From NCBI GenBank assembly GCA_022402445.1, contig JAKRSF010000004.1, positions 187,858 through 251,857 of the forward strand: DNA of 64,000 nucleotides. The letters are read 5' to 3'. The notes beneath the pieces are model-generated. The model was not told the origin of the DNA and ran no database searches. It was given only the letters and a program-made list of their open reading frames with translations. The stretch is from Cyanobacteriota bacterium (GTDB taxonomy: Bacteria > Cyanobacteriota > Cyanobacteriia > CACIAM-69d). A program made the position numbers and the translations under genes. Below, in pieces: positions 1 to 64,000 of this stretch. Numbering within the stretch: the stretch's first letter is position 1; the number at the start of each line of letters is the position of its first letter.

Positions 1-886
1 GGGGCTGAAGCCTGGGGTGGGTAAAAAAGGTGGCGGTGGCGGCCACGAGGCGATCGCCCCAGAGGTTAGCCCGTAGATAGTCCAGACGACCATATTGCGG
101 ATCGGCGAGCAAGGCCCGCTCCCCCAGGGCGATCGCGGCGGCGCAGGTGTTCAGGTCGCGGCTTGATCCACCGGTGGTTTCACCGCAGCGCCCCTGGCCG
201 TACCGGGCCACCGCGATCGCCAGCATCGGCTCCGCCGCCGTCCCATCAATGGCGAGCGATCGCTCCCACAGCTCCACCGCCGCCGACACCTTCCCCTGCT
301 CGTAGCGCACCAGACCAATATTATTGAGGGCCGGCCAGAAGGACGCATCCAGCGCCAACGCCCGCTCAAACTCCCGTACCGCCGCCTCCCAGCGCTCCAG
401 CTTAATCAAGGCATTGCCCAGATCAAACCAGCCCGTCAGGGCCTCCGGCTCCAGGGCCAGCCCCATCCGCAGGGTCGATTCCGCCGCCTCGGGCCGTCCC
501 CCCTGTAGATAGGCCGCCCCGAGGGCCAGCAGCAGCGCGCCATCTTGATCCCCCCCGTGCTGCCTTGCCGCCTCCAGGGCGATCGTCGCCTGCTCCAGAT
601 TGCCCGCCTGGAGATAGAGCCCCCCCAACAGCCGCAAGACCTGGGGATTCTCCGGCGCAAGCCATGCCGCCACCTTCGCCTGCCCTAGGGCCGTCGGCAA
701 CTGAAACTCCTGGGACGCCTCATCCGCAATGCGCACCCCCTGGCGCTCGAGCTGCTGGGGATCCGGCAGGGGCACATGGGGCAACAGCCCCTGCGATCGC
801 GCCGCGATCGCGCCAACCCCCACCCCCACCAGCGCCAACGCCAGCGAACCTGCAAATGACACCAACGGACGGAGGGACACAGTCAT
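1..886 (-). CDS. TPR-repeat protein, membrane-anchored or exported (C-terminus outside window)
   Basis: The frame is open from an ATG at 886 to the left edge, about 295 residues, so the C-terminus is missing. Residues 8-30 are a hydrophobic Ala/Val/Gly stretch that could be a signal anchor. From about residue 70 the chain is built of helical repeats typical of TPRs, with segments such as WFDLGNALIKLERWEAAVRE and ALNNIGLVRYEQGKVSAAVE carrying the usual small and aromatic TPR positions. TPR arrays act as protein-protein scaffolds; the partner is not visible here. The next gene downstream lies outside the window. The fold call is firm, the role unknown. Confidence 0.75.
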   Translation of the reverse strand, partial: MTVSLRPLVSFAGSLALALVGVGVGAIAARSQGLLPHVPLPDPQQLERQGVRIADEASQEFQLPTALGQAKVAAWLAPENPQVLRLLGGLYLQAGNLEQATIALEAARQHGGDQDGALLLALGAAYLQGGRPEAAESTLRMGLALEPEALTGWFDLGNALIKLERWEAAVREFERALALDASFWPALNNIGLVRYEQGKVSAAVELWERSLAIDGTAAEPMLAIAVARYGQGRCGETTGGSSRDLNTCAAAIALGERALLADPQYGRLDYLRANLWGDRLVAATATFFTHPRLQP

Positions 887-942
887 AAACCTCAGGGTAA
901 ACGCAGCTAGGACCACACCCGGCGATCGCCCTCGCCCACGGC

Positions 943-1305
943 CTACTTCAGCAACTGCCGCACCGTATCGAGCAATTCCGCCGTCTTAAAAGGCTTAGCA
1001 ATGTAGGCATCCGCCCCCTGCTTCATGCCCCAATAGCGGTCAAACTCTTCCCCCTTGCTCGTGCAAAGCACCACCGGGATATGTTTAATACTGGCATCCG
1101 CCTTCAGCCAACGGCAAAGCTCATAGCCATTCATGCGCGGCATCACAATATCCGTGATCACCAGATCCGGAGGCGCGGACTTGCAATGGGCCTGGGCCTC
1201 GATCCCATCCCCCGCCATTTCCACCGTTAGGCCGTTCTCCTTCAGCAACTTGCCGATCATCTCGCGCATCGTTGCGCTGTCATCCACTACCAAGACCTTA
1301 CTCAC
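943..1305 (-). CDS. CheY-like single-domain response regulator (PilH/PixH type)
   Basis: This 120-residue protein is a lone receiver domain. The acidic pocket is Asp8/Asp9, the phospho-acceptor is Asp52 in VITDIVMPRMNGYELC, and the conserved Ser/Thr and Lys lie at about 82-83 and at Lys104 (AKPF). The segment EEFDRYWGMKQGADAYIAKP is typical of the PilH/PixH regulators that act in cyanobacterial pilus-motility and phototaxis (Chp-like) pathways; that closer placement is from family knowledge, not proven here. No CheA, CheW or MCP gene is next to it. A PatA/PilG-like regulator lies far away at 61.3-62.5 kb. Confidence 0.85.
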   Translation of the reverse strand: MSKVLVVDDSATMREMIGKLLKENGLTVEMAGDGIEAQAHCKSAPPDLVITDIVMPRMNGYELCRWLKADASIKHIPVVLCTSKGEEFDRYWGMKQGADAYIAKPFKTAELLDTVRQLLK

Positions 1306-1366
1306 GGTGCCCTCCTTCGCGATCGACGACAGCGCTGCTTGACATCAACTCCAGGTTCATTGACGA

Positions 1367-1831
1367 CTAGCGACTCGACCGGCCACCCATGATATGTACC
1401 ACAACTTCGCGCGCGTGGCTGCGCTGGCGGTGCTCCCACAGGTAAATCCCCTGCCAGGTGCCCAGCGCGAGCCGACCCCCCGTAATGGGCACCTGTTCGG
1501 AGGTGTGGGTCAAGGCCGTCCGGAGGTGGGCGGGCATGTCGTCTGGCCCTTCGGCACTGTGGCGATAGCGGTCATCCTCGGGCACCAGGCGCTGAAACTG
1601 GGCTTCGAGATCCCAGAGCACATCGGGGTCGGCGTTCTCTTGAATCACCAGGCTGGCGGAGGTGTGGCGCACAAACAGGGTGCAAAGCCCCACGTCAACC
1701 CCAGAGTCGATCACCAAATCCTGGACCGGCTGGGTGATGTTGTGGAGGGTTTTGCCGTGGGTCGAGATGCGCAGCGATCGCTGGAGATGAATCGTGCTGG
1801 CGACGGGGGAACGGAATTCGGCGCGGGTCAT
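1367..1831 (-). CDS. YjbQ / UPF0047 family protein
   Basis: The 154-residue protein matches the YjbQ (UPF0047) family over its whole length. Hallmarks are RHTSASLVIQENADPDV around residues 53-70, an acidic-His segment near 89-100, and the C-terminal GTWQGIYLWEHR. Members are small trimeric beta proteins; some were reported to have weak thiamine-phosphate synthase activity, so annotations often read secondary thiamine-phosphate synthase, but the physiological role is unsettled. The gene stands between the CheY-like gene (61 bases downstream) and tmRNA, all on the minus strand, with no obvious functional link. Confidence 0.85.
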   Translation of the reverse strand: MTRAEFRSPVASTIHLQRSLRISTHGKTLHNITQPVQDLVIDSGVDVGLCTLFVRHTSASLVIQENADPDVLWDLEAQFQRLVPEDDRYRHSAEGPDDMPAHLRTALTHTSEQVPITGGRLALGTWQGIYLWEHRQRSHAREVVVHIMGGRSSR

Positions 1832-2017
1832 GCAGTAGAGACGCTCAAAGCCCTAGGGGACGGTCAGCCAACGACAGGAAAATGGCGGCAACCGATATCG
1901 ACGGCCCCGCCCCTGAATCATAACCCCTAATCTGAATTGACGGGATTGCCGCGATCGCGGAGCCTTGGGGCACCACGGGGGCTCAATCAATTCAGATAGC
2001 AAGGTTGGGTAACGAAG

Positions 2018-2405
2018 TGGAGCTGGAGGGAGTCGAACCCATCGTCCGCACCGGTTATTAATACTCCATTCATTCACAGGCTTAGCTGCACTAACCCTGG
2101 CAGCGGGGACCGCTAATTATCCCTAGCGGCGGGATTCTCCGGTGAAGTCTTAGCCAGATCGCCGACCGGAGGCAGAAATCTGGAGCATCCGTTGGGGGGT
2201 TTGCCTGTCATCCTTAACGGAGTCAAATGTCAGGCGCTCGAACCTAAGGTTAGGTGTTTTTAAGCAACCGCAGCCGCTTTACGAGCAAAAGGAACGATGT
2301 TGTTCGCACTTACTTTTTTTGAGCCATGGATTTACGAGAGTTAGCTCGCTCTCGGCCTGCATCACGAAGTAGCTTTCGCCAGCACGTCGAAACCGTTACA
2401 GCCCC
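2018..2405 (-). ncRNA. ssrA: tmRNA (ssrA), one-piece
   Basis: The transcript would start at 2405 with GGGGCUGUAACGGUUUCGAC and end near 2018. The first seven bases GGGGCUG pair with CAGCUCC near the 3' end (one G-U), and the T-arm GGUUCGACUCCC precedes it, giving the alanyl-tRNA-like domain. CCA is not encoded. The tag frame runs 2307 to 2260: resume codon GCG, then ANNIVPFARKAAAVA and UAA, a typical cyanobacterial tag. The 388-base length suits a one-piece cyanobacterial tmRNA. It rescues stalled ribosomes together with SmpB, which is not in this window. Confidence 0.95.
2260..2307 (-). other. tmRNA proteolysis-tag reading frame
   Basis: Fifteen codons plus UAA inside ssrA encode ANNIVPFARKAAAVA. 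The hydrophobic small-residue end (AAAVA) is the degron expected to be read by Clp proteases. ClpC is encoded at 58.6-61.1 kb in this window. Confidence 0.93.
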
Positions 2406-2490
2406 GTGTGTTGATGCTGGATCTATCCTAGCCTACGATCGCGCCTTTGGGGTGGGGCGATCGCGGTGGTGGGGGGGCGGTTTTCCGGGC

Positions 2491-2874
2491 CTAGCCTTTG
2501 GGGGTGATGGCGGCTCCGGCGACGGCGAGGCACAGCCAACCGGCGATTAATGCACTGCCGCCGAGGGGGGCGATCGCGCCGAGGACTTTGATCCCAGTGA
2601 GGCTCAGGGCATAGAGGCTGCCGCTGAAGATCAAGATCCCGAGGCCGTAGAGAATCCCGGCGGCGCTGAGCCAGGGGGATGGCCCCAGGGTGCGGAGGGC
2701 GATCGCCACGATCGCCAGGGCCAGGGCGTGGATGAGGTGGTAGCGGGCGGCGGTTTCAAAGATTTCCAGCGATCGCGGCCCGAGGCTCCCGCGCAGTCCG
2801 TGGGCTCCGAAGGCTCCGATCGCGACGGCCAAGGCCCCCAGAATCCCCGCTGCGGGTAGAAAAAATTGGGTCAT
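2491..2874 (-). CDS. DUF423 family membrane protein
   Basis: A 127-residue, very hydrophobic protein with four predicted membrane helices (about residues 5-25, 45-62, 70-90, 97-120). The N-terminal AGILGALAVAIGAFGAHGL and the RYHLIHALALAIVAI segment are the signature of the DUF423 (YwdK-like) family of small inner-membrane proteins of unknown function. It sits upstream of tmRNA on the same strand; 85 bases separate it from the tmRNA 5' end. The family call is strong and no function is known. Confidence 0.85.
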   Translation of the reverse strand: MTQFFLPAAGILGALAVAIGAFGAHGLRGSLGPRSLEIFETAARYHLIHALALAIVAIALRTLGPSPWLSAAGILYGLGILIFSGSLYALSLTGIKVLGAIAPLGGSALIAGWLCLAVAGAAITPKG

Positions 2875-2914
2875 GGGTTTGACGCCTGAGTTTGGACGCC
2901 TGAGTTTTAGATGG

Positions 2915-3343
2915 CTAATTTAGGGGGAATTGGTAATAGATTTCGCCGCGATCGCCCACGCGGAAGTTGGCCCCAAAGGCTTCGGCGGCCTGATCGAGGT
3001 GGGTTCTGGCCTCGTCCGGGTCCAGGCCCGATTCCATCACGAACTGGGCCAGGGTAATTTCACCACCCCGAGCGGCGGCCAGTTGCAGAAGCGATCGCTG
3101 GATTTGGCCCCGCCGCTGGAGCTGGAACTGGTCGCGCTTGCGCCGTTTTTCCGCCGCCATTGATAGGTAAAGCCAGCCGCTCCAGGTGACCGGCGGCCCC
3201 CCCAGGATCAGGCAGCCGAGGGTGGTGGAAATTTTTTCGTCCTTGGGCAGATCGGGATCAAAGGGCACCGCGATCGCGGCAATGAGGAAGATGGAGCCAA
3301 AGGCCAGCAACCCCCCCGCCAAAAGTTTTTTCAGGAAATCCAT
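2915..3343 (-). CDS. Unknown membrane protein with C-terminal winged-helix-like domain
   Basis: Of 142 residues, the first 65 contain two hydrophobic segments (about 7-26 and 41-63). A charged linker (EKRRKRDQ) follows, then a soluble C-terminal domain of about 65 residues. That domain reads RGGEITLAQFVMESGLDPDE and ends in an acidic/aromatic strand (GEIYYQFPLN), the pattern of a small winged-helix fold. The TM2 protein at 6073-6591 ends in a clearly similar domain. The gene is 40 bases upstream of the DUF423 gene and may be co-transcribed with it. Function unknown; a membrane-tethered regulator is possible but unproven. Confidence 0.65.
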   Translation of the reverse strand: MDFLKKLLAGGLLAFGSIFLIAAIAVPFDPDLPKDEKISTTLGCLILGGPPVTWSGWLYLSMAAEKRRKRDQFQLQRRGQIQRSLLQLAAARGGEITLAQFVMESGLDPDEARTHLDQAAEAFGANFRVGDRGEIYYQFPLN

Positions 3344-3480
3344 GGGGAGGACAGCCAGAAGGATGGGGAATGGGAAGGGCGATCGCGGGGGGCCGATGGG
3401 GATCGGTTCGGGGCGATCGCTTCCATTCTAGGCAACCCATATCGGGAATTGGGCACCGCGATCGCGCCCCCGTCAGCGGC

Positions 3481-4197
3481 CTAATCCTCCACCATCGGCA
3501 CCGCCTCGATCACCTGGCTGAAGTAGAACTGGCTGCCAATGAACTCCTTGCGCCGCACCTCCCAGCCCAGCCGCCGCAGAATCGCCACCACCTCCCGCAC
3601 CGGATGCAGGTAAGCGCGGGTGGTCTTGCTGGGGCCGGGGAACAGTTCACCGATGCGCTTGAGCAGCACATACACCCCCGCCTTGGGGGCAAAGCTCAGG
3701 ATCAGGCGCGATTTCGCCAGACTCGCCAGGTGGGCCAACATGGCTTCCACATCTTCATCGGGGTAGTGGATCAGCACATCGAGGCACACCACCGTGTCGT
3801 AGGAGCCGTCGATCACCTGGAGTTCCTTCGCCTCGAAGGTGAGCCCCTCCGTCAGCCCCAGGGCCGCCGCCCGCTCCTGGGCTTCGCCGATCATCTTTTC
3901 GGCAATGTCGCTGCCGAAGACCACGGCCCCCTGCTGGGCCAGGGGAATGCTCAGGGAGCCGACGCCGCAGCCCGCATCGCAGACCGTCTGCCCCGCGATC
4001 GCCCCGGCGGACTTGAACCAATAGAGCACCGTATCCACCGTGCGCTGGTGCCCCTCGCGGATATCCCGCTGCACCTTGTTCACCTCGCCATCGCCGTAAA
4101 TGCGACGCCAGCGGTCAAATCCCGTCGTATTGAAATAGTCCTTGACAATGGCCTTATCGTTGGCCGCCGTTGCGGGGGCAGACTTAGTTGCGCTCAC
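3481..4197 (-). CDS. chlM: Magnesium-protoporphyrin IX O-methyltransferase (ChlM)
   Basis: ChlM transfers a methyl group from S-adenosylmethionine to Mg-protoporphyrin IX, giving the monomethyl ester used next by AcsF (6.95-8.03 kb) in chlorophyll synthesis. The protein has the ChlM N-terminal motif VKDYFNTTGFDRWRRIYGDG, SAM motif I in CDAGCGVGSLSIPLA, and the family's C-terminal half. A GTG start at 4197 is preferred: AAAGGAG lies five bases upstream and the product then begins MSATKS, as in relatives. An in-frame ATG seven codons upstream lacks such a site. Length 238 residues, usual for the family. It is divergent from rpsP. Confidence 0.93.
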   Translation of the reverse strand: MSATKSAPATAANDKAIVKDYFNTTGFDRWRRIYGDGEVNKVQRDIREGHQRTVDTVLYWFKSAGAIAGQTVCDAGCGVGSLSIPLAQQGAVVFGSDIAEKMIGEAQERAAALGLTEGLTFEAKELQVIDGSYDTVVCLDVLIHYPDEDVEAMLAHLASLAKSRLILSFAPKAGVYVLLKRIGELFPGPSKTTRAYLHPVREVVAILRRLGWEVRRKEFIGSQFYFSQVIEAVPMVED

Positions 4198-4497
4198 GAT
4201 CGCTCCTTTTAAAAACACCTTTCAAGCTTGAGTTCTGGCGGTTGCGGTTGAGTCGAGGCTAGTGATCCCAAACCTGCCATGGCCCCCAGGCGATCGGGGG
4301 CGTTGAAAATTCTAAACCGCCCTGCCCCACCCGTCCTGTCCCGCCCCGCCCTGTTCCGGGGTTGAACCGGTTGGGGGCGATCGCCCCTCCGAGCCCTGGG
4401 GAAAAATTTTTAGAACGACCCCCTAGCGGGGATTACCCCGGACGGCGTACCATACTAATTTGTCGTAAATTCTGGGCAAGCCCTCGGAAAGTCACCC
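4198..4497. other. Divergent intergenic region between chlM and rpsP
   Basis: This 300-base gap separates the divergent chlM and rpsP starts and must hold both promoters. It has a C-rich stretch (4315-4365), a short GC hairpin around 4421-4435 (CCCCCTAGCGGGG) and an AT-rich patch with CATACTAATTT at 4451-4461 that could be the rpsP -10 region. No convincing -35 or other gene was found. Confidence 0.4.
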
Positions 4498-4773
4498 ATG
4501 GTCAAACTGCGGCTCAAGCGCTTCGGTAAAAAGCGGGAAGCAAGCTATCGGATCGTCGCGATGAAGAGCACCACCCGCCGCGATGGTCGTCCCCTGGAGG
4601 AGTTGGGTTTTTATAATCCCCGTACGGATGAAACGCGGCTGAATGTGCCCGCGATCGTGAAGCGCCTCCAGCAGGGGGCTCAGCCGACGGATACGGTGCG
4701 CCACATCCTCGCCAAGGCGAACGTGTTCGAGCAGGTGAAGGCGGCGAATGCGGCGGCGAATGCGGCGAACTAG
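4498..4773 (+). CDS. rpsP: 30S ribosomal protein S16
   Basis: A 91-residue match to bacterial S16: [20 protein letters not shown] at the N-terminus, then [13 protein letters not shown], both invariant in the family. S16 stabilises the 5' domain of 16S rRNA during 30S assembly. The Ala/Asn-rich tail (NAAANAAN) is a normal, variable cyanobacterial extension. A GGAAAG site precedes the ATG by about nine bases. phoH follows on the same strand 226 bases later. Confidence 0.97.
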
Positions 4774-4937
4774 GTTCTCTCCCTAGGCCGTTTTTCCCCC
4801 GAATTCCCTAAATTCCCTGAGGCTCGCCCGCGCTCGATTCTTGCTCCGTCAGGCAGGGGGGCGCGATCGCGAGTTGACCCGTTGATTAATTGGATTGATC
4901 CATTGGTTGGGCCGTCAGGCCATTGCAGTTGAAATTG

Positions 4938-4977
4938 GGCGACTCCTCCTCTCAAGGTCGCCTGCTGCGCTTTTTTT
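4938..4977 (+). terminator. Possible terminator after rpsP
   Basis: GGCGAC (4938-4943) pairs with GTCGCC (4957-4962) over a 13-base loop, and a run of seven T starts at 4971. The eight bases between stem and T-run are more than usual for an intrinsic terminator, so it may be weak or leaky ahead of phoH. Confidence 0.3.
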
Positions 4978-4999
4978 ATTTCCCCTTCGCCCCTTTCCT

Positions 5000-6016
5000 G
5001 TGGCCACCGCAACCATTGCCCTCCCGAGTTTGGAAAGCGCCCTAGCCCTGGCGGGTTACCGGGAATCGAACCTCAAGCTCATGGCGAAGCAGACGGGGAC
5101 GACGATTGTCCTACGGGGCCAGGAGCTGCTGCTGTCGGGATCCGATAAGCAGGTGGAGCTATGTTCGCGGCTGATCGGTGCCCTGGAAACCTACTGGGGC
5201 CAGGGGCAGCGGGTGGATGGGGCGGATATCCTCACGGCGCGCCATGCCCTTGATACGAGCCGTCAGGAGGAATTGCGATCGCTCCAGGATGATGTCATTG
5301 CCAAGACGCGGCGCGGTGAGACGATTCGCCCCAAGACGTTCCGGCAGTATGAATACATCAAAGCCCTGCGCGATCGCGACCTGATTTTCTGTGCGGGTCC
5401 GGCGGGCACCGGCAAGACCTTTTTGGCGGCGCTGGTGGCGGTTCGGGCGCTGCTCAATGACGAATTTGAACGGATTATTTTGACCCGCCCCGCCGTGGAA
5501 GCGGGGGAACGGCTGGGGTTTTTGCCCGGAGATTTGCAGCAGAAGGTGGATCCCTACCTGCGGCCCCTCTACGATGCCCTCTACGAGCTGGTGGAGCCGG
5601 AGAAGGTGGCGAGCCTGATGGAGCGGGGCATCATCGAAGTGGCTCCCCTGGCCTATATGCGGGGCCGCACCCTGAGCAATGCCTTCGTGATTTTGGATGA
5701 GGCCCAAAACACCACCCCGGCCCAGATGAAAATGGTGCTGACGCGGCTGGGCTGGCGATCGCGGATGGTGATCACGGGGGATGTGACCCAGACGGATTTA
5801 CCGAACTATCAAGAGTCCGGCATGGCGATCGCCCAGCGGATCCTCAGCAACGTCGAGGGCATCGCCTTCTGCCAACTCACCAAAGGGGACGTGGTGCGCC
5901 ATCCGCTGGTGCAAAAAATCGTCGCCGCCTACGAGCAGTTCGATGAGCAGCGATCCTCGGGGCCTCAACACCGCGCCGATACGGGGCGTTCAGGGATGGG
6001 GCGCGATCGCGGCTGA
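5000..6016 (+). CDS. phoH: PhoH family protein (P-loop ATPase)
   Basis: The core is a PhoH P-loop domain: Walker A FCAGPAGTGKT, the motif ILTRPAVEAGERLGFLPGDL, and a Walker B-like VILDEAQNTTP. N-terminal to it is a KH-like region ending SDKQVELCSRLIGALE. PhoH/YbeZ proteins are cytoplasmic ATPases linked to RNA metabolism and ribosome maturation; the adjacent ribosomal gene fits that. The GTG at 5000 is chosen because the protein then starts VATATIALPSLESALALAG, as in cyanobacterial relatives. The upstream ATG at 4895 would add 35 poorly conserved residues across a possible terminator. No clear ribosome site was seen. Length 338 residues. Confidence 0.9.
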   Translation: MATATIALPSLESALALAGYRESNLKLMAKQTGTTIVLRGQELLLSGSDKQVELCSRLIGALETYWGQGQRVDGADILTARHALDTSRQEELRSLQDDVIAKTRRGETIRPKTFRQYEYIKALRDRDLIFCAGPAGTGKTFLAALVAVRALLNDEFERIILTRPAVEAGERLGFLPGDLQQKVDPYLRPLYDALYELVEPEKVASLMERGIIEVAPLAYMRGRTLSNAFVILDEAQNTTPAQMKMVLTRLGWRSRMVITGDVTQTDLPNYQESGMAIAQRILSNVEGIAFCQLTKGDVVRHPLVQKIVAAYEQFDEQRSSGPQHRADTGRSGMGRDRG

Positions 6017-6072
6017 GCCCTAGGGGCCGTCCGCCGTCACCTAGATCGATGCCCTTCCTTGGCCCCCGCGCC

Positions 6073-6591
6073 CTAGTCCAGTTCGTGGAAGTTGTAGAGC
6101 ACAATCCCCGTCTCAAAATCATTGGTGACACTCACATAGCCCGACGCCACCATCTGCCGCAGCAGTAGCTCCACGCGATCAAACGCAACGCCCGTCGCCA
6201 TCACCCCCTGGGTCACCGACAGCCGCCCGCCCCGCTGACTCGCCGCCTTCAGCAACTTCACCATCAATTCATCATCCGTCGGCGGCCGCTCCACCGCCTG
6301 CACGCTCGCCCCAGAGCCCATAAACGCCCCCACCGGCCCCTGGCCCCCCTGGAGCATCTGCTTCATGCGCCGATCCTCCACCATGTCCGGGATCAGGAAC
6401 AGGTCAATGAATTGTCCCACCCCAAACAGGCCCCAGGTGCAGAACCACAGCAACCCGGTGCCAAAACGGCGGTTGTAGAAGCGGTGCAGACCGGACATGC
6501 CGAACAGGCACCCCAGCCACAGTAGATAACTCACCCCAGTCTCTTGCTGGGTTTGGATGCGATCGCGGTCTCCAGAATTCATGGCCACCAT
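6073..6591 (-). CDS. TM2-domain protein with C-terminal winged-helix-like domain
   Basis: Residues 18-70 form a TM2 domain: a helix, the motif GCLFGMSGLHRFYNRRFGTG, and a second helix ending in a conserved Asp (QFIDLFLIPDMV). A low-complexity linker follows, and then residues 110-172 form a soluble domain beginning GGRLSVTQGVMATGVAFDRV and ending GIVLYNFHELD. That domain is like the C-terminus of the protein at 2915-3343. TM2 proteins are membrane proteins of mostly unknown function. The start could instead be the ATG at 6582. The gene faces phoH tail to tail and is divergent from acsF. Confidence 0.8.
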   Translation of the reverse strand: MVAMNSGDRDRIQTQQETGVSYLLWLGCLFGMSGLHRFYNRRFGTGLLWFCTWGLFGVGQFIDLFLIPDMVEDRRMKQMLQGGQGPVGAFMGSGASVQAVERPPTDDELMVKLLKAASQRGGRLSVTQGVMATGVAFDRVELLLRQMVASGYVSVTNDFETGIVLYNFHELD

Positions 6592-6950
6592 TGGGCACCG
6601 TCCGCCACGGTAACGACCTAGCTATCTCCAAGGTAGCTCGAAAAAAAATCCTGATCGCCCCCCGCGATCGCCCCACCGCCCCACCCCCGCCAAATGTTGC
6701 CAAACATTACAAAATACAACCCACCGTAGCAAGTCTTCATAGATTGCCCCCATAGCAGCCAAGGGAGCTTGGTAGACTGGGTAACACTTGCACAGTAAAA
6801 ACAACAAACAGCGACAGCTCCGCGATCGTGGCGGTCACCGTGCGGTCACCGTCCCCCACGACTCGCCCCTCGGTTTTAAAAAAAACCAACTTCCAACCCC
6901 GTTGCACCCGCAACCCCAAACCCACCGATCCACGAGAGCATCGAAGATTC
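6592..6950. promoter_or_regulatory. Divergent control region of acsF and the TM2 gene
   Basis: This 359-base gap contains a perfect six-base dyad, AATGTT-GCCA-AACATT at 6693-6708, in a short AT-rich patch. It also holds a perfect tandem of an 11-mer (GCGGTCACCGT) at 6831-6841 and 6842-6852, about 100 bases before the acsF ATG. Both are placed like operator or leader elements for acsF. No clear -35/-10 pair and no other gene were recognised. Confidence 0.4.
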
Positions 6951-8027
6951 ATGGTTGACTCCCTCAAAAAGCCGGCCCTCGACGAAATGGCCCCCGGCGT
7001 GAAGGCCCCGGCCAAGGACACCATCCTCACCCCCCGGTTTTACACCACCGACTTCGACGCCATGGCCGCCATGGACCTCACCGTCAACGAGGAGGAGTTG
7101 CGGGCCATCATCGAAGAATTCCGGGTGGACTATAACCGTCACCACTTTGTCCGCGACGCCGAATTCGAGCAGAACTGGGACAAAATTGACGGCGAAACCC
7201 GCTCCATGTTCATCGAATTCCTAGAGCGCTCCTGCACGGCGGAATTCTCCGGCTTCCTGCTCTATAAGGAACTGTCCCGGAAAATCAAAGATCGCAACCC
7301 CCTCCTGGCCGAAGGGTTTGCCCTGATGTCCCGCGACGAAGCGCGTCACGCGGGCTTCCTGAACAAGGCCATGTCCGACTTCAACCTGTCGTTGGACCTC
7401 GGCTTCCTCACCAAGAGCAAGAAGTACACCTACTTCGAGCCGAAATTCATCTTCTACGCCACCTACCTATCTGAAAAGATCGGCTACTGGCGCTACATCA
7501 CCATCTATCGCCACCTGGAGAAGCACCCCGAAGATCGCATCTATCCGATCTTCCGCTTCTTTGAAAACTGGTGCCAGGACGAAAACCGCCACGGCGACTT
7601 CTTCGATGCGGTCCTGCGGGCCAATCCCCAGTTCCTCGAAGGGCTCAAGGCGCGCCTGTGGTGCCGGTTCTTCCTGCTGTCGGTCTTTGCGACCATGTAC
7701 CTGAATGATTTGCAGCGATCGGGCTTCTATGCCTCCATCGGCCTCGATGCGCGCGAGTACGACAAGGAAGTGATCGAGAAGACCAATGAAACGGCGGGGC
7801 GGGTCTTCCCGGTGATCCTCGACATCCACCATCCCCAGTTCTACGAGCGGCTGGAGGTGTGCGTCGCCAACAACGCGAAGCTCACGGAAATCGCCCAGTC
7901 CGATGCGCCGGGTGCCGTGAAGCTGCTGAAGAAGCTGCCCCTGTACCTGAGCAATGCGGTGCAGTTGGTGAGCCTGTATTTCATCAAGCCGATCCGCGTG
8001 GAGCGCAACTGGGGCATGGCTCGCTAG
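6951..8027 (+). CDS. acsF: Aerobic Mg-protoporphyrin IX monomethyl ester cyclase (AcsF)
   Basis: AcsF is the di-iron, O2-dependent enzyme that closes ring E of chlorophyll, converting Mg-protoporphyrin monomethyl ester to divinyl protochlorophyllide at the thylakoid. The ferritin-like di-iron ligands are visible in [11 protein letters not shown] and [12 protein letters not shown]. The N-terminal [20 protein letters not shown] is family-typical. The ATG at 6951 ([13 protein letters not shown]) gives 358 residues, the usual length; in-frame codons upstream are unlike the family. Its substrate is made by ChlM, encoded at 3.5-4.2 kb. A strong terminator follows. Confidence 0.96.
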
Positions 8028-8136
8028 ATTTCAGAGATTCTCTAGCGATCGCCTCCAAATTTGCCGAGGATCCAACAGCTCCGGCTGGGAACATCGGCTA
8101 AGCACACATTAGGACTCGATGGAGATCCGCCTGGGG

Positions 8137-8170
8137 CCAGCCTTTCCCGTTGGGAGGGCTGGTTTTTGTT
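8137..8170 (+). terminator. Intrinsic terminator downstream of acsF
   Basis: An 11-bp stem starts with CCAGCC (8137) and closes with GGCTGG (ending 8162), with a short CGTT loop and a TTTTTGTT tract directly after. It lies 110 bases past the acsF stop. This is the most typical rho-independent terminator in the window. Confidence 0.85.
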
Positions 8171-8361
8171 GGGGCGTCGGCGGGGCTAGGGCGCCCTGGG
8201 GGTGGCGGATCCGGGAGCCCCCTTAGGGGATTGAAATAGCGAAAGAGTTGGGTAATGCGGCCCCGATCCAATCTGAAAAACACCACCTGCGCCTTGCGGA
8301 AACGGGGAGAGGGCTTATCATTAGGTCTCAAGTGTGGTGTGAACGGAAATAGAGGAGTGTC

Positions 8362-9066
8362 ATGCTAGCAAAAAACCCGTCGATTGCCGATCGGGGCTGG
8401 CAGTCGCTCCGTTGGCGTAGCGTTTGGCGCGCGCTTGCGGGCGGCATGGGGGCCGACTTTTGGAAGCGATCCTTTGATATTGTTTTTTCCCTCGCAGTTC
8501 TGATTCTCTTTTCGCCGGTCTATTTTGGTCTGGCGCTGCTGGTCTGGCTGAGTTCGCCCGGACCGGTGTTTTATTCCCAGAGCCGGGTGGGGAAAAATTT
8601 CCGCCGCTTCCGGTGCTACAAGTTTCGGACGATGGTGGTGGATGCGGATCGGGTGTTGCAGGAGCTGCTGGAGCGGGATCCGGATCTGCGGCGGGAGTAT
8701 GAAACCACGTTCAAGCTGAAGCAGGATCCGCGCATTACCTGGATTGGTCGCTTTTTGCGGGTGACGAGCCTCGATGAGTTTCCCCAGTTCTGGAATGTGT
8801 TGATGGGGGAGATGAGTGTGGTGGGGCCGAGGCCGCTGGTGCCGGAGGAGCTGCCCATGTATGGCCGCCATATCCGTAAGGTGCTGACGGTGAAGCCCGG
8901 AGTGACGGGCCTGTGGCAGGTGTCGGGGCGCAATAATATCCCCTATGAGCGCCGGGTGTTGATTGATGTGTATTACTCGGGGACGAAGAATCTGGCGCTG
9001 GATTTGTGGATCATTGCCAAGACCCTGGGGGTGGTGCTGTTCACGAAGGAGAATGGGGCCTATTAG
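8362..9066 (+). CDS. Undecaprenyl-phosphate sugar phosphotransferase (bacterial sugar transferase family)
   Basis: A 234-residue short-form sugar transferase (Bac_transf). It has one membrane helix at about residues 34-57, the SPGPVFYSQSRVGKNFRRF basic motif, KFRTM, the acidic SLDEFPQFWNVLMGEMSVVG, and PGVTGLWQVSGRN. Such enzymes transfer a sugar-1-phosphate to undecaprenyl phosphate, starting exopolysaccharide, O-antigen or capsule repeat units at the inner membrane. It lacks the N-terminal helix bundle of long WbaP/WcaJ proteins. GAGGAG four bases before the ATG supports the start. It leads a same-strand run with gmd and fcl; sugar specificity is not readable. Confidence 0.88.
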   Translation: MLAKNPSIADRGWQSLRWRSVWRALAGGMGADFWKRSFDIVFSLAVLILFSPVYFGLALLVWLSSPGPVFYSQSRVGKNFRRFRCYKFRTMVVDADRVLQELLERDPDLRREYETTFKLKQDPRITWIGRFLRVTSLDEFPQFWNVLMGEMSVVGPRPLVPEELPMYGRHIRKVLTVKPGVTGLWQVSGRNNIPYERRVLIDVYYSGTKNLALDLWIIAKTLGVVLFTKENGAY

Positions 9067-9224
9067 GGGGGCGGGGCGATCGCCTGGAACCGCAAAAGGA
9101 AGAGTCATGGGCTATGTTGAGTGGGGAGTTTTGTCGATCGCGAGGCCCTACCCTAGGGGCTAAGTTCAGTCGTGGGCGGGATGCGCGATCGCCAAGGTCT
9201 CGATCCACAGGAACCTGAGCAACC

Positions 9225-10301
9225 ATGACCGATCGAAAACGCGCGCTGATTACGGGGATTACCGGCCAAGACGGTTCATACCTCGCGGAACTGCTGCTGG
9301 AGAAGGACTACGAGGTCCATGGCATCATCCGCCGCACCTCCACCTTCAATACGGATCGCATTGACCATATCTATGAAGATCCCCATAACGAAAATGCGCG
9401 GTTGTTTCTGCACTATGGGGATCTGTGTGATGGCACCACGCTGCGGCGAATCCTAGAGGCGGTGGTACCCCACGAGGTTTATAACCTCGGTGCCCAGTCC
9501 CATGTGCGGGTCAGTTTCGATGAGCCGGAATATACCGTTGATGCGGTGGGCCTCGGGACGCTGCGGATCCTAGAGGCGATCCGGGAATATCAGCGGCGCA
9601 CGGGGCAAGAGGTGCGCTATTACCAGGCGGGTTCGTCGGAAATGTACGGCAAGGTGGTGGAAATTCCCCAGCGGGAAACGACGCCGTTCTATCCCCGCAG
9701 CCCCTACGCCTGCGCGAAGGTCTATGCCCATTGGCAGACGGTGAACCATCGGGAGTCCTATGGGTTGTTTGCCTGCAATGGCATTTTGTTTAACCACGAA
9801 AGTCCGCGCCGGGGTGAGACGTTTGTGACCCGTAAAATCACTCGGGCGCTGGCTCGGATTTTGGCGGGGAAACAGCAGAAGATTTTTATGGGCAATCTGG
9901 ACTCGAAGCGGGACTGGGGCTACGCGAAGGACTATGTCCGGGCCATGTGGCTGATGTTGCAGCAGGAGGAGCCGGATGATTATGTGGTGGCGACGAATCA
10001 GACCTATTCGGTGCGCGAGTTTTTGGATGTTGCGTTTCGGTATGTGGGTCTGAATTGGGAGGAGTATGTGGAGTTTGATCCGCGCTATCTGCGGCCGGCG
10101 GAGGTGGATCTGCTGATTGGGGATTCGACGAAGGCGCGGGAGAAGCTGGGCTGGGAGCCGTCGGTGACGTTTGAGGAGCTGGTGAAGCTGATGGTGGATG
10201 CGGATCTGCGGGTGCTGGGGATTGAGCCGCCTGCGGGCAGCAACCAGGCCCATGGGGATACGGCGACCCATCGCCATGAGGCGTCGGTGATGTTTGATTA
10301 G
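9225..10301 (+). CDS. gmd: GDP-mannose 4,6-dehydratase
   Basis: Gmd converts GDP-D-mannose to GDP-4-keto-6-deoxy-D-mannose with bound NADP. The Rossmann motif is [19 protein letters not shown] at the N-terminus. The SDR catalytic pair is in [15 protein letters not shown], with GSSEMYGKV preceding it. [19 protein letters not shown] is a Gmd-specific stretch. At 358 residues it is of normal length. fcl follows 83 bases later and would reduce the product to GDP-L-fucose. Confidence 0.96.
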
Positions 10302-10366
10302 GGGCTGATGGTGGTCTGGGGCGGGGGCGCGATCGCGGTGTTTCGGCCCCGGCGATGGTGTTGTGA

Positions 10367-11341
<975 letters not shown>

Positions 11342-11370
11342 TCTAGGGTAGGGGTCCAACGCCTCGATCC

Positions 11371-12300
11371 CTAGCGACCGGAGGCCACCACCGCCGCCAC
11401 GGCGGGCTCGACCGTTTCATATTGGAAATTGAAGCCCGCCGCGATCGCCTGTTTCGGCAACACCTTCTGGCCTTCGAGGATCACCTTCGCCCCCTCCCCC
11501 AGGAGCAATTCCAGGGCAAAGGCGGGCACCGGCAGCCAGGACGGACGCCCCATGGCCCGCCCCACGGCGCTACACAGGGCCGTCATGGACACGGGGTTGG
11601 GGGCCGTGCCGTTGTAGATGCCCGAGAAGCGATCGTCCTTGAGGGCGCGGGCGATGAGGGCGGCGAGGTCATCCTCGTGGATCCACGACACCCACTGGCG
11701 ACCGGTGCCGATGGGGCCGCCAGCAAACAGTTGAAACGGCAGGAGCATTTTGCCCAGCGCGCCGCCGTTGCCTAGGACGATGCCCGTGCGCAGGGTCACC
11801 AGCCGCACGCCGCTGCCGATCGCGCCTTGGGCCGCCGCCTCCCAGTCCTGGCAAAGCTGGGCCAGAAAATCCCGCCCCGCTGGACTCGATTCATCAAATT
11901 CCGCCGTTTCGCTCGCGCCGTAGTAGCCGATCGCGGAACCACTCACAAAGACACGGGGTTTCTGGGGGGCCTGGGCGATCGCTTCGACCAGCTTTTGGGT
12001 GGTGACGATGCGGCTGTTGCGCAATTCCCGCTTGCGGGCCTCGGTCCAGCGCTCATCCGCGATCGCGGCTCCCGCCAGATTCACCACCCCATCGCACCCC
12101 GCGATCGCCTCCTGCCACGGCCCCGACTCCTGGGGTTGATAGGGCACAATCTCCAGCCGAGGATAGGTCGCCGCCGGAAACTGCCGTCGGGCGCGATCGC
12201 CATTGCGCGTCAGCACCACCAGCGAATCCCCATCCCGATGCAGCCGCTGAATCAGCGCCGTCCCCACCAGGCCCGTGGCCCCCGCGATCGCAATTTTCAT
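11371..12300 (-). CDS. TIGR01777 family SDR protein (YfcH-like)
   Basis: A 309-residue NAD(P)-binding protein of the TIGR01777 epimerase-like family. It has the Rossmann motif KIAIAGATGLVGTALIQRL, then CDGVVNLAGAAIADERW and FVSGSAIGYYG. It ends in a DUF1731 C-terminal domain (LLGEGAKVILEGQKVLPKQA). Members occur in plastids and cyanobacteria and some have been linked to cell division or chlorophyll-related processes, but the reaction is not established. It converges on fcl with 29 bases between stops and is probably independent of it. Confidence 0.85.
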   Translation of the reverse strand: MKIAIAGATGLVGTALIQRLHRDGDSLVVLTRNGDRARRQFPAATYPRLEIVPYQPQESGPWQEAIAGCDGVVNLAGAAIADERWTEARKRELRNSRIVTTQKLVEAIAQAPQKPRVFVSGSAIGYYGASETAEFDESSPAGRDFLAQLCQDWEAAAQGAIGSGVRLVTLRTGIVLGNGGALGKMLLPFQLFAGGPIGTGRQWVSWIHEDDLAALIARALKDDRFSGIYNGTAPNPVSMTALCSAVGRAMGRPSWLPVPAFALELLLGEGAKVILEGQKVLPKQAIAAGFNFQYETVEPAVAAVVASGR

Positions 12301-12439
12301 GGATGTTTAAATCAAAAAAACTCAAAGGAATTCAAAAAAACAAAGGCCCATGGACCTCCGCCAATCCCCAAATTAGGGAACCGCCCCAGACCCAAGGCCC
12401 TCTAGTTTAAACCGACCGCCCAAACCGCCCCAAGTTTCC

Positions 12440-12871
12440 CTAGCCCTCCGCCGGAGCCCCTTTGTCGCTGTAGCCCAGGCCATTGGCCGCCGCGTAGCGG
12501 TGCATAAACCGCATAAAACGCTCCCACACCTCATCGTGATCGATATCAAAATCGCACTCTAGGCGCACAAAATCATCCCCCTCCGGCCCCCCAAACACGA
12601 ACCGCACATTGGACGGCTCCACCTGGATCGTGCCCTCCTCATCCTGGAGCCGCAGACCCTTATTAAATTCCGCCCGCAACGCCCGGAACTGCTCGATGCA
12701 GCGCAATGTCGTAAAAACCATCAACACATTGCGGCAGCCGGTGCGCTGGTTTTGGCGCAGGCGCACATCGTCGATCGCCTCGGCGACCCCCTCAAAAAAC
12801 TCAATCCTCGGATCTACGGGCGTTTCGATCGCCGCCCCAGAGCCTTGACTATTCGTAGAATCACTGACCAT
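12440..12871 (-). CDS. Photosystem II Psb28-family assembly factor (probably the second paralogue)
   Basis: The C-terminus, VWERFMRFMHRYAAANGLGY, is the diagnostic Psb28 motif, and FFEGVAEAIDDVRLRQN matches its N-terminal strand. Psb28 proteins bind the cytoplasmic face of CP47/PSII intermediates during assembly and repair and are absent from mature PSII. The middle of this protein differs from canonical Psb28 and reads more like the second cyanobacterial paralogue (Psb28-2), so no firm symbol is given. There is a 20-residue Ser/Gln-rich N-terminal extension. Length 143 residues. Confidence 0.8.
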   Translation of the reverse strand: MVSDSTNSQGSGAAIETPVDPRIEFFEGVAEAIDDVRLRQNQRTGCRNVLMVFTTLRCIEQFRALRAEFNKGLRLQDEEGTIQVEPSNVRFVFGGPEGDDFVRLECDFDIDHDEVWERFMRFMHRYAAANGLGYSDKGAPAEG

Positions 12872-12959
12872 GGCCCTGCCTCGACGCTAATTTTTTTGCT
12901 ACGGTCTTTGGAATCGTGGGCTAATTCCAGTCTAGATCGCCCCTGGAGGACATGCGCCT

Positions 12960-14360
12960 GTGGTTGCCAACTCGCCGGTCAATCCCTTTACGGAACAAGC
13001 CCAGGAATGGGTGACCCAGCAGCGGAATTTCTTTGCCCTGGGCTATACGCGGGATCTGGACTATCGCCAGCGGCGGCTTCAGGATTTGCGTCAGGCGATC
13101 GTGGAGCATGAGGGGCGCATCTGCGAGGCCCTGGCCCTGGATCTGGGGAAATCCCCCTTCGAGAGCTATGTGACGGAAATTGGCCTGTGCCTGTCGGAGA
13201 TTGACTGTGCCCTGAAGCAGTTGCCCCGCTGGATGAAGCCGACGTCCGTGGGTCTGCCGCCGACCTTTTGGCCCGCGAAGGCCCAGGTGCGCCCGGAACC
13301 GCTGGGGGTGGTGCTGATTTTGGGGGCGTGGAATTATCCGATTCAGGTGTCGATCGCGCCGTTGGTGGCGGCGATCGCGGCGGGCAATTGCGCGATCGTG
13401 AAACCGTCGGAGGTGGCCCCCCACACGTCCCGCGCGATCGCGGATTTGATTAAGCGCGCCTTCGATCCGATGTACGTCACCGCCGTCGAAGGTGGCCCCA
13501 GCGTCAGCCAAGCCCTGTTGGCCCAGCGGTTTGACCATATCTTTTTCACCGGCGGCCCCGTCGTCGCCAAGGTGGTGCTCGCCAATGCGGTCCAGCATCT
13601 GACGCCCGTGACCCTAGAACTCGGCGGCAAAAGCCCCTGCATCGTCGAGCCGGATGTGGATCTCCAGGTTGCGGCGCGGCGGATCGCCTGGGGTAAATTT
13701 CTGAATGCGGGCCAGACCTGCCTCGCGCCGGACTATCTGCTGGTCCATGAGTCGGTCAAAGCGCCCCTGATGCGCTGGCTGGCCCAAAGCGTCCAGGAGT
13801 TCTACGGGGCGGATCCGTCCAGCAGCCCGGACTATGGCCGCATCGTCAATGCCTACCACACGGAGCGCCTGGGGAATTTGGTGCGATCGGCGCGGGTGCT
13901 CTTTGGCGGCGATGTGAGCATTGAACACCGCTACGTGGCCCCCACCGTGGTTGATCAGGTGGATTGGGACCACCCGATTATGCAGGAGGAAATTTTTGGC
14001 CCCATCCTCCCGGTCTTGACCTATCGGGATCTCGACGGCGCGATCGCGGCGGTCAATGCCCGTCCCAAACCGTTGGCGGTGTACCTCTTTTCCAACAACA
14101 AAACCAGCCAAGACTGTGTGTTGCGGGAAACCAGTTCCGGCGGTTGCTGCATCAATGACGTGATTATGCAGGGGGGCGCGACGGCTCTACCCTTTGGGGG
14201 CGTGGGGGCATCGGGCATGGGCCGCTACCACGGCAAGGCGGGCTTTGACCAACTCTCGAACCCGAAAAGCATCATGCGCCGCCCCCTCTGGCCCGACATC
14301 AAACTGCGCTATGCCCCCTTTGCGGACAAGCTCGCGATCGTCCGCAAGCTCATGGGTTAG
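12960..14360 (+). CDS. Aldehyde dehydrogenase (NAD(P)+), class 3-like
   Basis: A full-length ALDH of 466 residues. The active-site Cys is Cys254 in NAGQTCLAPDYLL and the general base Glu220 in TLELGGKSPCIVE. The cofactor motif is FFTGGPVVAK, and LGAWNYPIQVSIAPLVAAIA is typical of class 3/fatty aldehyde enzymes. Cyanobacterial homologues oxidise fatty aldehydes beside the alkane pathway or act on apocarotenals; which applies here is not readable. The GTG start at 12960 has GGAGGA nine bases upstream, while the nearby ATG at 12952 is out of frame. It is divergent from the Psb28 gene. Confidence 0.9.
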   Translation: MVANSPVNPFTEQAQEWVTQQRNFFALGYTRDLDYRQRRLQDLRQAIVEHEGRICEALALDLGKSPFESYVTEIGLCLSEIDCALKQLPRWMKPTSVGLPPTFWPAKAQVRPEPLGVVLILGAWNYPIQVSIAPLVAAIAAGNCAIVKPSEVAPHTSRAIADLIKRAFDPMYVTAVEGGPSVSQALLAQRFDHIFFTGGPVVAKVVLANAVQHLTPVTLELGGKSPCIVEPDVDLQVAARRIAWGKFLNAGQTCLAPDYLLVHESVKAPLMRWLAQSVQEFYGADPSSSPDYGRIVNAYHTERLGNLVRSARVLFGGDVSIEHRYVAPTVVDQVDWDHPIMQEEIFGPILPVLTYRDLDGAIAAVNARPKPLAVYLFSNNKTSQDCVLRETSSGGCCINDVIMQGGATALPFGGVGASGMGRYHGKAGFDQLSNPKSIMRRPLWPDIKLRYAPFADKLAIVRKLMG

Positions 14361-14472
14361 GGTTAGCAACTCGGCAAAAGGATTGCTGATTTTGTTGCCA
14401 ATTTTTGCAAGTTTGCCGGTCTATTGCTGCCCATGAATTTCCCCATTTCCCATTCTCCCCATCGCCATTCCC

Positions 14473-15480
14473 TCAACGGCCCTTGATCCCCAGCTTGCGC
14501 CGCACCCGTTCCATGAATGATGGGGGCGGATTGTAGGGTTTGCGATCGCCCACAAACTCAGGACAGTCCTGGGGATCGTGGAGATAGCGGTAGTGCAGAA
14601 AAATATCTCGATAGGGAAAGTCTAGGTTTTCTCCGGCGCACAGCCGCGCAAAAATCTTCGACGATAGGCCAATGTAATGCAAATAGGTTAGACGGTTGCC
14701 CTTGTCATAGAGGACGCGATCGCGCTCCACAAAATGGGAAGAGGTCACGGAACAGCCCGTCGCCTCCCCCTTGGGCAATGCCAAGGCCAAGTTATAAACA
14801 TCCAGCCGCGATCGCATCACCATATAATTCAAAACCGACTGGTTCGGCGCAGAGGGATATAAAATTTCCGCCTCGCCCTCATTTAAATGCTTAACCAATT
14901 CCGCCCGCTGCTCTGGGGATAAAAGGCCGCGATTCGAGGCATAAAATCCCGCACAGAAAATCTCTTGCTTGATGCGCTCCTCTGGAAACACCTCAAACAG
15001 TTTAGGGGACGAGAGATTATAGATATGAGAGGGATCTTTGTATTGAAAATCATAGACCACCAGATCGTGCTTATCCAGTTTTGAAAAGGCGTGATCGAGG
15101 GGGCCAAGCACCAGCACATCCGCATCGAAGTAGGCAAACCGCTCAAACGGACTCCTCGGATCAAAGGCACAGTAGCGGCGGTTCATGCCCAGCCGCCGAA
15201 CCCCTTGGATGCCCTGCTCGCGCCAGCGATCGAGCGCATCGGGATGGGCCTGCCAAACCTGCCGAGAAAACTCTTCCCAGGGGGCAAAAATTTCAGGATC
15301 ATTGAGAAGCTGCACATTACTGCGTCGGCTAATTTCCGCCTTCACGCGATCGAGATTATCGTCATAGGCAATGACACAGACCGGCGTGTCCGCCCCCACA
15401 TTCACTTCAATACTATTGAGCAGGGCCACCAGTTGATCAAATACAACATCATTGGCCGAGGTATAAATTCCAGTGGTCAT
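14473..15480 (-). CDS. GT-A-like glycosyltransferase of the cyanobacterial Npun_R2821/R2823 type
   Basis: A 335-residue protein with a GT-A-like beginning (MTTGIYTSANDVVFDQLVAL) and a DxD metal/nucleotide motif at Asp119-Ala-Asp121 in FAYFDADVLVLGP. It ends in a charged Arg/Lys tail. It resembles the family often annotated in cyanobacteria as Npun_R2821/Npun_R2823 glycosyltransferase; this placement is from memory of the family. The ATG at 15480 is chosen because the frame upstream is a Pro/Gly low-complexity run. AT content in the coding region is higher than in its neighbours (14.8-15.1 kb). Donor and acceptor are unknown. Confidence 0.65.
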   Translation of the reverse strand: MTTGIYTSANDVVFDQLVALLNSIEVNVGADTPVCVIAYDDNLDRVKAEISRRSNVQLLNDPEIFAPWEEFSRQVWQAHPDALDRWREQGIQGVRRLGMNRRYCAFDPRSPFERFAYFDADVLVLGPLDHAFSKLDKHDLVVYDFQYKDPSHIYNLSSPKLFEVFPEERIKQEIFCAGFYASNRGLLSPEQRAELVKHLNEGEAEILYPSAPNQSVLNYMVMRSRLDVYNLALALPKGEATGCSVTSSHFVERDRVLYDKGNRLTYLHYIGLSSKIFARLCAGENLDFPYRDIFLHYRYLHDPQDCPEFVGDRKPYNPPPSFMERVRRKLGIKGR

Positions 15481-15864
15481 GGTGTTTGGAAAGGGTTCTT
15501 GGATACTTGGATGGGGATTCCCTTGGGAAATACAATCCCCTAGGCCCCCCATCCGATTGTTTTGGCGGCATTGTCCAATCCTCCCCCCAGGTTGCCAGGG
15601 GGAAGAGGGCGGGGGGATGGCCGGGGCGGGGCCACCGGAAAGCAATCCATCGGTGACCCTAGTCTAGTCGAAAGGGTTGGGGCGAAATGGGGCTGGGCGG
15701 GGGCCGGATGGGGGAACCAAAGGGGAGCGGGGGCTAAAGTTCATCCTGAACGATTAATCCTGTAGATCATGAACTTTCTTGACAAGAAGGTTGAGAGAAT
15801 TGAAATACCCAAGGGTTTTCTGGGGCATGGATGCTAGGTTGGCGACTAAAGTTTGGATGGTGCT
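15481..15864. promoter_or_regulatory. Divergent region with two adjoining dyads before the TerB-like gene
   Basis: The gap holds a perfect nine-base inverted repeat (AAAGTTCAT at 15736-15744, ATGAACTTT at 15769-15777). A second palindrome, TTCTTG-A-CAAGAA at 15776-15788, overlaps its end and contains TTGACA, a consensus -35 hexamer, at 15779-15784. A -10 near 15802-15807 (GAAATA) is poor. The layout suggests a regulated promoter for the plus-strand gene at 15865. The G/C-rich part at 15540-15735 holds nothing recognised. Confidence 0.4.
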
Positions 15865-16350
15865 ATGCAGTTAAAACCGCCGCCGCCGCCGCCGATTGAT
15901 CCGCGTCAAATGACCCTGTTGCGCATTGTGGCCGCGATGGCCTGGGCCGATGGGAATTTGGCGGAGGAAGAGGTGGCCGTTATGCTCGATCGCTTCAGCA
16001 ATCTGTTCGCAACGACGGAGGAACAGCGGCGATCGCTCCGGGAGAATCTGCGGGAGTATTTGGTTCAGAATATTCCGATCGAGGAGCTGGTGCCTCGGCT
16101 GGGCAGCACCGAGGAGCGGGAGCTGGTGCTGAAGCTGGGCTATGAGGTGATTTCGTCGAGTGCCCGGACGCCCCACGAGGAGAAGATTAATGAGGAGGAG
16201 TCAGCGGCCTATGGGCGGCTGGTGTCGCTGCTGGGGTTTTCGCCGGAGCAGGTGAAGGCGCTGGAGATGGAGGTGGATGCGGAGCAGCATCCGGGGGGAT
16301 TGATCGAGGCGCTGGTGGCGAAGTTGACCAGGTTTAAGAATCACGCCTAG
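15865..16350 (+). CDS. TerB-like helical protein
   Basis: A 161-residue all-helical acidic protein starting MQLKPPPPPPIDPRQMTLLR. The segment RIVAAMAWADGNLAEEEVAVM is the TerB/DjlA-like signature (a WADGxxxxEE loop following a helix), a domain found in tellurite-resistance TerB and many uncharacterised bacterial proteins. The ATG at 15865 is preferred over the TTG at 15853. No tellurite operon partners are near, so resistance should not be inferred. The poly-Pro start would be unstructured. Confidence 0.65.
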   Translation: MQLKPPPPPPIDPRQMTLLRIVAAMAWADGNLAEEEVAVMLDRFSNLFATTEEQRRSLRENLREYLVQNIPIEELVPRLGSTEERELVLKLGYEVISSSARTPHEEKINEEESAAYGRLVSLLGFSPEQVKALEMEVDAEQHPGGLIEALVAKLTRFKNHA

Positions 16351-16401
16351 GGGGTCGGGTGAGGGCCGCAGTGGCGGCGAGAATTGGCGGCGGGAATTGG
16401 T

Positions 16402-16450
16402 GGGGGGAGAGGGGCGTTGGGGGCTGGTTTGAGGGGGGAGAGGGGGATGG
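16402..16450 (+). other. G-run cluster, potential G-quadruplex
   Basis: Between the TerB-like gene and the M16-like gene the plus strand carries at least four runs of four or more G (6, 4, 5, 6 and 5) with short spacers. This is a strong sequence match to a quadruplex motif and would be in the leader RNA of the M16-like gene if transcription begins upstream. Confidence 0.45.
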
Positions 16451-16543
16451 GATCACGGTGGGGGGCTAGGGGTCGGGCGCGATCGGTCTAAACGCGGTAA
16501 AACGGTAGACGTATCGTGCCGTTTTTCCCCACCCCCTCCCTTC

Positions 16544-17854
16544 GTGACCCTTGCCCAATATGCTCCGCCCCTGCGCCGTCAGGTTCTCGATAACGGCATT
16601 ACTGTGTTGGCCCTGGAAAATGCGACGGCGGATATTGTGGCCGCCCGCATTTTTGTGACGGCGGGCAGTCTCTATGAGCCGACGGACCGTGCGGGGCTGG
16701 CGAATTTGCTGGCGGCGACGCTGACGAAGGGGACGATCCGGCGATCGTCGCTGGAGATTGCGGAGCTGGTGGAGGCGGTGGGGGCGAGCCTGAGTGCGGA
16801 TGCCAGTACGGATTATTTTTTGGTGGGGCTCAAGACGGTTACGGAGGATTTCGAGCCGGTGCTGGCCCTGGCGGCGGAGCTGATCCGGGAGCCGGTGTTT
16901 CCGGAGGCGGAGATTGAGCTGGAGCGATCGCTGGCGGTTCAGGCGTTGCGATCGCAGCGGGAGCAGCCCTTTGCGGTGGCGTTTGATCGGCTGCGGACGG
17001 CGATGTATGGGGGCCATCCCTACGGCCGGTCTACGTTGGGCAGTGAGGTGACCCTGGGGCGGATTGAACGGGGGGATCTGCAACGGTTCCACCGCGATCG
17101 CTTCCGACCGGAGCATGTGACGATCGCGATTTCGGGCTGTCTGACGGCGGCGGCGGCGATCGCCCTGGTGGAGCAATATTTTGGCGATTGGCGCGGGGAG
17201 GGGGATGCTCCGGGGCGGACGGTATCTCCGGCGATCGCGGCTCCGGTGCCGACCATTGATCAGCGCCACCACATGACGCCCCAGGATACCCAGCAGGCGA
17301 TCGTGATGCTGGGCTATCCGGCGGCGGCGGCCTGCGACGGGACGGGGGAGGTCCACGAAGACTATGCGGCCCTGAAGCTGCTCAATACCTACCTGGGCAA
17401 TGGCCTATCGAGTCGGCTGTTTGTGGAACTGCGCGAAAAGCGGGGGCTGGCCTATGAGGTGTCGGCCATGTATCCCACCCGCAGCGCCGCGTCTCAATTC
17501 GTGGCCTACATGGGGACGGCTCCCCAGAATGCGGCGATCGCCCTCGATGGCCTGCGGGGGGAGGTGGAGCGCCTGAAGCACGAGCCCCTGACGGCGGACG
17601 AGCTACAAACCTCTAAAAATAAGCTCCTGGGCCAGTACGCCCTCGGGAAACAGACCAACAGCCAGCTTGCCCAGCTTTACGGCTGGTACGAGGTGCTGGG
17701 GCTGGGAATCGAGTTTGATCAGGAATTTCAGCGGGCGATCGACCGGGTGACGGTGCCGGAGGCCCAACGGGTGGCCCAGAAATATTTTGACCAGCCGCCG
17801 GTGGTGTCCCTGGTGGGGCCTGCCGATGCGATTACGTTCCTCAAGGTGGCCTAG
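16544..17854 (+). CDS. M16 (pitrilysin-like) family protein lacking the zinc motif
   Basis: A 436-residue M16 protein with the N- and C-terminal half-domains of the family. LSSRLFVELREKRGLAYEVS is the substrate-binding Arg/Tyr motif of the second half. The HxxEH zinc site expected around residues 53-57 is absent: the segment reads RAGLANLLAATLTKGT. It is therefore probably a non-catalytic subunit, like the alpha/core partners of processing peptidases, needing an active M16 partner encoded elsewhere. The GTG start at 16544 fits the family N-terminus but has no ribosome site. The M42 gene follows after five bases. Confidence 0.85.
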   Translation: MTLAQYAPPLRRQVLDNGITVLALENATADIVAARIFVTAGSLYEPTDRAGLANLLAATLTKGTIRRSSLEIAELVEAVGASLSADASTDYFLVGLKTVTEDFEPVLALAAELIREPVFPEAEIELERSLAVQALRSQREQPFAVAFDRLRTAMYGGHPYGRSTLGSEVTLGRIERGDLQRFHRDRFRPEHVTIAISGCLTAAAAIALVEQYFGDWRGEGDAPGRTVSPAIAAPVPTIDQRHHMTPQDTQQAIVMLGYPAAAACDGTGEVHEDYAALKLLNTYLGNGLSSRLFVELREKRGLAYEVSAMYPTRSAASQFVAYMGTAPQNAAIALDGLRGEVERLKHEPLTADELQTSKNKLLGQYALGKQTNSQLAQLYGWYEVLGLGIEFDQEFQRAIDRVTVPEAQRVAQKYFDQPPVVSLVGPADAITFLKVA

Positions 17855-17859
17855 ACCCC

Positions 17860-18981
17860 ATGACCCGCGATCGCGCCCCGTCGGATTCTTTTGTGGATCC
17901 CTTTGCGGATTTATTTGACACCATCGAAGCCCTGGTGATGTGCCATTCCCCCAGCGGCGATGAGGGGGAGGTCGATCGCTATCTGGCGGCGCGGCTCAAG
18001 GCGTTGGGGGCCGAACCGTTCCAGGATGGGGCGGGCAATGTCATCGTTAAACTGGCGGCGGCTGCGGGGAATGGCGCGATCGCGGCGGAGTCTCGCGCGG
18101 TGGCGATCACGGCCCACAAGGACGAAATCGGAGCCTATGTCAAAACCCTAGGGGCCGATGGGCGCGTCTTTCTGCGGCGGCTCGGGGGGGCGTTCCCGTG
18201 GGTTTATGGGGAAGGGCCGGTGGATCTGCTGGGCGATCGCGGCACCGTCACCGGCATTTTGAGCTTCGGGTCGCGCCATGTGTCCCACGAATCGCCCCAG
18301 AAGGCCCAGCAAGATACAAAACCCCTCACCTGGGAAGACGCTTGGGTGGATACGTTCCGATCGCCCGAGGAATTGATGGAGTTGGGGATCCGTCCCGGTA
18401 GCCGCGCCGTGGTGGGGAAACATCGCAAAGCGCCGCTCCGTCTAGGCGATCGCATCGCCAGCTACACCCTCGATAACAAAGCCTCGATCGCGATCCTCCT
18501 GGGGGTCATTGCCCAAAAGCCCCGGCCAGCGGCGGACACCTACCTGGTCTTTTCCGCCAAGGAAGAGGTGGGAGCCCTTGGGGCCATGCACTTCTGCCAG
18601 CGGCAGCGGCTCGATGCGTTGGTGGCCCTAGAAATCTGTCCGATCGCGCCGGAATATCCCGTCATGGATGGGCCAATTCCCGTGCTGCTGTCCAAGGATG
18701 GCTATGGCCTCTACGACGACGACCTGAATCGTTCATTGCAATCGGCCGCCGATCGCGCGGACATTCCCCTCCAGATCGCCGCGATCGACGGGTTCGGCAG
18801 CGACGCCACCATCGCCATGAAATTCGGCTGCATCCCGCGCGGGGCCTGCCTGAGCTTTCCGACCCACAACACCCACGGCTACGAAATCGCCCACCTCGGC
18901 GCGATCGCCGCCTGCATCCCCATCCTCTGCCAATGGATCGAACGGGAAGCGGGCCAATGGCGCGATCGGCAACCCCTCTAG
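17860..18981 (+). CDS. M42-family metalloaminopeptidase
   Basis: A 373-residue co-catalytic metallopeptidase of the M42 (glutamyl aminopeptidase/endoglucanase-like) family. Likely ligands and catalytic residues are His in AITAHKDEIG, Asp in YTLDNKASIA, the Glu pair in FSAKEEVGALGA, and His in FPTHNTHGYE. M42 enzymes form large cytoplasmic complexes that trim small peptides. It begins five bases after the M16-like gene, so the two are probably co-transcribed, perhaps for peptide turnover. Family call strong, specificity unknown. Confidence 0.88.
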   Translation: MTRDRAPSDSFVDPFADLFDTIEALVMCHSPSGDEGEVDRYLAARLKALGAEPFQDGAGNVIVKLAAAAGNGAIAAESRAVAITAHKDEIGAYVKTLGADGRVFLRRLGGAFPWVYGEGPVDLLGDRGTVTGILSFGSRHVSHESPQKAQQDTKPLTWEDAWVDTFRSPEELMELGIRPGSRAVVGKHRKAPLRLGDRIASYTLDNKASIAILLGVIAQKPRPAADTYLVFSAKEEVGALGAMHFCQRQRLDALVALEICPIAPEYPVMDGPIPVLLSKDGYGLYDDDLNRSLQSAADRADIPLQIAAIDGFGSDATIAMKFGCIPRGACLSFPTHNTHGYEIAHLGAIAACIPILCQWIEREAGQWRDRQPL

Positions 18982-19081
18982 CAACCCTTTGGTAATCCCT
19001 GTTGCAGATGATTGCCAGAGCCACGGGGAGATCCAGCGCTTCCCCTACAATGGCGGAAAGACCCAAATTCCCCAAAACCCT

Positions 19082-19546
19082 ATGGCTGCAACGGTTGCTG
19101 ATGTGATGAGCCGCGATCCGATCGCGGTGAATCCCCACACCCCCCTCAAGGAGGCCATCAAACTGCTGGCGGAGCATCGCATCAGCGGGATGCCCGTCAT
19201 CGACGATGGGGGCCAACTGGTGGGGGTAATTTCCGAAACGGATCTCATGTGGCAGGAGGCCGGCATGGAGGTGCCCCCCTTCATCGCCATCCTCGACAGC
19301 GTGATTTATCTCAAAAATCCCCTGCAATTCGAGCGGGAGTTGCATAAGGCGATCGGCCAAACCGTCGGCGATGTGATGACGCAACCGGCCACCACCACCC
19401 GCCCGGACGTGTCCCTCCACGATGCCACCAAGCACCTGTTGGACGGCGGTTTCCATCGACTGCCCGTGGTGGATGGGGCCGGGGCCGTGGTGGGCATCCT
19501 GACGCGGGGCGACATTGTGCGGGCCATGGCGGCGGGTTTGGAATAG
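19082..19546 (+). CDS. CBS-domain pair protein
   Basis: The 154-residue protein consists of two CBS domains: TVADVMSRDPIAVNPHTPLK with DDGGQLVGVISETDLMWQE, and TVGDVMTQPATTTRPDVSLH with GAVVGILTRGDIVRAM. Such free-standing Bateman modules bind adenine nucleotides and regulate partner proteins; the partner is not visible. The ATG at 19082 (MAATVADVM) is chosen because the first domain begins there. It lies 100 bases after the M42 gene. Confidence 0.9.
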   Translation: MAATVADVMSRDPIAVNPHTPLKEAIKLLAEHRISGMPVIDDGGQLVGVISETDLMWQEAGMEVPPFIAILDSVIYLKNPLQFERELHKAIGQTVGDVMTQPATTTRPDVSLHDATKHLLDGGFHRLPVVDGAGAVVGILTRGDIVRAMAAGLE

Positions 19547-19611
19547 GGCGCGATCGCGGTATTGGTATTGGAGTACACCTTTATCCGTCAGCCAGCGCTG
19601 CCTGTTGCCCC

Positions 19612-20274
19612 ATGACTCCTGATGCCATCCGCACCGCCCTGGGTTCCGATGATCTGGGCGATCGCCTCCGGGCGGTCAATGAGATTCGCCAACTGGAGCC
19701 GCTGGAGGGGTTGCCGCTGCTGGCGATCGCGGCGGCGGATGCGAACCCTCGGGTGCGGTATGCGGCGGTGAGCCAGTTTGACCACTGCGGCGACAGCGAT
19801 CGCGAGGCAACCGTGGCCCTCCTGCGCGATCGGTTACTCAATGACAGCGAGCCAGACGTGCAGGCCGCCGCCGCCGATGTGCTCGGAGCCCTCAAGGCCA
19901 CGGAAGCCTTTGAAGAATTAGCCCAGGTATATCGCACCACGGGGGAATGGCTGCTCAAATTCAGCATCATTTCCACCCTCGGGGAACTGGGGGACGCGCG
20001 GGCGGTGGATCTGCTCACGGAGGCCCTCGATAGCCCCACGGAACTGGAGCGGCTCGGGGCGATCGGTGCCCTGGGTGAGTTGCAAGATCCCCGCGCGATC
20101 GCCCTGCTGTTGCCCCTGGTGAGCAATGAAGATTGGCAGATTCGCCACCGCACCGCCCGCGCCCTCGGGTCCTTCCGCAGCGATGGAACGGTCCGCGCCG
20201 CCCTAGAAACCCTGGCCGCCGATGCAGTTGAGCAAGTGGCGATCGAAGCAAAAGAGCAATTAAACGCCAATTAA
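19612..20274 (+). CDS. HEAT-repeat protein, NblB-like
   Basis: A 220-residue chain of HEAT/PBS-lyase-type helical repeats, for example NPRVRYAAVSQFDHCGD, DVQAAAADVLGALKA, LERLGAIGALGELQDPRAIA and WQIRHRTARALGSF. Length and repeat type fit NblB, a CpcE-like protein needed for chromophore detachment when cyanobacteria degrade phycobilisomes under nutrient stress. Other phycobilin lyase-like HEAT proteins are the alternative. A 33-base hairpin repeat lies 13 bases after the stop. Confidence 0.6.
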   Translation: MTPDAIRTALGSDDLGDRLRAVNEIRQLEPLEGLPLLAIAAADANPRVRYAAVSQFDHCGDSDREATVALLRDRLLNDSEPDVQAAAADVLGALKATEAFEELAQVYRTTGEWLLKFSIISTLGELGDARAVDLLTEALDSPTELERLGAIGALGELQDPRAIALLLPLVSNEDWQIRHRTARALGSFRSDGTVRAALETLAADAVEQVAIEAKEQLNAN

Positions 20275-20287
20275 ACGCCAATTCCAC

Positions 20288-20320
20288 CGTAGGGGCGGGG
20301 TTTCCCCGCCCAGCCCCCAC
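20288..20320 (+). repeat. 33-base interspersed hairpin repeat, copy A
   Basis: The repeat starts CGTAGGGG, contains the perfect palindrome GGGCGGGG-TTT-CCCCGCCC and ends AGCCCCCAC. Identical copies lie at 35673-35705 (inverted) and 50646-50678. Degenerate CAGCCCC(CA) units follow to about 20392. All copies are between genes, just past gene ends. Confidence 0.9.
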
Positions 20321-20392
20321 CAGTCGCCCTCGCCCAGCCCCCACCGGCCACCCCGCGCCCCGTTTCACCGCGCCCAGCCCCTAGCGCAAGCC

Positions 20393-21580
20393 CTAGCGGA
20401 CGGTGCCGACGCGATCGCTCTGGGCAATCACCTGACCATTGCGCACCAGCCGGAAAGACGCCCGCCATTGGCCCTTTTGCAGGGGACCGAAGCGGGTGCC
20501 CTGGCCCACATAGACCACGCGATTTTTCGTATCGCCATCAATCGGCTGGGTGTGGTCCACCAGCTTGCGGCCATCGGGGGCAATGAGGGTGAACTGCTCC
20601 ACATCCCCCGCCCGCAGGCCGTAACTATGGATCCAGAAAATGAGGGCGGGGCTGTCACCGGCCAGCTCATCGCTCGTCCAGCGGCCCAGCCAGGAATCGT
20701 CCTCCGTGACCGCCTGGGGGGCAAAGCCGGAGCGCACGATGCCCGTTTCCCGGTAAGGAATCGGTTCGCTCCAGAGGGGCGATCGCGCCGTCAGGTTGCA
20801 GCCGGTGGACTGGGCGGGGCCGGTGAACGGGTCGATCGCATCGGAGCCGCGCCGCACGGTGATGTGGACATGGGGGAAGGTGGTCATGCCCGAAAGGCCC
20901 ACCTCCCCAAGGGGCGTGCCGGTTTCGACGCGATCGCCCGGTTGCACCCGCACGCTGTCCCGCTTGAGGTGGCAATACTGGGTGCTCCAGCCGTTGCCGT
21001 GGTCCACCATCACGCCGTTGCCGCACTCAATGTCCTTGACGCTGGCCTGGTCTTCGGGGGTGAGGATGCGGCGATCAGGCACCCCATCCCGGCGGGCGGT
21101 GACGGTGCCCGGTGCGGAGGCGATGACGGGCACGGCGGTGTCGGGGGTCCAGGTGGGGATGGCAAAGTCCGTGCCGTTATGGTCGTCGTAGGTCAGTTGG
21201 CCGCAGGTGTAGTCGATCGCGTTGGGTTTGGCCGGGTCGCGATCGGGGTAGAGCAGGACGAAGCAATCTTCCCCCAGCTTGCAGTCAATGGGTTTACCGA
21301 ACCGGATGGGGGCGTTGTTGTCCGCCACGAGGGTTTGATCCCCCTGGCCCAACAGGTCGCTGACGGTGCTGCTGGTGCTGGCGGTGGGGGAGGCTGCGAT
21401 CGCGTCGGTCTTGGTCTGGGGGCTGGGGCCGCTGGCGGCGCGATCGCCCGTGCCGGGAACCGCGCAGGCCGTCAGGGCCAGGGCCATCAGGGCGGGCAGG
21501 GACCGGCGGCGACCTCCGTAGTTCAGGCCGCCCAGCAGGGTTAGGAAATTTTGATTGAGTTGGTCTAGACGTCGATTCAA
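20393..21580 (-). CDS. M23-family peptidase-like lipoprotein
   Basis: A lipobox, LALTAC with Cys39, marks export and lipidation. A low-complexity Ser/Thr/Ala linker leads to a LytM/M23 domain with zinc ligands in DDHNGTDFA (His134, Asp138) and FPHVHI (His237/His239), plus His204 in STQYCHL. M23 enzymes cut peptidoglycan cross-links. The C-terminal 130 residues are an extra beta-rich domain. The TTG start at 21580 is backed by GGAGG seven bases upstream, inside the end of the preceding gene, and overlaps its TGA, indicating translational coupling. Length 395 residues. Confidence 0.85.
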   Translation of the reverse strand: MNRRLDQLNQNFLTLLGGLNYGGRRRSLPALMALALTACAVPGTGDRAASGPSPQTKTDAIAASPTASTSSTVSDLLGQGDQTLVADNNAPIRFGKPIDCKLGEDCFVLLYPDRDPAKPNAIDYTCGQLTYDDHNGTDFAIPTWTPDTAVPVIASAPGTVTARRDGVPDRRILTPEDQASVKDIECGNGVMVDHGNGWSTQYCHLKRDSVRVQPGDRVETGTPLGEVGLSGMTTFPHVHITVRRGSDAIDPFTGPAQSTGCNLTARSPLWSEPIPYRETGIVRSGFAPQAVTEDDSWLGRWTSDELAGDSPALIFWIHSYGLRAGDVEQFTLIAPDGRKLVDHTQPIDGDTKNRVVYVGQGTRFGPLQKGQWRASFRLVRNGQVIAQSDRVGTVR

Positions 21581-22359
21581 CGGGCCACCTCCAGGGGCGA
21601 TCGCAAGGTTAACTCTAAATCCGTCGCCTCAACGACGACCACATCCACACTGCGGCGGCCCGTCAGCAAACCGCCCACGGCCCCGGCCCCGGCCCCGGCC
21701 AGCACTTCCCACAGGTCAATGCGGCCAAAGATTTCCGACAGGACCGTTGCGGCCCCGGCCCCGATCGCGGCCCCCGTGAGAATTTGGCGGGTGCTGGCCC
21801 CCTCGCGGAGGGTTTCCGGGCGGCCAATGGGGCCAGATTGGGCATTGATCGCCTGGGTGCGGCCATCGGGCAGGGTCAGATCCCGCGCCAGAAACTGCAC
21901 CCGCTGCTCGCCGCTCGGTTCCAGGGTGCCCGCGATCGTACTGCCCGCCGGAATGACGATCGCCCCATCGCGGGTGACCGCCTGCCGCACCGTGAGGGTG
22001 ATTTGCGCCGTTTCGTCCGGCATCACCACCAGCCGCTCCGCCTCCCCCTGCTCACCGCGATAGCGGGTGGGAATGGCCGTGCCGCTGGGCAGCATCGTCG
22101 ATCGCCGGAACAGGGCCGGAGTTGGGTTGGGGGAAGGGTTGGGCATTTGGGCCGTCGGGGCGATGGGTGCGGGCGTTGCCCCGATGGGTGGGGGCGTTGC
22201 CCCGATCTCGGCCACCTGTCCCCAAACGGGTAGGGTACTCGACACCAGCCACAGGGCACCGAGGCCGATCCAGCGCCAGGATCGCGATCGCCGATCGCCC
22301 CCCCCGAGCCGCTGCCCCCGGAGTTCCCCCGCAGAATCCCTGCGCGTTTTCATGGTCAT
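21577..22359 (-). CDS. Exported protein of unknown function, coupled to the M23 gene
   Basis: A 260-residue protein with an Arg-rich N-terminus and hydrophobic segment 31-47 (signal peptide or anchor). Residues 52-66 carry a doubled heptapeptide (IGATPPPIGATPAP), then a Pro-rich spacer. The folded part has IPAGSTIAGTLEPSGEQRVQ, a pattern reminiscent of the TrbI/VirB10-like beta fold, and a Gly/Ala-rich hydrophobic segment near 190-235 (AAIGAGAATVLSEIF, LAGAGAGAVGGLLTG). It ends within the start of the M23 gene, so the two products probably work together in the envelope. The doublet is encoded by a 21-base repeat shared with the kinase at 30452-32143. Confidence 0.6.
   Translation of the reverse strand: MTMKTRRDSAGELRGQRLGGGDRRSRSWRWIGLGALWLVSSTLPVWGQVAEIGATPPPIGATPAPIAPTAQMPNPSPNPTPALFRRSTMLPSGTAIPTRYRGEQGEAERLVVMPDETAQITLTVRQAVTRDGAIVIPAGSTIAGTLEPSGEQRVQFLARDLTLPDGRTQAINAQSGPIGRPETLREGASTRQILTGAAIGAGAATVLSEIFGRIDLWEVLAGAGAGAVGGLLTGRRSVDVVVVEATDLELTLRSPLEVAR
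22165..22206 (-). repeat. In-frame 21-base repeat doublet, copy 1
   Basis: Two 21-base units (plus-strand core CGATGGGTGGGGGCGTTGCCC and a near copy) encode IGATPPP and IGATPAP near the N-terminus of the exported protein. The same doublet, including flanking GATCTCG, recurs at 31973-32014 in a histidine kinase gene. Confidence 0.85.
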
Positions 22360-22482
22360 GGGTTTACTAACCTCCGAATTTACGCCCGATTTGCGTCGTG
22401 CTGTTCCGTCTCCAAACCTTGCCTAGCCCCAACGGACCCCTCTCCCCAGACGCGCGATCGCCGGTCCAGGTTGCGATCGCCC

Positions 22483-25400
22483 CTAGGACGGCATATGGGC
22501 CTGCCGCAGGGGAATGAGAATGCGAAACTCCGTCCCTTCGCCTATTTGGGACTCACAAATCAACTGGCCCCCGTGGTTTTCCGTCACCACCTGGTAGCTA
22601 ATGGACAGGCCCAGGCCCGTGCCCTTGCCCACGGGTTTGGTGGTAAAGAACGGGTCAAACAGCCGCGATCGCGCCCCCTCGGGAATCCCCGGCCCATTGT
22701 CGCGGATCGAAATCATCACCCACTCATCCCCCGATTGCAGGGCCGTTTCGATCGTGATGCGCCCGCGCGATCGCGCCCCATCCGCCCCCCCATCCCGCGC
22801 CGCGATCGCCTCAGCATGTTCATCGATCGCATCGATCGCATTGGCCAGCACATTCATAAACACCTGGTTGAGCTTGCCGGGATAGCAATCCACCAGGGGC
22901 AATGGTCCATACTCGCGCTGCACCTCGATCGCCGCGCGATCGCCGCGCCCCTTCAGGCGATTGTTCAAAATCGTCAGGGTACTGTCGAGGCCCTCATGGA
23001 TATCCGCCGCCTTCATTTCCGCCTCATCCATGTGGGAAAAGGTCCGCAGGGACGTGACGATTTCCTTGATGCGATCGGCCCCGCTCTGCATCGACGCCAG
23101 CACCTTGGGCAGATCCTCTTCGAGGAACTCCAGCTCAATCGCCTCGATCTCCTCCGCAATGTCCGGCGGCGGCTCCGGCAGCACCGCCCGGTACATCTCC
23201 AGCAGGCGGATCAAATCCTCACAGTAGAGCCGCACATGGTCCAAATTGCCGTAGATGAAATTCACCGGGTTATTGATCTCGTGGGCCACCCCCGCCACCA
23301 ACTGCCCCAGGCTCGACATTTTTTCCGTCTGCACGAGCTGGGCCTGGGTGCGCTTGCGATCCTCAAGGGCTTCCGCGAGGCGCGCCGCGTGGGCCTGCTG
23401 TTCCGCCGCCCGTTCCTGCATTTGGGCAAATAAAAAGGCTTGGTTCAGGGCGATCGCGATTTGCCCCAACACCCCCTGGATCAGTTTCACGTCCTCCGTC
23501 TGCCAGCGCTGGGGCTGATAGCAGCCGCAGGAGATGATCACAATCCGGCCATCGTGCATGGCGGCGGGCACCACCAGAATGGAGCGGTAGCCGCCGGTCT
23601 GTAGGGCGGCGCGGTATTGCTCATCGGGGCAGTCGTCGAGATCGTCATAGCGCAACGTCTCGAGCCGCAGCAGTTGGGCCGCCACTTCCCCGAAGATTTC
23701 CGCTGGATAGTAGCCCGTCAGGTCCGGCAGGTGCTCGCGGCGGGCTTCCCATTCCACATGCCAGCGGGGCTCGTCACCGGGGAGGTACCAGGCGAAATGG
23801 ACGCGATCGAGCCCCATCAACTGTCGAATTTCTGAAAGGGCTAGGGCGATCGTTTCCGCTGGCGGCGTGGCGATCGAGGCGCGGATCCGGCTGGTGAGGC
23901 GGTTATAGAGCCGCTCCCGTTCCACCTGCCGCTGCAATCGCTGGCGGGAAATTTCGAGGGCCCTGGCGGCGGATTTGCGATCGCTGATGTCCCGCACGAT
24001 CGCCTGGAGGATGGTGCGATCGACCACCTGCACCGCCGTCAGGGCCACCTCCGCCTCGAAGGGGGTGCCATCGAGCCGCTGGTGGAGCCATTCAAAGGTG
24101 CAGCTTCCGTTGGTGAAAGCCTGTTGGATATAGTCAGCGGCGGCTTGCTCCGAGGGGCGTCCGTCCGGCTGGTGGCTGGGGGAAACATCGGCGGGACTGG
24201 TGCCGATGAGATCGCTGGCGTCCTTGCAACCGAAGAGTTTGATTGCCGCCGCGTTGCAGTGTTCAAAGCGCCCATCGGAGATGAAAAGGACGGAGTAGAT
24301 ATTTGAGTCAAACAGCGCCTGGAAGACGCGGTTCGATTCCGCGAGCTGCGCCCGCGATCGCTCCAAAGCCTCCAAGGTGGCCTTATCCTGCGTGATGTCC
24401 CGGTGGGTGGCCATGTGCCCAATGATCTGTCCGGTGCGATCGACGATCGCGTCCGTCCGCACAAACACCGGAAACACCTCCCCATTCGCCTTGCGGTGCT
24501 CCGTTTCCCCGATCCAGGACTCGCCCGTCTGCATCTGGGCGCGCATAACCTCCAGATCCTGGGGATTGGTGAAGACGGCGGGAATGTCGCCAGCGGCGAT
24601 GAACTCCTCCAGGGACTCGAAGCCGTAGAGTTTTAGAAAACTGGGGTTGAGGTAGGTGGCGCGCCCCACCAGGGGATCGGCCATGCCGATGGCGTCGCTG
24701 GAGCTTTCGACGGCGTGCTTGAAGCGCAGCAGATCTAGCTCGACGGCCCGCTGGTCGTTGATGTCCATGAGGGTGCCGTCGAGCCAGAGGACGTTACCGT
24801 CATCGTCGTAGGCGGCGCGGCCCTTTTCGTAGATCCAGCCGAGGCTGCCGTCGGCCCGCTGGACGCGATATTCGAGGCTGTAGCTTTGGCCGGCGCGGAT
24901 GGCGATGGTGACGGTTTGGCTGACGCTGGCGCGATCGTCCGGGTGGATGAGGTCGCCCATGGAGCGGGTGGCCCCTGGACTGGTGAAGTCGGCGGCGGGA
25001 TAGCCCGTGAGCCGTTCGATCGCGTCGCTGATGTAGAGCATGGTCCAGTGCTCATCGAGCAGGCAGCGATAGATGGCCCCCGGTACGCTATCGACGAGGG
25101 TGCGGAAGCGGGTTTCGCTCGCTTGCAGGGAGGCGGTGGCGGCCCGGAGGTTGGAGATGTCGCGGGCGATGGTGGAGAAAAATTCGACGGTGCCCTGGCG
25201 ATCGCGGTGGGCAATGAGCACCTGGGAGACGGGAATGGTGGTGCCGTCGATGCGATGGAATTCCCCCTCGCCCCGCCAGAGGCCCGTGGCGATCGCGATC
25301 GGCAACTGCTCATGCTCCATGGCGGCGACCCCCTCTGGCCCCAGGAGCTCTTCCCAATCGAGGGGCCGCTCCCGCATGGGGTGGGGATGGGTGGCTAGGG

Positions 25401-25950
25401 GGATCTCGTCCTCCGAAAGCCCCAGGAGCGATCGCAGGGCCGGATTGAGGTAGGTGGCGCGCCCCGCCGCATCAAACAGCCCCACAAAATCCGGCGTCGC
25501 TTCTAACAATTCAAAGGCCCGTTCCCGCTCCCAGGCGGTGCGCCGCGCTTCGGTGACATCGCGCCCGGTCACCAGGAGGAGATCGCCCTGTTCAGTGCGG
25601 GCAAAGGTGCAGCGCAGCCAGCGGTATTGGCCCCCCTGGCAACGGTAGCGATTTTCTAGGGGGGCTAGCCGCTCCCCCGCCGCCACCCGCGCGATCGCTT
25701 GGCCAAAGGCGGCCTGCTCGTCGGGGTGGATCAACTCCCCCAGGGGCATCTGCTGCAACGCTTCCGGCGATCGCCCCAGCAGATCCGCCCAGGCCCCATT
25801 GCCCATCAGCAGCGTACCCGACAAATCCAGCGTCGCCAGGAGATGGCCACTGCGCTCGAACAACTGCCCCCAATCCGACCCAAAGGGGTGCATTTTGGTC
25901 ATATCCCCAGGCGCGTGCCCATCAGTAGTACTGCTGTCTGGAACGGTCAT
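22483..25950 (-). CDS. Multi-PAS/GAF sensor histidine kinase
   Basis: A 1155-residue soluble kinase with no clear membrane segment. It has about five PAS domains (roughly 30-135, 145-270, 285-400, 405-525 and 540-660), a GAF domain (690-840), and a coiled coil. The DHp domain carries His890 in [19 protein letters not shown], and the ATPase domain has the N box [22 protein letters not shown] and [19 protein letters not shown] is the HisKA-like type common in cyanobacterial PAS kinases. No receiver domain or response regulator gene is adjacent, so the partner is elsewhere. Ligands of the PAS and GAF domains cannot be read. Confidence 0.9.
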
Positions 25951-26267
25951 GGCCGACTTGCTTGCGGATCCCTTGCACTCAACCCCATGGCCGCGTCCTA
26001 GGGTTGCCCCGCCGCGATCGCACCGGGGTCGCCTTCCAGCATAGCGCGCCCCCCAGAGCCCCCCAAGCCCCCATCAACCCGTCGATTTCTAACCCATTGC
26101 CGTCGTGGGGCACCACCCCTAGAGCGCGTGATGGGGCGACAGGATTGGGGTCTGTTGAAGCAGCGCCCCCGCCGCGATCTGTGTTTCAACAGAACTATGG
26201 ATGCCCCAAATCCAACGAGCCCTAACCGGATCTGACGAGATGTAGCTCGCCCCAATCCGCCCTAACT
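25951..26267. other. Divergent gap with a nine-base inverted repeat
   Basis: This region separates the divergent PAS kinase and the gene at 26268. TCTGTTGAA (26151-26159) and TTCAACAGA (26185-26193) form a perfect nine-base inverted repeat around a 25-base GC-rich centre, which could be an operator or leader hairpin. No promoter hexamers or genes were convincing. Confidence 0.4.
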
Positions 26268-26756
26268 ATGGCCAAATTCCCCAATCTGGACGATGCCCTC
26301 CACTGGCTACGCTTTAGCGCCAGGGGTCAACTCATCACGGCCTTGGTGGTCATCGGCACCGCGATCGCGATCGCGCTCATCACCGCCGAACTGATAAGCA
26401 CCACCACCGAAATCACCGTCCTCGACAAACACACCACCCAGGAACTCGTCCCCGTCCGCGTCACCACCCGCTCCACCAACACCGACGGCAAAACCATCAC
26501 CCGCGATCGCATCCGCTACGAATACGAGTACCGCTACTGGATCACCACCCCCACCGAAACCCTAGAAACCAACAGCAGCGAATGGTTACAAAAACTAGGC
26601 ATCAGCGCCAGCTATGAAACTCTCCAGGAAAACCATCGCTACTCCGTGCAAATCCTGCCCTGGTTTGGCCGCCGATTCCTCCGGCGCGTCGAGGCCGACC
26701 TTGGCCCCATGCCTCCCCCAGCGACGCCCCTCCCCTCTCCAGAGCCATCCCCCTGA
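26268..26756 (+). CDS. Unknown single-pass membrane protein
   Basis: A 162-residue protein with one membrane helix (about residues 20-42). A Thr-rich, strand-prone region follows (EITVLDKHTTQELVPVRVTT, IRYEYEYRYWITTPTETLET), then a conserved-looking HRYSVQILPWFGRRFLRRVE segment and a Pro-rich tail. The protein would face the periplasm or lumen with its C-terminus if the helix is an uncleaved signal anchor. No family was recognised. It converges on the lipoprotein gene at 26850. Confidence 0.6.
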   Translation: MAKFPNLDDALHWLRFSARGQLITALVVIGTAIAIALITAELISTTTEITVLDKHTTQELVPVRVTTRSTNTDGKTITRDRIRYEYEYRYWITTPTETLETNSSEWLQKLGISASYETLQENHRYSVQILPWFGRRFLRRVEADLGPMPPPATPLPSPEPSP

Positions 26757-26769
26757 GGCCACGGCGGAC

Positions 26770-26833
26770 GGGTGCAGCCATTGGCCCGCTCGGGCCATCC
26801 TCCTCAAGGCTGAAGGCAACGCTCGCTGCACCC
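26770..26833. terminator. Cruciform-like convergent terminator candidate
   Basis: GGGTGCAGC (26770-26778) pairs with GCTGCACCC (26825-26833), and inside the loop TGGCCC-GCTC-GGGCCA forms a second hairpin. It fills the gap between two convergent genes. There is no T-run, so termination is only inferred. Confidence 0.35.
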
Positions 26834-26849
26834 GCACCCTTACTGCCCC

Positions 26850-27140
26850 TTAGTCATTGTCACCGCCGTTGCCATCGTTATCGTCGTCCGAGTCCCCATC
26901 CCCGTCCTCTTCGTCATCCCCATCATCGCCATCGCCGTCTTCATCCATGCCGGCATCCGGAGCCGCCCCAGGCCCCTCCACCGGAGGATTCGCCGCCGGA
27001 GGCACATTCGGCGCGGGGGGCGCACCACAACCGGCCCCAACCAGGAGACTAACCGCCGCGATCAGGGCCAGGAGGGGCTGCCCTTGCAGCAGCATTCGGA
27101 GCAGGGCCAGGGGAGAGCGAAAGGTGGGCATGGCAGACAC
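26850..27140 (-). CDS. Small lipoprotein with Asp/Gly-rich acidic tail
   Basis: A 96-residue product with a hydrophobic signal (residues 22-37), a lipobox SLLVGAGC with Cys38, a Pro/Ala-rich spacer (39-63), and a tail of Asp, Gly, Glu and Asn (65-96). Residues 66-77 read DEDGDGDDGDDE, matching the EF-hand loop consensus at positions 1, 3, 5, 6 and 12 but lacking the hydrophobic residue at 8. Calcium or other cation binding is possible. The tail is encoded by GAT/GAC-type triplets that may expand or contract. It is the last gene of a same-strand run from 32.8 kb. Confidence 0.6.
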   Translation of the reverse strand: MSAMPTFRSPLALLRMLLQGQPLLALIAAVSLLVGAGCGAPPAPNVPPAANPPVEGPGAAPDAGMDEDGDGDDGDDEEDGDGDSDDDNDGNGGDND

Positions 27141-27179
27141 GGAGATTCAAGCTCCAATCAGTGCGGTTAACTAACGGTA

Positions 27180-27409
27180 CTAAACCAGGATCTTAGCAAA
27201 CCCCAAAGCATTGCCGCGATCGTCAACTCCATCCTTAGCAAAAGCGAAATAATTTTGAGGAAAACCACCCTGGCAATGACGGACCCTATCGATGGTCAGA
27301 ATTAGTGGATGTCTTGAAATTTCTGACGCGAGCAACCCAATGGGGAATCCTCCGAAGCGATCGCCCTTGCCGGTGTATGCCAAACTCCAAGAATCGATGC
27401 CGTTAAACC
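27180..27409 (-). other. Open frame with protein-like composition, possible gene remnant
   Basis: After the cyclase stop, another minus frame stays open to 27180, reading SWSLAYTGKGDRFGGFPIGL, then HPLILTIDRVRHCQGGFPQN and a C-terminal ALGFAKILV. It has no own start outside the cyclase gene and no recognised family. It may be the tail of a decayed gene or chance. Confidence 0.25.
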
Positions 27410-28678
27410 CTAAATCCAAAAATCTTCGCCGCACCAGCACCATAACTCCACCGGACACCGCTTTCCCTTCGCTTGAATGGGCGGCAATTTTCGACAGCAA
27501 CTTTGCAACGCAGTGGGCAGTTGCCGATGGGCATTGTCCGATAAATATAAAGAATCCGCCGGAGTTGCCCCTTCAATCCGCTTCGCCGTATTCACCGTAT
27601 CGCCGATCGCCGTATAGGTTCGTACCCCTTCACTGCCAAATAGCCCCTCCACCACCGGGCCATAGTGCAATCCACAGCCTGCCCCCAGGTGCTCTGTCGC
27701 CAAGATTGTCTGCGCCGCCCGCTGCATTGCCACCGCTGCCCGTAGCGCTTCCGACAAATCGGGATAGATAACCATCACCTCATCCGCCGTGAACGCCACC
27801 CGTAAGGGCTGATAGGCCGCCGCCTCCGGTTCCACGACCTGATAGTAGCGATTGAGCAATTGGGCCACTCGTTCCGGTGGGGCTGCCTCGCACCAAGTTG
27901 TGAATCCCCGAATGTCCATGAATATGATCGCCCGCTCCACCCGCTGAAATTTCAACGCTTCTGGATTCGCGATCGCCGAAGTCACCACATGATTACCCAT
28001 CCCCCACTGGGCCAAATCTCGCAACGTTGCGGCAGTTTCTTGGGTTTTTTCCTGCTGCTTGGCGAGCTGTAGCGACTGCAAGCCCATCAACGCACCCAAA
28101 AAAACCAGCGCCGAAAATAAAAAACCGTGGCTAGCCGCCGTAAAAAACTCTTGAATATAAACCGGCGTCACCATCACCTGATCAGCGGTGGCCGTTGCAA
28201 TCAAATAGGCTACCCACACCATCACCGTCCGCACGATGCTCTCCAGCGGCAAGAGATAGGGGGACCAGCGGGGCATCCAATGCCATCGCATACCCTGGGA
28301 AAGGGCAATGGAAAGGCAAAATCCCCAGAGCATCAAATGGCTGGGACTCTCGAAAAAGCTCCAGCCATCCGTCGGCAAATCAATCAAGGTATAGAGACCA
28401 GGCCCAATGAGATTGCCCCAGAAGTGATGAAACTTACGATGGGTCAAACACCAAGCCTGTAAGGTAAATGCCCCAATCAAAGACCAGTCTGTCACGTCAT
28501 TGATCGAAGCATACCAACCATTATTGGCTATATCTGACAGGGTTTTCAGGATCAGAAAGTGCCCGCTATTGCCCCAAAGCTCTTGCCAAAATGCTTGCCA
28601 AGGAGTTCCATGAAGTCGCCGATCTAGGAGATGATCTAAATTAAGATCCGTTATTTTTGGGGGTAAATGGTCGGTCAT
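27410..28678 (-). CDS. Membrane-anchored class III nucleotide cyclase homologue, altered active site
   Basis: From the ATG at 28678 (MTDHLPPK) the product has 422 residues. Several hydrophobic segments lie in the first 200 residues, then a short coiled coil (LAKQQEKTQETAATL) and a class III cyclase domain. The first metal Asp255 is in FMDIRGFTTWCE and the second, Asp299, in FTADEVMVIYP; GDTVNTAKRIE supplies later conserved Asp, Asn and Arg. The substrate-specifying Lys and the Gly before the second Asp, usually KFxGD, are both Ala (AFTAD). It may be inactive or of changed specificity. A start at 28750 overlapping the PepSY gene is possible. Confidence 0.75.
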   Translation of the reverse strand: MTDHLPPKITDLNLDHLLDRRLHGTPWQAFWQELWGNSGHFLILKTLSDIANNGWYASINDVTDWSLIGAFTLQAWCLTHRKFHHFWGNLIGPGLYTLIDLPTDGWSFFESPSHLMLWGFCLSIALSQGMRWHWMPRWSPYLLPLESIVRTVMVWVAYLIATATADQVMVTPVYIQEFFTAASHGFLFSALVFLGALMGLQSLQLAKQQEKTQETAATLRDLAQWGMGNHVVTSAIANPEALKFQRVERAIIFMDIRGFTTWCEAAPPERVAQLLNRYYQVVEPEAAAYQPLRVAFTADEVMVIYPDLSEALRAAVAMQRAAQTILATEHLGAGCGLHYGPVVEGLFGSEGVRTYTAIGDTVNTAKRIEGATPADSLYLSDNAHRQLPTALQSCCRKLPPIQAKGKRCPVELWCWCGEDFWI

Positions 28679-28724
28679 AGGCTTCGGCTTATGGGTGCTG
28701 CTTAGATGCACAGCCCGACCATCC

Positions 28725-29024
28725 CTAGCGCACTCCCAAGTCTTTGGCATGTCGCCTAGGTTTAAACCATCCGAGCATTGAAACCCCCGTCATCAATAGA
28801 GCCAGCAGGCCCAGGCCGTTCAGGAGGGGATAGACGGCCTCTAGGTGGAATAGTTCACCTGTATGAATATCCATTAGCAGTCCGCGCTTAAAAAACGGCA
28901 CGTTCCATTCTGAGACAAGGGTGGCCAACATGCCTGAAATGACGGTCATTGTCAGGGGCAGCAGCGCGATCGCCGCGATGAACCGGTGGAACTTACGATG
29001 GTATTTCTGGAAGCTTTTGAGCAT
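28725..29024 (-). CDS. PepSY-type two-helix membrane protein
   Basis: A 99-residue protein with an Arg/His/Lys-rich start (KYHRKFHRFIAAIAL) and helices at about 15-37 and 66-86, joined by a short external loop with HTGELFHLEAVYPLLNG. This layout matches the minimal PepSY-associated membrane proteins that often accompany iron or other metal uptake or respiratory genes. It ends in RRHAKDLGVR. It precedes the cyclase gene by 46 bases and follows the EfeO-like lipoprotein gene on the same strand. Confidence 0.7.
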   Translation of the reverse strand: MLKSFQKYHRKFHRFIAAIALLPLTMTVISGMLATLVSEWNVPFFKRGLLMDIHTGELFHLEAVYPLLNGLGLLALLMTGVSMLGWFKPRRHAKDLGVR

Positions 29025-29106
29025 CAGGGATCAAACCTTTGACCAAAACAATGACCTGAACCGAGCGACGTGAAGCGGCCGGTAAAACGGTGGATGGCTG
29101 CTTTCC

Positions 29107-29604
29107 CTAGTCCACCTGATTGATCGCCCCTTCCAAATCCGTCAAAGCCATCAGGGTCTTTTTCTGATCCAGATTATCGCCTAGCTCCGCCTTCACCGTA
29201 TCGATCGCATCCTCAATCGCCCCATAGACATCAGGATTTTTTTCCTTGATCGGATCCTCGACGTCCTCCCAGGCTGCCTCAAATTGTTCAAATTTTGCGG
29301 CGGCTTGATCTCCGTCATTAGTATCAACGGCCGCGCGGGTTTCATCCACCAATGCCTTCAAGGTTCCGACGCCAGAATCGGTGGCCGCCGGTTCATCGGA
29401 AGGAATGGCCGCAGGGGTGGCCGCAGGAGTACTGGCAGGGGTGGTTGTAGGGGCAGCTCCGGGCGCAACAGTTGCCGTGGGTTGGGCATTACAGCCGGTA
29501 GCGATCGCGGCGCAGAGCGTGGCCATCAATGCCAGGGATAACAACCCTTTTTGCCGTGTCTGAACCGTGACGGAAGAAGGGGAAATGATCGATGTCAAGA
29601 CCAT
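29107..29604 (-). CDS. Lipoprotein with EfeO-like helical domain
   Basis: The ATG at 29604 has GGAG seven bases upstream and is preferred to the one 11 codons earlier. The signal peptide ends in a lipobox AIATGC, and a Thr/Ala/Pro-rich linker follows. Residues 75-165 are helical and acidic: KFEQFEAAWEDVEDPIKEKN, then PDVYGAIEDAIDTVKAEL. This pattern resembles the helical domain found in EfeO-like proteins and before some FTR1 iron permeases; the match is by eye. No permease is adjacent. It may be a periplasmic metal-binding or sensor accessory. Confidence 0.55.
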   Translation of the reverse strand: MVLTSIISPSSVTVQTRQKGLLSLALMATLCAAIATGCNAQPTATVAPGAAPTTTPASTPAATPAAIPSDEPAATDSGVGTLKALVDETRAAVDTNDGDQAAAKFEQFEAAWEDVEDPIKEKNPDVYGAIEDAIDTVKAELGDNLDQKKTLMALTDLEGAINQVD

Positions 29605-29806
29605 GGAAGACTCCGAGGTGAACGGGTGTTGAATCAAGGGAAGAAAAGCTGAAAACGTTGCGAGAAGGTCTGATGATGTTGGTCCCTGGGCCTCTTCTTA
29701 TTTGAGGACAGGGTTGAACGGAGTAGGAATGGCGGAATGTTTTGATCGGACCAGGGTGGGAATCTTACGAATTCTGCAAAATGCTGCCGAAAAACTGGAG
29801 AATACA

Positions 29807-30319
29807 CTACTGCCATCGGCGCTCCCCGGCCCAAGGCGGCGGCCCCGATGGCCTGCGCATCTCCACCGTTTCCCCATTGGCCAGCTTCACCCAAAAGGCA
29901 TCGAGCTCCCCATCATCCCACTCCCCTTCGACGGTTAACTGATCGCCGATCGCCACGGGAATATCGCGCCACCAACGCGGTCCCGCATCCACCCGATAGC
30001 GTCGCCCATTGGCCTCCACGATCCATTCGTTTTCATCCCGCTCGCCGAACCGCACCACGCGCCCGGTAATTTGAATAACGGGATCGTCATCCCAGTCATA
30101 CCAATCGTCATCTTTGGCGCGATCGCCCGTCACCATCTCACCGGTCGCCGCTTCCGTGAGAATCGCCGGTTCTGGATTGAGGTTAATGGGCCGGGAAACC
30201 AGGGCGACCGACTGGGCCGGGGCCGTGCGGAATTCTGACAGGGCAACGCTGGCGAGGGCCGGTAGGGAGGCCAGCGCACCGACGGCTAGCCAGGACAAAA
30301 AGGGCTTTGGGGTAGGCAT
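29807..30319 (-). CDS. Exported OB-fold-like protein with acidic Trp/Asp patch
   Basis: A 170-residue protein with a signal peptide (hydrophobic 8-28, possible cleavage after APA near 35). Residues 70-79 read DDDWYDWDDD. After that come alternating strands (IQITGRVVRFGER, WIVEANGRRYRVDAGPRWW, IGDQLTVEGEWDDGELDAFW) in the order of a small OB fold like those of exported YgiW/YdeI-type proteins. The gene lies between the kinase at 30452-32143 and the EfeO-like lipoprotein. A periplasmic cation- or ligand-binding role is inferred from the acidic patch and location. Confidence 0.6.
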   Translation of the reverse strand: MPTPKPFLSWLAVGALASLPALASVALSEFRTAPAQSVALVSRPINLNPEPAILTEAATGEMVTGDRAKDDDWYDWDDDPVIQITGRVVRFGERDENEWIVEANGRRYRVDAGPRWWRDIPVAIGDQLTVEGEWDDGELDAFWVKLANGETVEMRRPSGPPPWAGERRWQ

Positions 30320-30451
30320 GGTAAGGATTCCTAAAATGACTCCTCAGCAGTTGCGAATGGGTTCAGATTAGGAAAAGAAAATGACAAAAAGATGACGGCC
30401 CCGAGGGCATGTCCCTACGGCCTATGGCTAGGGGCAAACGGATGGGGGCTT

Positions 30452-32143
30452 TCACGCGATCGCGGCCTTGCCGGTGGGGGCCGGTAAGGGCAGGGTGACG
30501 GTGAAGCAACTGCCTTGGTGGGGCTGGCTCTGGACGCTGATCTGGCCCTGGTGGGATTGGGCGATCGCCTGGGCAATGGATAGCCCCAGACCGGAGCCCC
30601 CCTGCCGGTGGGAGCGCACCTGATCCGCCCGCCAGAGGCGATCAAAAATGTGGGGCAAGTCGGCGGGGGCAATGCCGATGCCTGTGTCTTGGATCTCGAT
30701 GCGCACCCGGCGATCGCGGCGGTTCGGGGCGATCGTCAGGGACACCCGACCCCCCTCGGGGGTGTATTTCAGGGCATTGTCCAGCAAATTGCCAAAGAGC
30801 CGCCACAGCAGCAACGGCTCCCCCAGCACCACCGTTGGCGGCAGATCGCCCACCAGATCAATCCGCTGGACGGCGGCGCGATCGCCGTAGGTCTCCATCA
30901 GCGACTCCAGCAACTCCGCCAGATCGAGGGGCTGAACCTGGTGGACCACAGCACCGGGCGTATCCTGGCGCGCCAGCAGCAGCAAATCCTCCACCAATTG
31001 GGTCATCTGGTCCGTGGCATTGTGGATGGCGGCGAGCTTGGCCACATCCGCCGGATCAATTCGCTCCGGGTGGGACTGCATCACCTCAACGGAGGTGCGG
31101 ATGGCCGTGAGGGGGCCGCGTAACTCATGGGAGGCGTCGGCGGTGAACTGCCGCAGCTTACGGAAACTGGCTTCGATGGGCCGCAGGGACTGGCGCGTGA
31201 GCCACAGGCCCCCCACCAGACTCAGGCCGATCGCGAGGCTAGAGCCGATCGCCAACCCCTGGCCCAACTGGCGGATGGCGCGGTTGATCGGTTCAATGGA
31301 TTCCGTAACGCGCACATAGCCCCGCAGACGAGGGGGTTGGTGATCGCGATCGTAGAGCGGTGCCGTGAGGGTGCGCAGTTGCTGCTCCTGAACGATCACA
31401 CCCTGGGGACGAGTGATGGGGTCCAGGGGCCAGTGGGGAAACAGGGTGCCTTGGCGGGCTAGCAAAACACCCCCGGCGTTGAACCATTCCACCCCCTGAT
31501 CCGGTTGCTGTAGGTTCTGCCAAGGAATGTCCAAATCCCCGTCGTTATCTAGGCGGGGCTGCAATTCCTGCCGCTGGTCAAAGAAGCGATCGTCGAGGAA
31601 GGGGGCGCGATCGCCGGGGGACCGCATGGCCTTGACGAGTTTTTGATGGGGGTCGTATTCGTATGCCTCTTCTTCGTCCTCGTCATCATCATCATCGTCA
31701 TCGTCCTGGGCGGCGGCGGGATTGGTGCGATCGCGCCCCTCCACAAACTGCTCCTCATATTCCTCAGCGATTTCCTCCAGGCTGTGGCCCGCCGCCTGGG
31801 CGAGGAGGAGAAGCTGCCGATCAAGCTGTTCGTAGAGGCTGTGGATCAGGAACTCGATCGCCACCACCGACCCAAGGCCCACCACCGTCACCATTACCAG
31901 GAGAAAAGACCGCAGCAGCCGTTGCCGCAGGGCCTGGAATTGGGCGGCTTCGGCGGTGCGGCCCGTCGCGATGGGTGGGAGCTTTGCCCCGATGGGTGGG
32001 AGCTTTGCCCCGATCTCGCGGTCCCCTGGGCGGGCGGCGGCAGTGGTGGCGCTGGAGTTAGCCGTGGGGCTGAAACCGCGACGATGCCTAAGGACTCGGG
32101 TCCAGATCCGGCAGTTGTGGATGAAGTCGGTAGCCCATGCCAT
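30452..32143 (-). CDS. Membrane sensor histidine kinase with poly-Asp periplasmic loop
   Basis: A 563-residue kinase with helices at about 79-101 and 297-315 that enclose a roughly 195-residue periplasmic domain. Residues 147-159 of that domain read DDDDDDDDEDEEE, likely a cation-binding patch. HAMP-like sequence follows, then the DHp His339 in FTADASHELRGPLTAIRTS, N box NLLDNALKYTPEGG, DTGIGIAPADLPHIFDR and GSGLGLSIA. The cytoplasmic N-terminus carries a 21-base-repeat doublet (IGAKLPP twice, 44-57). The ATG at 32143 overlaps the regulator gene by 56 bases, so translation is probably coupled. Paired with the regulator at 32088-32786. Confidence 0.9.
   Translation of the reverse strand: MAWATDFIHNCRIWTRVLRHRRGFSPTANSSATTAAARPGDREIGAKLPPIGAKLPPIATGRTAEAAQFQALRQRLLRSFLLVMVTVVGLGSVVAIEFLIHSLYEQLDRQLLLLAQAAGHSLEEIAEEYEEQFVEGRDRTNPAAAQDDDDDDDDEDEEEAYEYDPHQKLVKAMRSPGDRAPFLDDRFFDQRQELQPRLDNDGDLDIPWQNLQQPDQGVEWFNAGGVLLARQGTLFPHWPLDPITRPQGVIVQEQQLRTLTAPLYDRDHQPPRLRGYVRVTESIEPINRAIRQLGQGLAIGSSLAIGLSLVGGLWLTRQSLRPIEASFRKLRQFTADASHELRGPLTAIRTSVEVMQSHPERIDPADVAKLAAIHNATDQMTQLVEDLLLLARQDTPGAVVHQVQPLDLAELLESLMETYGDRAAVQRIDLVGDLPPTVVLGEPLLLWRLFGNLLDNALKYTPEGGRVSLTIAPNRRDRRVRIEIQDTGIGIAPADLPHIFDRLWRADQVRSHRQGGSGLGLSIAQAIAQSHQGQISVQSQPHQGSCFTVTLPLPAPTGKAAIA
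31973..32014 (-). repeat. In-frame 21-base repeat doublet, copy 2
   Basis: Two identical 21-base units (plus-strand CGATGGGTGGGAGCTTTGCC plus C) encode IGAKLPP twice in the cytoplasmic N-terminus of the kinase. Copy 1 lies at 22165-22206 in an unrelated exported protein, with the downstream GATCTCG also shared. Confidence 0.87.
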
Positions 32144-32786
32144 AGCGCGTTTCGATTGCGGATTTAGGTGCGCCCGCGTCCGTCAGTTTTTGGCGCAGGC
32201 GGCGGATATGGGCGGTGATGGCCTCCTCCGTGGGGGGCTCATCAAAATCCCACAGCTTGTCGAGGATGCTGGCGCGATCAAAGGTGCGGCCCGGATGGCG
32301 GAGAAACAATTCTAGGATGGCGTATTCCTTCGGGGAAAGGGCCAACAACTGCTGCCGGTAGGTCACTTCGCACGATCGCGGGTCCAGATGCAGCGCCCCC
32401 CAACTGAGGACCGGGCTCGCCGCGATCGCCCCCCGCCGCAGCAGCGCCCGCACCCGCGCCAGAAATTCCGACAGATCAAAGGGCTTCACGACATAATCAT
32501 CAGCCCCCGCATCCAGGCCAGCCACCTTATCGCCACTGGTATCGCGGCCCGTCAGCAGCACAATGGGCACCGTTTGCCCCGCCCGCCGCAGGTGGCGACA
32601 CAGATCCACACCGCTCAGCTCCGGCAGCATCCAATCCACAATCAGCAGATCGTAGGGGAATGCCTGGGCCAAATCGAGGCCCGATCGCCCCTCATGGGCC
32701 ACATCCACCGTGTAGCGGCGATCGCGCAGGGCCTCCGCCAGGGGCTGCAAAATGCGATCGTCATCCTCCACAATCAAAATCCGCAC
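32088..32786 (-). CDS. OmpR/PhoB-family response regulator
   Basis: A 232-residue regulator: receiver domain with Asp8/9, phospho-acceptor Asp51 (LIVDWMLPELSGVDLC), Thr79 and Lys101 (VVKPFD), then a winged-helix DNA-binding domain (about 130-225) with LSPKEYAILELFLRHPGRTF and TRYGMGYRL. The GTG start at 32786 follows a GGAGGGGCAGG purine tract and gives VRILIVEDD, the normal family beginning; ATGs further upstream add unconserved sequence. It is transcribed first, ahead of its overlapping kinase. Targets could include the exported genes downstream, but no binding-site repeats were identified. Confidence 0.93.
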   Translation of the reverse strand: MRILIVEDDDRILQPLAEALRDRRYTVDVAHEGRSGLDLAQAFPYDLLIVDWMLPELSGVDLCRHLRRAGQTVPIVLLTGRDTSGDKVAGLDAGADDYVVKPFDLSEFLARVRALLRRGAIAASPVLSWGALHLDPRSCEVTYRQQLLALSPKEYAILELFLRHPGRTFDRASILDKLWDFDEPPTEEAITAHIRRLRQKLTDAGAPKSAIETRYGMGYRLHPQLPDLDPSP

Positions 32787-32990
32787 CCTGCCCCTCCCCA
32801 CCCGTCCGGTGCCCCATCGGTTCACGCGATCGCCCGGAAGCCACCCGCCCAGCATAGCGCGCCCCCCCGCCCCCACCGGCGGCCCCTGCCCCCACCGGCA
32901 ACGAAGCGCTAGCATAGCCTTGACCTCCCCCATCACCGCCCCCGTCCCCCTTGCCAACACCACCGTTCCTAGGGCTTTGCCCGCACCGCC

Positions 32991-35018
32991 ATGGGCAACT
33001 TTTTTAAGCAACTGATCGCCAGCGCCCTCGGTACCCTCATCGCCCTCGGCCTGGTGGGGGGAGGGACCATCGCCCTAGCGGCCCTGGTGATCGTCGGCCT
33101 CAGCCGCAGCAGTGAGGGCAGCAAGCCCACCGTCGCCAACGGCACCATCTTGGAATTTGACCTGGCGATGGCGGTGCCGACGGAGCCGCCCCAGGACGAT
33201 GGCAGCGACGCCCTCGGATCCCTATTGGGGAGTGAGATGCCCCCCCGCATGGCCCTGCGCCCGCTGCTAGATACCCTGGCGATCGCGGCCCAAGACGATC
33301 GCATCACGGGCCTCTACCTCTACAGCAGCGACCAGGGCCTGGGCATCTCCGGCTACGCCACCCTCAAGGAAGTGCGGCGGGCCCTCGACCAATTTCGGCG
33401 GGCGGACAAGCCCATCCTCGCCTATGGGGTCAACTGGAGCGAAAGCACCTATTACCTTGCCTCCGTGGCCGATGAGGTGTGGCTCAATCCCTTTGGCACC
33501 ATTGAATTTAATGGCCTCGCTTCGTCGGAACTGTTCATCGCCGAAGCCCTAGAAAAGTATGGGGTGGGGGTGCAGGTGGTGCGCTCCGGCAAGTACAAGG
33601 CGGCCATTGAGCCCTTTACCCTACGCCAGCGCAGCCCCGAAAGTCGCCAACAGCTTCAGGCCCTGCTGGGGGATCTGTGGCAGGAGGTGCTGGCAACGGT
33701 GGCGACCCATCGACGGGTGACGCCGCAGCAGTTGACGGCGATCGCCAACCAGCAGGGGGTGATGCGGGCGGAGCGGGCGGCGGCGGTCGGCGCGATCGAC
33801 GGGATGGCCTATGAAGATGAGGTGCTCGCCAAGCTGGGGAAACGGGCTCCGGCGGCGGGGGAGGCGGATTTTGAGCGGCTGAGTTTGGTGGACTATGGCC
33901 GTGCGACCCACGGCGATCGCCCGGACCAAAGCCAGTTGGGACGCTCCAAGGCTCCAGCACCCGCCACCCCGGCACCGGACTCCAAAGCCGAGCCGCCCAA
34001 ACCGGAGCCGGAGACGCCTAAACCCAGCGAATCTGCCGCTGGTGAATCTGCCGCCGGTGAATCTGCCGCTGGTGAATCTGCCGCCGGTGGGACGGAGCCG
34101 GGAACCGTGGCGCTGCTCTATGCCAATGGGGCGATCGGGAGCCAGGGCAGCGCCGACGGGATTAACGGGCAAGAGTTGGCCCAGCAAATGCGGGACCTGC
34201 GCCAGGATGACGAGGTGGCGGCGGTGGTTCTGCGGATCAATAGTCCGGGCGGCAGCGCCACGGCTTCGGAAATCATCCAGCGGGAGGTGCAGCTCACCCG
34301 CGATCGCAAGCCGGTGGTGGTCTCCATGGGGGACTATGCCGCCTCGGGGGGCTATTGGATTGCCACCTACGGCAGCCACATCGTCGCAGAACCCACCACG
34401 ATTACGGGCTCCATTGGCGTCTTTGGCCTGTTGCCGAATGTGCAGCAGTTGGGGGCCAACAATGGCCTCACCTGGGATACGGTCAAAACGTCACCCCTGG
34501 CGGATTTGGGCACCCTGACGCGCCCGAAAACCCCGGCGGAGTTGGCCCTGTTTCAGGAGTCGGTGAGCTGGACCTACGATCGCTTCCTCCAGAAGGTGGC
34601 CCAGTCGCGGAAGCTGCCCCCGGAGCGGGTGGCCCAGTTGGCGGCGGGGCGGGTGTGGTCCGGGGCCGATGCGCGGCAGGTGGGCCTGGTGGATGAGTTG
34701 GGGGGCCTCGAAACGGCGATCGCGGCGGCGGTGCGTCTGGCAAAAATCGAGGGAACTTCGTGGCAGTTGGCGGAATATCCCCAGCCCGAGGGGCTCGCCT
34801 GGGGACCGTTGCGCGGCCTGGGAGCCCGGACCCCTGCGGCCCATTCGGGGGAGGCGATCGCGCCCCTGGCAACCTATCTGGGTTTGATGCCCCCGCGATC
34901 GCGAAGTCCCCTCCAGCGGTGGGCCGCCACCCTCCAGACGGAACTGACCTGGTTCGATCGCCTGGATGACCCCCACCACATCTACGCCCGCTTGCCCTAT
35001 CGCCTGGAGATTCGCTAA
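32991..35018 (+). CDS. sppA: Signal peptide peptidase SppA (protease IV), long form
   Basis: A 675-residue S49 protease with an N-terminal membrane anchor (about 10-38) and two tandem S49 domains. The catalytic Lys is Lys203 in RSGKYKAAIEPF and the Ser is Ser452 in SMGDYAASGGYWIAT, the usual split of the dyad over both halves. SppA degrades leftover signal peptides in the membrane; a cyanobacterial SppA1 also affects thylakoid and antenna protein turnover. Unusual here is a linker of about 50 residues (318-368) rich in Pro, Lys and Glu that ends in four copies of ESAAG. Confidence 0.94.
   Translation: MGNFFKQLIASALGTLIALGLVGGGTIALAALVIVGLSRSSEGSKPTVANGTILEFDLAMAVPTEPPQDDGSDALGSLLGSEMPPRMALRPLLDTLAIAAQDDRITGLYLYSSDQGLGISGYATLKEVRRALDQFRRADKPILAYGVNWSESTYYLASVADEVWLNPFGTIEFNGLASSELFIAEALEKYGVGVQVVRSGKYKAAIEPFTLRQRSPESRQQLQALLGDLWQEVLATVATHRRVTPQQLTAIANQQGVMRAERAAAVGAIDGMAYEDEVLAKLGKRAPAAGEADFERLSLVDYGRATHGDRPDQSQLGRSKAPAPATPAPDSKAEPPKPEPETPKPSESAAGESAAGESAAGESAAGGTEPGTVALLYANGAIGSQGSADGINGQELAQQMRDLRQDDEVAAVVLRINSPGGSATASEIIQREVQLTRDRKPVVVSMGDYAASGGYWIATYGSHIVAEPTTITGSIGVFGLLPNVQQLGANNGLTWDTVKTSPLADLGTLTRPKTPAELALFQESVSWTYDRFLQKVAQSRKLPPERVAQLAAGRVWSGADARQVGLVDELGGLETAIAAAVRLAKIEGTSWQLAEYPQPEGLAWGPLRGLGARTPAAHSGEAIAPLATYLGLMPPRSRSPLQRWAATLQTELTWFDRLDDPHHIYARLPYRLEIR
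34029..34088 (+). repeat. 15-base tandem repeat in sppA
   Basis: Four in-frame 15-base units encode ESAAG in the linker between the two S49 domains. Units differ only by C/T in one codon (GCT/GCC). Repeat number could vary without breaking the frame. Confidence 0.9.
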
Positions 35019-35020
35019 CG

Positions 35021-35581
35021 ATGCCGGTTCGCCGCCTTCGCCCCCTGGTTCATCGCCTCATCGGCCGCTGGAGTCAACGCCTGACCCCGCCACCCCTCCA
35101 GGGGCGCTCCCGATTCCTGGCCCAGTCCTTCGCCGTGGGGCTGATGGTGGCCGTGGTCACCCTGGGGATGGTGCTGGGGTTGCCCATGGCCCCGGCGCGG
35201 GCCTGTCAGCAGGTGGAGCAATTTTCGGGGGCCACTGCGCCGGTCAGTACGGCCCATCGGCAACTTCTGAGCGGTGCGACCCTTGACGATCGGCTGCTGC
35301 CCGCGATCGCGGCGCGGTTGGGCACCGACGTGACCCGGATGCAGGTGATTGATACCCGGGCGATCGTCTGGTCCGATGGCTGTCTGGGGGTGACCTCTCC
35401 GGACCAATTTTGCACCCAGGCCCTCGTGGGGGGCATCGCCATCACGGTGGCCTACGGCGGCAAGTCCCACCAATTCCACGCCAGTGACGATCTCCTGTGG
35501 CCCGTGGCGTCCTTGACGGGCCATACCGATCGCGTTTGCCGTCTGGCGGCCCCCAGCGCGATCGCCTCGGGCAACGGTTAA
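35021..35581 (+). CDS. Exported protein of unknown function downstream of sppA
   Basis: The ATG lies two bases after the sppA stop, so the genes are almost certainly co-transcribed. The 186-residue product has a basic N-terminus, a long hydrophobic segment (35-56) and a likely cleavage site at APARA-CQQ near 58-62. The mature part has four Cys and segments such as VIDTRAIVWSDGCLGVTSPD and ITVAYGGKSHQFHASDDLLW, which look like a conserved small secreted domain. I do not recognise the family. Confidence 0.65.
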   Translation: MPVRRLRPLVHRLIGRWSQRLTPPPLQGRSRFLAQSFAVGLMVAVVTLGMVLGLPMAPARACQQVEQFSGATAPVSTAHRQLLSGATLDDRLLPAIAARLGTDVTRMQVIDTRAIVWSDGCLGVTSPDQFCTQALVGGIAITVAYGGKSHQFHASDDLLWPVASLTGHTDRVCRLAAPSAIASGNG

Positions 35582-35601
35582 GGGGTGAGGGAATCGGGGG
35601 G

Positions 35602-35705
35602 CTGGGCGGGACGGAATGGGTTGATCAGCGATCGTGGGGGCTGGGCGGGACGGAATGGGTTGATCAGCGATCGTGGGGGCTGGGCGGGGAAACCCCGCCC
35701 CTACG
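35602..35705. repeat. 39-base tandem repeat fused to a 33-base repeat
   Basis: Two perfect 39-base units (35602-35640 and 35641-35679, starting CTGGGCGGGACGGAATGGGT) are followed by a third that shares only its first ten bases. That third unit continues as the inverted copy C of the 33-base hairpin repeat. The end of each 39-base unit (GTGGGGGCTGGGCGGG) overlaps the repeat edge, suggesting that the tandem grew from it. Confidence 0.9.
35673..35705 (-). repeat. 33-base interspersed hairpin repeat, copy C
   Basis: This is the reverse complement of copies A (20288-20320) and B (50646-50678), base for base. It lies in the gap between the gene ending at 35581 and the ABC ATPase gene. Confidence 0.9.
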
Positions 35706-35765
35706 ACGGATGATTGGTTGAAAGGGTTGAATCATAAGGATTTCAGGGCGATTTGACGCCATTCC

Positions 35766-36617
35766 CTAATCCAACTGCCGCCCCGTCAGTTCCACAAAAA
35801 TGTCCTCCAGGTTCGATGGGCGCACCATCATGCCGGTGCGATCGCCCTGGCCGTCGAGGTAGGCGGTGGCTTCGGCGAGGGTGGGGAAGAATTTGTATTC
35901 CCAGCGATCGCCCTCCTGGCGGATCACTAACCCCTCCCCGTGGCGGCGGCGCAGGTCCGCGAGGGTGCCCAGTTCAATGAGCTTGCCCCCGTCGATGATG
36001 CCGATGCGATCGCACAAATATTCCACCTCATCCATGTAGTGGGTCGTCAGCAGCAGCGTCATGCCCTGGCGGTTGAGATCCCGCAACATTTCCCAGAGCC
36101 GCCGCCGGGTTTGCGGATCGAGGCCCACGGTGGGTTCATCGAGGAACAGCACCTGCGGTTGGTGTAGCAGGGCACGGGCAATCTGCAACCGCCGCTTCAT
36201 GCCGCCGGAGAGGGTTTTGACGAGGCTGTCGCGGCGATCGCCCAGTTCCACATACTCCAGCCAATGGTTGATGCGATATTGCCGATCGGGGTTGGGGATG
36301 TGGTGCAGCCGCCCGTGGAATTCCAGGTTTTCCCAGACCGTCAGATCCCCATCGACGCTGGTTTGCTGGAGTACCACGCCGATCTCCCGCCGCACCTGGC
36401 CGCGATCGCGCACCACGTCATAGCCCGCGACGGAAATTGCGCCAGCGGTGGGGCGCGTCAGGGTGGTGATCATGCGGATGGTGGTGGATTTGCCCGCGCC
36501 GTTCGGCCCCAGCAGGCCAAACATGCCCCCCGCCGGAATCTCGAAGGATAAATCATCGACGACGGGGCGATCGGCGTAGGTTTTGGTGACTCCCGTGAGG
36601 GTGACGGCGGCTCCCAT
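35766..36617 (-). CDS. ABC transporter ATP-binding protein (DrrA/NatA type)
   Basis: A 283-residue ATPase with Walker A GPNGAGKSTTIRM, signature LSGGMKRRLQIARAL, Walker B VLFLDEPTVGLDPQ and H-loop TTHYMDEVEYL. The C-terminal domain after residue 220 is of the type in drug/polysaccharide exporters of the ABC-2 class, which normally pair with a six-helix permease. No permease gene is adjacent on either side, so the partner must be encoded elsewhere. Substrate unknown. Confidence 0.9.
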   Translation of the reverse strand: MGAAVTLTGVTKTYADRPVVDDLSFEIPAGGMFGLLGPNGAGKSTTIRMITTLTRPTAGAISVAGYDVVRDRGQVRREIGVVLQQTSVDGDLTVWENLEFHGRLHHIPNPDRQYRINHWLEYVELGDRRDSLVKTLSGGMKRRLQIARALLHQPQVLFLDEPTVGLDPQTRRRLWEMLRDLNRQGMTLLLTTHYMDEVEYLCDRIGIIDGGKLIELGTLADLRRRHGEGLVIRQEGDRWEYKFFPTLAEATAYLDGQGDRTGMMVRPSNLEDIFVELTGRQLD

Positions 36618-36813
36618 AGGTCTGGCTCGATTGGAAAAGGCTGAAGAGGGTTAGAGGGGCGCGATCGCCAAATCGCCCTTGACTGTAGCGCATTTTTTGG
36701 GTCGCATTTTTGCGGCGGGTCCGGGGACCCCGTGACCGGCGCAGCCAAATTTTATACAACGGTAGTAGGCACAGTCCGCAGGTGTTTGGGAGGGGGGCGC
36801 AAGGCCCCAGAGG

Positions 36814-37551
36814 GTGATGGTGAGCGTGATGGCGATGGCAACGGCGGTGGGTCAGGGGCGGCGGTGGCGATCGCGAGGTGGTGCCCTATCCGTGGTGGGG
36901 GCGTTGGCGGTTGTCCTGGGCGGTGGAGTGGCGATGGGGGCAAGGTCGGATCGCGCGATCGCCTCTGCCCCCGCGATTGCCCAGAGCATCACCCACCTCC
37001 AGGGCCAGGACGAAAACGGCAACTGGGTACGCGCCCGCCTGAGTGACGGCACCATGAGCCTCACCTTCGACTCGTCGGGCAATACCGTCACCGCCACCCA
37101 AACGGCGGGGGGCAGTTTTTATTTCGTGGGCCAGAATTTCCACTACCGGGCCTATGCGATCGGGCGGGGCCGCTATCTGGTGCAGGAATACTATCCCAAC
37201 GCTGGCGAAACGGACTGGTCCGTGGTGCTCTTGACCGATCGCGTCGAGGAACCCGCCCCCGATCGCTGGCGACATACCTACCGCTGCGGCGATCGCCGGG
37301 TCACCCTGCGGGAGGCGGCCGATGGCGGTCTATTCTACGAAGCGCGGCGCGACCAGGACGGCACCCTGCTGCTGTACTGGAGCCAGGGCACCCGCCGCAA
37401 CTCCGGCACCTCTTGGGTCTATGAATTTCGCGACCAGGCCGTCACCCACCGCCTCGAAGATTCCTGGGGCCGCAGTGGCGATCGCGGCTGGGCAGAGTTT
37501 CGGATCTACGAGGGCGATCGCCTCACGGTGCAGCAAGCCTGCGCTAAATAA
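36814..37551 (+). CDS. Exported protein of unknown function
   Basis: A 245-residue protein with a twin-Arg-containing N-terminus, a hydrophobic core (25-41) and a probable cleavage near APAIAQS. The mature part is beta-rich and aromatic (GSFYFVGQNFHYRAYAIGRG, YLVQEYYPNAGETDWSVVLL) and contains HTYRCGDRRVTLREA and a Cys near the end. No family was recognised. An alternative start is the second Met codon. It converges on sodC with 20 bases between stops. Confidence 0.6.
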   Translation: MMVSVMAMATAVGQGRRWRSRGGALSVVGALAVVLGGGVAMGARSDRAIASAPAIAQSITHLQGQDENGNWVRARLSDGTMSLTFDSSGNTVTATQTAGGSFYFVGQNFHYRAYAIGRGRYLVQEYYPNAGETDWSVVLLTDRVEEPAPDRWRHTYRCGDRRVTLREAADGGLFYEARRDQDGTLLLYWSQGTRRNSGTSWVYEFRDQAVTHRLEDSWGRSGDRGWAEFRIYEGDRLTVQQACAK

Positions 37552-37571
37552 TCCAATCGTTGGGGCTTTCC

Positions 37572-38162
37572 CTAGGATTTGACGTCGGACCCCAGACCGC
37601 AGGCCAGCCGCGCACCGCCGCCACCGAGGGGGGCCGGATCGTCGCTGTAGTTGTCGCCCCCTTTGTGCAGGATGACGGCGCGATCTTGAAACGCATCGGT
37701 ACGCAGGTGGGGGGCCAGGATCGGCAGGGTGGCGGTGCCGTCGGCGCTGACGGTGATCGCGGGCAGGTCGCCGCCGTGGCCGTGGCCGTAGGGGCCTTGG
37801 TGGCTTTGGGTGCGATCGGGGTCAAAGTGGCCACCGGCGGCGAGGGCCGGAACGATCGCGCCGTCCTTCTCGGCAGGATCGCAGGAACCCTGGCTATGGA
37901 GATGGAACCCGTGGAGGCCCGGTGGCAGGCCGTGGAGATCGGGGATCAGGAGCAGGCCGTCGTCCGTGTCGGTGGCGATGACCTGGCCGATCGCGGCTCC
38001 GGGGCCGGTTTCCGTGGCGGTAAAGAGGTCTAGGGTGAGGCGATCGGCGGTGGCGGGGGAGATCGCGCTGGCCCAGATCAGCCCCCACCCCAGCAGCAGG
38101 GCGATCGCGCGGCGGCCCCAACTCACCAGCGCCAGCATCCACGGACGAATGATCCTAGCCAT
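37572..38162 (-). CDS. sodC: Exported Cu/Zn superoxide dismutase
   Basis: SodC converts superoxide to O2 and H2O2 in the periplasm or lumen. Copper and zinc ligands are in GFHLHSQGSC, GGHFDPDRTQSHQGPYGHGH (bridging His and Zn loop), and RAVILHKGGDNY; the disulfide Cys pair is in QGSCDP and LACG. The ATG at 38162 has GGAGG about nine bases upstream and yields a signal peptide ending SPATA. Length 196 residues. Cu/Zn SOD is less common in cyanobacteria than Fe, Mn or Ni forms, so presence here is notable. Confidence 0.92.
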   Translation of the reverse strand: MARIIRPWMLALVSWGRRAIALLLGWGLIWASAISPATADRLTLDLFTATETGPGAAIGQVIATDTDDGLLLIPDLHGLPPGLHGFHLHSQGSCDPAEKDGAIVPALAAGGHFDPDRTQSHQGPYGHGHGGDLPAITVSADGTATLPILAPHLRTDAFQDRAVILHKGGDNYSDDPAPLGGGGARLACGLGSDVKS

Positions 38163-38290
38163 CGGTCCAAGTCCTCCCAAGTTCCCACGGGCAACCATTG
38201 ATTGATCAAAACGCTCAATTAGAACGCCTGTCAAAACGCTACCGCGATTCGGGTCCTGGGGCGCGATCGCCGCGATCGCCCATCACCCCC

Positions 38291-38671
38291 CTAGGCCGTC
38301 AGGGCATGGGCCTTGAGATCATCGAGGGACACATATTCCAGGGCGCTGGCGTGGGTGGCCGCCAGGTTCACCGGCGGAGCCACCCCCTGATCGAGGGCCT
38401 CCTTCCAGCGGGAGGCGCACAGGCACCAGCAGTCCCCCGGTTTGAGGCCGGGAAATTGATATTCGGGGCGGGGGGTGATCAGGTCATTGCCCTGGGCCTT
38501 GGAAAAGTCTAGGAAGGCCGCCGTCATGCGGGCGCAGATGACGTGAACGCCGAAGTCGTAGCCGCCGGTTTCGCAGCGGCCATTGCGATAGAAGCCCGTC
38601 ATGGGATCCGTGCAGCAGGAGACGAGATCGGTGCCGAGGACGTTTTTGGCGGTTTGGGTCGGTGCTGTCAT
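38291..38671 (-). CDS. DUF2237 family protein
   Basis: A 126-residue cytoplasmic protein with the full DUF2237 pattern: NVLGTDLVSCCTDPMTGFYR, CETGGYDFGVHVICARMT, FLDFSKAQGNDLITPRPEY and PGDCWCLCASRWKEA. Family members are widespread and uncharacterised; the five conserved Cys could bind metal. It is followed by sodC and preceded by the PPOX gene (40 bases) on the same strand. Confidence 0.88.
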   Translation of the reverse strand: MTAPTQTAKNVLGTDLVSCCTDPMTGFYRNGRCETGGYDFGVHVICARMTAAFLDFSKAQGNDLITPRPEYQFPGLKPGDCWCLCASRWKEALDQGVAPPVNLAATHASALEYVSLDDLKAHALTA

Positions 38672-38711
38672 GGGGAGGAGGGGGAAGATGCGGAGGACTG
38701 GGTGGGGGAGT

Positions 38712-39350
38712 TTAGGGATTGATATTGCGCTGGTGCCAGCGATCGCCGTCGCGCCAGAAGCAGATGCGGTCCTGGGGGTCGCCGCGCAGTTGCAGCCAGT
38801 CTACCCGGTGGGGTTCCAGTTCGAGGACCACGAAGGTGTCGGGGGGGGCGATCGCGTCGGGGGGCGGTGGGTTAAAGGCGTCTGGATTTTGGTCTAGATC
38901 CTGGCGATCGCCGCCCGGACTGGGCCACGCAAATTGCAGTTGCGCCGCCGCCGAAAGGGCCTGCCAAAGCCGCGATCGCAGCTTCGCCCCCCCGGTCCCA
39001 TCCCCAGAAACAGCGTCCAGATCGACCCCCTGCCAAACCCGAAGGTGACCGGTCAGGCGGAACTGTTCGCGGGTTTTCGGGAAATACCAGCAGGCTTCCG
39101 CCGCCGGATTCGCCGCGATCTGGGCAATTTTCTCGCTCCGGCGATCGGTCACAAACCGCAGGCGATCGCCCAGGCCCTGATCCTGATCTTGACCTTGATC
39201 CGGCCCAAACCCACGAAACACAACCGTCCGGTTCGCGGGCGTACCATCCGATCGCACCGTCGCCAGTTGCAGATAGCGGGCATAGATCAGCGATCGATTG
39301 CGGTGCAGCGCCCGAGCCAGGGGCGATCGCCACGGAGCCAAATTCCCCAT
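38712..39350 (-). CDS. PPOX-type FMN-binding protein (Alr4036 family)
   Basis: A 212-residue split-barrel flavoprotein of the pyridoxamine-phosphate-oxidase-like Alr4036 group. Hallmarks are YLQLATVRSDGTPANRTVVF, LRFVTDRRSEKIAQIAANPA, ACWYFPKTREQFRLTGHL and the C-terminal HRVDWLQLRGDPQDR. It is probably not the PLP-making PdxH, whose C-terminal motif differs. A Gln/Asp-rich insertion (DQGQDQDQGLGD) sits in a surface loop. It starts four bases after the beta-helix gene stop, implying co-transcription. Confidence 0.8.
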   Translation of the reverse strand: MGNLAPWRSPLARALHRNRSLIYARYLQLATVRSDGTPANRTVVFRGFGPDQGQDQDQGLGDRLRFVTDRRSEKIAQIAANPAAEACWYFPKTREQFRLTGHLRVWQGVDLDAVSGDGTGGAKLRSRLWQALSAAAQLQFAWPSPGGDRQDLDQNPDAFNPPPPDAIAPPDTFVVLELEPHRVDWLQLRGDPQDRICFWRDGDRWHQRNINP

Positions 39351-39354
39351 GGTT

Positions 39355-40506
39355 CTACCGCGCTAGCCCCATCGCCAGCCGCACCGGAGCCACCGGATTG
39401 CCACTCGCCAGGGTCACCGCGCCGCTGGAGCCCCCATCGATCTGGTTGCCCACCGCCGGGATCGTATTGCCCTGGGTGGCGTTGTAGATGGCATAGCGGC
39501 CATTGCCCATGATGCGGTTATTGCCCGGATTGCCATAGGTGCCCAGGTCCGGAGCCGCCTGACCGATCGCCACCACCCCATCGCGCTGGTTTTGGGTGAT
39601 CTCATTGCTGCGGAAAATCGGCTGGGCGCTGCGGGTCACGATCACCCCGTCCGTGTTGCCCACAATGCGGTTATTTTGCAGCAGCGGCTGGGCATTGTCC
39701 CCCACCGTGATGCCAAATCCCGTCGCCTCGAAATGGTTACTGCGGACAATGGGGCGGGCCGTCCGCGCGATCGACAGGCCATTGCCGCCATTGCGCTGGA
39801 AGATATTGCTCTCCACCACCGGCGTGGCGTTGCCCGTGACAAAAAGGCCATCCCGGTGGCTGCCGCTCAGGGTGCAGTTGGCGATCATGGGGGATCCAGT
39901 CTCGACCCAGATGCCCGTGCCCCGCACGTTGGGATTGCTGACGGTGAGGCCCTCCGCGATCGCGCCGTCCTCGAGCACCACCGCCACATCCTGCCCCGCA
40001 AAACTGCGGCTGAGGTAGCGGCCCCCCCCCACGATTTCAATGCCGCTGCCCATGGCCCCGCTGCTGCCGCTGAGTTTGACGCCGGACGGCACGATGATCG
40101 GAAAGCTTTCGCCGCGATCGGGGCTGTAGGTGCCGGGGGCGAGTTTGATGGTGACGCCGTAGCGGGCGCGGCTGAGGGCTTGGGCGATCGTCCGCACGGG
40201 CGCGCCGAAGGTGCCGGGATTGCTGTCGCTGCCCGCGTTGGAATCCACATGGATCACCTGTTGGCCCTGGTAGTTCGACTGCCCTTGATAGCTGGGCTGG
40301 CCCTGGTAGCTCGGTTGGCCCTGGTAGCTGGGCTGGCCCGTGGGACGCCCGTCGGGTTCACTCGGGAGCCATTGGGCGGGGGGTGAGGCTTGGATCGGTT
40401 CCGCCGTGACGGTGGAGGCCCGCAGGGCTTGGGGCACCAGCAGACTGCCGCCGAGGGTCAGGGCGCTGAGGACTAGGGCAGTGGGGCGAGACGGGAAGGG
40501 GATCAT
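39355..40506 (-). CDS. Exported parallel beta-helix protein (DUF1565)
   Basis: The ATG at 40506 (MIPFPSRPTALVLS) gives a signal peptide and about 383 residues. A linker of four GQPSYQ-type hexapeptides follows, then DUF1565 (HVDSNAGSDSNPGTFGAPVR, TIAQALSRARYGVTIKLAPG) and repeated right-handed beta-helix rungs such as VVESNIFQRNGGNGLSIART, RPIVRSNHFEATGFGITVGD and QPLLQNNRIVGNTDGVIV. Such proteins are secreted or surface-bound and may bind or cleave polysaccharide; no catalytic site is evident. The gene is upstream of the PPOX gene by four bases. Confidence 0.85.
   Translation of the reverse strand: MIPFPSRPTALVLSALTLGGSLLVPQALRASTVTAEPIQASPPAQWLPSEPDGRPTGQPSYQGQPSYQGQPSYQGQSNYQGQQVIHVDSNAGSDSNPGTFGAPVRTIAQALSRARYGVTIKLAPGTYSPDRGESFPIIVPSGVKLSGSSGAMGSGIEIVGGGRYLSRSFAGQDVAVVLEDGAIAEGLTVSNPNVRGTGIWVETGSPMIANCTLSGSHRDGLFVTGNATPVVESNIFQRNGGNGLSIARTARPIVRSNHFEATGFGITVGDNAQPLLQNNRIVGNTDGVIVTRSAQPIFRSNEITQNQRDGVVAIGQAAPDLGTYGNPGNNRIMGNGRYAIYNATQGNTIPAVGNQIDGGSSGAVTLASGNPVAPVRLAMGLAR
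40267..40338 (-). repeat. 18-base tandem repeat in the beta-helix gene
   Basis: Four in-frame 18-base units encode GQPSYQ three times and GQSNYQ once, forming a flexible linker before the DUF1565 domain. Confidence 0.88.
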
Positions 40507-40654
40507 GGCGAGGATTGGGGTGATGTGGGCGCGATCGCGGGGGCAGTGGAGCGTGCTTGTGTGGGCGGGGATCGCCATTGGGTCGCGGGATGGAATGCTT
40601 CCGATTATTTCAAATTATTTCCAGGTTGGTGCCAATTGGCGCGATCGCTTTGCC

Positions 40655-41629
40655 CTAGGCCCCCAGGAGGCGGGCGAGGCGCAGGCAGGTGATTTCCCAG
40701 ACCAGGCGCGGTTGGACATAGTTTCGCAGGTGCTGGCGGGCGGTTTCGAGGAGGTGGGCGGCGGCGATCGCGTCAAAATGCCCGCCGGTTTGGTGCCAAT
40801 AGCTTTGCTGGAGATAGCCCGTGAGCCAGAGTTGCTGATCGCCGTCGAGGTCGTGGTCGATGCGTTTGGCCAGGGTGAGGGCGGCGCGGCGCGATCGCGG
40901 GGGCACTTGCAACTGTTCCAATAAATCCGCCGGAATCGAAGCCAGCAGGTCCCCCTGGGCGATCGCGGATCCGGGCGACCCCTGGGCGATCGCCAGCAGC
41001 TCCGGCCGTTTTGTCAACTCCCCGTGGCCCGTGCGCTCCAGCACCGTCACCAATTCCGCCCCACTGAGCCGCCGGAAGGGAATCCGCGCGCAGCGGGACA
41101 CCAGGGTGGGCAGGAGGGCATCGGCACTGGGGGCCAGCAAAATCAAGGACGCTTGACCGGGCTCCTCTAGGGTTTTGAGCAGACCGTTGGCCGCCCCCTC
41201 CGCCATGGTTTCCGCCCCGTCGAGGATCACCAGCGATCGCGGCGCTTCCAGCGGCGGACGTCCCAAAAAGCGGCCAATCTCGCGCACCTGTTCCAGGCGA
41301 ATCTGCGGCCCCCCCTGTCGCCGAAACCCCGCCGCCCGCGCCTCGGAAATGGTTAGAAGTTTGCCGCGATCGAGGTAGGTCGGCTCCACCCACAGCAGAT
41401 CCGGATGGTTCCCCGCCGCCAGCCGCTGGGCCAGTCCGGGCGGTGGATCCTCGCAGCCGGAGGGCGCAAACAGCAGCGTGGCAAAACACCGGGCCGCCAG
41501 CCGCCGCCCCACCCCGTCCGGCCCCGCAAAGAGATAGGCCGGGGCCACGCGATCGCGCAGAACCGCCTGGGACAGCAGCGCGATCGCCCGATCCTGGCCC
41601 ACCAACTCCGTAAAAAATCCCGTCGCCAT
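40655..41629 (-). CDS. holB: DNA polymerase III delta-prime subunit
   Basis: The 324-residue protein matches clamp-loader delta-prime: FFTELVGQDRAIALLSQAV, LFAGPDGVGRRLAARCFA (degenerate P-loop), LVILDGAETMAEGAANGLLK, TLEEPGQASLILLAPS, LLPTLVSRC. It helps load the sliding clamp at the replication fork. The ATG at 41629 (MATGFF) is chosen; the upstream in-frame sequence is Gly/Trp-rich and unlike the family. tmk lies 119 bases upstream on the same strand, a common bacterial pairing. Confidence 0.92.
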   Translation of the reverse strand: MATGFFTELVGQDRAIALLSQAVLRDRVAPAYLFAGPDGVGRRLAARCFATLLFAPSGCEDPPPGLAQRLAAGNHPDLLWVEPTYLDRGKLLTISEARAAGFRRQGGPQIRLEQVREIGRFLGRPPLEAPRSLVILDGAETMAEGAANGLLKTLEEPGQASLILLAPSADALLPTLVSRCARIPFRRLSGAELVTVLERTGHGELTKRPELLAIAQGSPGSAIAQGDLLASIPADLLEQLQVPPRSRRAALTLAKRIDHDLDGDQQLWLTGYLQQSYWHQTGGHFDAIAAAHLLETARQHLRNYVQPRLVWEITCLRLARLLGA

Positions 41630-41748
41630 CGACCCTAGCCCCCCAACACCAGCATCCATGCCCGGTTGTGTAACAAGGGACTTAAGCCCCTTGCCCCGGC
41701 GGATTGAGTTCCCCTGACCCCAGGATTCAGAGCCATGGAACAGCCCCC

Positions 41749-42444
41749 CTAATCCAACTCCACCCCATACCAACTGCGGAAGCGATCGCGCAACACCCCC
41801 TGCACCTGAGCAAACACCGTCGCCTCATCCCCCGTCCCATCAATCCGCACCACGCGATCGCAATCCCGCTGGGCCAGGGCCGCAAAGCCCGATCGCACCC
41901 GCTCATGGAACGCCCGCCCCTCCTCTTCGAGGCGATCGCCCACCTCCCCCGGCGATCGCCGCTGTCGCCGCAGCGCCCCCGCATCCACCGGCACATCCAG
42001 CCACAGGGTCAAATCCGGCCGCAGCCCCGACGTGGCCAAATTATTCAGCACCTCAATCATCTTCAGATTCAACTGCCGCCCATAGCCCTGGTACGCGATT
42101 GTCGAATCCACATAGCGATCGCACAGCACCACCCCCCCCTGCATCAACGTCGGCACCAGCACCGTCGCCACATGCTGCGCCCGATCCGCCGCATAGAGCA
42201 TCAGTTCCGCCCCCTCATCGAGGCGCTCCCCCTCCCCCTCCGCCAACGACGGCCCTGCCAGCAACAGTTGCCGCAACTGCCGCCCGATCGCCGTCCCCCC
42301 CGGCTCCCGCGTCACCACCAGCGATCGCCGCGATCGCCACGCCGGATGGTTCAACAGCCACCCCTGCACCCGCTGAATTTGCGTCGTTTTCCCCGCCCCA
42401 TCAATCCCCTCAAAGGTAATGAAGCGACCGCGATCATCCATCAT
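41749..42444 (-). CDS. tmk: Thymidylate kinase
   Basis: Tmk phosphorylates dTMP to dTDP. P-loop FEGIDGAGKTTQIQ, the DR motif LCDRYVDSTIAYQGYGR, and a lid-region RRQRRSPGEVGDRLEEEG are present. The start is one of two adjacent ATGs at 42444/42441 (MMDDRGRFITFEG); the longer frame upstream is not conserved. About 231 residues. Probably co-transcribed with holB. Confidence 0.94.
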   Translation of the reverse strand: MMDDRGRFITFEGIDGAGKTTQIQRVQGWLLNHPAWRSRRSLVVTREPGGTAIGRQLRQLLLAGPSLAEGEGERLDEGAELMLYAADRAQHVATVLVPTLMQGGVVLCDRYVDSTIAYQGYGRQLNLKMIEVLNNLATSGLRPDLTLWLDVPVDAGALRRQRRSPGEVGDRLEEEGRAFHERVRSGFAALAQRDCDRVVRIDGTGDEATVFAQVQGVLRDRFRSWYGVELD

Positions 42445-42597
42445 TTGCCAATGCCAACCCATGGGCCATCTCTGCAAAGCACCTACGGCAAACGTCCCCC
42501 GCGATCGCCACGAAATTGCCCCCTTACCCGGATAGACCCCAGCAGTTCGGTATGATGGGGCAGAATCGACGAGACAGCCGTAAGCATCTCATTTTTT

Positions 42598-42945
42598 ATG
42601 GCTCGCTACACCTGCTCCTTTTGCATCTCAAGCCCCCGGGACCAAATCCTGAAGCTCCTGCACGACACCCTAGAAGGCTGTCGGCTCGATGTCATCTACA
42701 AATCGGGGGACTACATCGTAGCGAAGGAAACCCCCGGCAACGTGACCTTTTCCCAGCTCGTCACCGTCGAAATTCTCATTGACACCCCCGATCGCGCCGC
42801 CGATCGCACGGGTCTGCACTTCATCATCAAAAACGAAGAATTGCCCCTGCGCCAGGACAACCACTGCCGCCAAATGTCCGACCTGCTCAGCGGCAGCCTC
42901 AACGCCAGCGGACTCCTCGAACCCCTCAGCCAAGTGACCGGCTAG
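42598..42945 (+). CDS. Conserved protein of unknown function
   Basis: A 115-residue soluble protein, MARYTCSFCISSPRDQILKL, with a CxxC pair at residues 6-9 and a mixed alpha/beta pattern (LEGCRLDVIYKSGDYIVAKE, FSQLVTVEILIDTPDRAADR, GLHFIIKNEELPLRQDNHCR). Codon use and GC are like its neighbours. It looks like a small cyanobacterial conserved protein, but no function is known to me. It is divergent from tmk; a TATGAT hexamer at 42552-42557 could be its -10 box. Confidence 0.7.
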   Translation: MARYTCSFCISSPRDQILKLLHDTLEGCRLDVIYKSGDYIVAKETPGNVTFSQLVTVEILIDTPDRAADRTGLHFIIKNEELPLRQDNHCRQMSDLLSGSLNASGLLEPLSQVTG

Positions 42946-43144
42946 AAGCCAAGGCCGCCGCCGCCCCCACCAACCGGCGATCGCGACCCCGGCCCAAGCC
43001 ACGGCCCAACCTGGGCAACGCGAAAAATATTGATTAACCGTTAGCCCCCCCAAGGCCAACACCCCCCTCCCCCTTAGCCAGGGCCATCCCCCGATGCCCT
43101 GGCTGACTGTTTCTGATCCCCCGTCGTCCCGCGATCGGGCACCC

Positions 43145-43582
43145 CTAATCGTCCTCGTCCCCATCCTCCGGATCGCCGACCATATTGGGGCTGATGAGGG
43201 TGATATCAAACTCATCCGGCGGCCCGATCGACAGGGTGTCCTGTTTCAGGGTGTAGTAGATGGCGCGCACCTGGGGACCAAACACGATCTCATCCTCATT
43301 CTGAAGATCGTGGACCTGGAGCTTGCGGCCATTGATCAACAGCCCATTAGCGCTCGGTTTGCCCTTGAGGTTGCCATCCACAATGCGGTAGTAGGCGGTG
43401 CCGTCATCGTAGGACAGGCGCACCAGGGTGGCATGGCGGCGTGAGACAAACTGTGACACAAGAATGACATCACATTTGGGATCGCGCCCGACTGAATACA
43501 CGGGATTTTCGAGTACGATTTCCCGACGCCCTTTATCGTCTTCGACAATCAACAGGTGATTCTGGCGCGGTTCTGGAGCCAT
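43145..43582 (-). CDS. FHA-domain protein
   Basis: A 145-residue protein that is essentially one FHA domain, which binds phosphothreonine peptides. The key motifs are YSVGRDPKCDVILVSQFVSR with RHA following, and SANGLLINGRKL with the conserved Asn-Gly. It has an acidic C-terminal tail (GDPEDGDEDD). The probable role is phospho-dependent protein recruitment in Ser/Thr kinase signalling; no kinase is nearby. Confidence 0.88.
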   Translation of the reverse strand: MAPEPRQNHLLIVEDDKGRREIVLENPVYSVGRDPKCDVILVSQFVSRRHATLVRLSYDDGTAYYRIVDGNLKGKPSANGLLINGRKLQVHDLQNEDEIVFGPQVRAIYYTLKQDTLSIGPPDEFDITLISPNMVGDPEDGDEDD

Positions 43583-43689
43583 GTTTTTGCAGTGGTGAGA
43601 CCTAAGACGGTTCGCGGGGTGGGGGCGTAGGCCCCTAGGGATGATATCAATTTAGGCGATGCCTAGCCCAATCGCTGCACCTTCGCAGT

Positions 43690-46203
43690 TCAATCGGTGG
43701 TCGAGCGATGGATCTGACCAATTTTCGGCGTCCATAGGCGCAATAGCAGGGAGTTGGTGACGACGCTGACGGAACTGAAGGCCATCAGGGCCGCTGCGAT
43801 CGCGGGGCTGAGGGAAACACCGAAGCTGGGCAGGGCGAGGCCCGCCGCGAGGGGGATGCCGATTAAATTGTACGCCATTGCCCAAGCGAGATTTTGGCGT
43901 ATTTTGGCGAAGGTGGCCCGCCCGAGGTCGAGGGCTTCGGCGACGGCGCTGGGGCGACCGTGGGTGAGGACGATGCCGGCGGTTTCTACAGCGACGTCGG
44001 TGCCTGCCCCCATGGCGATGCCCACGTGGGCGCGGGCGAGGGCGGGGGCGTCGTTGGTGCCGTCGCCGACCATGGCAACGTGCTGACGGTTGGCCTGCCA
44101 CTGGGCGATCGCGGCGGCTTTGTCGGCGGGGGTGGCGCGGGCCTGGATGGCGGTTTCGGGATCGAGGCCGAGGGCCTGGGCGATCGCGGTGGCGGTTTCG
44201 GGGCGATCGCCCGTGAGTAGATGGACCCGCAGCCCTTGATTTTTCAAGGTGGCGATGGCGATCGCGGCGTCGGGTTTGAGGGGATCGGCGGCGGCGATCA
44301 GGCCCAGAAGCTGTTGATCGCGGGCGACGGCAACGACGGTTTTGCCAACGGTGGCGAGGGGGACGATGCGATCGCCCAGATCCTCAGGAATTTCAACGCC
44401 GCAGGTGGCGAGCCAGGTTTCGCGGCCCACCCGGACGATCGCCCCGTCGATGGTGGCCCAGACGCCGGATCCGGCCTCCGTTTGGAAGTCCTTGGCCTCC
44501 GGTAGGGTCAGGGTGCGATCGCGGGCGGCGGTGGCGATCGCGTCGGCGAGGGGGTGGCGGGTGCCGGTTTCCACGGCGGCGGCGAGGGCTAGGATGTTTG
44601 CCTCATCCCAGGTGTCCGCCAGGGGGATGCAGTCCGTCAGGGTGGGGCGGCCGGTGGTGAGGGTGCCGGTTTTGTCGAAGGCGATGGTGTCAATGCGCTC
44701 GATTTGCTCCAGGACATCGCCCCCCCGCAACAACAGTCCCCGCTCGGCCCCGAGGCTTGATCCCACCAGGAGGGCCGTCGGCGTCGCTAATCCCAGGGCG
44801 CAGGGGCAGGCCACCACGAGGACCGCGATCGCCAGCTTGAGCCCCAGCAAAATCGGGGAGGGGGTGCCATTGGCCATGCCCGCCATCAACGGTTCCCCCA
44901 ATGCCGCGAGCCAGGGGATGGGGGCGATCGCGCTGGCCGCCGGTTCCATCCCCGCTGCGCCCGCTGCAACCATGGCGTCCATGCCCAAATGGCCGAGGTG
45001 GGTGGCGGTGTCGTGGGTCAGAACCTGGGGAAACCAGCGGCCCCCGAGGGTGCTCCAGAAGGCGAAGGTGAGGGCGGCGATCGCCATGACGCCATAGGTG
45101 AATTGCCCCGCCACGCGATCGGCCAGTTTTTGGATCGGGGCTTTGCGGCCCTGGGCGGCTTCCACCATGCGCACGATGCGGGCGAGTTCCGTGTCGCGCC
45201 CCACCCGTTCGGCTCGCAGGGCGATCGCGCCGCCTTGATTCAGGGTGCCCGCCGCCACGCGATCGCCGGGGCCTTTGGGCACGGGCATCGATTCCCCTGT
45301 CAGGAGCGACTCGTCCACGGTGGTTTGACCGGCGCTGACTTCCCCATCCACGGGGATTTTGTCCCCCGGCAGCACCAGCAGCCATTGGCCCGGACCGACG
45401 CGATCGATGGAAATTTCCTGGAAAGTGAGGTTCGGGGGCAGTTGACGGCCATCGGCGATCGCGCGGGCTCGGGTGGGTTTGAGGGCCAGCAGCGCTTCAA
45501 AGGCGGATCGTGCCCGCCGCCGCGCCCGCGCTTCCAGGGTGCGCCCGAGCAAAATAAACCCCAGCAGCATCACCGGTTCATCAAAGAAGCAATCCCAACC
45601 CCACTCGGGCACCAGCAGGGCCACCACACTGGCTCCGTAGGCCGAAAGGGTGCCCAGGGCGATCAGGGAATTCATGGTGGAGATCCGTCGCCCCAGGCCC
45701 ACGAGGCCATCCCAGAGCAGTTCGCGCCCCGGCCCCGCGATCGCCAAAGTGGCGGCGGCGAAATGAAACCCAATGGTGCCCAGCCAGGGGGCGATCGTCA
45801 GGCCAAAATGATCCAAATGCCCGACCCCAGACACCAGCAGCAGCGCCGCCGCAAAGGCCAGTTGACTCCAGCGTCCGTCGCGATCGCCCGTTGCCGACCC
45901 CGGCGTTTCTGGGAGCGGGTCCGGATCCTCCGGCGATCGCACCTGGCTGGGAAAACCCGCCGCCGTCAGGGCCGCCGCGAGATTAGTTGGATCCGTGGTC
46001 GCCGCGATCGCCACCGTCGCCGTGCCCGTCACCAAATTCACGCAGGCCGCCGTCACACCGGGCTGATCCTGGAGTCGCCTTTCCACCGCCGACACGCAGC
46101 CGCCACAGCGCATCCCCGTCACGTCCAGGAGCACCAAATGGTCATCGCCATCGGCGCGATCGCGGGGGGCAGGGGGAGCCATCGAAGGGACCGGAGGCGT
46201 CAT
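43690..46203 (-). CDS. Copper-transporting P1B-type ATPase (CtaA/PacS type)
   Basis: An 837-residue P-type ATPase with an N-terminal heavy-metal domain (GMRCGGC, Cys33/Cys36) and the membrane Cys-Pro-Cys at 466-468 ([12 protein letters not shown]). It has the phosphorylation motif DKTGTLT (Asp510), TGES loop, and [16 protein letters not shown] with an N-terminal GMxCxxC indicates Cu(I) export from the cytoplasm. In cyanobacteria CtaA and PacS serve plastocyanin and cytochrome oxidase; which one this is cannot be settled. The loop between the helices before CPC (about 386-450) is unusually long and contains His and Met residues. Confidence 0.92.
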
Positions 46204-46453
46204 ATAAAAATAAAACTGGCTTGGTTAGAGGGACGACGGACAGGACGACAAAAACTGGACGGGACTACATTCTAGGAATTTTAGGGAGCTTAGAGGCCGT
46301 CGGGGCCGCTGGAATAATCGCGATCGCGATCCTGAAATGGCGGTTAAATGAATAGCCAAGGTCACTGAATCCCACGGCGGGATCGGGATCTGATCGCCCT
46401 GGCCCGTAGATTCCTGTGGATCCACCGCGATCGCCCCCATTGGTACCCTTCCC

Positions 46454-48151
46454 TTGTCCGACTCTCCCCAGGCCCCGCGATCGCTCGTTTCCATCGCCAG
46501 CATCGTCGCCATCGCCACCCTCCTGAGCAAAATCGCCGGTCTGGTGCGCCAACAGGCGATCGCCGCCGCCTTCGGGGCCGGGCCGGTGGTCAATGCCTAC
46601 AGCTACGCCTATGTGATCCCCGGCTTTCTGCTGATCCTGCTCGGGGGCATCAACGGCCCGTTCCACAGCGCCATGGTCAGCGTCCTGGCCAAGCGCGATC
46701 GCCGGGAGGCCGCCGCGATCGTCGAAACGGTCACCACCGTCGTCGGTCTGGCCCTGCTGCTGGTGAGCATCGCCCTGATCTTTTTGGCCGATCCCCTCAT
46801 GGGCCTGCTGGCACCGGGCCTGTCGATGGATTGGACCGAAGCGAGTCGCCAGGGCATCAGCGCCGCCGCCTTTGCGGATTTGGCCCGCACCCGCGACCTG
46901 GCCGCCCTGCAACTGCAAATCATGGCCCCGATCGCCCTGTTGGCGGGACTCATTGGCATCGGCTTTGGCACCCTCAACGCCGCCGATCGCTACTGGCTGC
47001 CCTCCATCAGCCCCCTCCTGTCGAGTGTGGTGACCATCGGCGCGATCGGGATCTACTGGCTCGCCGCGATCGGCGGTCCCGACGGCCCCCTGGCCACCCT
47101 ACCGGGCCTCAACCAACTGGATCTGAGCCCCAACTCCCCCCAACTGCTGGCCCTGGGGGCGGGGCTGCTGGCGGCGGGCACCCTCGGCGGCGCGGTGCTG
47201 CAATGGGTGGTGCAACTGCCGGATCAGGCCCGCGCTGGCATGGGCAAACTGCGGCTGCGGTGGGAACTGCGCCACCCCGGCGTGCGCGATGTGCTCAAGG
47301 TGATGGCCCCGGCCACCCTGTCCTCGGGCATGTTGCAGGTGAATTTATATACGGATCTGGTGTTCGCCAGCTATATTCCCCAGGCCGCCGCCGCCCTCAA
47401 CTACGCCAATTTGCTGGTGCAAACGCCCCTGGGTTTGCTGTCGAATGTGGTGCTGGTGCCCCTGCTGCCGCTGCTGTCGCGGTTGGCGGGCCTTGAATCG
47501 CGCCAGGAGCTGCGATCGCGCATCCGCCAGAGCCTGATTGTGGTGGCGATCGCCATGCTGCCCCTGTCCGCCATTTTGATCCCCCTAGCGGAGCCGATCG
47601 TGCGGGCGGTCTATGAGCGGGGAGCCTTTGCCGCCAGGGATTCCGCCCTGGTGACCACGGTCTTCATGGCCAGCAGCGTCGGCATGTTTATCTACCTGGG
47701 GCGCGATCTGATGGTGCGGGTGTTCTACGCCCTCGGGGACGGCCAAACCCCCTTCCGGGTCAGCATCGTCAATATTTTTCTCAATGCCCTGCTCGACTGG
47801 CTCCTGGTGCCCTACTTCGGGGCGGCGGGCATTGTCCTGGCGACGGTGGGGGTGAATTTGGTGGCCCTGGTGACCCTGCTGGTGTTGCTCCATGGGCGCA
47901 TTGGCGGTTTGCCCTGGCGGGACTGGCTCAAACCCTTTGGGGGTCTGTTGGCGGCTAGCGCGATCGCGGGGATCGGCTGCTGGGGGACGCGCCTGGGCCT
48001 CGAAAGCGCCCTCGGAACGGGACAACTGTGGCAGCACCTCGTGCAAATTGCCGGGGGCAGCGCGATCGGTCTGGGGCTGTTCCTCGTGATCGCCCTGGCC
48101 CTCAAACTGCCCGAACTCGATCAACTCCTCGCCCGCTTCCGCCGCCCCTAG
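46454..48151 (+). CDS. murJ: Lipid II flippase MurJ (MviN)
   Basis: MurJ flips lipid II across the membrane for peptidoglycan synthesis. The 565-residue protein has about 14 membrane helices and the family segments SIVAIATLLSKIAGLVRQQA, VNAYSYAYVIPGFLLILLGG, ERGAFAARDSALVTTVFMA and RVFYALGDGQTPFRVSI. The start is a TTG at 46454 giving MSDSPQAPRSL; no ribosome site is visible, so a nearby alternative is possible. It is divergent from the copper ATPase gene with a 250-base gap. Confidence 0.9.
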   Translation: MSDSPQAPRSLVSIASIVAIATLLSKIAGLVRQQAIAAAFGAGPVVNAYSYAYVIPGFLLILLGGINGPFHSAMVSVLAKRDRREAAAIVETVTTVVGLALLLVSIALIFLADPLMGLLAPGLSMDWTEASRQGISAAAFADLARTRDLAALQLQIMAPIALLAGLIGIGFGTLNAADRYWLPSISPLLSSVVTIGAIGIYWLAAIGGPDGPLATLPGLNQLDLSPNSPQLLALGAGLLAAGTLGGAVLQWVVQLPDQARAGMGKLRLRWELRHPGVRDVLKVMAPATLSSGMLQVNLYTDLVFASYIPQAAAALNYANLLVQTPLGLLSNVVLVPLLPLLSRLAGLESRQELRSRIRQSLIVVAIAMLPLSAILIPLAEPIVRAVYERGAFAARDSALVTTVFMASSVGMFIYLGRDLMVRVFYALGDGQTPFRVSIVNIFLNALLDWLLVPYFGAAGIVLATVGVNLVALVTLLVLLHGRIGGLPWRDWLKPFGGLLAASAIAGIGCWGTRLGLESALGTGQLWQHLVQIAGGSAIGLGLFLVIALALKLPELDQLLARFRRP

Positions 48152-48348
48152 GAGTCTCCACCGCTATCCACGGCCACCGGCGATCGCGGGGGCACCCATC
48201 GCGCCGTGAATTTTTGTCATGAATTCTGGACGGTCAAGCCAACTTGCTCAAAAAATGTAAATTAGGGCACAGAAAAAAGATTGCGCATTAATCTCTTTTG
48301 CCTAGTTCCGATCCTGCCCTGTCCCCGTCGCCCCCCAGGAGATCCGCC

Positions 48349-48504
48349 ATGCGCCCGACCCCCGATCGCTGGACCTATGACTATTCACCCGTGAGCAGCG
48401 CGGCGGTGCCCGGTCAGGGGGGCCTGTGGGGGCCGTTGCAGCCAACCTCGACGTCGGCGCGATCGCGGATCGGGCGCGCCCCCTGCGCAGTGCTGGCCCC
48501 TTGA
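48349..48504 (+). CDS. Possible small protein upstream of the DUF4278 gene
   Basis: A 51-codon frame beginning MRPTPDRWTYDYSPVSSAAV has AGGAG seven to eight bases before its ATG and lies after an AT-rich patch (48235-48300) suited to a promoter. The C-terminal half is low in complexity (PTSTSARSRIGRAP). It may be a real small gene co-transcribed with the DUF4278 gene 88 bases on, or chance. No family recognised. Confidence 0.3.
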   Translation: MRPTPDRWTYDYSPVSSAAVPGQGGLWGPLQPTSTSARSRIGRAPCAVLAP

Positions 48505-48592
48505 ATTAGGGGATCGGCCCATCTTATTCCCGGTGCCGCCACGCCCCAACCCCTGTGGGCAGCGGCCCCATCGTCAACGGAGGGATCTTCCC

Positions 48593-48967
48593 ATGCGGCT
48601 TACCTATCGCGGCATTTCCTACACGCCCACCGCCCCGTCCGTGCAGTGGCGCGATCGCCCAGAAACCTGCACCTATCGCGGGCTGACCTACCATCCCCGC
48701 GAGGCCGAATCCATCCCACCCCAGCCCCAGTTGGCCTTGACCTATCGGGGCATTCCCTACCAAACGGATGCCGCCGGTCGGATTTTGCCCCGGGAAGACG
48801 CCCGGACGGCCAAGCGCCTGACCCCCATCGCCCCCATGTCCACCGTGGCGCGCACCCACCGGGACGCGATTTTGCGCCGGTTAGAGCAGCGCATTGCCGC
48901 CGCCAAACGCCAGGGGAATACGCACCTGCTGGTGTTGCTGGAACAGGAGCGGCAGCAGCTTGCCTAG
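48593..48967 (+). CDS. DUF4278 protein with three repeats
   Basis: The ATG at 48593 has GGAGGG eight bases upstream. The 124-residue protein contains three copies of the DUF4278 core: LTYRGISYTP, CTYRGLTYHP and LTYRGIPYQT. A basic helical segment follows (RDAILRRLEQRIAAAKRQGN). DUF4278 is a short cyanobacterial motif usually present once; function unknown. Confidence 0.85.
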   Translation: MRLTYRGISYTPTAPSVQWRDRPETCTYRGLTYHPREAESIPPQPQLALTYRGIPYQTDAAGRILPREDARTAKRLTPIAPMSTVARTHRDAILRRLEQRIAAAKRQGNTHLLVLLEQERQQLA

Positions 48968-49083
48968 GGGATCTGGCCTGGGGCAACTGAACCTCCGGGG
49001 CGCTTCGGAATTGACCCCACTCCCCGGCGGGGCCACCATGGCGATAGAAAGGAGTTGTTCGCCATTGCCCTGGCCCTGATGCC

Positions 49084-49635
49084 GTGTGTTCCATTGCCCT
49101 GTCCCCCGGTTGTTCCCCCGCGATCGCCCTGTGCCTGTTGGTGGCCCTTGGGCTAGGGGCCTGTGGCGGTGCAGATGGCGATGATCGTCCCCCGACACCC
49201 CTCGAAGCGACGCTGCAACAGACCATTAGTCAACGGATGGGACCGGCGGCGAAACGGGTGCGCTGTCCCCAAACCCAGGCCCCTGATCGCGGTGCCCCGA
49301 TCACCTGTCAGCTAGAGCTCAGCAGTGAGGTGACCATTGCCATTGCGGTTCGGGGCACCGATCGCGCGGACCAGTTCAACTGGAATGCCCGAGGTTTATT
49401 AGATCTCGCCCAGGCCAGCAAGGCGGTGGCCGACGGCATGGCCGATGCGGCGGCGAAAAAGACGCCCGGTCAGCCCGTCACCCGCCCGGTGGTGGACTGT
49501 GGTGATCGCCTGGTGCCCATCTATCCCGGCGCGAGTTTCACCTGCACCCTCAAGGGCGATCGCGGCACCCTCCAGGGGCTGCGGCTGACCGTGAGCGATC
49601 GCGACGGCAACCTGGCGTGGCAAATTTTGGATTAG
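49084..49635 (+). CDS. Lipoprotein with two DUF4333-like domains
   Basis: From a GTG at 49084 the product has 183 residues, a signal peptide with lipobox LGLGAC, and two similar repeats. Each has a Cys pair separated by about 15-17 residues and a Gly-rich turn (RCPQTQAPDRGAPITCQLEL and DCGDRLVPIYPGASFTCTLK), the DUF4333 pattern. Between them lies a helical Ala-rich spacer. Envelope location is likely; function unknown. Confidence 0.7.
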   Translation: MCSIALSPGCSPAIALCLLVALGLGACGGADGDDRPPTPLEATLQQTISQRMGPAAKRVRCPQTQAPDRGAPITCQLELSSEVTIAIAVRGTDRADQFNWNARGLLDLAQASKAVADGMADAAAKKTPGQPVTRPVVDCGDRLVPIYPGASFTCTLKGDRGTLQGLRLTVSDRDGNLAWQILD

Positions 49636-49777
49636 CGCCCCCGCAGAATTCCCCCAGCCGCCCTCGGTTTCCCGCAAAATTGCGGCTATAGTTCTGGGAA
49701 GACGGTGGGCTTCACCCATTCCCCCCCTTGGGTGCAACCGCTGGGCCTGTATCCTCGCCCTGGTCTCCCCGTAGCCT

Positions 49778-49801
49778 CCCCCTAGGGGGCCAAACTATAG
49801 T
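49778..49801 (+). promoter_or_regulatory. Candidate promoter with a 12-base palindrome
   Basis: TATAGT at 49796-49801 is placed 20 bases before the ATG at 49822, and the perfect palindrome CCCCCTAGGGGG (49778-49789) covers the spacer/-35 region. No good -35 hexamer is seen, so this would be an activator- or repressor-controlled start if real. Confidence 0.35.
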
Positions 49802-49821
49802 CTGAGGTTCGCTAAACCCCC

Positions 49822-50412
49822 ATGGACAAGCAAGATATCCGCGATCGCCTTGGTAACGTCGATCAAATCCGTGACATCATTATTGGCCGCCAACTGCGGG
49901 AATATGACGAGCGCCTGGGGCAGTTTGAATCCCAGCTTTCTTTGATCGATCGCGACCTGCACGATCGCGTCGAGGAACTCAAGGTTAGCCTTTCGACCCA
50001 ACTGAGCACCGCCGTGGATGGGTTTGAAAAGCGCCTCAAGGGCCTCGCCGCCGCCCTCGAAGATGAAACCATTGAACTGCGGCAACAGGGCGATCGCCTC
50101 ACCCAAAAGCTCCAGAGCAGCAGCCAGAACCTCGATGGCGAAATTGATCGCAAAACCGGCAGCCTCAACGAGCGCCTCAGCGAAACCCGCGACAAGCTCC
50201 AGGACGACATCCGCAGCCTCAAGGCCCAGGTGTTCGAGCAGCTAGAGGAGCGGTTTTCTTCCCTGCGGGATGGCAAGTTGGCCAAGGATGAGGTGGCGGA
50301 TCTGCTGTTTGAAATCGGCATCCGGCTGCGGGGCGAAGAGGTGGTGGGTGCCCTGCGGGCGGCGACGGATGATTCTGGCACCGTGACGGGGGAGTTCGTC
50401 CAGCACCAGTAA
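49822..50412 (+). CDS. Coiled-coil protein of unknown function
   Basis: A 196-residue, highly charged, mostly helical protein. Heptad-like sequence runs from about residue 25 to 150 (ELRQQGDRLTQKLQSSSQNL, RKTGSLNERLSETRDKLQDD). The end KDEVADLLFEIGIRLRGEEV is less repetitive and resembles a conserved tail. It begins MDKQDIRDRLGNVDQIRDII. No membrane segment or enzyme motif. It looks like a conserved cyanobacterial structural or scaffold protein, function unknown. Confidence 0.75.
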   Translation: MDKQDIRDRLGNVDQIRDIIIGRQLREYDERLGQFESQLSLIDRDLHDRVEELKVSLSTQLSTAVDGFEKRLKGLAAALEDETIELRQQGDRLTQKLQSSSQNLDGEIDRKTGSLNERLSETRDKLQDDIRSLKAQVFEQLEERFSSLRDGKLAKDEVADLLFEIGIRLRGEEVVGALRAATDDSGTVTGEFVQHQ

Positions 50413-50494
50413 AGTCCCAGTAAAGTCATAGATTTGGGATTCTGGGAGGCGCGATCGCGTCCCTCACCCCCCTACACCCCATCAACAAATCAAA

Positions 50495-50536
50495 GCCCCC
50501 CGTCAACCAACCCTTAAAAGCTGGTGAACGGGGGGC
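50495..50536. terminator. Hairpin between convergent genes
   Basis: GCCCCCCGT (50495-50503) pairs perfectly with ACGGGGGGC (50528-50536), with three more inner pairs after a small internal loop. It lies 83 bases after the coiled-coil gene stop and before the purB stop on the other strand. There is no T-run, so it may act as a barrier or weak bidirectional terminator. Confidence 0.45.
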
Positions 50537-50645
50537 CACTTTGATGGAACCTTGATGGAATTGTCGAGACCCTGGGATCCTTGGGATTTTTGGGGGGATG
50601 GGAATTGAGGGCGAAATTGAAAACACACCCAACACCCCAACCCCC

Positions 50646-50678
50646 CGTAGGGGCGGGGTTTCCCCGCCCAGCCCCCAC
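50646..50678 (+). repeat. 33-base interspersed hairpin repeat, copy B
   Basis: Identical to copy A at 20288-20320 and to the inverted copy C at 35673-35705. It ends nine bases before the purB stop codon, in the gap between convergent genes. Confidence 0.9.
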
Positions 50679-50687
50679 CGAAGAACC

Positions 50688-51983
50688 CTAAATACCCAAA
50701 CGCTGATAGATATCGTCCAGGTGGCGCAGGTGGTATTGGGGATCAAAACACTCCTCAATTTCCGCCTTCGAGAGGAACTGATTCACCTCAGGATCGGCGG
50801 TAATCAGGGCGCGGAAATCCCCCGTTTCCACATTCCAGGCCCGGTGGGCGCAGCCCTGGACCGTGGCGTAGGCATCCTCGCGGGCCATACCCTTCTTCAC
50901 CAGGGCCAGCATCACCCGCTGACTGAAGATCACGCCGCCGTAGCGATTCATATTGCGCAGCATGTTCTCGGGATAGACCAGCAGGTTCTTCGCCAGGTTG
51001 GTCATTTCCACCAGCATGAAGTGCAAAATGATCGACGAATCCGGCAAAATCGCCCGCTCGACGGAGCTATGGGAAATGTCCCGCTCGTGCCATAGGGCCA
51101 CGTTTTCGAGGGCCGCGATCGCGTTGCCGCGAATCAACCGAGCCATCCCCGTCAGCCGTTCCGAACGCACCGGATTGCGCTTGTGGGGCATCGCCGAGGA
51201 ACCCTTTTGGCCCTTCGCGAAAAATTCCTCCACCTCCAGCACATCTGTCCGTTGCAGGTTGCGGATTTCCACGGCGAACCGCTCGATCGACGCCGCCACC
51301 AGGGCCAGGGTTTGCACATATTCCGCGTGGCGATCGCGCGACACCACCTGGGTCGAAGCCGTATCCGGCTCTAGGCCCAGAATGCGGCAGGTGATCGACT
51401 CCACCCGAGGATCGATATTGGCATAGGTGCCCACCGCCCCAGAAATCTTGCCGATCGCCACCTGAGCCCGCAGCCGCACCAGGCGATCGCGGTTCCGCAG
51501 CATCTCCGCCAGCCAACCCGCCACCTTAAAGCCAAACGTAATCGGCTCCGCGTGGATCCCATGGGAGCGGCCAATCATCACCGTATTGCGATGCTCCTGG
51601 GCCTGGTAGCGCAACGCCTGGATCAGTGCCTCCGTGCGGTTGAGCAAAATATCCAGACTCGCCACCAACTGCAACGCCAGGGCCGTATCCAGCACATCCG
51701 AACTGGTCAGGCCCAGGTGAATATAGCGCCCCGCATCCCCCACATACTCATTCACGTTCGTCAGGAACGCGATCATATCGTGGTGGACTTCCGCCTCGAT
51801 TTCCAGCACCCGCTGGGGATCAAAGTTCGCCTTTTCCTTAATTTCTTCGACGGCTTCTTTGGGGATATAACCGAGTTCCGCCTGGGCTTCGCAAACGGCG
51901 ATCTCCACCTGGAGCCACGTCTGCAACTTGTAGGCATCTGTCCACAGATTGCCCATTTCAGGCAAGGTATAGCGCTCGATCAT
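50688..51983 (-). CDS. purB: Adenylosuccinate lyase
   Basis: PurB cleaves SAICAR and adenylosuccinate in purine synthesis, releasing fumarate. The fumarase/aspartase signature GSSAMPHKRNPVRSE holds the mobile catalytic Ser loop, TSSDVLDTALALQLV is the other conserved substrate region, and GRSHGIHAEPITFG carries the active-site His. The 431-residue length is normal for the short bacterial form. It starts MIERYTLPEMGNLW, also family-typical. Confidence 0.96.
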   Translation of the reverse strand: MIERYTLPEMGNLWTDAYKLQTWLQVEIAVCEAQAELGYIPKEAVEEIKEKANFDPQRVLEIEAEVHHDMIAFLTNVNEYVGDAGRYIHLGLTSSDVLDTALALQLVASLDILLNRTEALIQALRYQAQEHRNTVMIGRSHGIHAEPITFGFKVAGWLAEMLRNRDRLVRLRAQVAIGKISGAVGTYANIDPRVESITCRILGLEPDTASTQVVSRDRHAEYVQTLALVAASIERFAVEIRNLQRTDVLEVEEFFAKGQKGSSAMPHKRNPVRSERLTGMARLIRGNAIAALENVALWHERDISHSSVERAILPDSSIILHFMLVEMTNLAKNLLVYPENMLRNMNRYGGVIFSQRVMLALVKKGMAREDAYATVQGCAHRAWNVETGDFRALITADPEVNQFLSKAEIEECFDPQYHLRHLDDIYQRLGI

Positions 51984-52125
51984 GTCGGTAAATCAGGTCC
52001 ACAGCCGTCATAAACCGCTTTATTGTACTAGGGTTTGTCGCTGGCTCTGCGGCGGGCGATCGCGCCATTGCCGCTTCCATGGGAACCACCCCCGAACCAC
52101 CATCGGGGTCCCCATGAAACGCCCC

Positions 52126-52587
52126 CTAGGAATAGGACGACGGCACCGCCACAAAGGCGATCGCAATGCCCAGAATGCAGCCCACAATCACCTGCACCGG
52201 CGTATGGCCCAACAGTTCCTTCAGGCGCGCCTCATTGAACTGAAGATCATCTTGAAAAATTTCATCCACGATCTGGTTCAGGATCCGGGCCTGCTTACCC
52301 GCCGCCTGCCGCACCCCCGCCGCGTCGTACATGACAATGATCGCGAAAATCGTCGCCAGGGCAAATTCAATGCTGTCCCAGCCCACGGTCTGGCCGATGC
52401 CCGTCGCCAGGGCCGCCACCAGGGCCGAATGGGCACTGGGCATTCCCCCCGTTTCCACCAGCACCCGCAGGTTGAGCTTCTGGTGACGGGCCAGTTCCAC
52501 CACCACCTTTAGACATTGGGCGATGGTGCAGGCCACCAGGGCCACCAGGAGTACGCGGTTGTCAACAATGTGCCTTAAATCCTCCAT
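52126..52587 (-). CDS. DUF212 divergent PAP2-like membrane protein
   Basis: A 153-residue protein of the DUF212 family: VVELARHQKLNLRVLVETGG with MPSAHSALVAALATGIG, an acid-phosphatase-like PSAHS motif, and VMYDAAGVRQAAGKQARILN. It has about four membrane helices. Possible lipid phosphatase or diphosphate-related function, not shown. It lies 77 bases downstream of crtE on the same strand, which would suit a prenyl-phosphate substrate, but that is speculation. Confidence 0.85.
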   Translation of the reverse strand: MEDLRHIVDNRVLLVALVACTIAQCLKVVVELARHQKLNLRVLVETGGMPSAHSALVAALATGIGQTVGWDSIEFALATIFAIIVMYDAAGVRQAAGKQARILNQIVDEIFQDDLQFNEARLKELLGHTPVQVIVGCILGIAIAFVAVPSSYS

Positions 52588-52664
52588 AGGTCTTCAGATC
52601 ATGTCTGGGGGTAGGGGAATAGGAAACGGTTTGGGCTGGCGCGGGGGTCGCGGGGGCAATGGCC

Positions 52665-53675
<1,011 letters not shown>

Positions 53676-53759
53676 TCAAGGACGGGGCGTTCTGTGGGGC
53701 CATTGTATCGCTGGGGGGTCTTCCGTAGCGATCGCTACGATCACCAAGGATCAACAACC

Positions 53760-54632
53760 CTAGGCCGGTTGGGTGCGCCATTCATAGCTGCGGACGGTGT
53801 TGGCCATGAGCAGGGCGACGGTCATGGGGCCGATGCCGCCGGGGACGGGGGTGATGGCGCTGGCGATCGCGGCCACCTCATCAAAGGCGATGTCCCCCAC
53901 CAATTTTCCTTTGCCATCCGGCCCCTCGATGCGGTTGATGCCCACATCGATCGCGATCGCCCCCGGTTGGATCATGTCCGCCGTAATCAGGCCCGGTCGC
54001 CCCACCGCCGCCACCACGATGTCCGCCTGTCGGCACAGGTCCGCCAAATTCGGGGTACGGGAATGGGCGATCGTCACGGTGGCATTGGCATCGAGCAGCA
54101 TCAGGGCCAGGGGTTTGCCCACCAGGATGCTGCGCCCCACCACCACCACCCGTTTCCCGGCGGGATCAATGGCATTGGCCGCCAGCAGTTCCATCACACC
54201 GGCGGGGGTGCAGCTTCGCAGGCCCGGTTCCTGGCGCACCAGCCGCCCCAGGTTCACCGGATGCAGGCCGTCCGCGTCCTTATCCGGGTCGATTTCCAGC
54301 AGCAGGGCATTGCCATCGAGGCCCGTCGGTAGGGGCAGTTGCACCAAAATGCCGTCCACGCGATCGTCCCGGTTGAGGGCATGAATCGCCTCGACGAGGG
54401 CCTCCTGGGGGGTATCGGCGGGCAAGTGACGGCTAAAGGACACAATACCCACCCGCTCACAGGCGCGCTCCTTGTTGCGGACATAGGCGGCGCTGGCGGG
54501 GTTGTCGCCCACCATCAGCACGGCGAGGCCGGGGGCGCGGCCCCGTGCGGGGATCAGGGCGGCGACGCGATCGCGCAGGTCTCCATAGATCTGTTCGGCG
54601 AGGGCTTTACCATCAAGAAGGCGGGCGGCCAT
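53760..54632 (-). CDS. folD: Methylenetetrahydrofolate dehydrogenase / cyclohydrolase FolD
   Basis: FolD interconverts 5,10-methylene-, methenyl- and 10-formyl-tetrahydrofolate. The active-site Lys is in [45 protein letters not shown] (NADP binding) and [15 protein letters not shown] complete the signature. The ATG at 54632 ([12 protein letters not shown]) gives 290 residues, the normal length. Confidence 0.96.
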
Positions 54633-54949
54633 GGTGATCGAATACTCCAAAACGGCGCAAGGGGGCTCGGCGGGGAGCATCTCCCCAATGGGCGTCATCT
54701 TTGCCTACTTTGCCTGATAGTGTCCCAGATTGGGGAACGCCCGACCTAATTTGTTTCGAGATTATTTCGAGTATTTTGAGATTTTGAGGGCGGATGGGGA
54801 CGGGCGATCGCGTCGGGCGATGGAGGGGGCCGGTTGCCCCAGGGCCGGGGCGCGATGCCGTTGGGGATGGGGCCAGCGTTGCCACCATTACTAAAGATCA
54901 AAGGATTAGGGGAAAAGATCAGGTTTAGGAGCCAGGGCTGGGACGCTAA
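54633..54949. other. Divergent gap with AT-rich direct repeats
   Basis: Between folD and the gene at 54950 there is an AT-rich patch at 54753-54788 made of imperfect direct repeats (TTTCGAGATTA, TTTCGAGTAT, TTTTGAGA, TTTTGAG). It could be a regulator-binding array or UP-like element for either gene. No clear promoter or small gene was seen. Confidence 0.4.
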
Positions 54950-55420
54950 ATGATGGGAATTGAAGGGGTGGGAATCTGGGGGCGATCGCGGCGGCTGGGC
55001 AACCTGGGGCCAAGGCTGGCGATCGCGATCGCGGCCTCGGGGCTGCTGGCCTGCGGCGGGGCATTGACCACGGCGGAGGTGACAACCATCGCGATCGCGC
55101 GGCAGCAGATCACCACCCCAGGGGCGGCCCAATCCTCCGCCAGTGATGGCACAGCCAGCGACGGCGCAGCCAGCGAAATTGTCACCCTAGAGGGCACCGT
55201 CGAGCAGCGGCTCCCCCTCCTCAATGGGGCCGTCTATCGCCTCCAGGACGACAGCGGCAGCCTCTGGATCCGCACCGACAGCGAAGCCCCCCTGACCGTG
55301 GGCGATCGCCTCACCGTCCAGGTGGAATTGCGTTACCAAGCCGTACCCGTGGGCGATCGCGACTGGGGAGAACCCTACGCCATCGAGCGCGATCGCCTCC
55401 AGCGCCAGCCCGCCCCCTAA
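54950..55420 (+). CDS. Exported small OB-fold-like lipoprotein
   Basis: A 156-residue protein with an N-terminal hydrophobic segment ending in a lipobox-like ASGLLAC (Cys about 35), a Ser/Ala/Thr linker (54-72), and a strand-rich domain: VTLEGTVEQRLPLLNGAVYR, DDSGSLWIRTDSEAPLTVGD, RLTVQVELRY. The G(D)RLTV turn and strand order resemble an OB fold and echo the exported protein at 29807-30319. Function unknown. The Nudix gene follows after 33 bases. Confidence 0.6.
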   Translation: MMGIEGVGIWGRSRRLGNLGPRLAIAIAASGLLACGGALTTAEVTTIAIARQQITTPGAAQSSASDGTASDGAASEIVTLEGTVEQRLPLLNGAVYRLQDDSGSLWIRTDSEAPLTVGDRLTVQVELRYQAVPVGDRDWGEPYAIERDRLQRQPAP

Positions 55421-55453
55421 GCCACCACCAGCACCCCCCCAAACCCTAAAGCC

Positions 55454-55897
55454 ATGGCCAGCACCGCCGTCACCCTCGCCATCCTCCACCGCACCGACGG
55501 GGCCGAACCCGCCTTCCTCATGCAACTGCGGGACGACTTTCCCCACATCCTCTACCCCGGCGTGTGGGGATTCTTTGGGGGCCACATCGAAGCGAACGAA
55601 GACCCCCTCCCGGCCCTCCAGCGGGAACTGCTCGAAGAAATTGGCCACTGCCCCGACGGCCTCACCCTCTGCCGCGAGGAGCCGGATCCGGCCTATCACC
55701 GCTACTTCTTCGCCGCCCCCTGCTCGGTCCCCCGCGATGCCCTGCACCTGGGGGAAGGGATGGATCTCGATTGGGTGCCCCTAGGCAACGTACAGCGGGG
55801 AAGTCACTTTTCGCCCCAACTCCAGGAAGCCCGCCCCCTAGGGAGTCCCCACCAGGCAATGTTGCTGTGGTTCGCGCGCGATCGCGGCTGGCTCTAG
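55454..55897 (+). CDS. Nudix hydrolase
   Basis: A 147-residue protein with a complete Nudix box (GHIEANEDPLPALQRELLEE preceded by G and followed by IG), the Mg-dependent site that hydrolyses nucleoside diphosphate derivatives. Upstream, FLMQLRDDFPHILYPGVWGF is typical of sugar-nucleotide or general housecleaning members. Substrate unknown. Its stop overlaps the stop of the opposite-strand YkvA gene in a shared CTAG. Confidence 0.88.
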   Translation: MASTAVTLAILHRTDGAEPAFLMQLRDDFPHILYPGVWGFFGGHIEANEDPLPALQRELLEEIGHCPDGLTLCREEPDPAYHRYFFAAPCSVPRDALHLGEGMDLDWVPLGNVQRGSHFSPQLQEARPLGSPHQAMLLWFARDRGWL

Positions 55898-56187
55898 GGC
55901 AGCGGGTCCACATCCACCACCGGAGCCGTCGAATCCTCCGCCGGGGATGCCTTGGGGGATGACCGGCGCGATCGCGTCCAATCCAGCGCCACTTGCGACA
56001 GCTCCGTCAGCAGCAGCATCACCAGGGCCGCATCATCGAGCACCCCCACCACCGGGAACACCTCCGGCAGCAAATCCACCGGACTGATCAAATAGGCCAG
56101 CGTCGCCCCCACAATCAACCAGCGGTAGCGCGGATGGCGTAGCCCCCGCCGGTACAGGTCATAGATCGCCGCAGGAGAAAATTTCAT
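55894..56187 (-). CDS. YkvA / DUF1232 family protein
   Basis: A 97-residue protein (ATG at 56187, MKFSPAAIYDLYRRGLRHP). The DUF1232 core is LIVGATLAYLISPVDLLPEV followed by FPVVGVLDDAALVMLLL, a short membrane-associated hairpin. The Ser/Asp-rich tail is variable. Family function unknown. Confidence 0.85.
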   Translation of the reverse strand: MKFSPAAIYDLYRRGLRHPRYRWLIVGATLAYLISPVDLLPEVFPVVGVLDDAALVMLLLTELSQVALDWTRSRRSSPKASPAEDSTAPVVDVDPLP

Positions 56188-56565
56188 AAGGCCCCGTTCC
56201 ACCGAGCCCCATCAGGGGGTTGCGCTTGTGTGTGCTTCCTATTTTGACGCTCCGTCCCCCCGGCACCAAGGGCGGTCTCCACGGCCTGACCGGTGACGAT
56301 TACACCCCCTCCCCACCCGGCCTCGCCCTGCCCCCCAGCCCTCAATCGCGACCTCCACCGCTCCGTGAAACCGCGCGATCCACAGGAAGTCACCCCATGG
56401 CCGATGGGCGACCCCCGGACCGGTTGCCCCCGCGATCGCGAGCTACCGGGGCGATCTAGGTGACAGTTTTAACCACTTTGTCCCGCCACCCTAGAGCGAA
56501 ACCCATCGCCGAACGACATCCGTGCCGTCCCCATGGTTGCCAATGATTACTAATGGGTCATCGAC
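56188..56565. other. Gap without a recognised gene
   Basis: This 378-base stretch lies between the starts of the YkvA gene and the end of the XRE gene, both on the minus strand. Open frames here are Pro/Arg-rich and have no ribosome site or conserved look. It should hold the YkvA promoter; none was clear. Confidence 0.4.
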
Positions 56566-56823
56566 TCAATAGTCCCCATCCGAGCTGCCATCTCCCCCGT
56601 TTTCGTCGTGTAAGTAAAGGCGCACAAAAAGGGCCGCCGCCTCCGGATTCAATTGATGGAGGGCCTGATGAATTCCGTAGACCGCATCGGCAACGGGATC
56701 ACGCTCGCCGGATACCCAGCGGCTGACATTGGATCGGTCTACCCCCATGGCGATCGCCAGACGATTTCGGCTGATGCTGTGGGTTTCTAGGACAATTTTT
56801 AAAGCGTTACCTGCTCTGGTCAT
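56566..56823 (-). CDS. Small XRE-type HTH regulator
   Basis: An 85-residue protein with a clear helix-turn-helix: NRLAIAMGVDRSNVSRWVSG, then ERDPVADAVYGIHQALHQL, typical of Cro/C1-type DNA-binding domains. The acidic C-terminus (HDENGGDGSSDGDY) is unusual for a DNA-binding protein. It may regulate itself; the 470-base upstream gap is unassigned. No toxin or phage gene is adjacent. Confidence 0.82.
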   Translation of the reverse strand: MTRAGNALKIVLETHSISRNRLAIAMGVDRSNVSRWVSGERDPVADAVYGIHQALHQLNPEAAALFVRLYLHDENGGDGSSDGDY

Positions 56824-57293
56824 GGTGTCGATTTTCCCAGAGCCCTATGCCGCCGTAAATGGTGCCTATTCGCAACCGCACGAATTGTAGCGCTTGTTTG
56901 CGGCGACTTTCGCGGTTTTTCAGGTTAATGGCCATGGTAAAACAACCCTCCCGGTGGGGGTGATGGGCGATCGCGCTGGAGCTTGCCCTAGGGCCGAAAC
57001 TGACCTGTGCTAGGAAGCTGATGAGGGCGCAACGGGATGATTAATCCAATGACCTAGGCCATGGAAATTATCCGCAGTCAGCCCATGAATGGAAGGACTG
57101 AGCGCCCCCTAAGTGGCGATCGTCCCCGTAACTATATACCGCTACCTACGGCGAATTTTTCAAGGGAATTGCTGATGGGGTCGCTCCCCCACAATAGGGT
57201 TCCGAGACGACAGTTTGTCAATTAGAAAAACTTGATAAGGATTTAATAAGATCTGCCCCTGAACTGGTCCAGATCTGACGTTTTGATGGTCCC
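56824..57293. other. Long gap, AT-richer than neighbours, no assigned gene
   Basis: About 470 bases with several AT-rich patches (57135-57175, 57215-57255). There is a five-base inverted repeat CCGTA...TACGG at 57125-57152 enclosing TATATA. It could hold the XRE promoter and a small RNA, but no known RNA family was recognised. Confidence 0.4.
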
Positions 57294-57539
57294 TTACCGG
57301 GCCTTAGATTTATGGCTTCCTTCCCTTAGGTTGCGATCGCGCTGGCCCTTAACCTGGGCTACTTTGGGGCGCGGTTCATGCTCCCGAGGCGGAACGATCC
57401 GAGGGCCGTAGGGTACTGGGGTATACGTGTTTTTGAATACTTTTTTCGTAGCAATGGGCACGTCGCTCCCCGGACTGGAGGGATCCATTCTGAGAACTCG
57501 GCGGGGTGAGAATTCCACCGCGATCGCGGGGGCGTTCAC
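57294..57539 (-). CDS. Small basic protein of unknown function
   Basis: From a GTG at 57539, preceded by a GGGGGG purine tract, an 81-residue basic product is predicted. The middle, VPIATKKVFKNTYTPVPYGP followed by RIVPPREHEPRPKVAQVKGQ, and a Lys/Arg tail (REGSHKSKAR) look protein-like and possibly nucleic-acid-binding. I recognise no family, so the gene is tentative. It is divergent from rimI, about 100 bases away. Confidence 0.4.
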   Translation of the reverse strand: MNAPAIAVEFSPRRVLRMDPSSPGSDVPIATKKVFKNTYTPVPYGPRIVPPREHEPRPKVAQVKGQRDRNLREGSHKSKAR

Positions 57540-57641
57540 CGGCCCCCCTAAAATGGGACAACAGCCCGCCCGTCATAAAGCCACGGCAAAAGGCCATGGT
57601 GGCGGACTGACCCCTTCCCCCATTTGCCACCCCGCTAGGTT

Positions 57642-58253
57642 ATGGCCCCCGAGTCCAAGCATTTTTTCCTGCGCCCCCTCGTCGCCGCCGATCTAGAGCC
57701 CACGGTGACCTTGGATCGCGCAGCCCTGGGGGGCCTCTGGACCCTAGACGGTTACCGCCGCGAACTCGATAGCCCCTGTAGCGACCTGCTGGGGCTGTTC
57801 GCGACCAGCCCGGACCTCGCCGCCGCCCCCATCGCCCCCATCGGCATCGGTTGCCAATGGGCAATTTTGGATGAGGCCCACATCACCCTGCTGGCGATCC
57901 ACCCGGACCACCAGGGGCAGGGCCTAGGCCAAACCCTGCTGTGGGGGTTGCTGGAGGCCGCCCATCGCCGCCGCATGGCCCGGGCCACCCTGGAGGTGCG
58001 CACCACCAACCAAGCCGCGCGATCGCTCTACGACAAATTTGGCTTCAAGCAGGCGGGCATTCGCAAAAACTACTACGCCGCCACCGGCGAAGATGCGGCC
58101 ATCCTCTGGCGCAGCGGCCTCGACCATCCCGCCTTCCCCGCCCAGTTGCAAAGCTGGCAAACCCTGGTGCGCGATCGCGCCCTCGCCGCCGGTTGGCACT
58201 GGCAAGAAAGCGTCCCCCCGGCCGCCACATCCCCAAGCCATGCGCTAGATTGA
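57642..58253 (+). CDS. rimI: Ribosomal-protein-alanine N-acetyltransferase RimI-like
   Basis: A GNAT acetyltransferase of 203 residues. Motif A is ITLLAIHPDHQGQGLGQTLL (acetyl-CoA binding R/QxxGxG), motif B ARATLEVRTTNQAARSLYDK, followed by FGFKQAGIRKNYYAATGEDA. That last stretch is diagnostic of RimI, which acetylates the N-terminus of ribosomal protein S18. The C-terminal 45 residues are a cyanobacterial extension. Confidence 0.88.
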   Translation: MAPESKHFFLRPLVAADLEPTVTLDRAALGGLWTLDGYRRELDSPCSDLLGLFATSPDLAAAPIAPIGIGCQWAILDEAHITLLAIHPDHQGQGLGQTLLWGLLEAAHRRRMARATLEVRTTNQAARSLYDKFGFKQAGIRKNYYAATGEDAAILWRSGLDHPAFPAQLQSWQTLVRDRALAAGWHWQESVPPAATSPSHALD

Positions 58254-58594
58254 GGGGCAATCCTCGCGATCGCGCCACCCCAGGCCCCCATCCATCCCCC
58301 AGCGCCAGCCCCTCAAGGGAGCCTCGCAAGGGCAGCGATTTCTATCATCAATATTCCCCACTTTTGGCGGCAAAAAGCCCAGGAGTATCTCCCCAAAGTC
58401 CACAAGAAACCATTTGTCATTCACCATAAACCCTCCTAAAAAAGGGGAACGCCCGACTGCCAAAATCAATCCAAAAAGGGTCAATCGTTGCCCCTGAACG
58501 CCGCCCCGGATGGTAGACCTTGGCACACAATCTAGCGATCCCCCCGTGTTAGAATTGACCGTACCAGCACGACGCAGGTGAAAGGGAAACGCCA
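58254..58594. other. Leader and promoter region of clpC
   Basis: The 341-base gap after rimI precedes clpC. Its first 130 bases are GC-rich, with the rest closer to average. No CIRCE-type inverted repeat or other heat-shock operator was noticed. A candidate extended -10 box lies at 58547-58555. Confidence 0.4.
58547..58555 (+). promoter_or_regulatory. Extended -10 candidate for clpC
   Basis: TGTTAGAAT matches the extended -10 consensus TGnTATAAT except for one base, 40 bases before the clpC ATG. No matching -35 is evident, as allowed for extended -10 promoters. Confidence 0.4.
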
Positions 58595-61063
58595 ATGTTT
58601 GAACGCTTCACAGAAAAAGCCATTAAGGTGATCATGCTGGCCCAGGAGGAAGCGCGCCGCCTCGGTCATAACTTCGTGGGCACCGAACAGATCCTCCTCG
58701 GCCTGATTGGGGAAGGCACCGGCGTTGCCGCCAAAGTGCTGAAGTCCATGGGCGTCAACCTCAAGGACGCGCGGATTGAGGTGGAAAAAATTATCGGACG
58801 CGGGTCCGGCTTCGTGGCGGTTGAAATTCCCTTTACGCCCCGCGCGAAACGGGTTTTGGAGCTCTCCCTGGAGGAGGCGCGGCAGCTTGGGCACAACTAC
58901 ATCGGCACGGAGCATTTGCTGCTGGGCCTGATCCGCGAAGGGGAGGGGGTTGCCGCCCGGGTGCTGGAGAATCTGGGGGTGGATCTGACCAAGGTGCGGA
59001 CCCAAGTGATCCGGATGCTGGGTGAGACGGCGGAGGTGACCACGGGGGGTTCCCAGGGCCGCACGAAGACGCCGACCCTCGATGAGTTTGGGGCGAACCT
59101 GACCCAGATGGCCGCCGATGGCAAGCTGGATCCGGTGGTGGGTCGCCAGAAGGAGATCGAGCGGGTGATCCAGATCCTCGGTCGCCGGACGAAGAATAAT
59201 CCGGTGCTGATCGGGGAACCGGGGGTGGGTAAGACCGCGATCGCGGAGGGCCTCGCCCAGCGCATTGCCAATGGCGACGTGCCGGACATCCTGGAAGAGA
59301 AGCGGGTGGTGACCCTGGATATTGGCCTGCTGGTGGCGGGTACGAAGTATCGCGGGGAGTTTGAGGAGCGCCTCAAAAAAATCATGGATGAGATCCGTTC
59401 GGCGGCGAATGTGATCCTGGTGATTGATGAGGTGCATACGCTGATCGGGGCGGGGGCGGCCGAGGGCGCGATCGATGCGGCCAATATCCTCAAGCCGGCC
59501 CTGGCGCGGGGTGAGTTGCAGTGCATCGGCGCGACGACCCTCGATGAGTACCGCAAGCACATTGAGCGGGATGCGGCCCTGGAGCGGCGTTTCCAGCCGG
59601 TGATGGTGGGTGAGCCGTCGGTGGATGAGACCATCGAGATTCTCCACGGCCTGCGGGAGCGCTATGAACAGCACCACAAGCTGAAGATTTCCGATGCGGC
59701 CCTGGAGGCGGCGGCGAAGTTGTCTGATCGCTACATCAGCGATCGCTTCTTGCCGGATAAGGCGATCGACTTGATCGATGAGGCCGGGTCGCGGGTGCGG
59801 CTGATGAATTCCCAACTGCCTCCGGCGGCGAAGGAACTCGATAAGGAACTGCGGGAAGTCCTCAAGCAGAAGGATGACGCGGTGCGCGCCCAGAACTTTG
59901 ATAAGGCGGGCGAACTGCGCGATCGCGAGATGGAAATCAAACAGGAAATCCGCGCGATCGCCCAGAACAAGAAGAGCGAAGAGCAAACCACCGACGCCTC
60001 CCCGGTGGTGGACGAGGAGGACATCGCCCACATCGTCGCCTCCTGGACCGGCGTGCCCGTCAACAAACTGACGGAATCCGAGTCCGAAAAACTCCTGCAC
60101 ATGGAAGAGGTGCTGCACCAGCGGCTCATCGGCCAGGACGAAGCGGTCAAGGCCGTCTCCCGGGCCATCCGTCGGGCGCGGGTGGGCCTCAAAAACCCCA
60201 ACCGCCCCATCGCCAGCTTCGTGTTCTCCGGTCCCACGGGGGTCGGCAAAACCGAACTGACCAAGGCCCTGGCCACCTACTTCTTCGGCTCCGAAGAGGC
60301 CATGATCCGTCTGGACATGTCCGAATTCATGGAGCGCCACACGGTCTCGAAGCTCATCGGCTCCCCTCCGGGCTATGTGGGCTACAACGAGGGCGGCCAG
60401 TTGACCGAGGCCGTGCGCCGTCGGCCCTATACGGTGGTGCTGTTCGACGAAATCGAAAAGGCCCACCCGGACGTGTTCAACATGCTCCTGCAAATCCTTG
60501 AAGACGGTCGCCTGACCGATGCCAAGGGACGCACGGTGGACTTCAAAAATACGCTGATCATCCTCACCTCGAACATTGGCTCGAAGGTGATCGAGAAGGG
60601 GGGCGGCGGCCTGGGCTTCGAGTTCGGCGAGGACCATGCGGAGTCCCAGTACAACCGCATCAAGTCGTTGGTGAACGAGGAGCTGAAGAACTACTTCCGG
60701 CCAGAGTTCCTCAACCGTCTCGATGAGATCATCGTCTTCCGCCAGTTGAATAAGGAAGAGGTGAAGGAAATTGCCGAGATCATGCTCAAGGACGTGTTCA
60801 AGCGTCTAGAGGAGCGCGGCATTGTCCTGCAACCGACGGATGCCTTCAAGGAGCGCTTGATCGAGGAGGGCTACAACCCCAGCTACGGGGCGCGGCCGCT
60901 GCGTCGGGCGATTATGCGCCTGCTCGAAGATGTGCTGGCGGAAGAGATTCTGTCCGGGCGCGTGAAGGATGGGGATACGGCGGTGGTGGACCTGGATGAC
61001 GATAAGCAGGTCAAGATCTCGCCGTCGCAGCAGCGGGAACTGTTGGCCCAGGGGGCTGAGTAG
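58595..61063 (+). CDS. clpC: ATP-dependent Clp protease ATPase subunit ClpC
   Basis: An 822-residue HSP100 unfoldase: N-domain of two Clp repeats (1-145), first AAA+ domain (Walker [10 protein letters not shown], 207-215), UVR-containing middle region (about 420-460, [20 protein letters not shown]), and second AAA+ domain (GPTGVGKTE, 546-554). The LGF loop in [12 protein letters not shown] docks ClpP/ClpR. In cyanobacteria ClpC is essential and works with ClpP3/R and the adaptor NblA in phycobilisome degradation, linking it in theme to the NblB-like gene here. AAAGGG precedes the ATG. A terminator follows. Confidence 0.97.
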
Positions 61064-61108
61064 GGTCCGCTACTAATCAACCTGGGTATTATTAAGCCCG
61101 AGTAGAAG

Positions 61109-61147
61109 GGGGCTGGGCGATCGCGGTGATCGACCCGGCCCCTTTTT
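61109..61147 (+). terminator. Intrinsic terminator of clpC
   Basis: GGGGCTGGG (61109-61117) pairs with CCCGGCCCC (61134-61142), extended inward by CGATC/GATCG, followed directly by TTTTT. It lies about 45 bases past the clpC stop. Confidence 0.88.
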
Positions 61148-61272
61148 GTTTGGTTTGAGAGTTTTTTGAGAAGTTTTCTGGGAGTTGGCGATCGCGATCG
61201 CGCGCTGCAACCGGCGATCGCACCTGGCCATTCCACTTAACAGCCCTAACAGACTTAACAGCCCTGAAAAAC

Positions 61273-62466
61273 CTAACAGGCGAACTGGGTTTCAGGGACC
61301 GGCGTCTTGGGCTTTGGGGGGAGATGTTTTTGCAGCAGGGGGACGATTTTGTCCTCACTGGCGGGCTTCGAGACAAAATCCGTCGCCCCCACAATCCGCG
61401 CCCGCACGCGATCGATAAACCCATCACTGCCCGTCAACATCGCGATCGGCACATGGCCATAGCCCTCCACCCGGCGGATCTGGGCGCAGAGTTCATAGCC
61501 ATTGGTGACGGGCATGACCAGATCCAAGAAAATAAAGTCCGGGTGCTGATCGCGCACGAGGGCCAGGGCCAGGGCCGGATCCTGGGTGAAGGTGAAGCGA
61601 TAGCCCGCCTGCACGACGAAATTTTCGAGCACCTTGCAGGCCACCAGACTGTCGTCCACACACAGCACCAGGGGCCGCACCTCCTGCACCGCCAACGGTA
61701 GACCGGCCCCATCCGCGATCGAGGTTTCGTAGTCCGCCAGCTCCTTAAACTCGATCGCCCCCTGCTGGATGAAATGGCGCAGAATTTGGATCGCCAGCCC
61801 CGAGGACTGCTGAAGCTTCACATCCACATCCCAGAACGTGCGCTGGCCGTTGAAGAGGGGCTGCAACCCCGCGAAGGTGTGGGAGGATTCCACCGCCTGC
61901 CGCATTTCCCCCGACGGCTTGAGCACCAGGGCATGGTTGCAATAGTCCGGTGGCACCCCCAACTGTTGCCACCGCTGCCAAAGCTGCTGGGCCACCTCCA
62001 TCAGGGCCGTCAGTTCACAGCGGGGCAGAAAGAGGCTCGGGACCCCCTCGGGCACCTGCCATGCCAACTGTCGCCAGTTGAACTGCACCCGAGGCGTGCT
62101 GGCGGCGGCGAAGAGCATTTCCTTGATGGCGGTGCGGACCGCATCTTGCCCCTGTTCGAGGGTGAGCAGATCCCCCTTGACCCCGCGCGCGAGGGTGAAA
62201 TGTTCCCAAAAGACGGCTTCCTGGCGGCTAGAGAGCTGGATGCCGCTGCGGCCGGGGCGAAATTGGGGGCAGCTTCGTCGCAGGGCGCGCCACCACCGCC
62301 GCACCCGATGCACATCGCTGATGGGGTAGCCGCACTCGCTGGCGAGGATGGGCAACTGCCACTGGCCCATGGGTGTGACGATGGAGAGGACGCCCGATAA
62401 GCGCCTCAGGTGAATCGCCCCGAGCAGGGCGTTGAGTTCGTTCAAACCGGAAGGGGCGGTTGACAT
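61273..62466 (-). CDS. PatA/PilG-like response regulator
   Basis: A 397-residue protein with an N-terminal region of the DUF4388/PatA type (LNALLGAIHLRRLSGVLSIV), a helical middle part, and a C-terminal receiver domain: VLCVDDSLVACKVLENFVVQ, phospho-acceptor Asp in FIFLDLVMPVTNGYELC, Thr in MLTGS and Lys in VSKPASED. This layout is that of cyanobacterial PatA, PilG and PixG, which act in heterocyst patterning or pilus-based motility. With the PilH-like regulator at 943-1305 it hints at a motility pathway whose other genes are elsewhere. The ATG at 62466 (MSTAPSGLNELN) fits the family. Confidence 0.85.
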   Translation of the reverse strand: MSTAPSGLNELNALLGAIHLRRLSGVLSIVTPMGQWQLPILASECGYPISDVHRVRRWWRALRRSCPQFRPGRSGIQLSSRQEAVFWEHFTLARGVKGDLLTLEQGQDAVRTAIKEMLFAAASTPRVQFNWRQLAWQVPEGVPSLFLPRCELTALMEVAQQLWQRWQQLGVPPDYCNHALVLKPSGEMRQAVESSHTFAGLQPLFNGQRTFWDVDVKLQQSSGLAIQILRHFIQQGAIEFKELADYETSIADGAGLPLAVQEVRPLVLCVDDSLVACKVLENFVVQAGYRFTFTQDPALALALVRDQHPDFIFLDLVMPVTNGYELCAQIRRVEGYGHVPIAMLTGSDGFIDRVRARIVGATDFVSKPASEDKIVPLLQKHLPPKPKTPVPETQFAC

Positions 62467-63148
62467 GGGTTGTGGCCGCACAGCGAAGACGATAGGGCGA
62501 GCTTGAGGGGGGGCGATCGCGGCGGGGCGGGCGATCGCGTGGATGGCGAACCTCCCATGGGGGCGGGCTGGAGCGTTCCCAAATTCTAGGGGATTTCCCT
62601 AGGGTGGGGCCGGTGGGCCGGTGGTTTTGACCAGGTGGGCTCAAATCCTTATTGAGGCTTCCTATGCTAAATCTTATCAATTTCACCCGGTTCTCCCCGG
62701 CGAACCTTAATACAGTCTGGGGTGGGGGGTCTGGCCCCTGGGTGATCGCTCAGGGGAAATACGGATCCTCAAGGATGAGGGCTGATTCAATGATTGCCAA
62801 AACGTTTTTGTTCGGCGACGGACAGAATGCTTATCCTAGGGTTTTTTTGACTTTTAAGGATGGGTCGTAGCTTGGAAGCTTGGAAAAGTGTCGTATTGTT
62901 TGTTCTGTAAAATTTTGAATTAATCATAAAACATCAAGCTGGCCCCATCCCCCCGATCCTTTGCCCTGGGCGAGAAAGGACGTGAATTTTTTGCGGCCCT
63001 GCGCCCCCTGGGGAATGGGGATGGGGGCTCTGGCCGATGGACATGGGCGACCCATGACGGACTATTGCGGGTAATTGCTGACAATTACAGTTAGTTGCGA
63101 ATCATTGCGCCGTTGATGGGTGGATCTGCGGTGGCCCATGGTGACGGG
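62467..63148. other. Long gap with AT-rich part and no assigned gene
   Basis: This 682-base stretch lies between the PatA/PilG-like and RND genes. The part 62640-62940 is clearly more AT-rich than the window average, with T-runs at 62843-62849 and an AT patch at 62905-62935. A short plus-strand frame (62664-62870) lacks a ribosome site and conserved look. A non-coding RNA or remnant of decayed DNA is possible. Confidence 0.45.
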
Positions 63149-64000
63149 CTAGGGGTGGCGATCGCGGCGACGGTGGCGGGCGAGATTGACGATCGCATAG
63201 AACGCGGGCACCACCCCCAGACTCAGGACCGTCGAAACCGCCATGCCCCCCAGCACCGCCGTCCCCAGGGCAGCGCGGCTAGCGGCACCGGGACCGCTGG
63301 CAAAGGCCAAGGGCAAGGTGCCAAAGAGGGTTGATAGGGCGGTCATCAAAATGGGACGAAAGCGGATCCGGGCCGACTCGATCGCGGCCTTCACCGGCGG
63401 CACCCCGCGATCGCGCAGTTGGTTAGCAAACTCCACCAGCAGAATCGAATTTTTGGTCACCAGGCCAATCAACACAATCAGCCCCACCTGGCTGTAGGCA
63501 TTGAGGGTTTGGCCCAGCAGCAGCAGCCCCCCGAAGGCCCCCAACAGGGACAGGGGCACCGCCAGCATGACGATGAACGGATCTAGATAGCTCTCGAACT
63601 GGGCCGCCAACACCAGGAAAATGAAAATCGCCGAGAGGCCAAAGGTGGTGACCGTCGCTTGGCCCGCCGCCGCAAATTCCCGCGATTCCCCCTTGAGGGC
63701 GGTGCTGAGTTCCGCAGGCAGGGCCTCGTCCACCAGGGTTCGCAGGGCCGTCAGGGCGTCCCCCAGGCTGTAGCCCGGTGCGGGGCTCGCGGAAAGGGTC
63801 GACGATCGCAGGCGACTAAACCGCTCGATCGTGGCGGGGCTGGCGACGGTGCTGAGGTCCACCAAATCCGCCAGGAGGACCGGCTCGCCGCTGCGGCTGG
63901 GCACATAGACCTCTTCCAAATCGCGGGGGTTGGCGCGGAAGGGGGCATCCGCCTGCACCACCACCTCGTAGCGCCGCCCTTCGCGGTTGAAGCTCGATAG
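63149..64000 (-). CDS. RND-family efflux pump inner-membrane subunit (C-terminal part, N-terminus outside window)
   Basis: The frame is open to the right edge and covers about 283 residues of an AcrB/HAE1-like pump: the periplasmic docking/porter segment (GRRYEVVVQADAPFRANPRD) and the last six membrane helices. FGLSAIFIFLVLAAQFESYL, IGLVTKNSILLVEFANQLRD and RFRPILMTALSTLFGTLPLA are family signatures. Such pumps export hydrophobic compounds or metals by proton motive force. The VTKNSILLVEFAN form is more typical of HAE1 than of heavy-metal (HME) pumps. Membrane-fusion and outer-membrane partners are not visible. Confidence 0.92.
   Translation of the reverse strand, partial: LSSFNREGRRYEVVVQADAPFRANPRDLEEVYVPSRSGEPVLLADLVDLSTVASPATIERFSRLRSSTLSASPAPGYSLGDALTALRTLVDEALPAELSTALKGESREFAAAGQATVTTFGLSAIFIFLVLAAQFESYLDPFIVMLAVPLSLLGAFGGLLLLGQTLNAYSQVGLIVLIGLVTKNSILLVEFANQLRDRGVPPVKAAIESARIRFRPILMTALSTLFGTLPLAFASGPGAASRAALGTAVLGGMAVSTVLSLGVVPAFYAIVNLARHRRRDRHP

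Follow-up and report, generated by a model that had tools for sequence, protein, structure and literature searches.

The best family match for the two-component pair analysed here is RppA/RppB, known in Synechocystis as the nickel/redox system NrsR/NrsS, which likewise combines an OmpR-type regulator with a membrane kinase; NrsRS senses nickel and controls nrsBACD (PMC4284471). Exported BOF/OB-fold proteins are targets of other OmpR-type pairs, as with ygiW (visP) and PreAB/QseBC, where Salmonella PreA activates the adjoining ygiW gene (PMC2653508), and with VC1639 of V. cholerae, which activates VCA0732 under polymyxin (PMC5636140). The Synechocystis copper system copMRS is again a compact autoregulated pair with a periplasmic metal-binding partner, and its CopR site reads TTCAT-N4-5-TTCAT (PMC4182526). 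PepSY_TM proteins known so far serve in ferri-siderophore reduction or in support of copper enzymes (PMC13038864, PMC13001220). The ferri-siderophore reductases FoxB, HiuB and the CrpH family have conserved-histidine membrane hairpins, and in FoxB such residues ligate two haems (PMC13038864). No single part of the locus described below is new in kind; the combination of parts, its two regulatory boxes and an apparent switch between them seem not to have been described. Literature searches gave no description of the gene set, as the first-pass annotation had supposed when it could not search, nor of the GTCAT repeat, nor of PepSY proteins with two-component systems in cyanobacteria.

The locus lies in a 64,000-nucleotide window, the whole stretch of DNA analysed, from contig JAKRSF010000004.1 of a Cyanobacteriota bacterium (GCA_022402445.1). 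All seven open reading frames that had been read head to tail on its minus strand, with regulator and kinase overlapping, are present as claimed. The run begins with an OmpR/PhoB-type, RppA-like response regulator (RR, 32088..32786) and a sensor histidine kinase with an RppB-like core (HK, 30452..32143), whose ATG overlaps the regulator stop. These are followed by an exported OB-fold protein of YgiW/BOF-like type (29807..30319), a lipoprotein with a C-terminal four-helix bundle (29107..29604; alternative TTG start at 29637), a two-helix PepSY_TM protein (28725..29024), a membrane-anchored class III nucleotide cyclase homologue (27410..28750, with the conserved ATG at 28678 the more likely start) and a lineage-specific lipoprotein with an Asp/Gly tail (26850..27140, lipobox LLVGAGC). 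The regulator/kinase overlap measures 56 bp and is kept, together with the kinase start MAWATDFIHN, in both relatives, the same-family genomes G002 and G004; gaps between the genes 3' of the kinase range from 82 to 269 bp. In G002 and G004 the stretch RR-HK-OB-lipoprotein-PepSY_TM, five of the seven genes, also keeps its order and strand. Of these two same-family loci only that of G002 retains the cyclase, and neither holds an orthologue of the Asp/Gly lipoprotein. Searches with sigma-70 promoter and terminator consensus patterns performed no better than on shuffled sequence. One additional open reading frame (L061:12592-13278), whose N-terminus reads OB-like and which is without a Pfam match, stands between the kinase and OB genes of G002 with a GTCAT box in front. 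Directly downstream of the run in the window, on the same strand, is a large PAS/GAF histidine kinase (22483-25950) outside the conserved set.

Both members of the pair match Pfam domains (PF00072 98.7 bits and PF00486 81.3 bits for the regulator, HATPase_c 109 bits and HisKA 56 bits for the kinase). RppA and RppB are their best NCBIfam matches, though neither reaches the equivalog cut-off: the regulator scores 220.3 bits under a cut-off of 250, and the kinase 261.1 bits under one of 400. Another kinase of the same genome (G000:C1:42823-44136) scores 481 bits against RppB, above the cut-off, and the window kinase ranks third in that genome-wide comparison with 254 bits. Also unlike NrsRS, the pair is not accompanied by recognisable efflux genes of the nrsBACD kind at the module loci read. 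The regulator tree resolves two groups, one OB-linked and of single origin (99/98) and one PepSY-linked (100/99), and the regulators of the window, G002 and G004 (the trio) fall inside the PepSY-linked clade.

That linkage extends well beyond the family. Among 145 relatives, 23 of the 56 best kinase matches have a PepSY_TM gene no more than 7 kb away, where chance would give 0.15 under a model of random gene placement that disregards how the genomes are related. At 11 of the 12 best-scoring places, no more than about 3.2 kb separate the lipoprotein from PepSY_TM. Partners that recur in distant cyanobacteria are the lipoprotein, the membrane cyclase, exported proteins that are acidic or rich in Gly, Glu and Ser (GES), and an Fe(II) dioxygenase. 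Some loci hold the pair with lipoprotein and PepSY_TM (L144-L148), others a simple RR-HK-PepSY_TM arrangement (L149-L152), and still others (L155-L159, L169-L171) the pair with GES-repeat exported proteins, a PiuC/YbiX-type Fe(II) dioxygenase and a tandem PepSY_TM, after which a cyclase of the window family comes next in three distant genomes (L155, L156, L157). At L148:2487-3714 and L173:3509-4066, PepSY-type two-component genes are adjoined by small exported proteins with a PepSY domain, of which one in L148 contains a strongly acidic segment.

Common to these loci is a box, CTTTCC-N4-TCTTTAC, an 11-bp direct repeat. A slightly wider form has 13 matches in 616 kb of both strands of the PepSY loci analysed, all 5' of module genes; this box, like the GTCAT box discussed below, was discovered in loci later used for counting. 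The genes it precedes, whether linked or not, are those of the lipoprotein, PepSY_TM, the GES-repeat and Asp/His-repeat proteins, the cyclase and the regulator. Genome-wide, the exact box also marks unlinked copies: PepSY_TM in G076, the lipoprotein in G077, the cyclase in G129, the regulator itself in G045 and, in G041, an exported Asp/His-repeat protein whose gene lies directly 5' of the cyclase. Since unlinked copies carry the box too, the gene set is best read as the content of a regulon. Some PepSY loci, G028, G088 and L152 among them, lack the exact pattern. The neighbourhood comparison, which would have spoken against the first-pass annotation had no relative kept the run, found it kept within the family and its core recurring across cyanobacteria; both results, with the shared box, back the earlier call of an envelope module that includes a two-component pair.

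Some ten other CTTTCC-type matches stand 5' of genes reading as phycobilisome linkers, so that another regulator would read similar sequence and the box is not unique to the module regulator. At six loci (L246, L251, L253, L255, L256, L260), CTTTCC-N4-TCTTTAC followed by TTTCC/TTACT repeats stands 5' of such linker-like genes. The G-box through which CcaR controls phycobilisome linkers resembles the CTTTCC...TTTAC direct repeat; unlike the CcaR targets, however, the module genes are not antenna genes, and the module regulator presumably belongs to another clade.

The OB protein brings in the second box. Its family profile finds YgiW (1NNX) as the best PDB match (E 6.8e-5) and no other below 0.1, and its AF2 model, a beta barrel of 5-6 strands with core blocks at 88-97 pLDDT, recovers 1NNX at rank 7 in Foldseek (E 1.4e-3); against the NCBIfam stress_OB_fold model it scores 14.2 bits, under the 35-bit cut-off. 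Like members of the BOF/YgiW family it is a small exported OB-fold protein. The cyanobacterial family, in which G86, N97, V110, A112, G113 and P114 are invariant and a PPW motif is present, differs from the ygiW systems in its own invariant VDAGP...PPW signature, in its direct-repeat box and in its partner genes. Many genomes carry the OB gene directly beside another RR-HK pair, most of whose kinases match one with a CHASE3 sensor. The box before OB genes reads GTCAY-N6-GTCAY-N10-TAnnnT, and the window copy, a predicted regulator site and promoter (GTCATCTTTTTGTCAT-N10-TAATCT, 30365..30396), is an 11-bp direct repeat with a -10-like element, 45 bp before the OB start codon. It is the single GTCAT-type match in the window, against 0.03 expected, and the only exact match to the general pattern in the whole genome; G002 and G004 have one each, and in all three genomes the match is 3' of the kinase and 5' of the OB gene or the inserted gene. 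More broadly, 25 of 46 distinct OB genes (a set that includes the loci where the motif was first noticed) have GTCA-N7-GTCA-N10-12-TAnnnT upstream, as do 0 of 180 other module genes and 7 of 886 other open reading frames. Neither this repeat nor the CTTTCC/CTTTAC one is that of copMRS, and CopM is unrelated to the partners found here. At L103, L104, L106 and L109 another small exported protein (MFNLKSSN... type) is encoded divergently from the OB gene, behind a GTCAT box of its own. An FTR1-type iron permease gene adjoins the OB gene in L067 and lies 2.1 kb off in L071; in all, three loci from two genomes (L067, L086, L071) have such genes next to OB or not far from it.

The window lineage has a regulator of the PepSY-linked type and a box of the OB type. 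The CTTTCC box has no match genome-wide in the window genome, G002 or G004, and these three genomes hold no close OB-type regulator, the best matches reaching 46-54% identity; G028, G060 and G144 have both pair types, separately. Of 22 diagnostic regulator positions, 18 show the PepSY-clade state in the trio and 3 that of the OB clade. Its recognition helix, EEAITAHIRRLRQKL, departs from its own clade by T189A, K191T and S/G196R, and position 191 is K in all 22 others. Most simply read, the two regulons were merged in this lineage and its regulator changed its predicted binding preference. We infer that the linked regulator would bind the predicted box before the OB gene, having been respecified through T189A, K191T and S/G196R from a CTTTCC-type to the OB-clade GTCAT-type box. 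E187, E188, H193 and K200 keep the PepSY-clade state, so that any respecification is partial. It may be, and we put this tentatively, that the steps of the rewiring are still readable: the ancestral CTTTCC/CTTTAC box lost genome-wide, the recognition helix changed, the OB gene and GTCAT box of a second pair taken over, and acidic runs gained by sensor and OB protein alike in this one lineage.

The first-pass annotation placed three acidic runs outside the membrane and inferred a cation-sensing envelope module. The kinase and OB runs are real. In the kinase run (residues 147-159, 31667..31705) the most acidic 12-residue segment is D/E at 12 of 12 positions, more than in any other of 63 non-overlapping open reading frames of the window; the run lies between two predicted membrane helices; from hydrophobicity we read it as outside. 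The OB run, an acidic insert at residues 70-79, has 7 of 12 and is joint second. They are, however, private to the window lineage: the kinase run holds 10 of 12 in G002 and G004, where both proteins keep the acidic character without matching at each residue, the remaining kinases of the type have at most 7 of 12, and OB proteins outside the three-genome lineage have no such run. Being restricted to that lineage, the runs cannot define sensing for the whole family.

The PepSY assignment held, by remote homology only. The window protein scores 13.0 bits against PF03929, under the gathering score of 28.8; the tandem homologue of L157 passes with 47.4 bits and aligns to the window-type family at an hhalign probability of 99.75%. 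His13 and His54, candidate haem ligands near either end of the hairpin, are invariant in a 16-row alignment, and tandem forms have four invariant histidines. PepSY_TM profiles had no significant match among PDB sequences, and the comparison with FoxB accordingly draws on the Pfam family, on the histidines and on the literature. The window protein is a candidate haem reductase. Sister loci share with FoxB, HiuB and the CrpH family a PiuC-type partner; the window protein differs from them as a single two-helix hairpin of 99 residues without the large periplasmic PepSY domain, and no TonB receptor was recognised nearby.

The neighbouring lipoprotein had been called EfeO-like, and iron was argued partly from that label, which we have dropped. 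The lipobox GC is invariant in 10 homologues and the AF2 model places helices at 77-162 with about 92 pLDDT, but there is no match to Pfam M75 (PF09375), the hhalign probability with cyanobacterial M75 proteins is 6.5%, and in Foldseek EfeO (7wgu) appears at rank 25 (rmsd 2.9) with PsbQ and designed bundles equal or better; the fold is a common bundle and the argument for iron fails by sequence. Separately, an M75 (imelysin) gene of the window genome adjoins a PiuC/YbiX-type Fe(II) dioxygenase (G000:C13:404829-406785), and several cyanobacterial M75 proteins carry GGEGGEGG repeats similar in composition to the module's GES and Asp/Gly tails.

The cyclase passes PF00211 (48.7 bits, cut-off 21.9) and retains the metal-binding Asp pair and the transition-state Asn/Arg (MDIRGF, TADEV, GDTVNTAKR), while the adenine-selecting Lys position is A, S or T in all nine family members read. 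The likeness of the GES- and Asp/His-repeat regulon proteins to the Asp/Gly lipoprotein is one of composition only.

Taken together, we consider it moderately probable that the module is an autoregulated two-component unit of the cell envelope, iron-leaning and with a respecified regulator, built on a cyanobacterium-wide and previously unnamed core. The kinase would sense a condition outside the inner membrane, probably a metal, iron likeliest, or an iron-linked redox state, and the regulator would then switch on a small set of envelope proteins: the YgiW-like periplasmic OB-fold protein, the helical-bundle lipoprotein, the PepSY_TM protein, the membrane cyclase homologue and the acidic lipoprotein. 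The minimal PepSY_TM protein would probably hold haem between its two conserved histidines and pass electrons across the membrane. PiuC-type dioxygenases accompany PepSY_TM proteins, and it is family knowledge of PepSY_TM proteins, together with PiuC-type partners and FTR1 neighbours, that favours metal handling. Iron is our first choice of signal, before redox or nickel, because of the PepSY_TM histidines, the dioxygenase in sister loci and the FTR1 genes near OB in two genomes. The earlier proposal of cation sensing thus stays plausible, with iron likeliest, on grounds other than EfeO.

Kinship with RppA/RppB counts against iron and would point to nickel or redox, nickel being suggested by that kinship only. 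The pair might then be a mere NrsRS paralogue with ordinary envelope neighbours; given that its scores fall under the family cut-offs, that a better RppB is encoded elsewhere in the genome, and that PepSY_TM and PKHD genes rather than RND efflux genes were recognised among the open reading frames inspected beside module loci, we regard this as quite unlikely. The YgiW match of the OB protein and the precedents in Salmonella and V. cholerae suggest instead an envelope-stress, cationic-peptide or divalent-ion system in which the OB protein is the effector and the acidic runs, present in both kinase and OB protein of one lineage, read Ca/Mg or cationic compounds. This seems unlikely too, since it leaves the PepSY_TM, cyclase and dioxygenase partners unexplained and the acidic run is missing from OB proteins elsewhere. 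That the genes are chance neighbours under unrelated control could appeal to the gaps after the kinase and to the inconstancy of the cyclase and Asp/Gly genes; with recurrence far above chance, and boxes common to unlinked copies as well, it is already disfavoured and very improbable.

Two conserved cyanobacterial regulons of uncharacterised envelope proteins can thus be named, both with a predicted site for their regulator and the second tied to YgiW. The window lineage would offer a concrete case, with testable residues, of a two-component regulator moving from one binding site to another. Should the PepSY_TM protein prove to be a haem reductase, metal handling in cyanobacteria would gain a minimal step of electron transfer through the membrane that is directly under envelope sensing.
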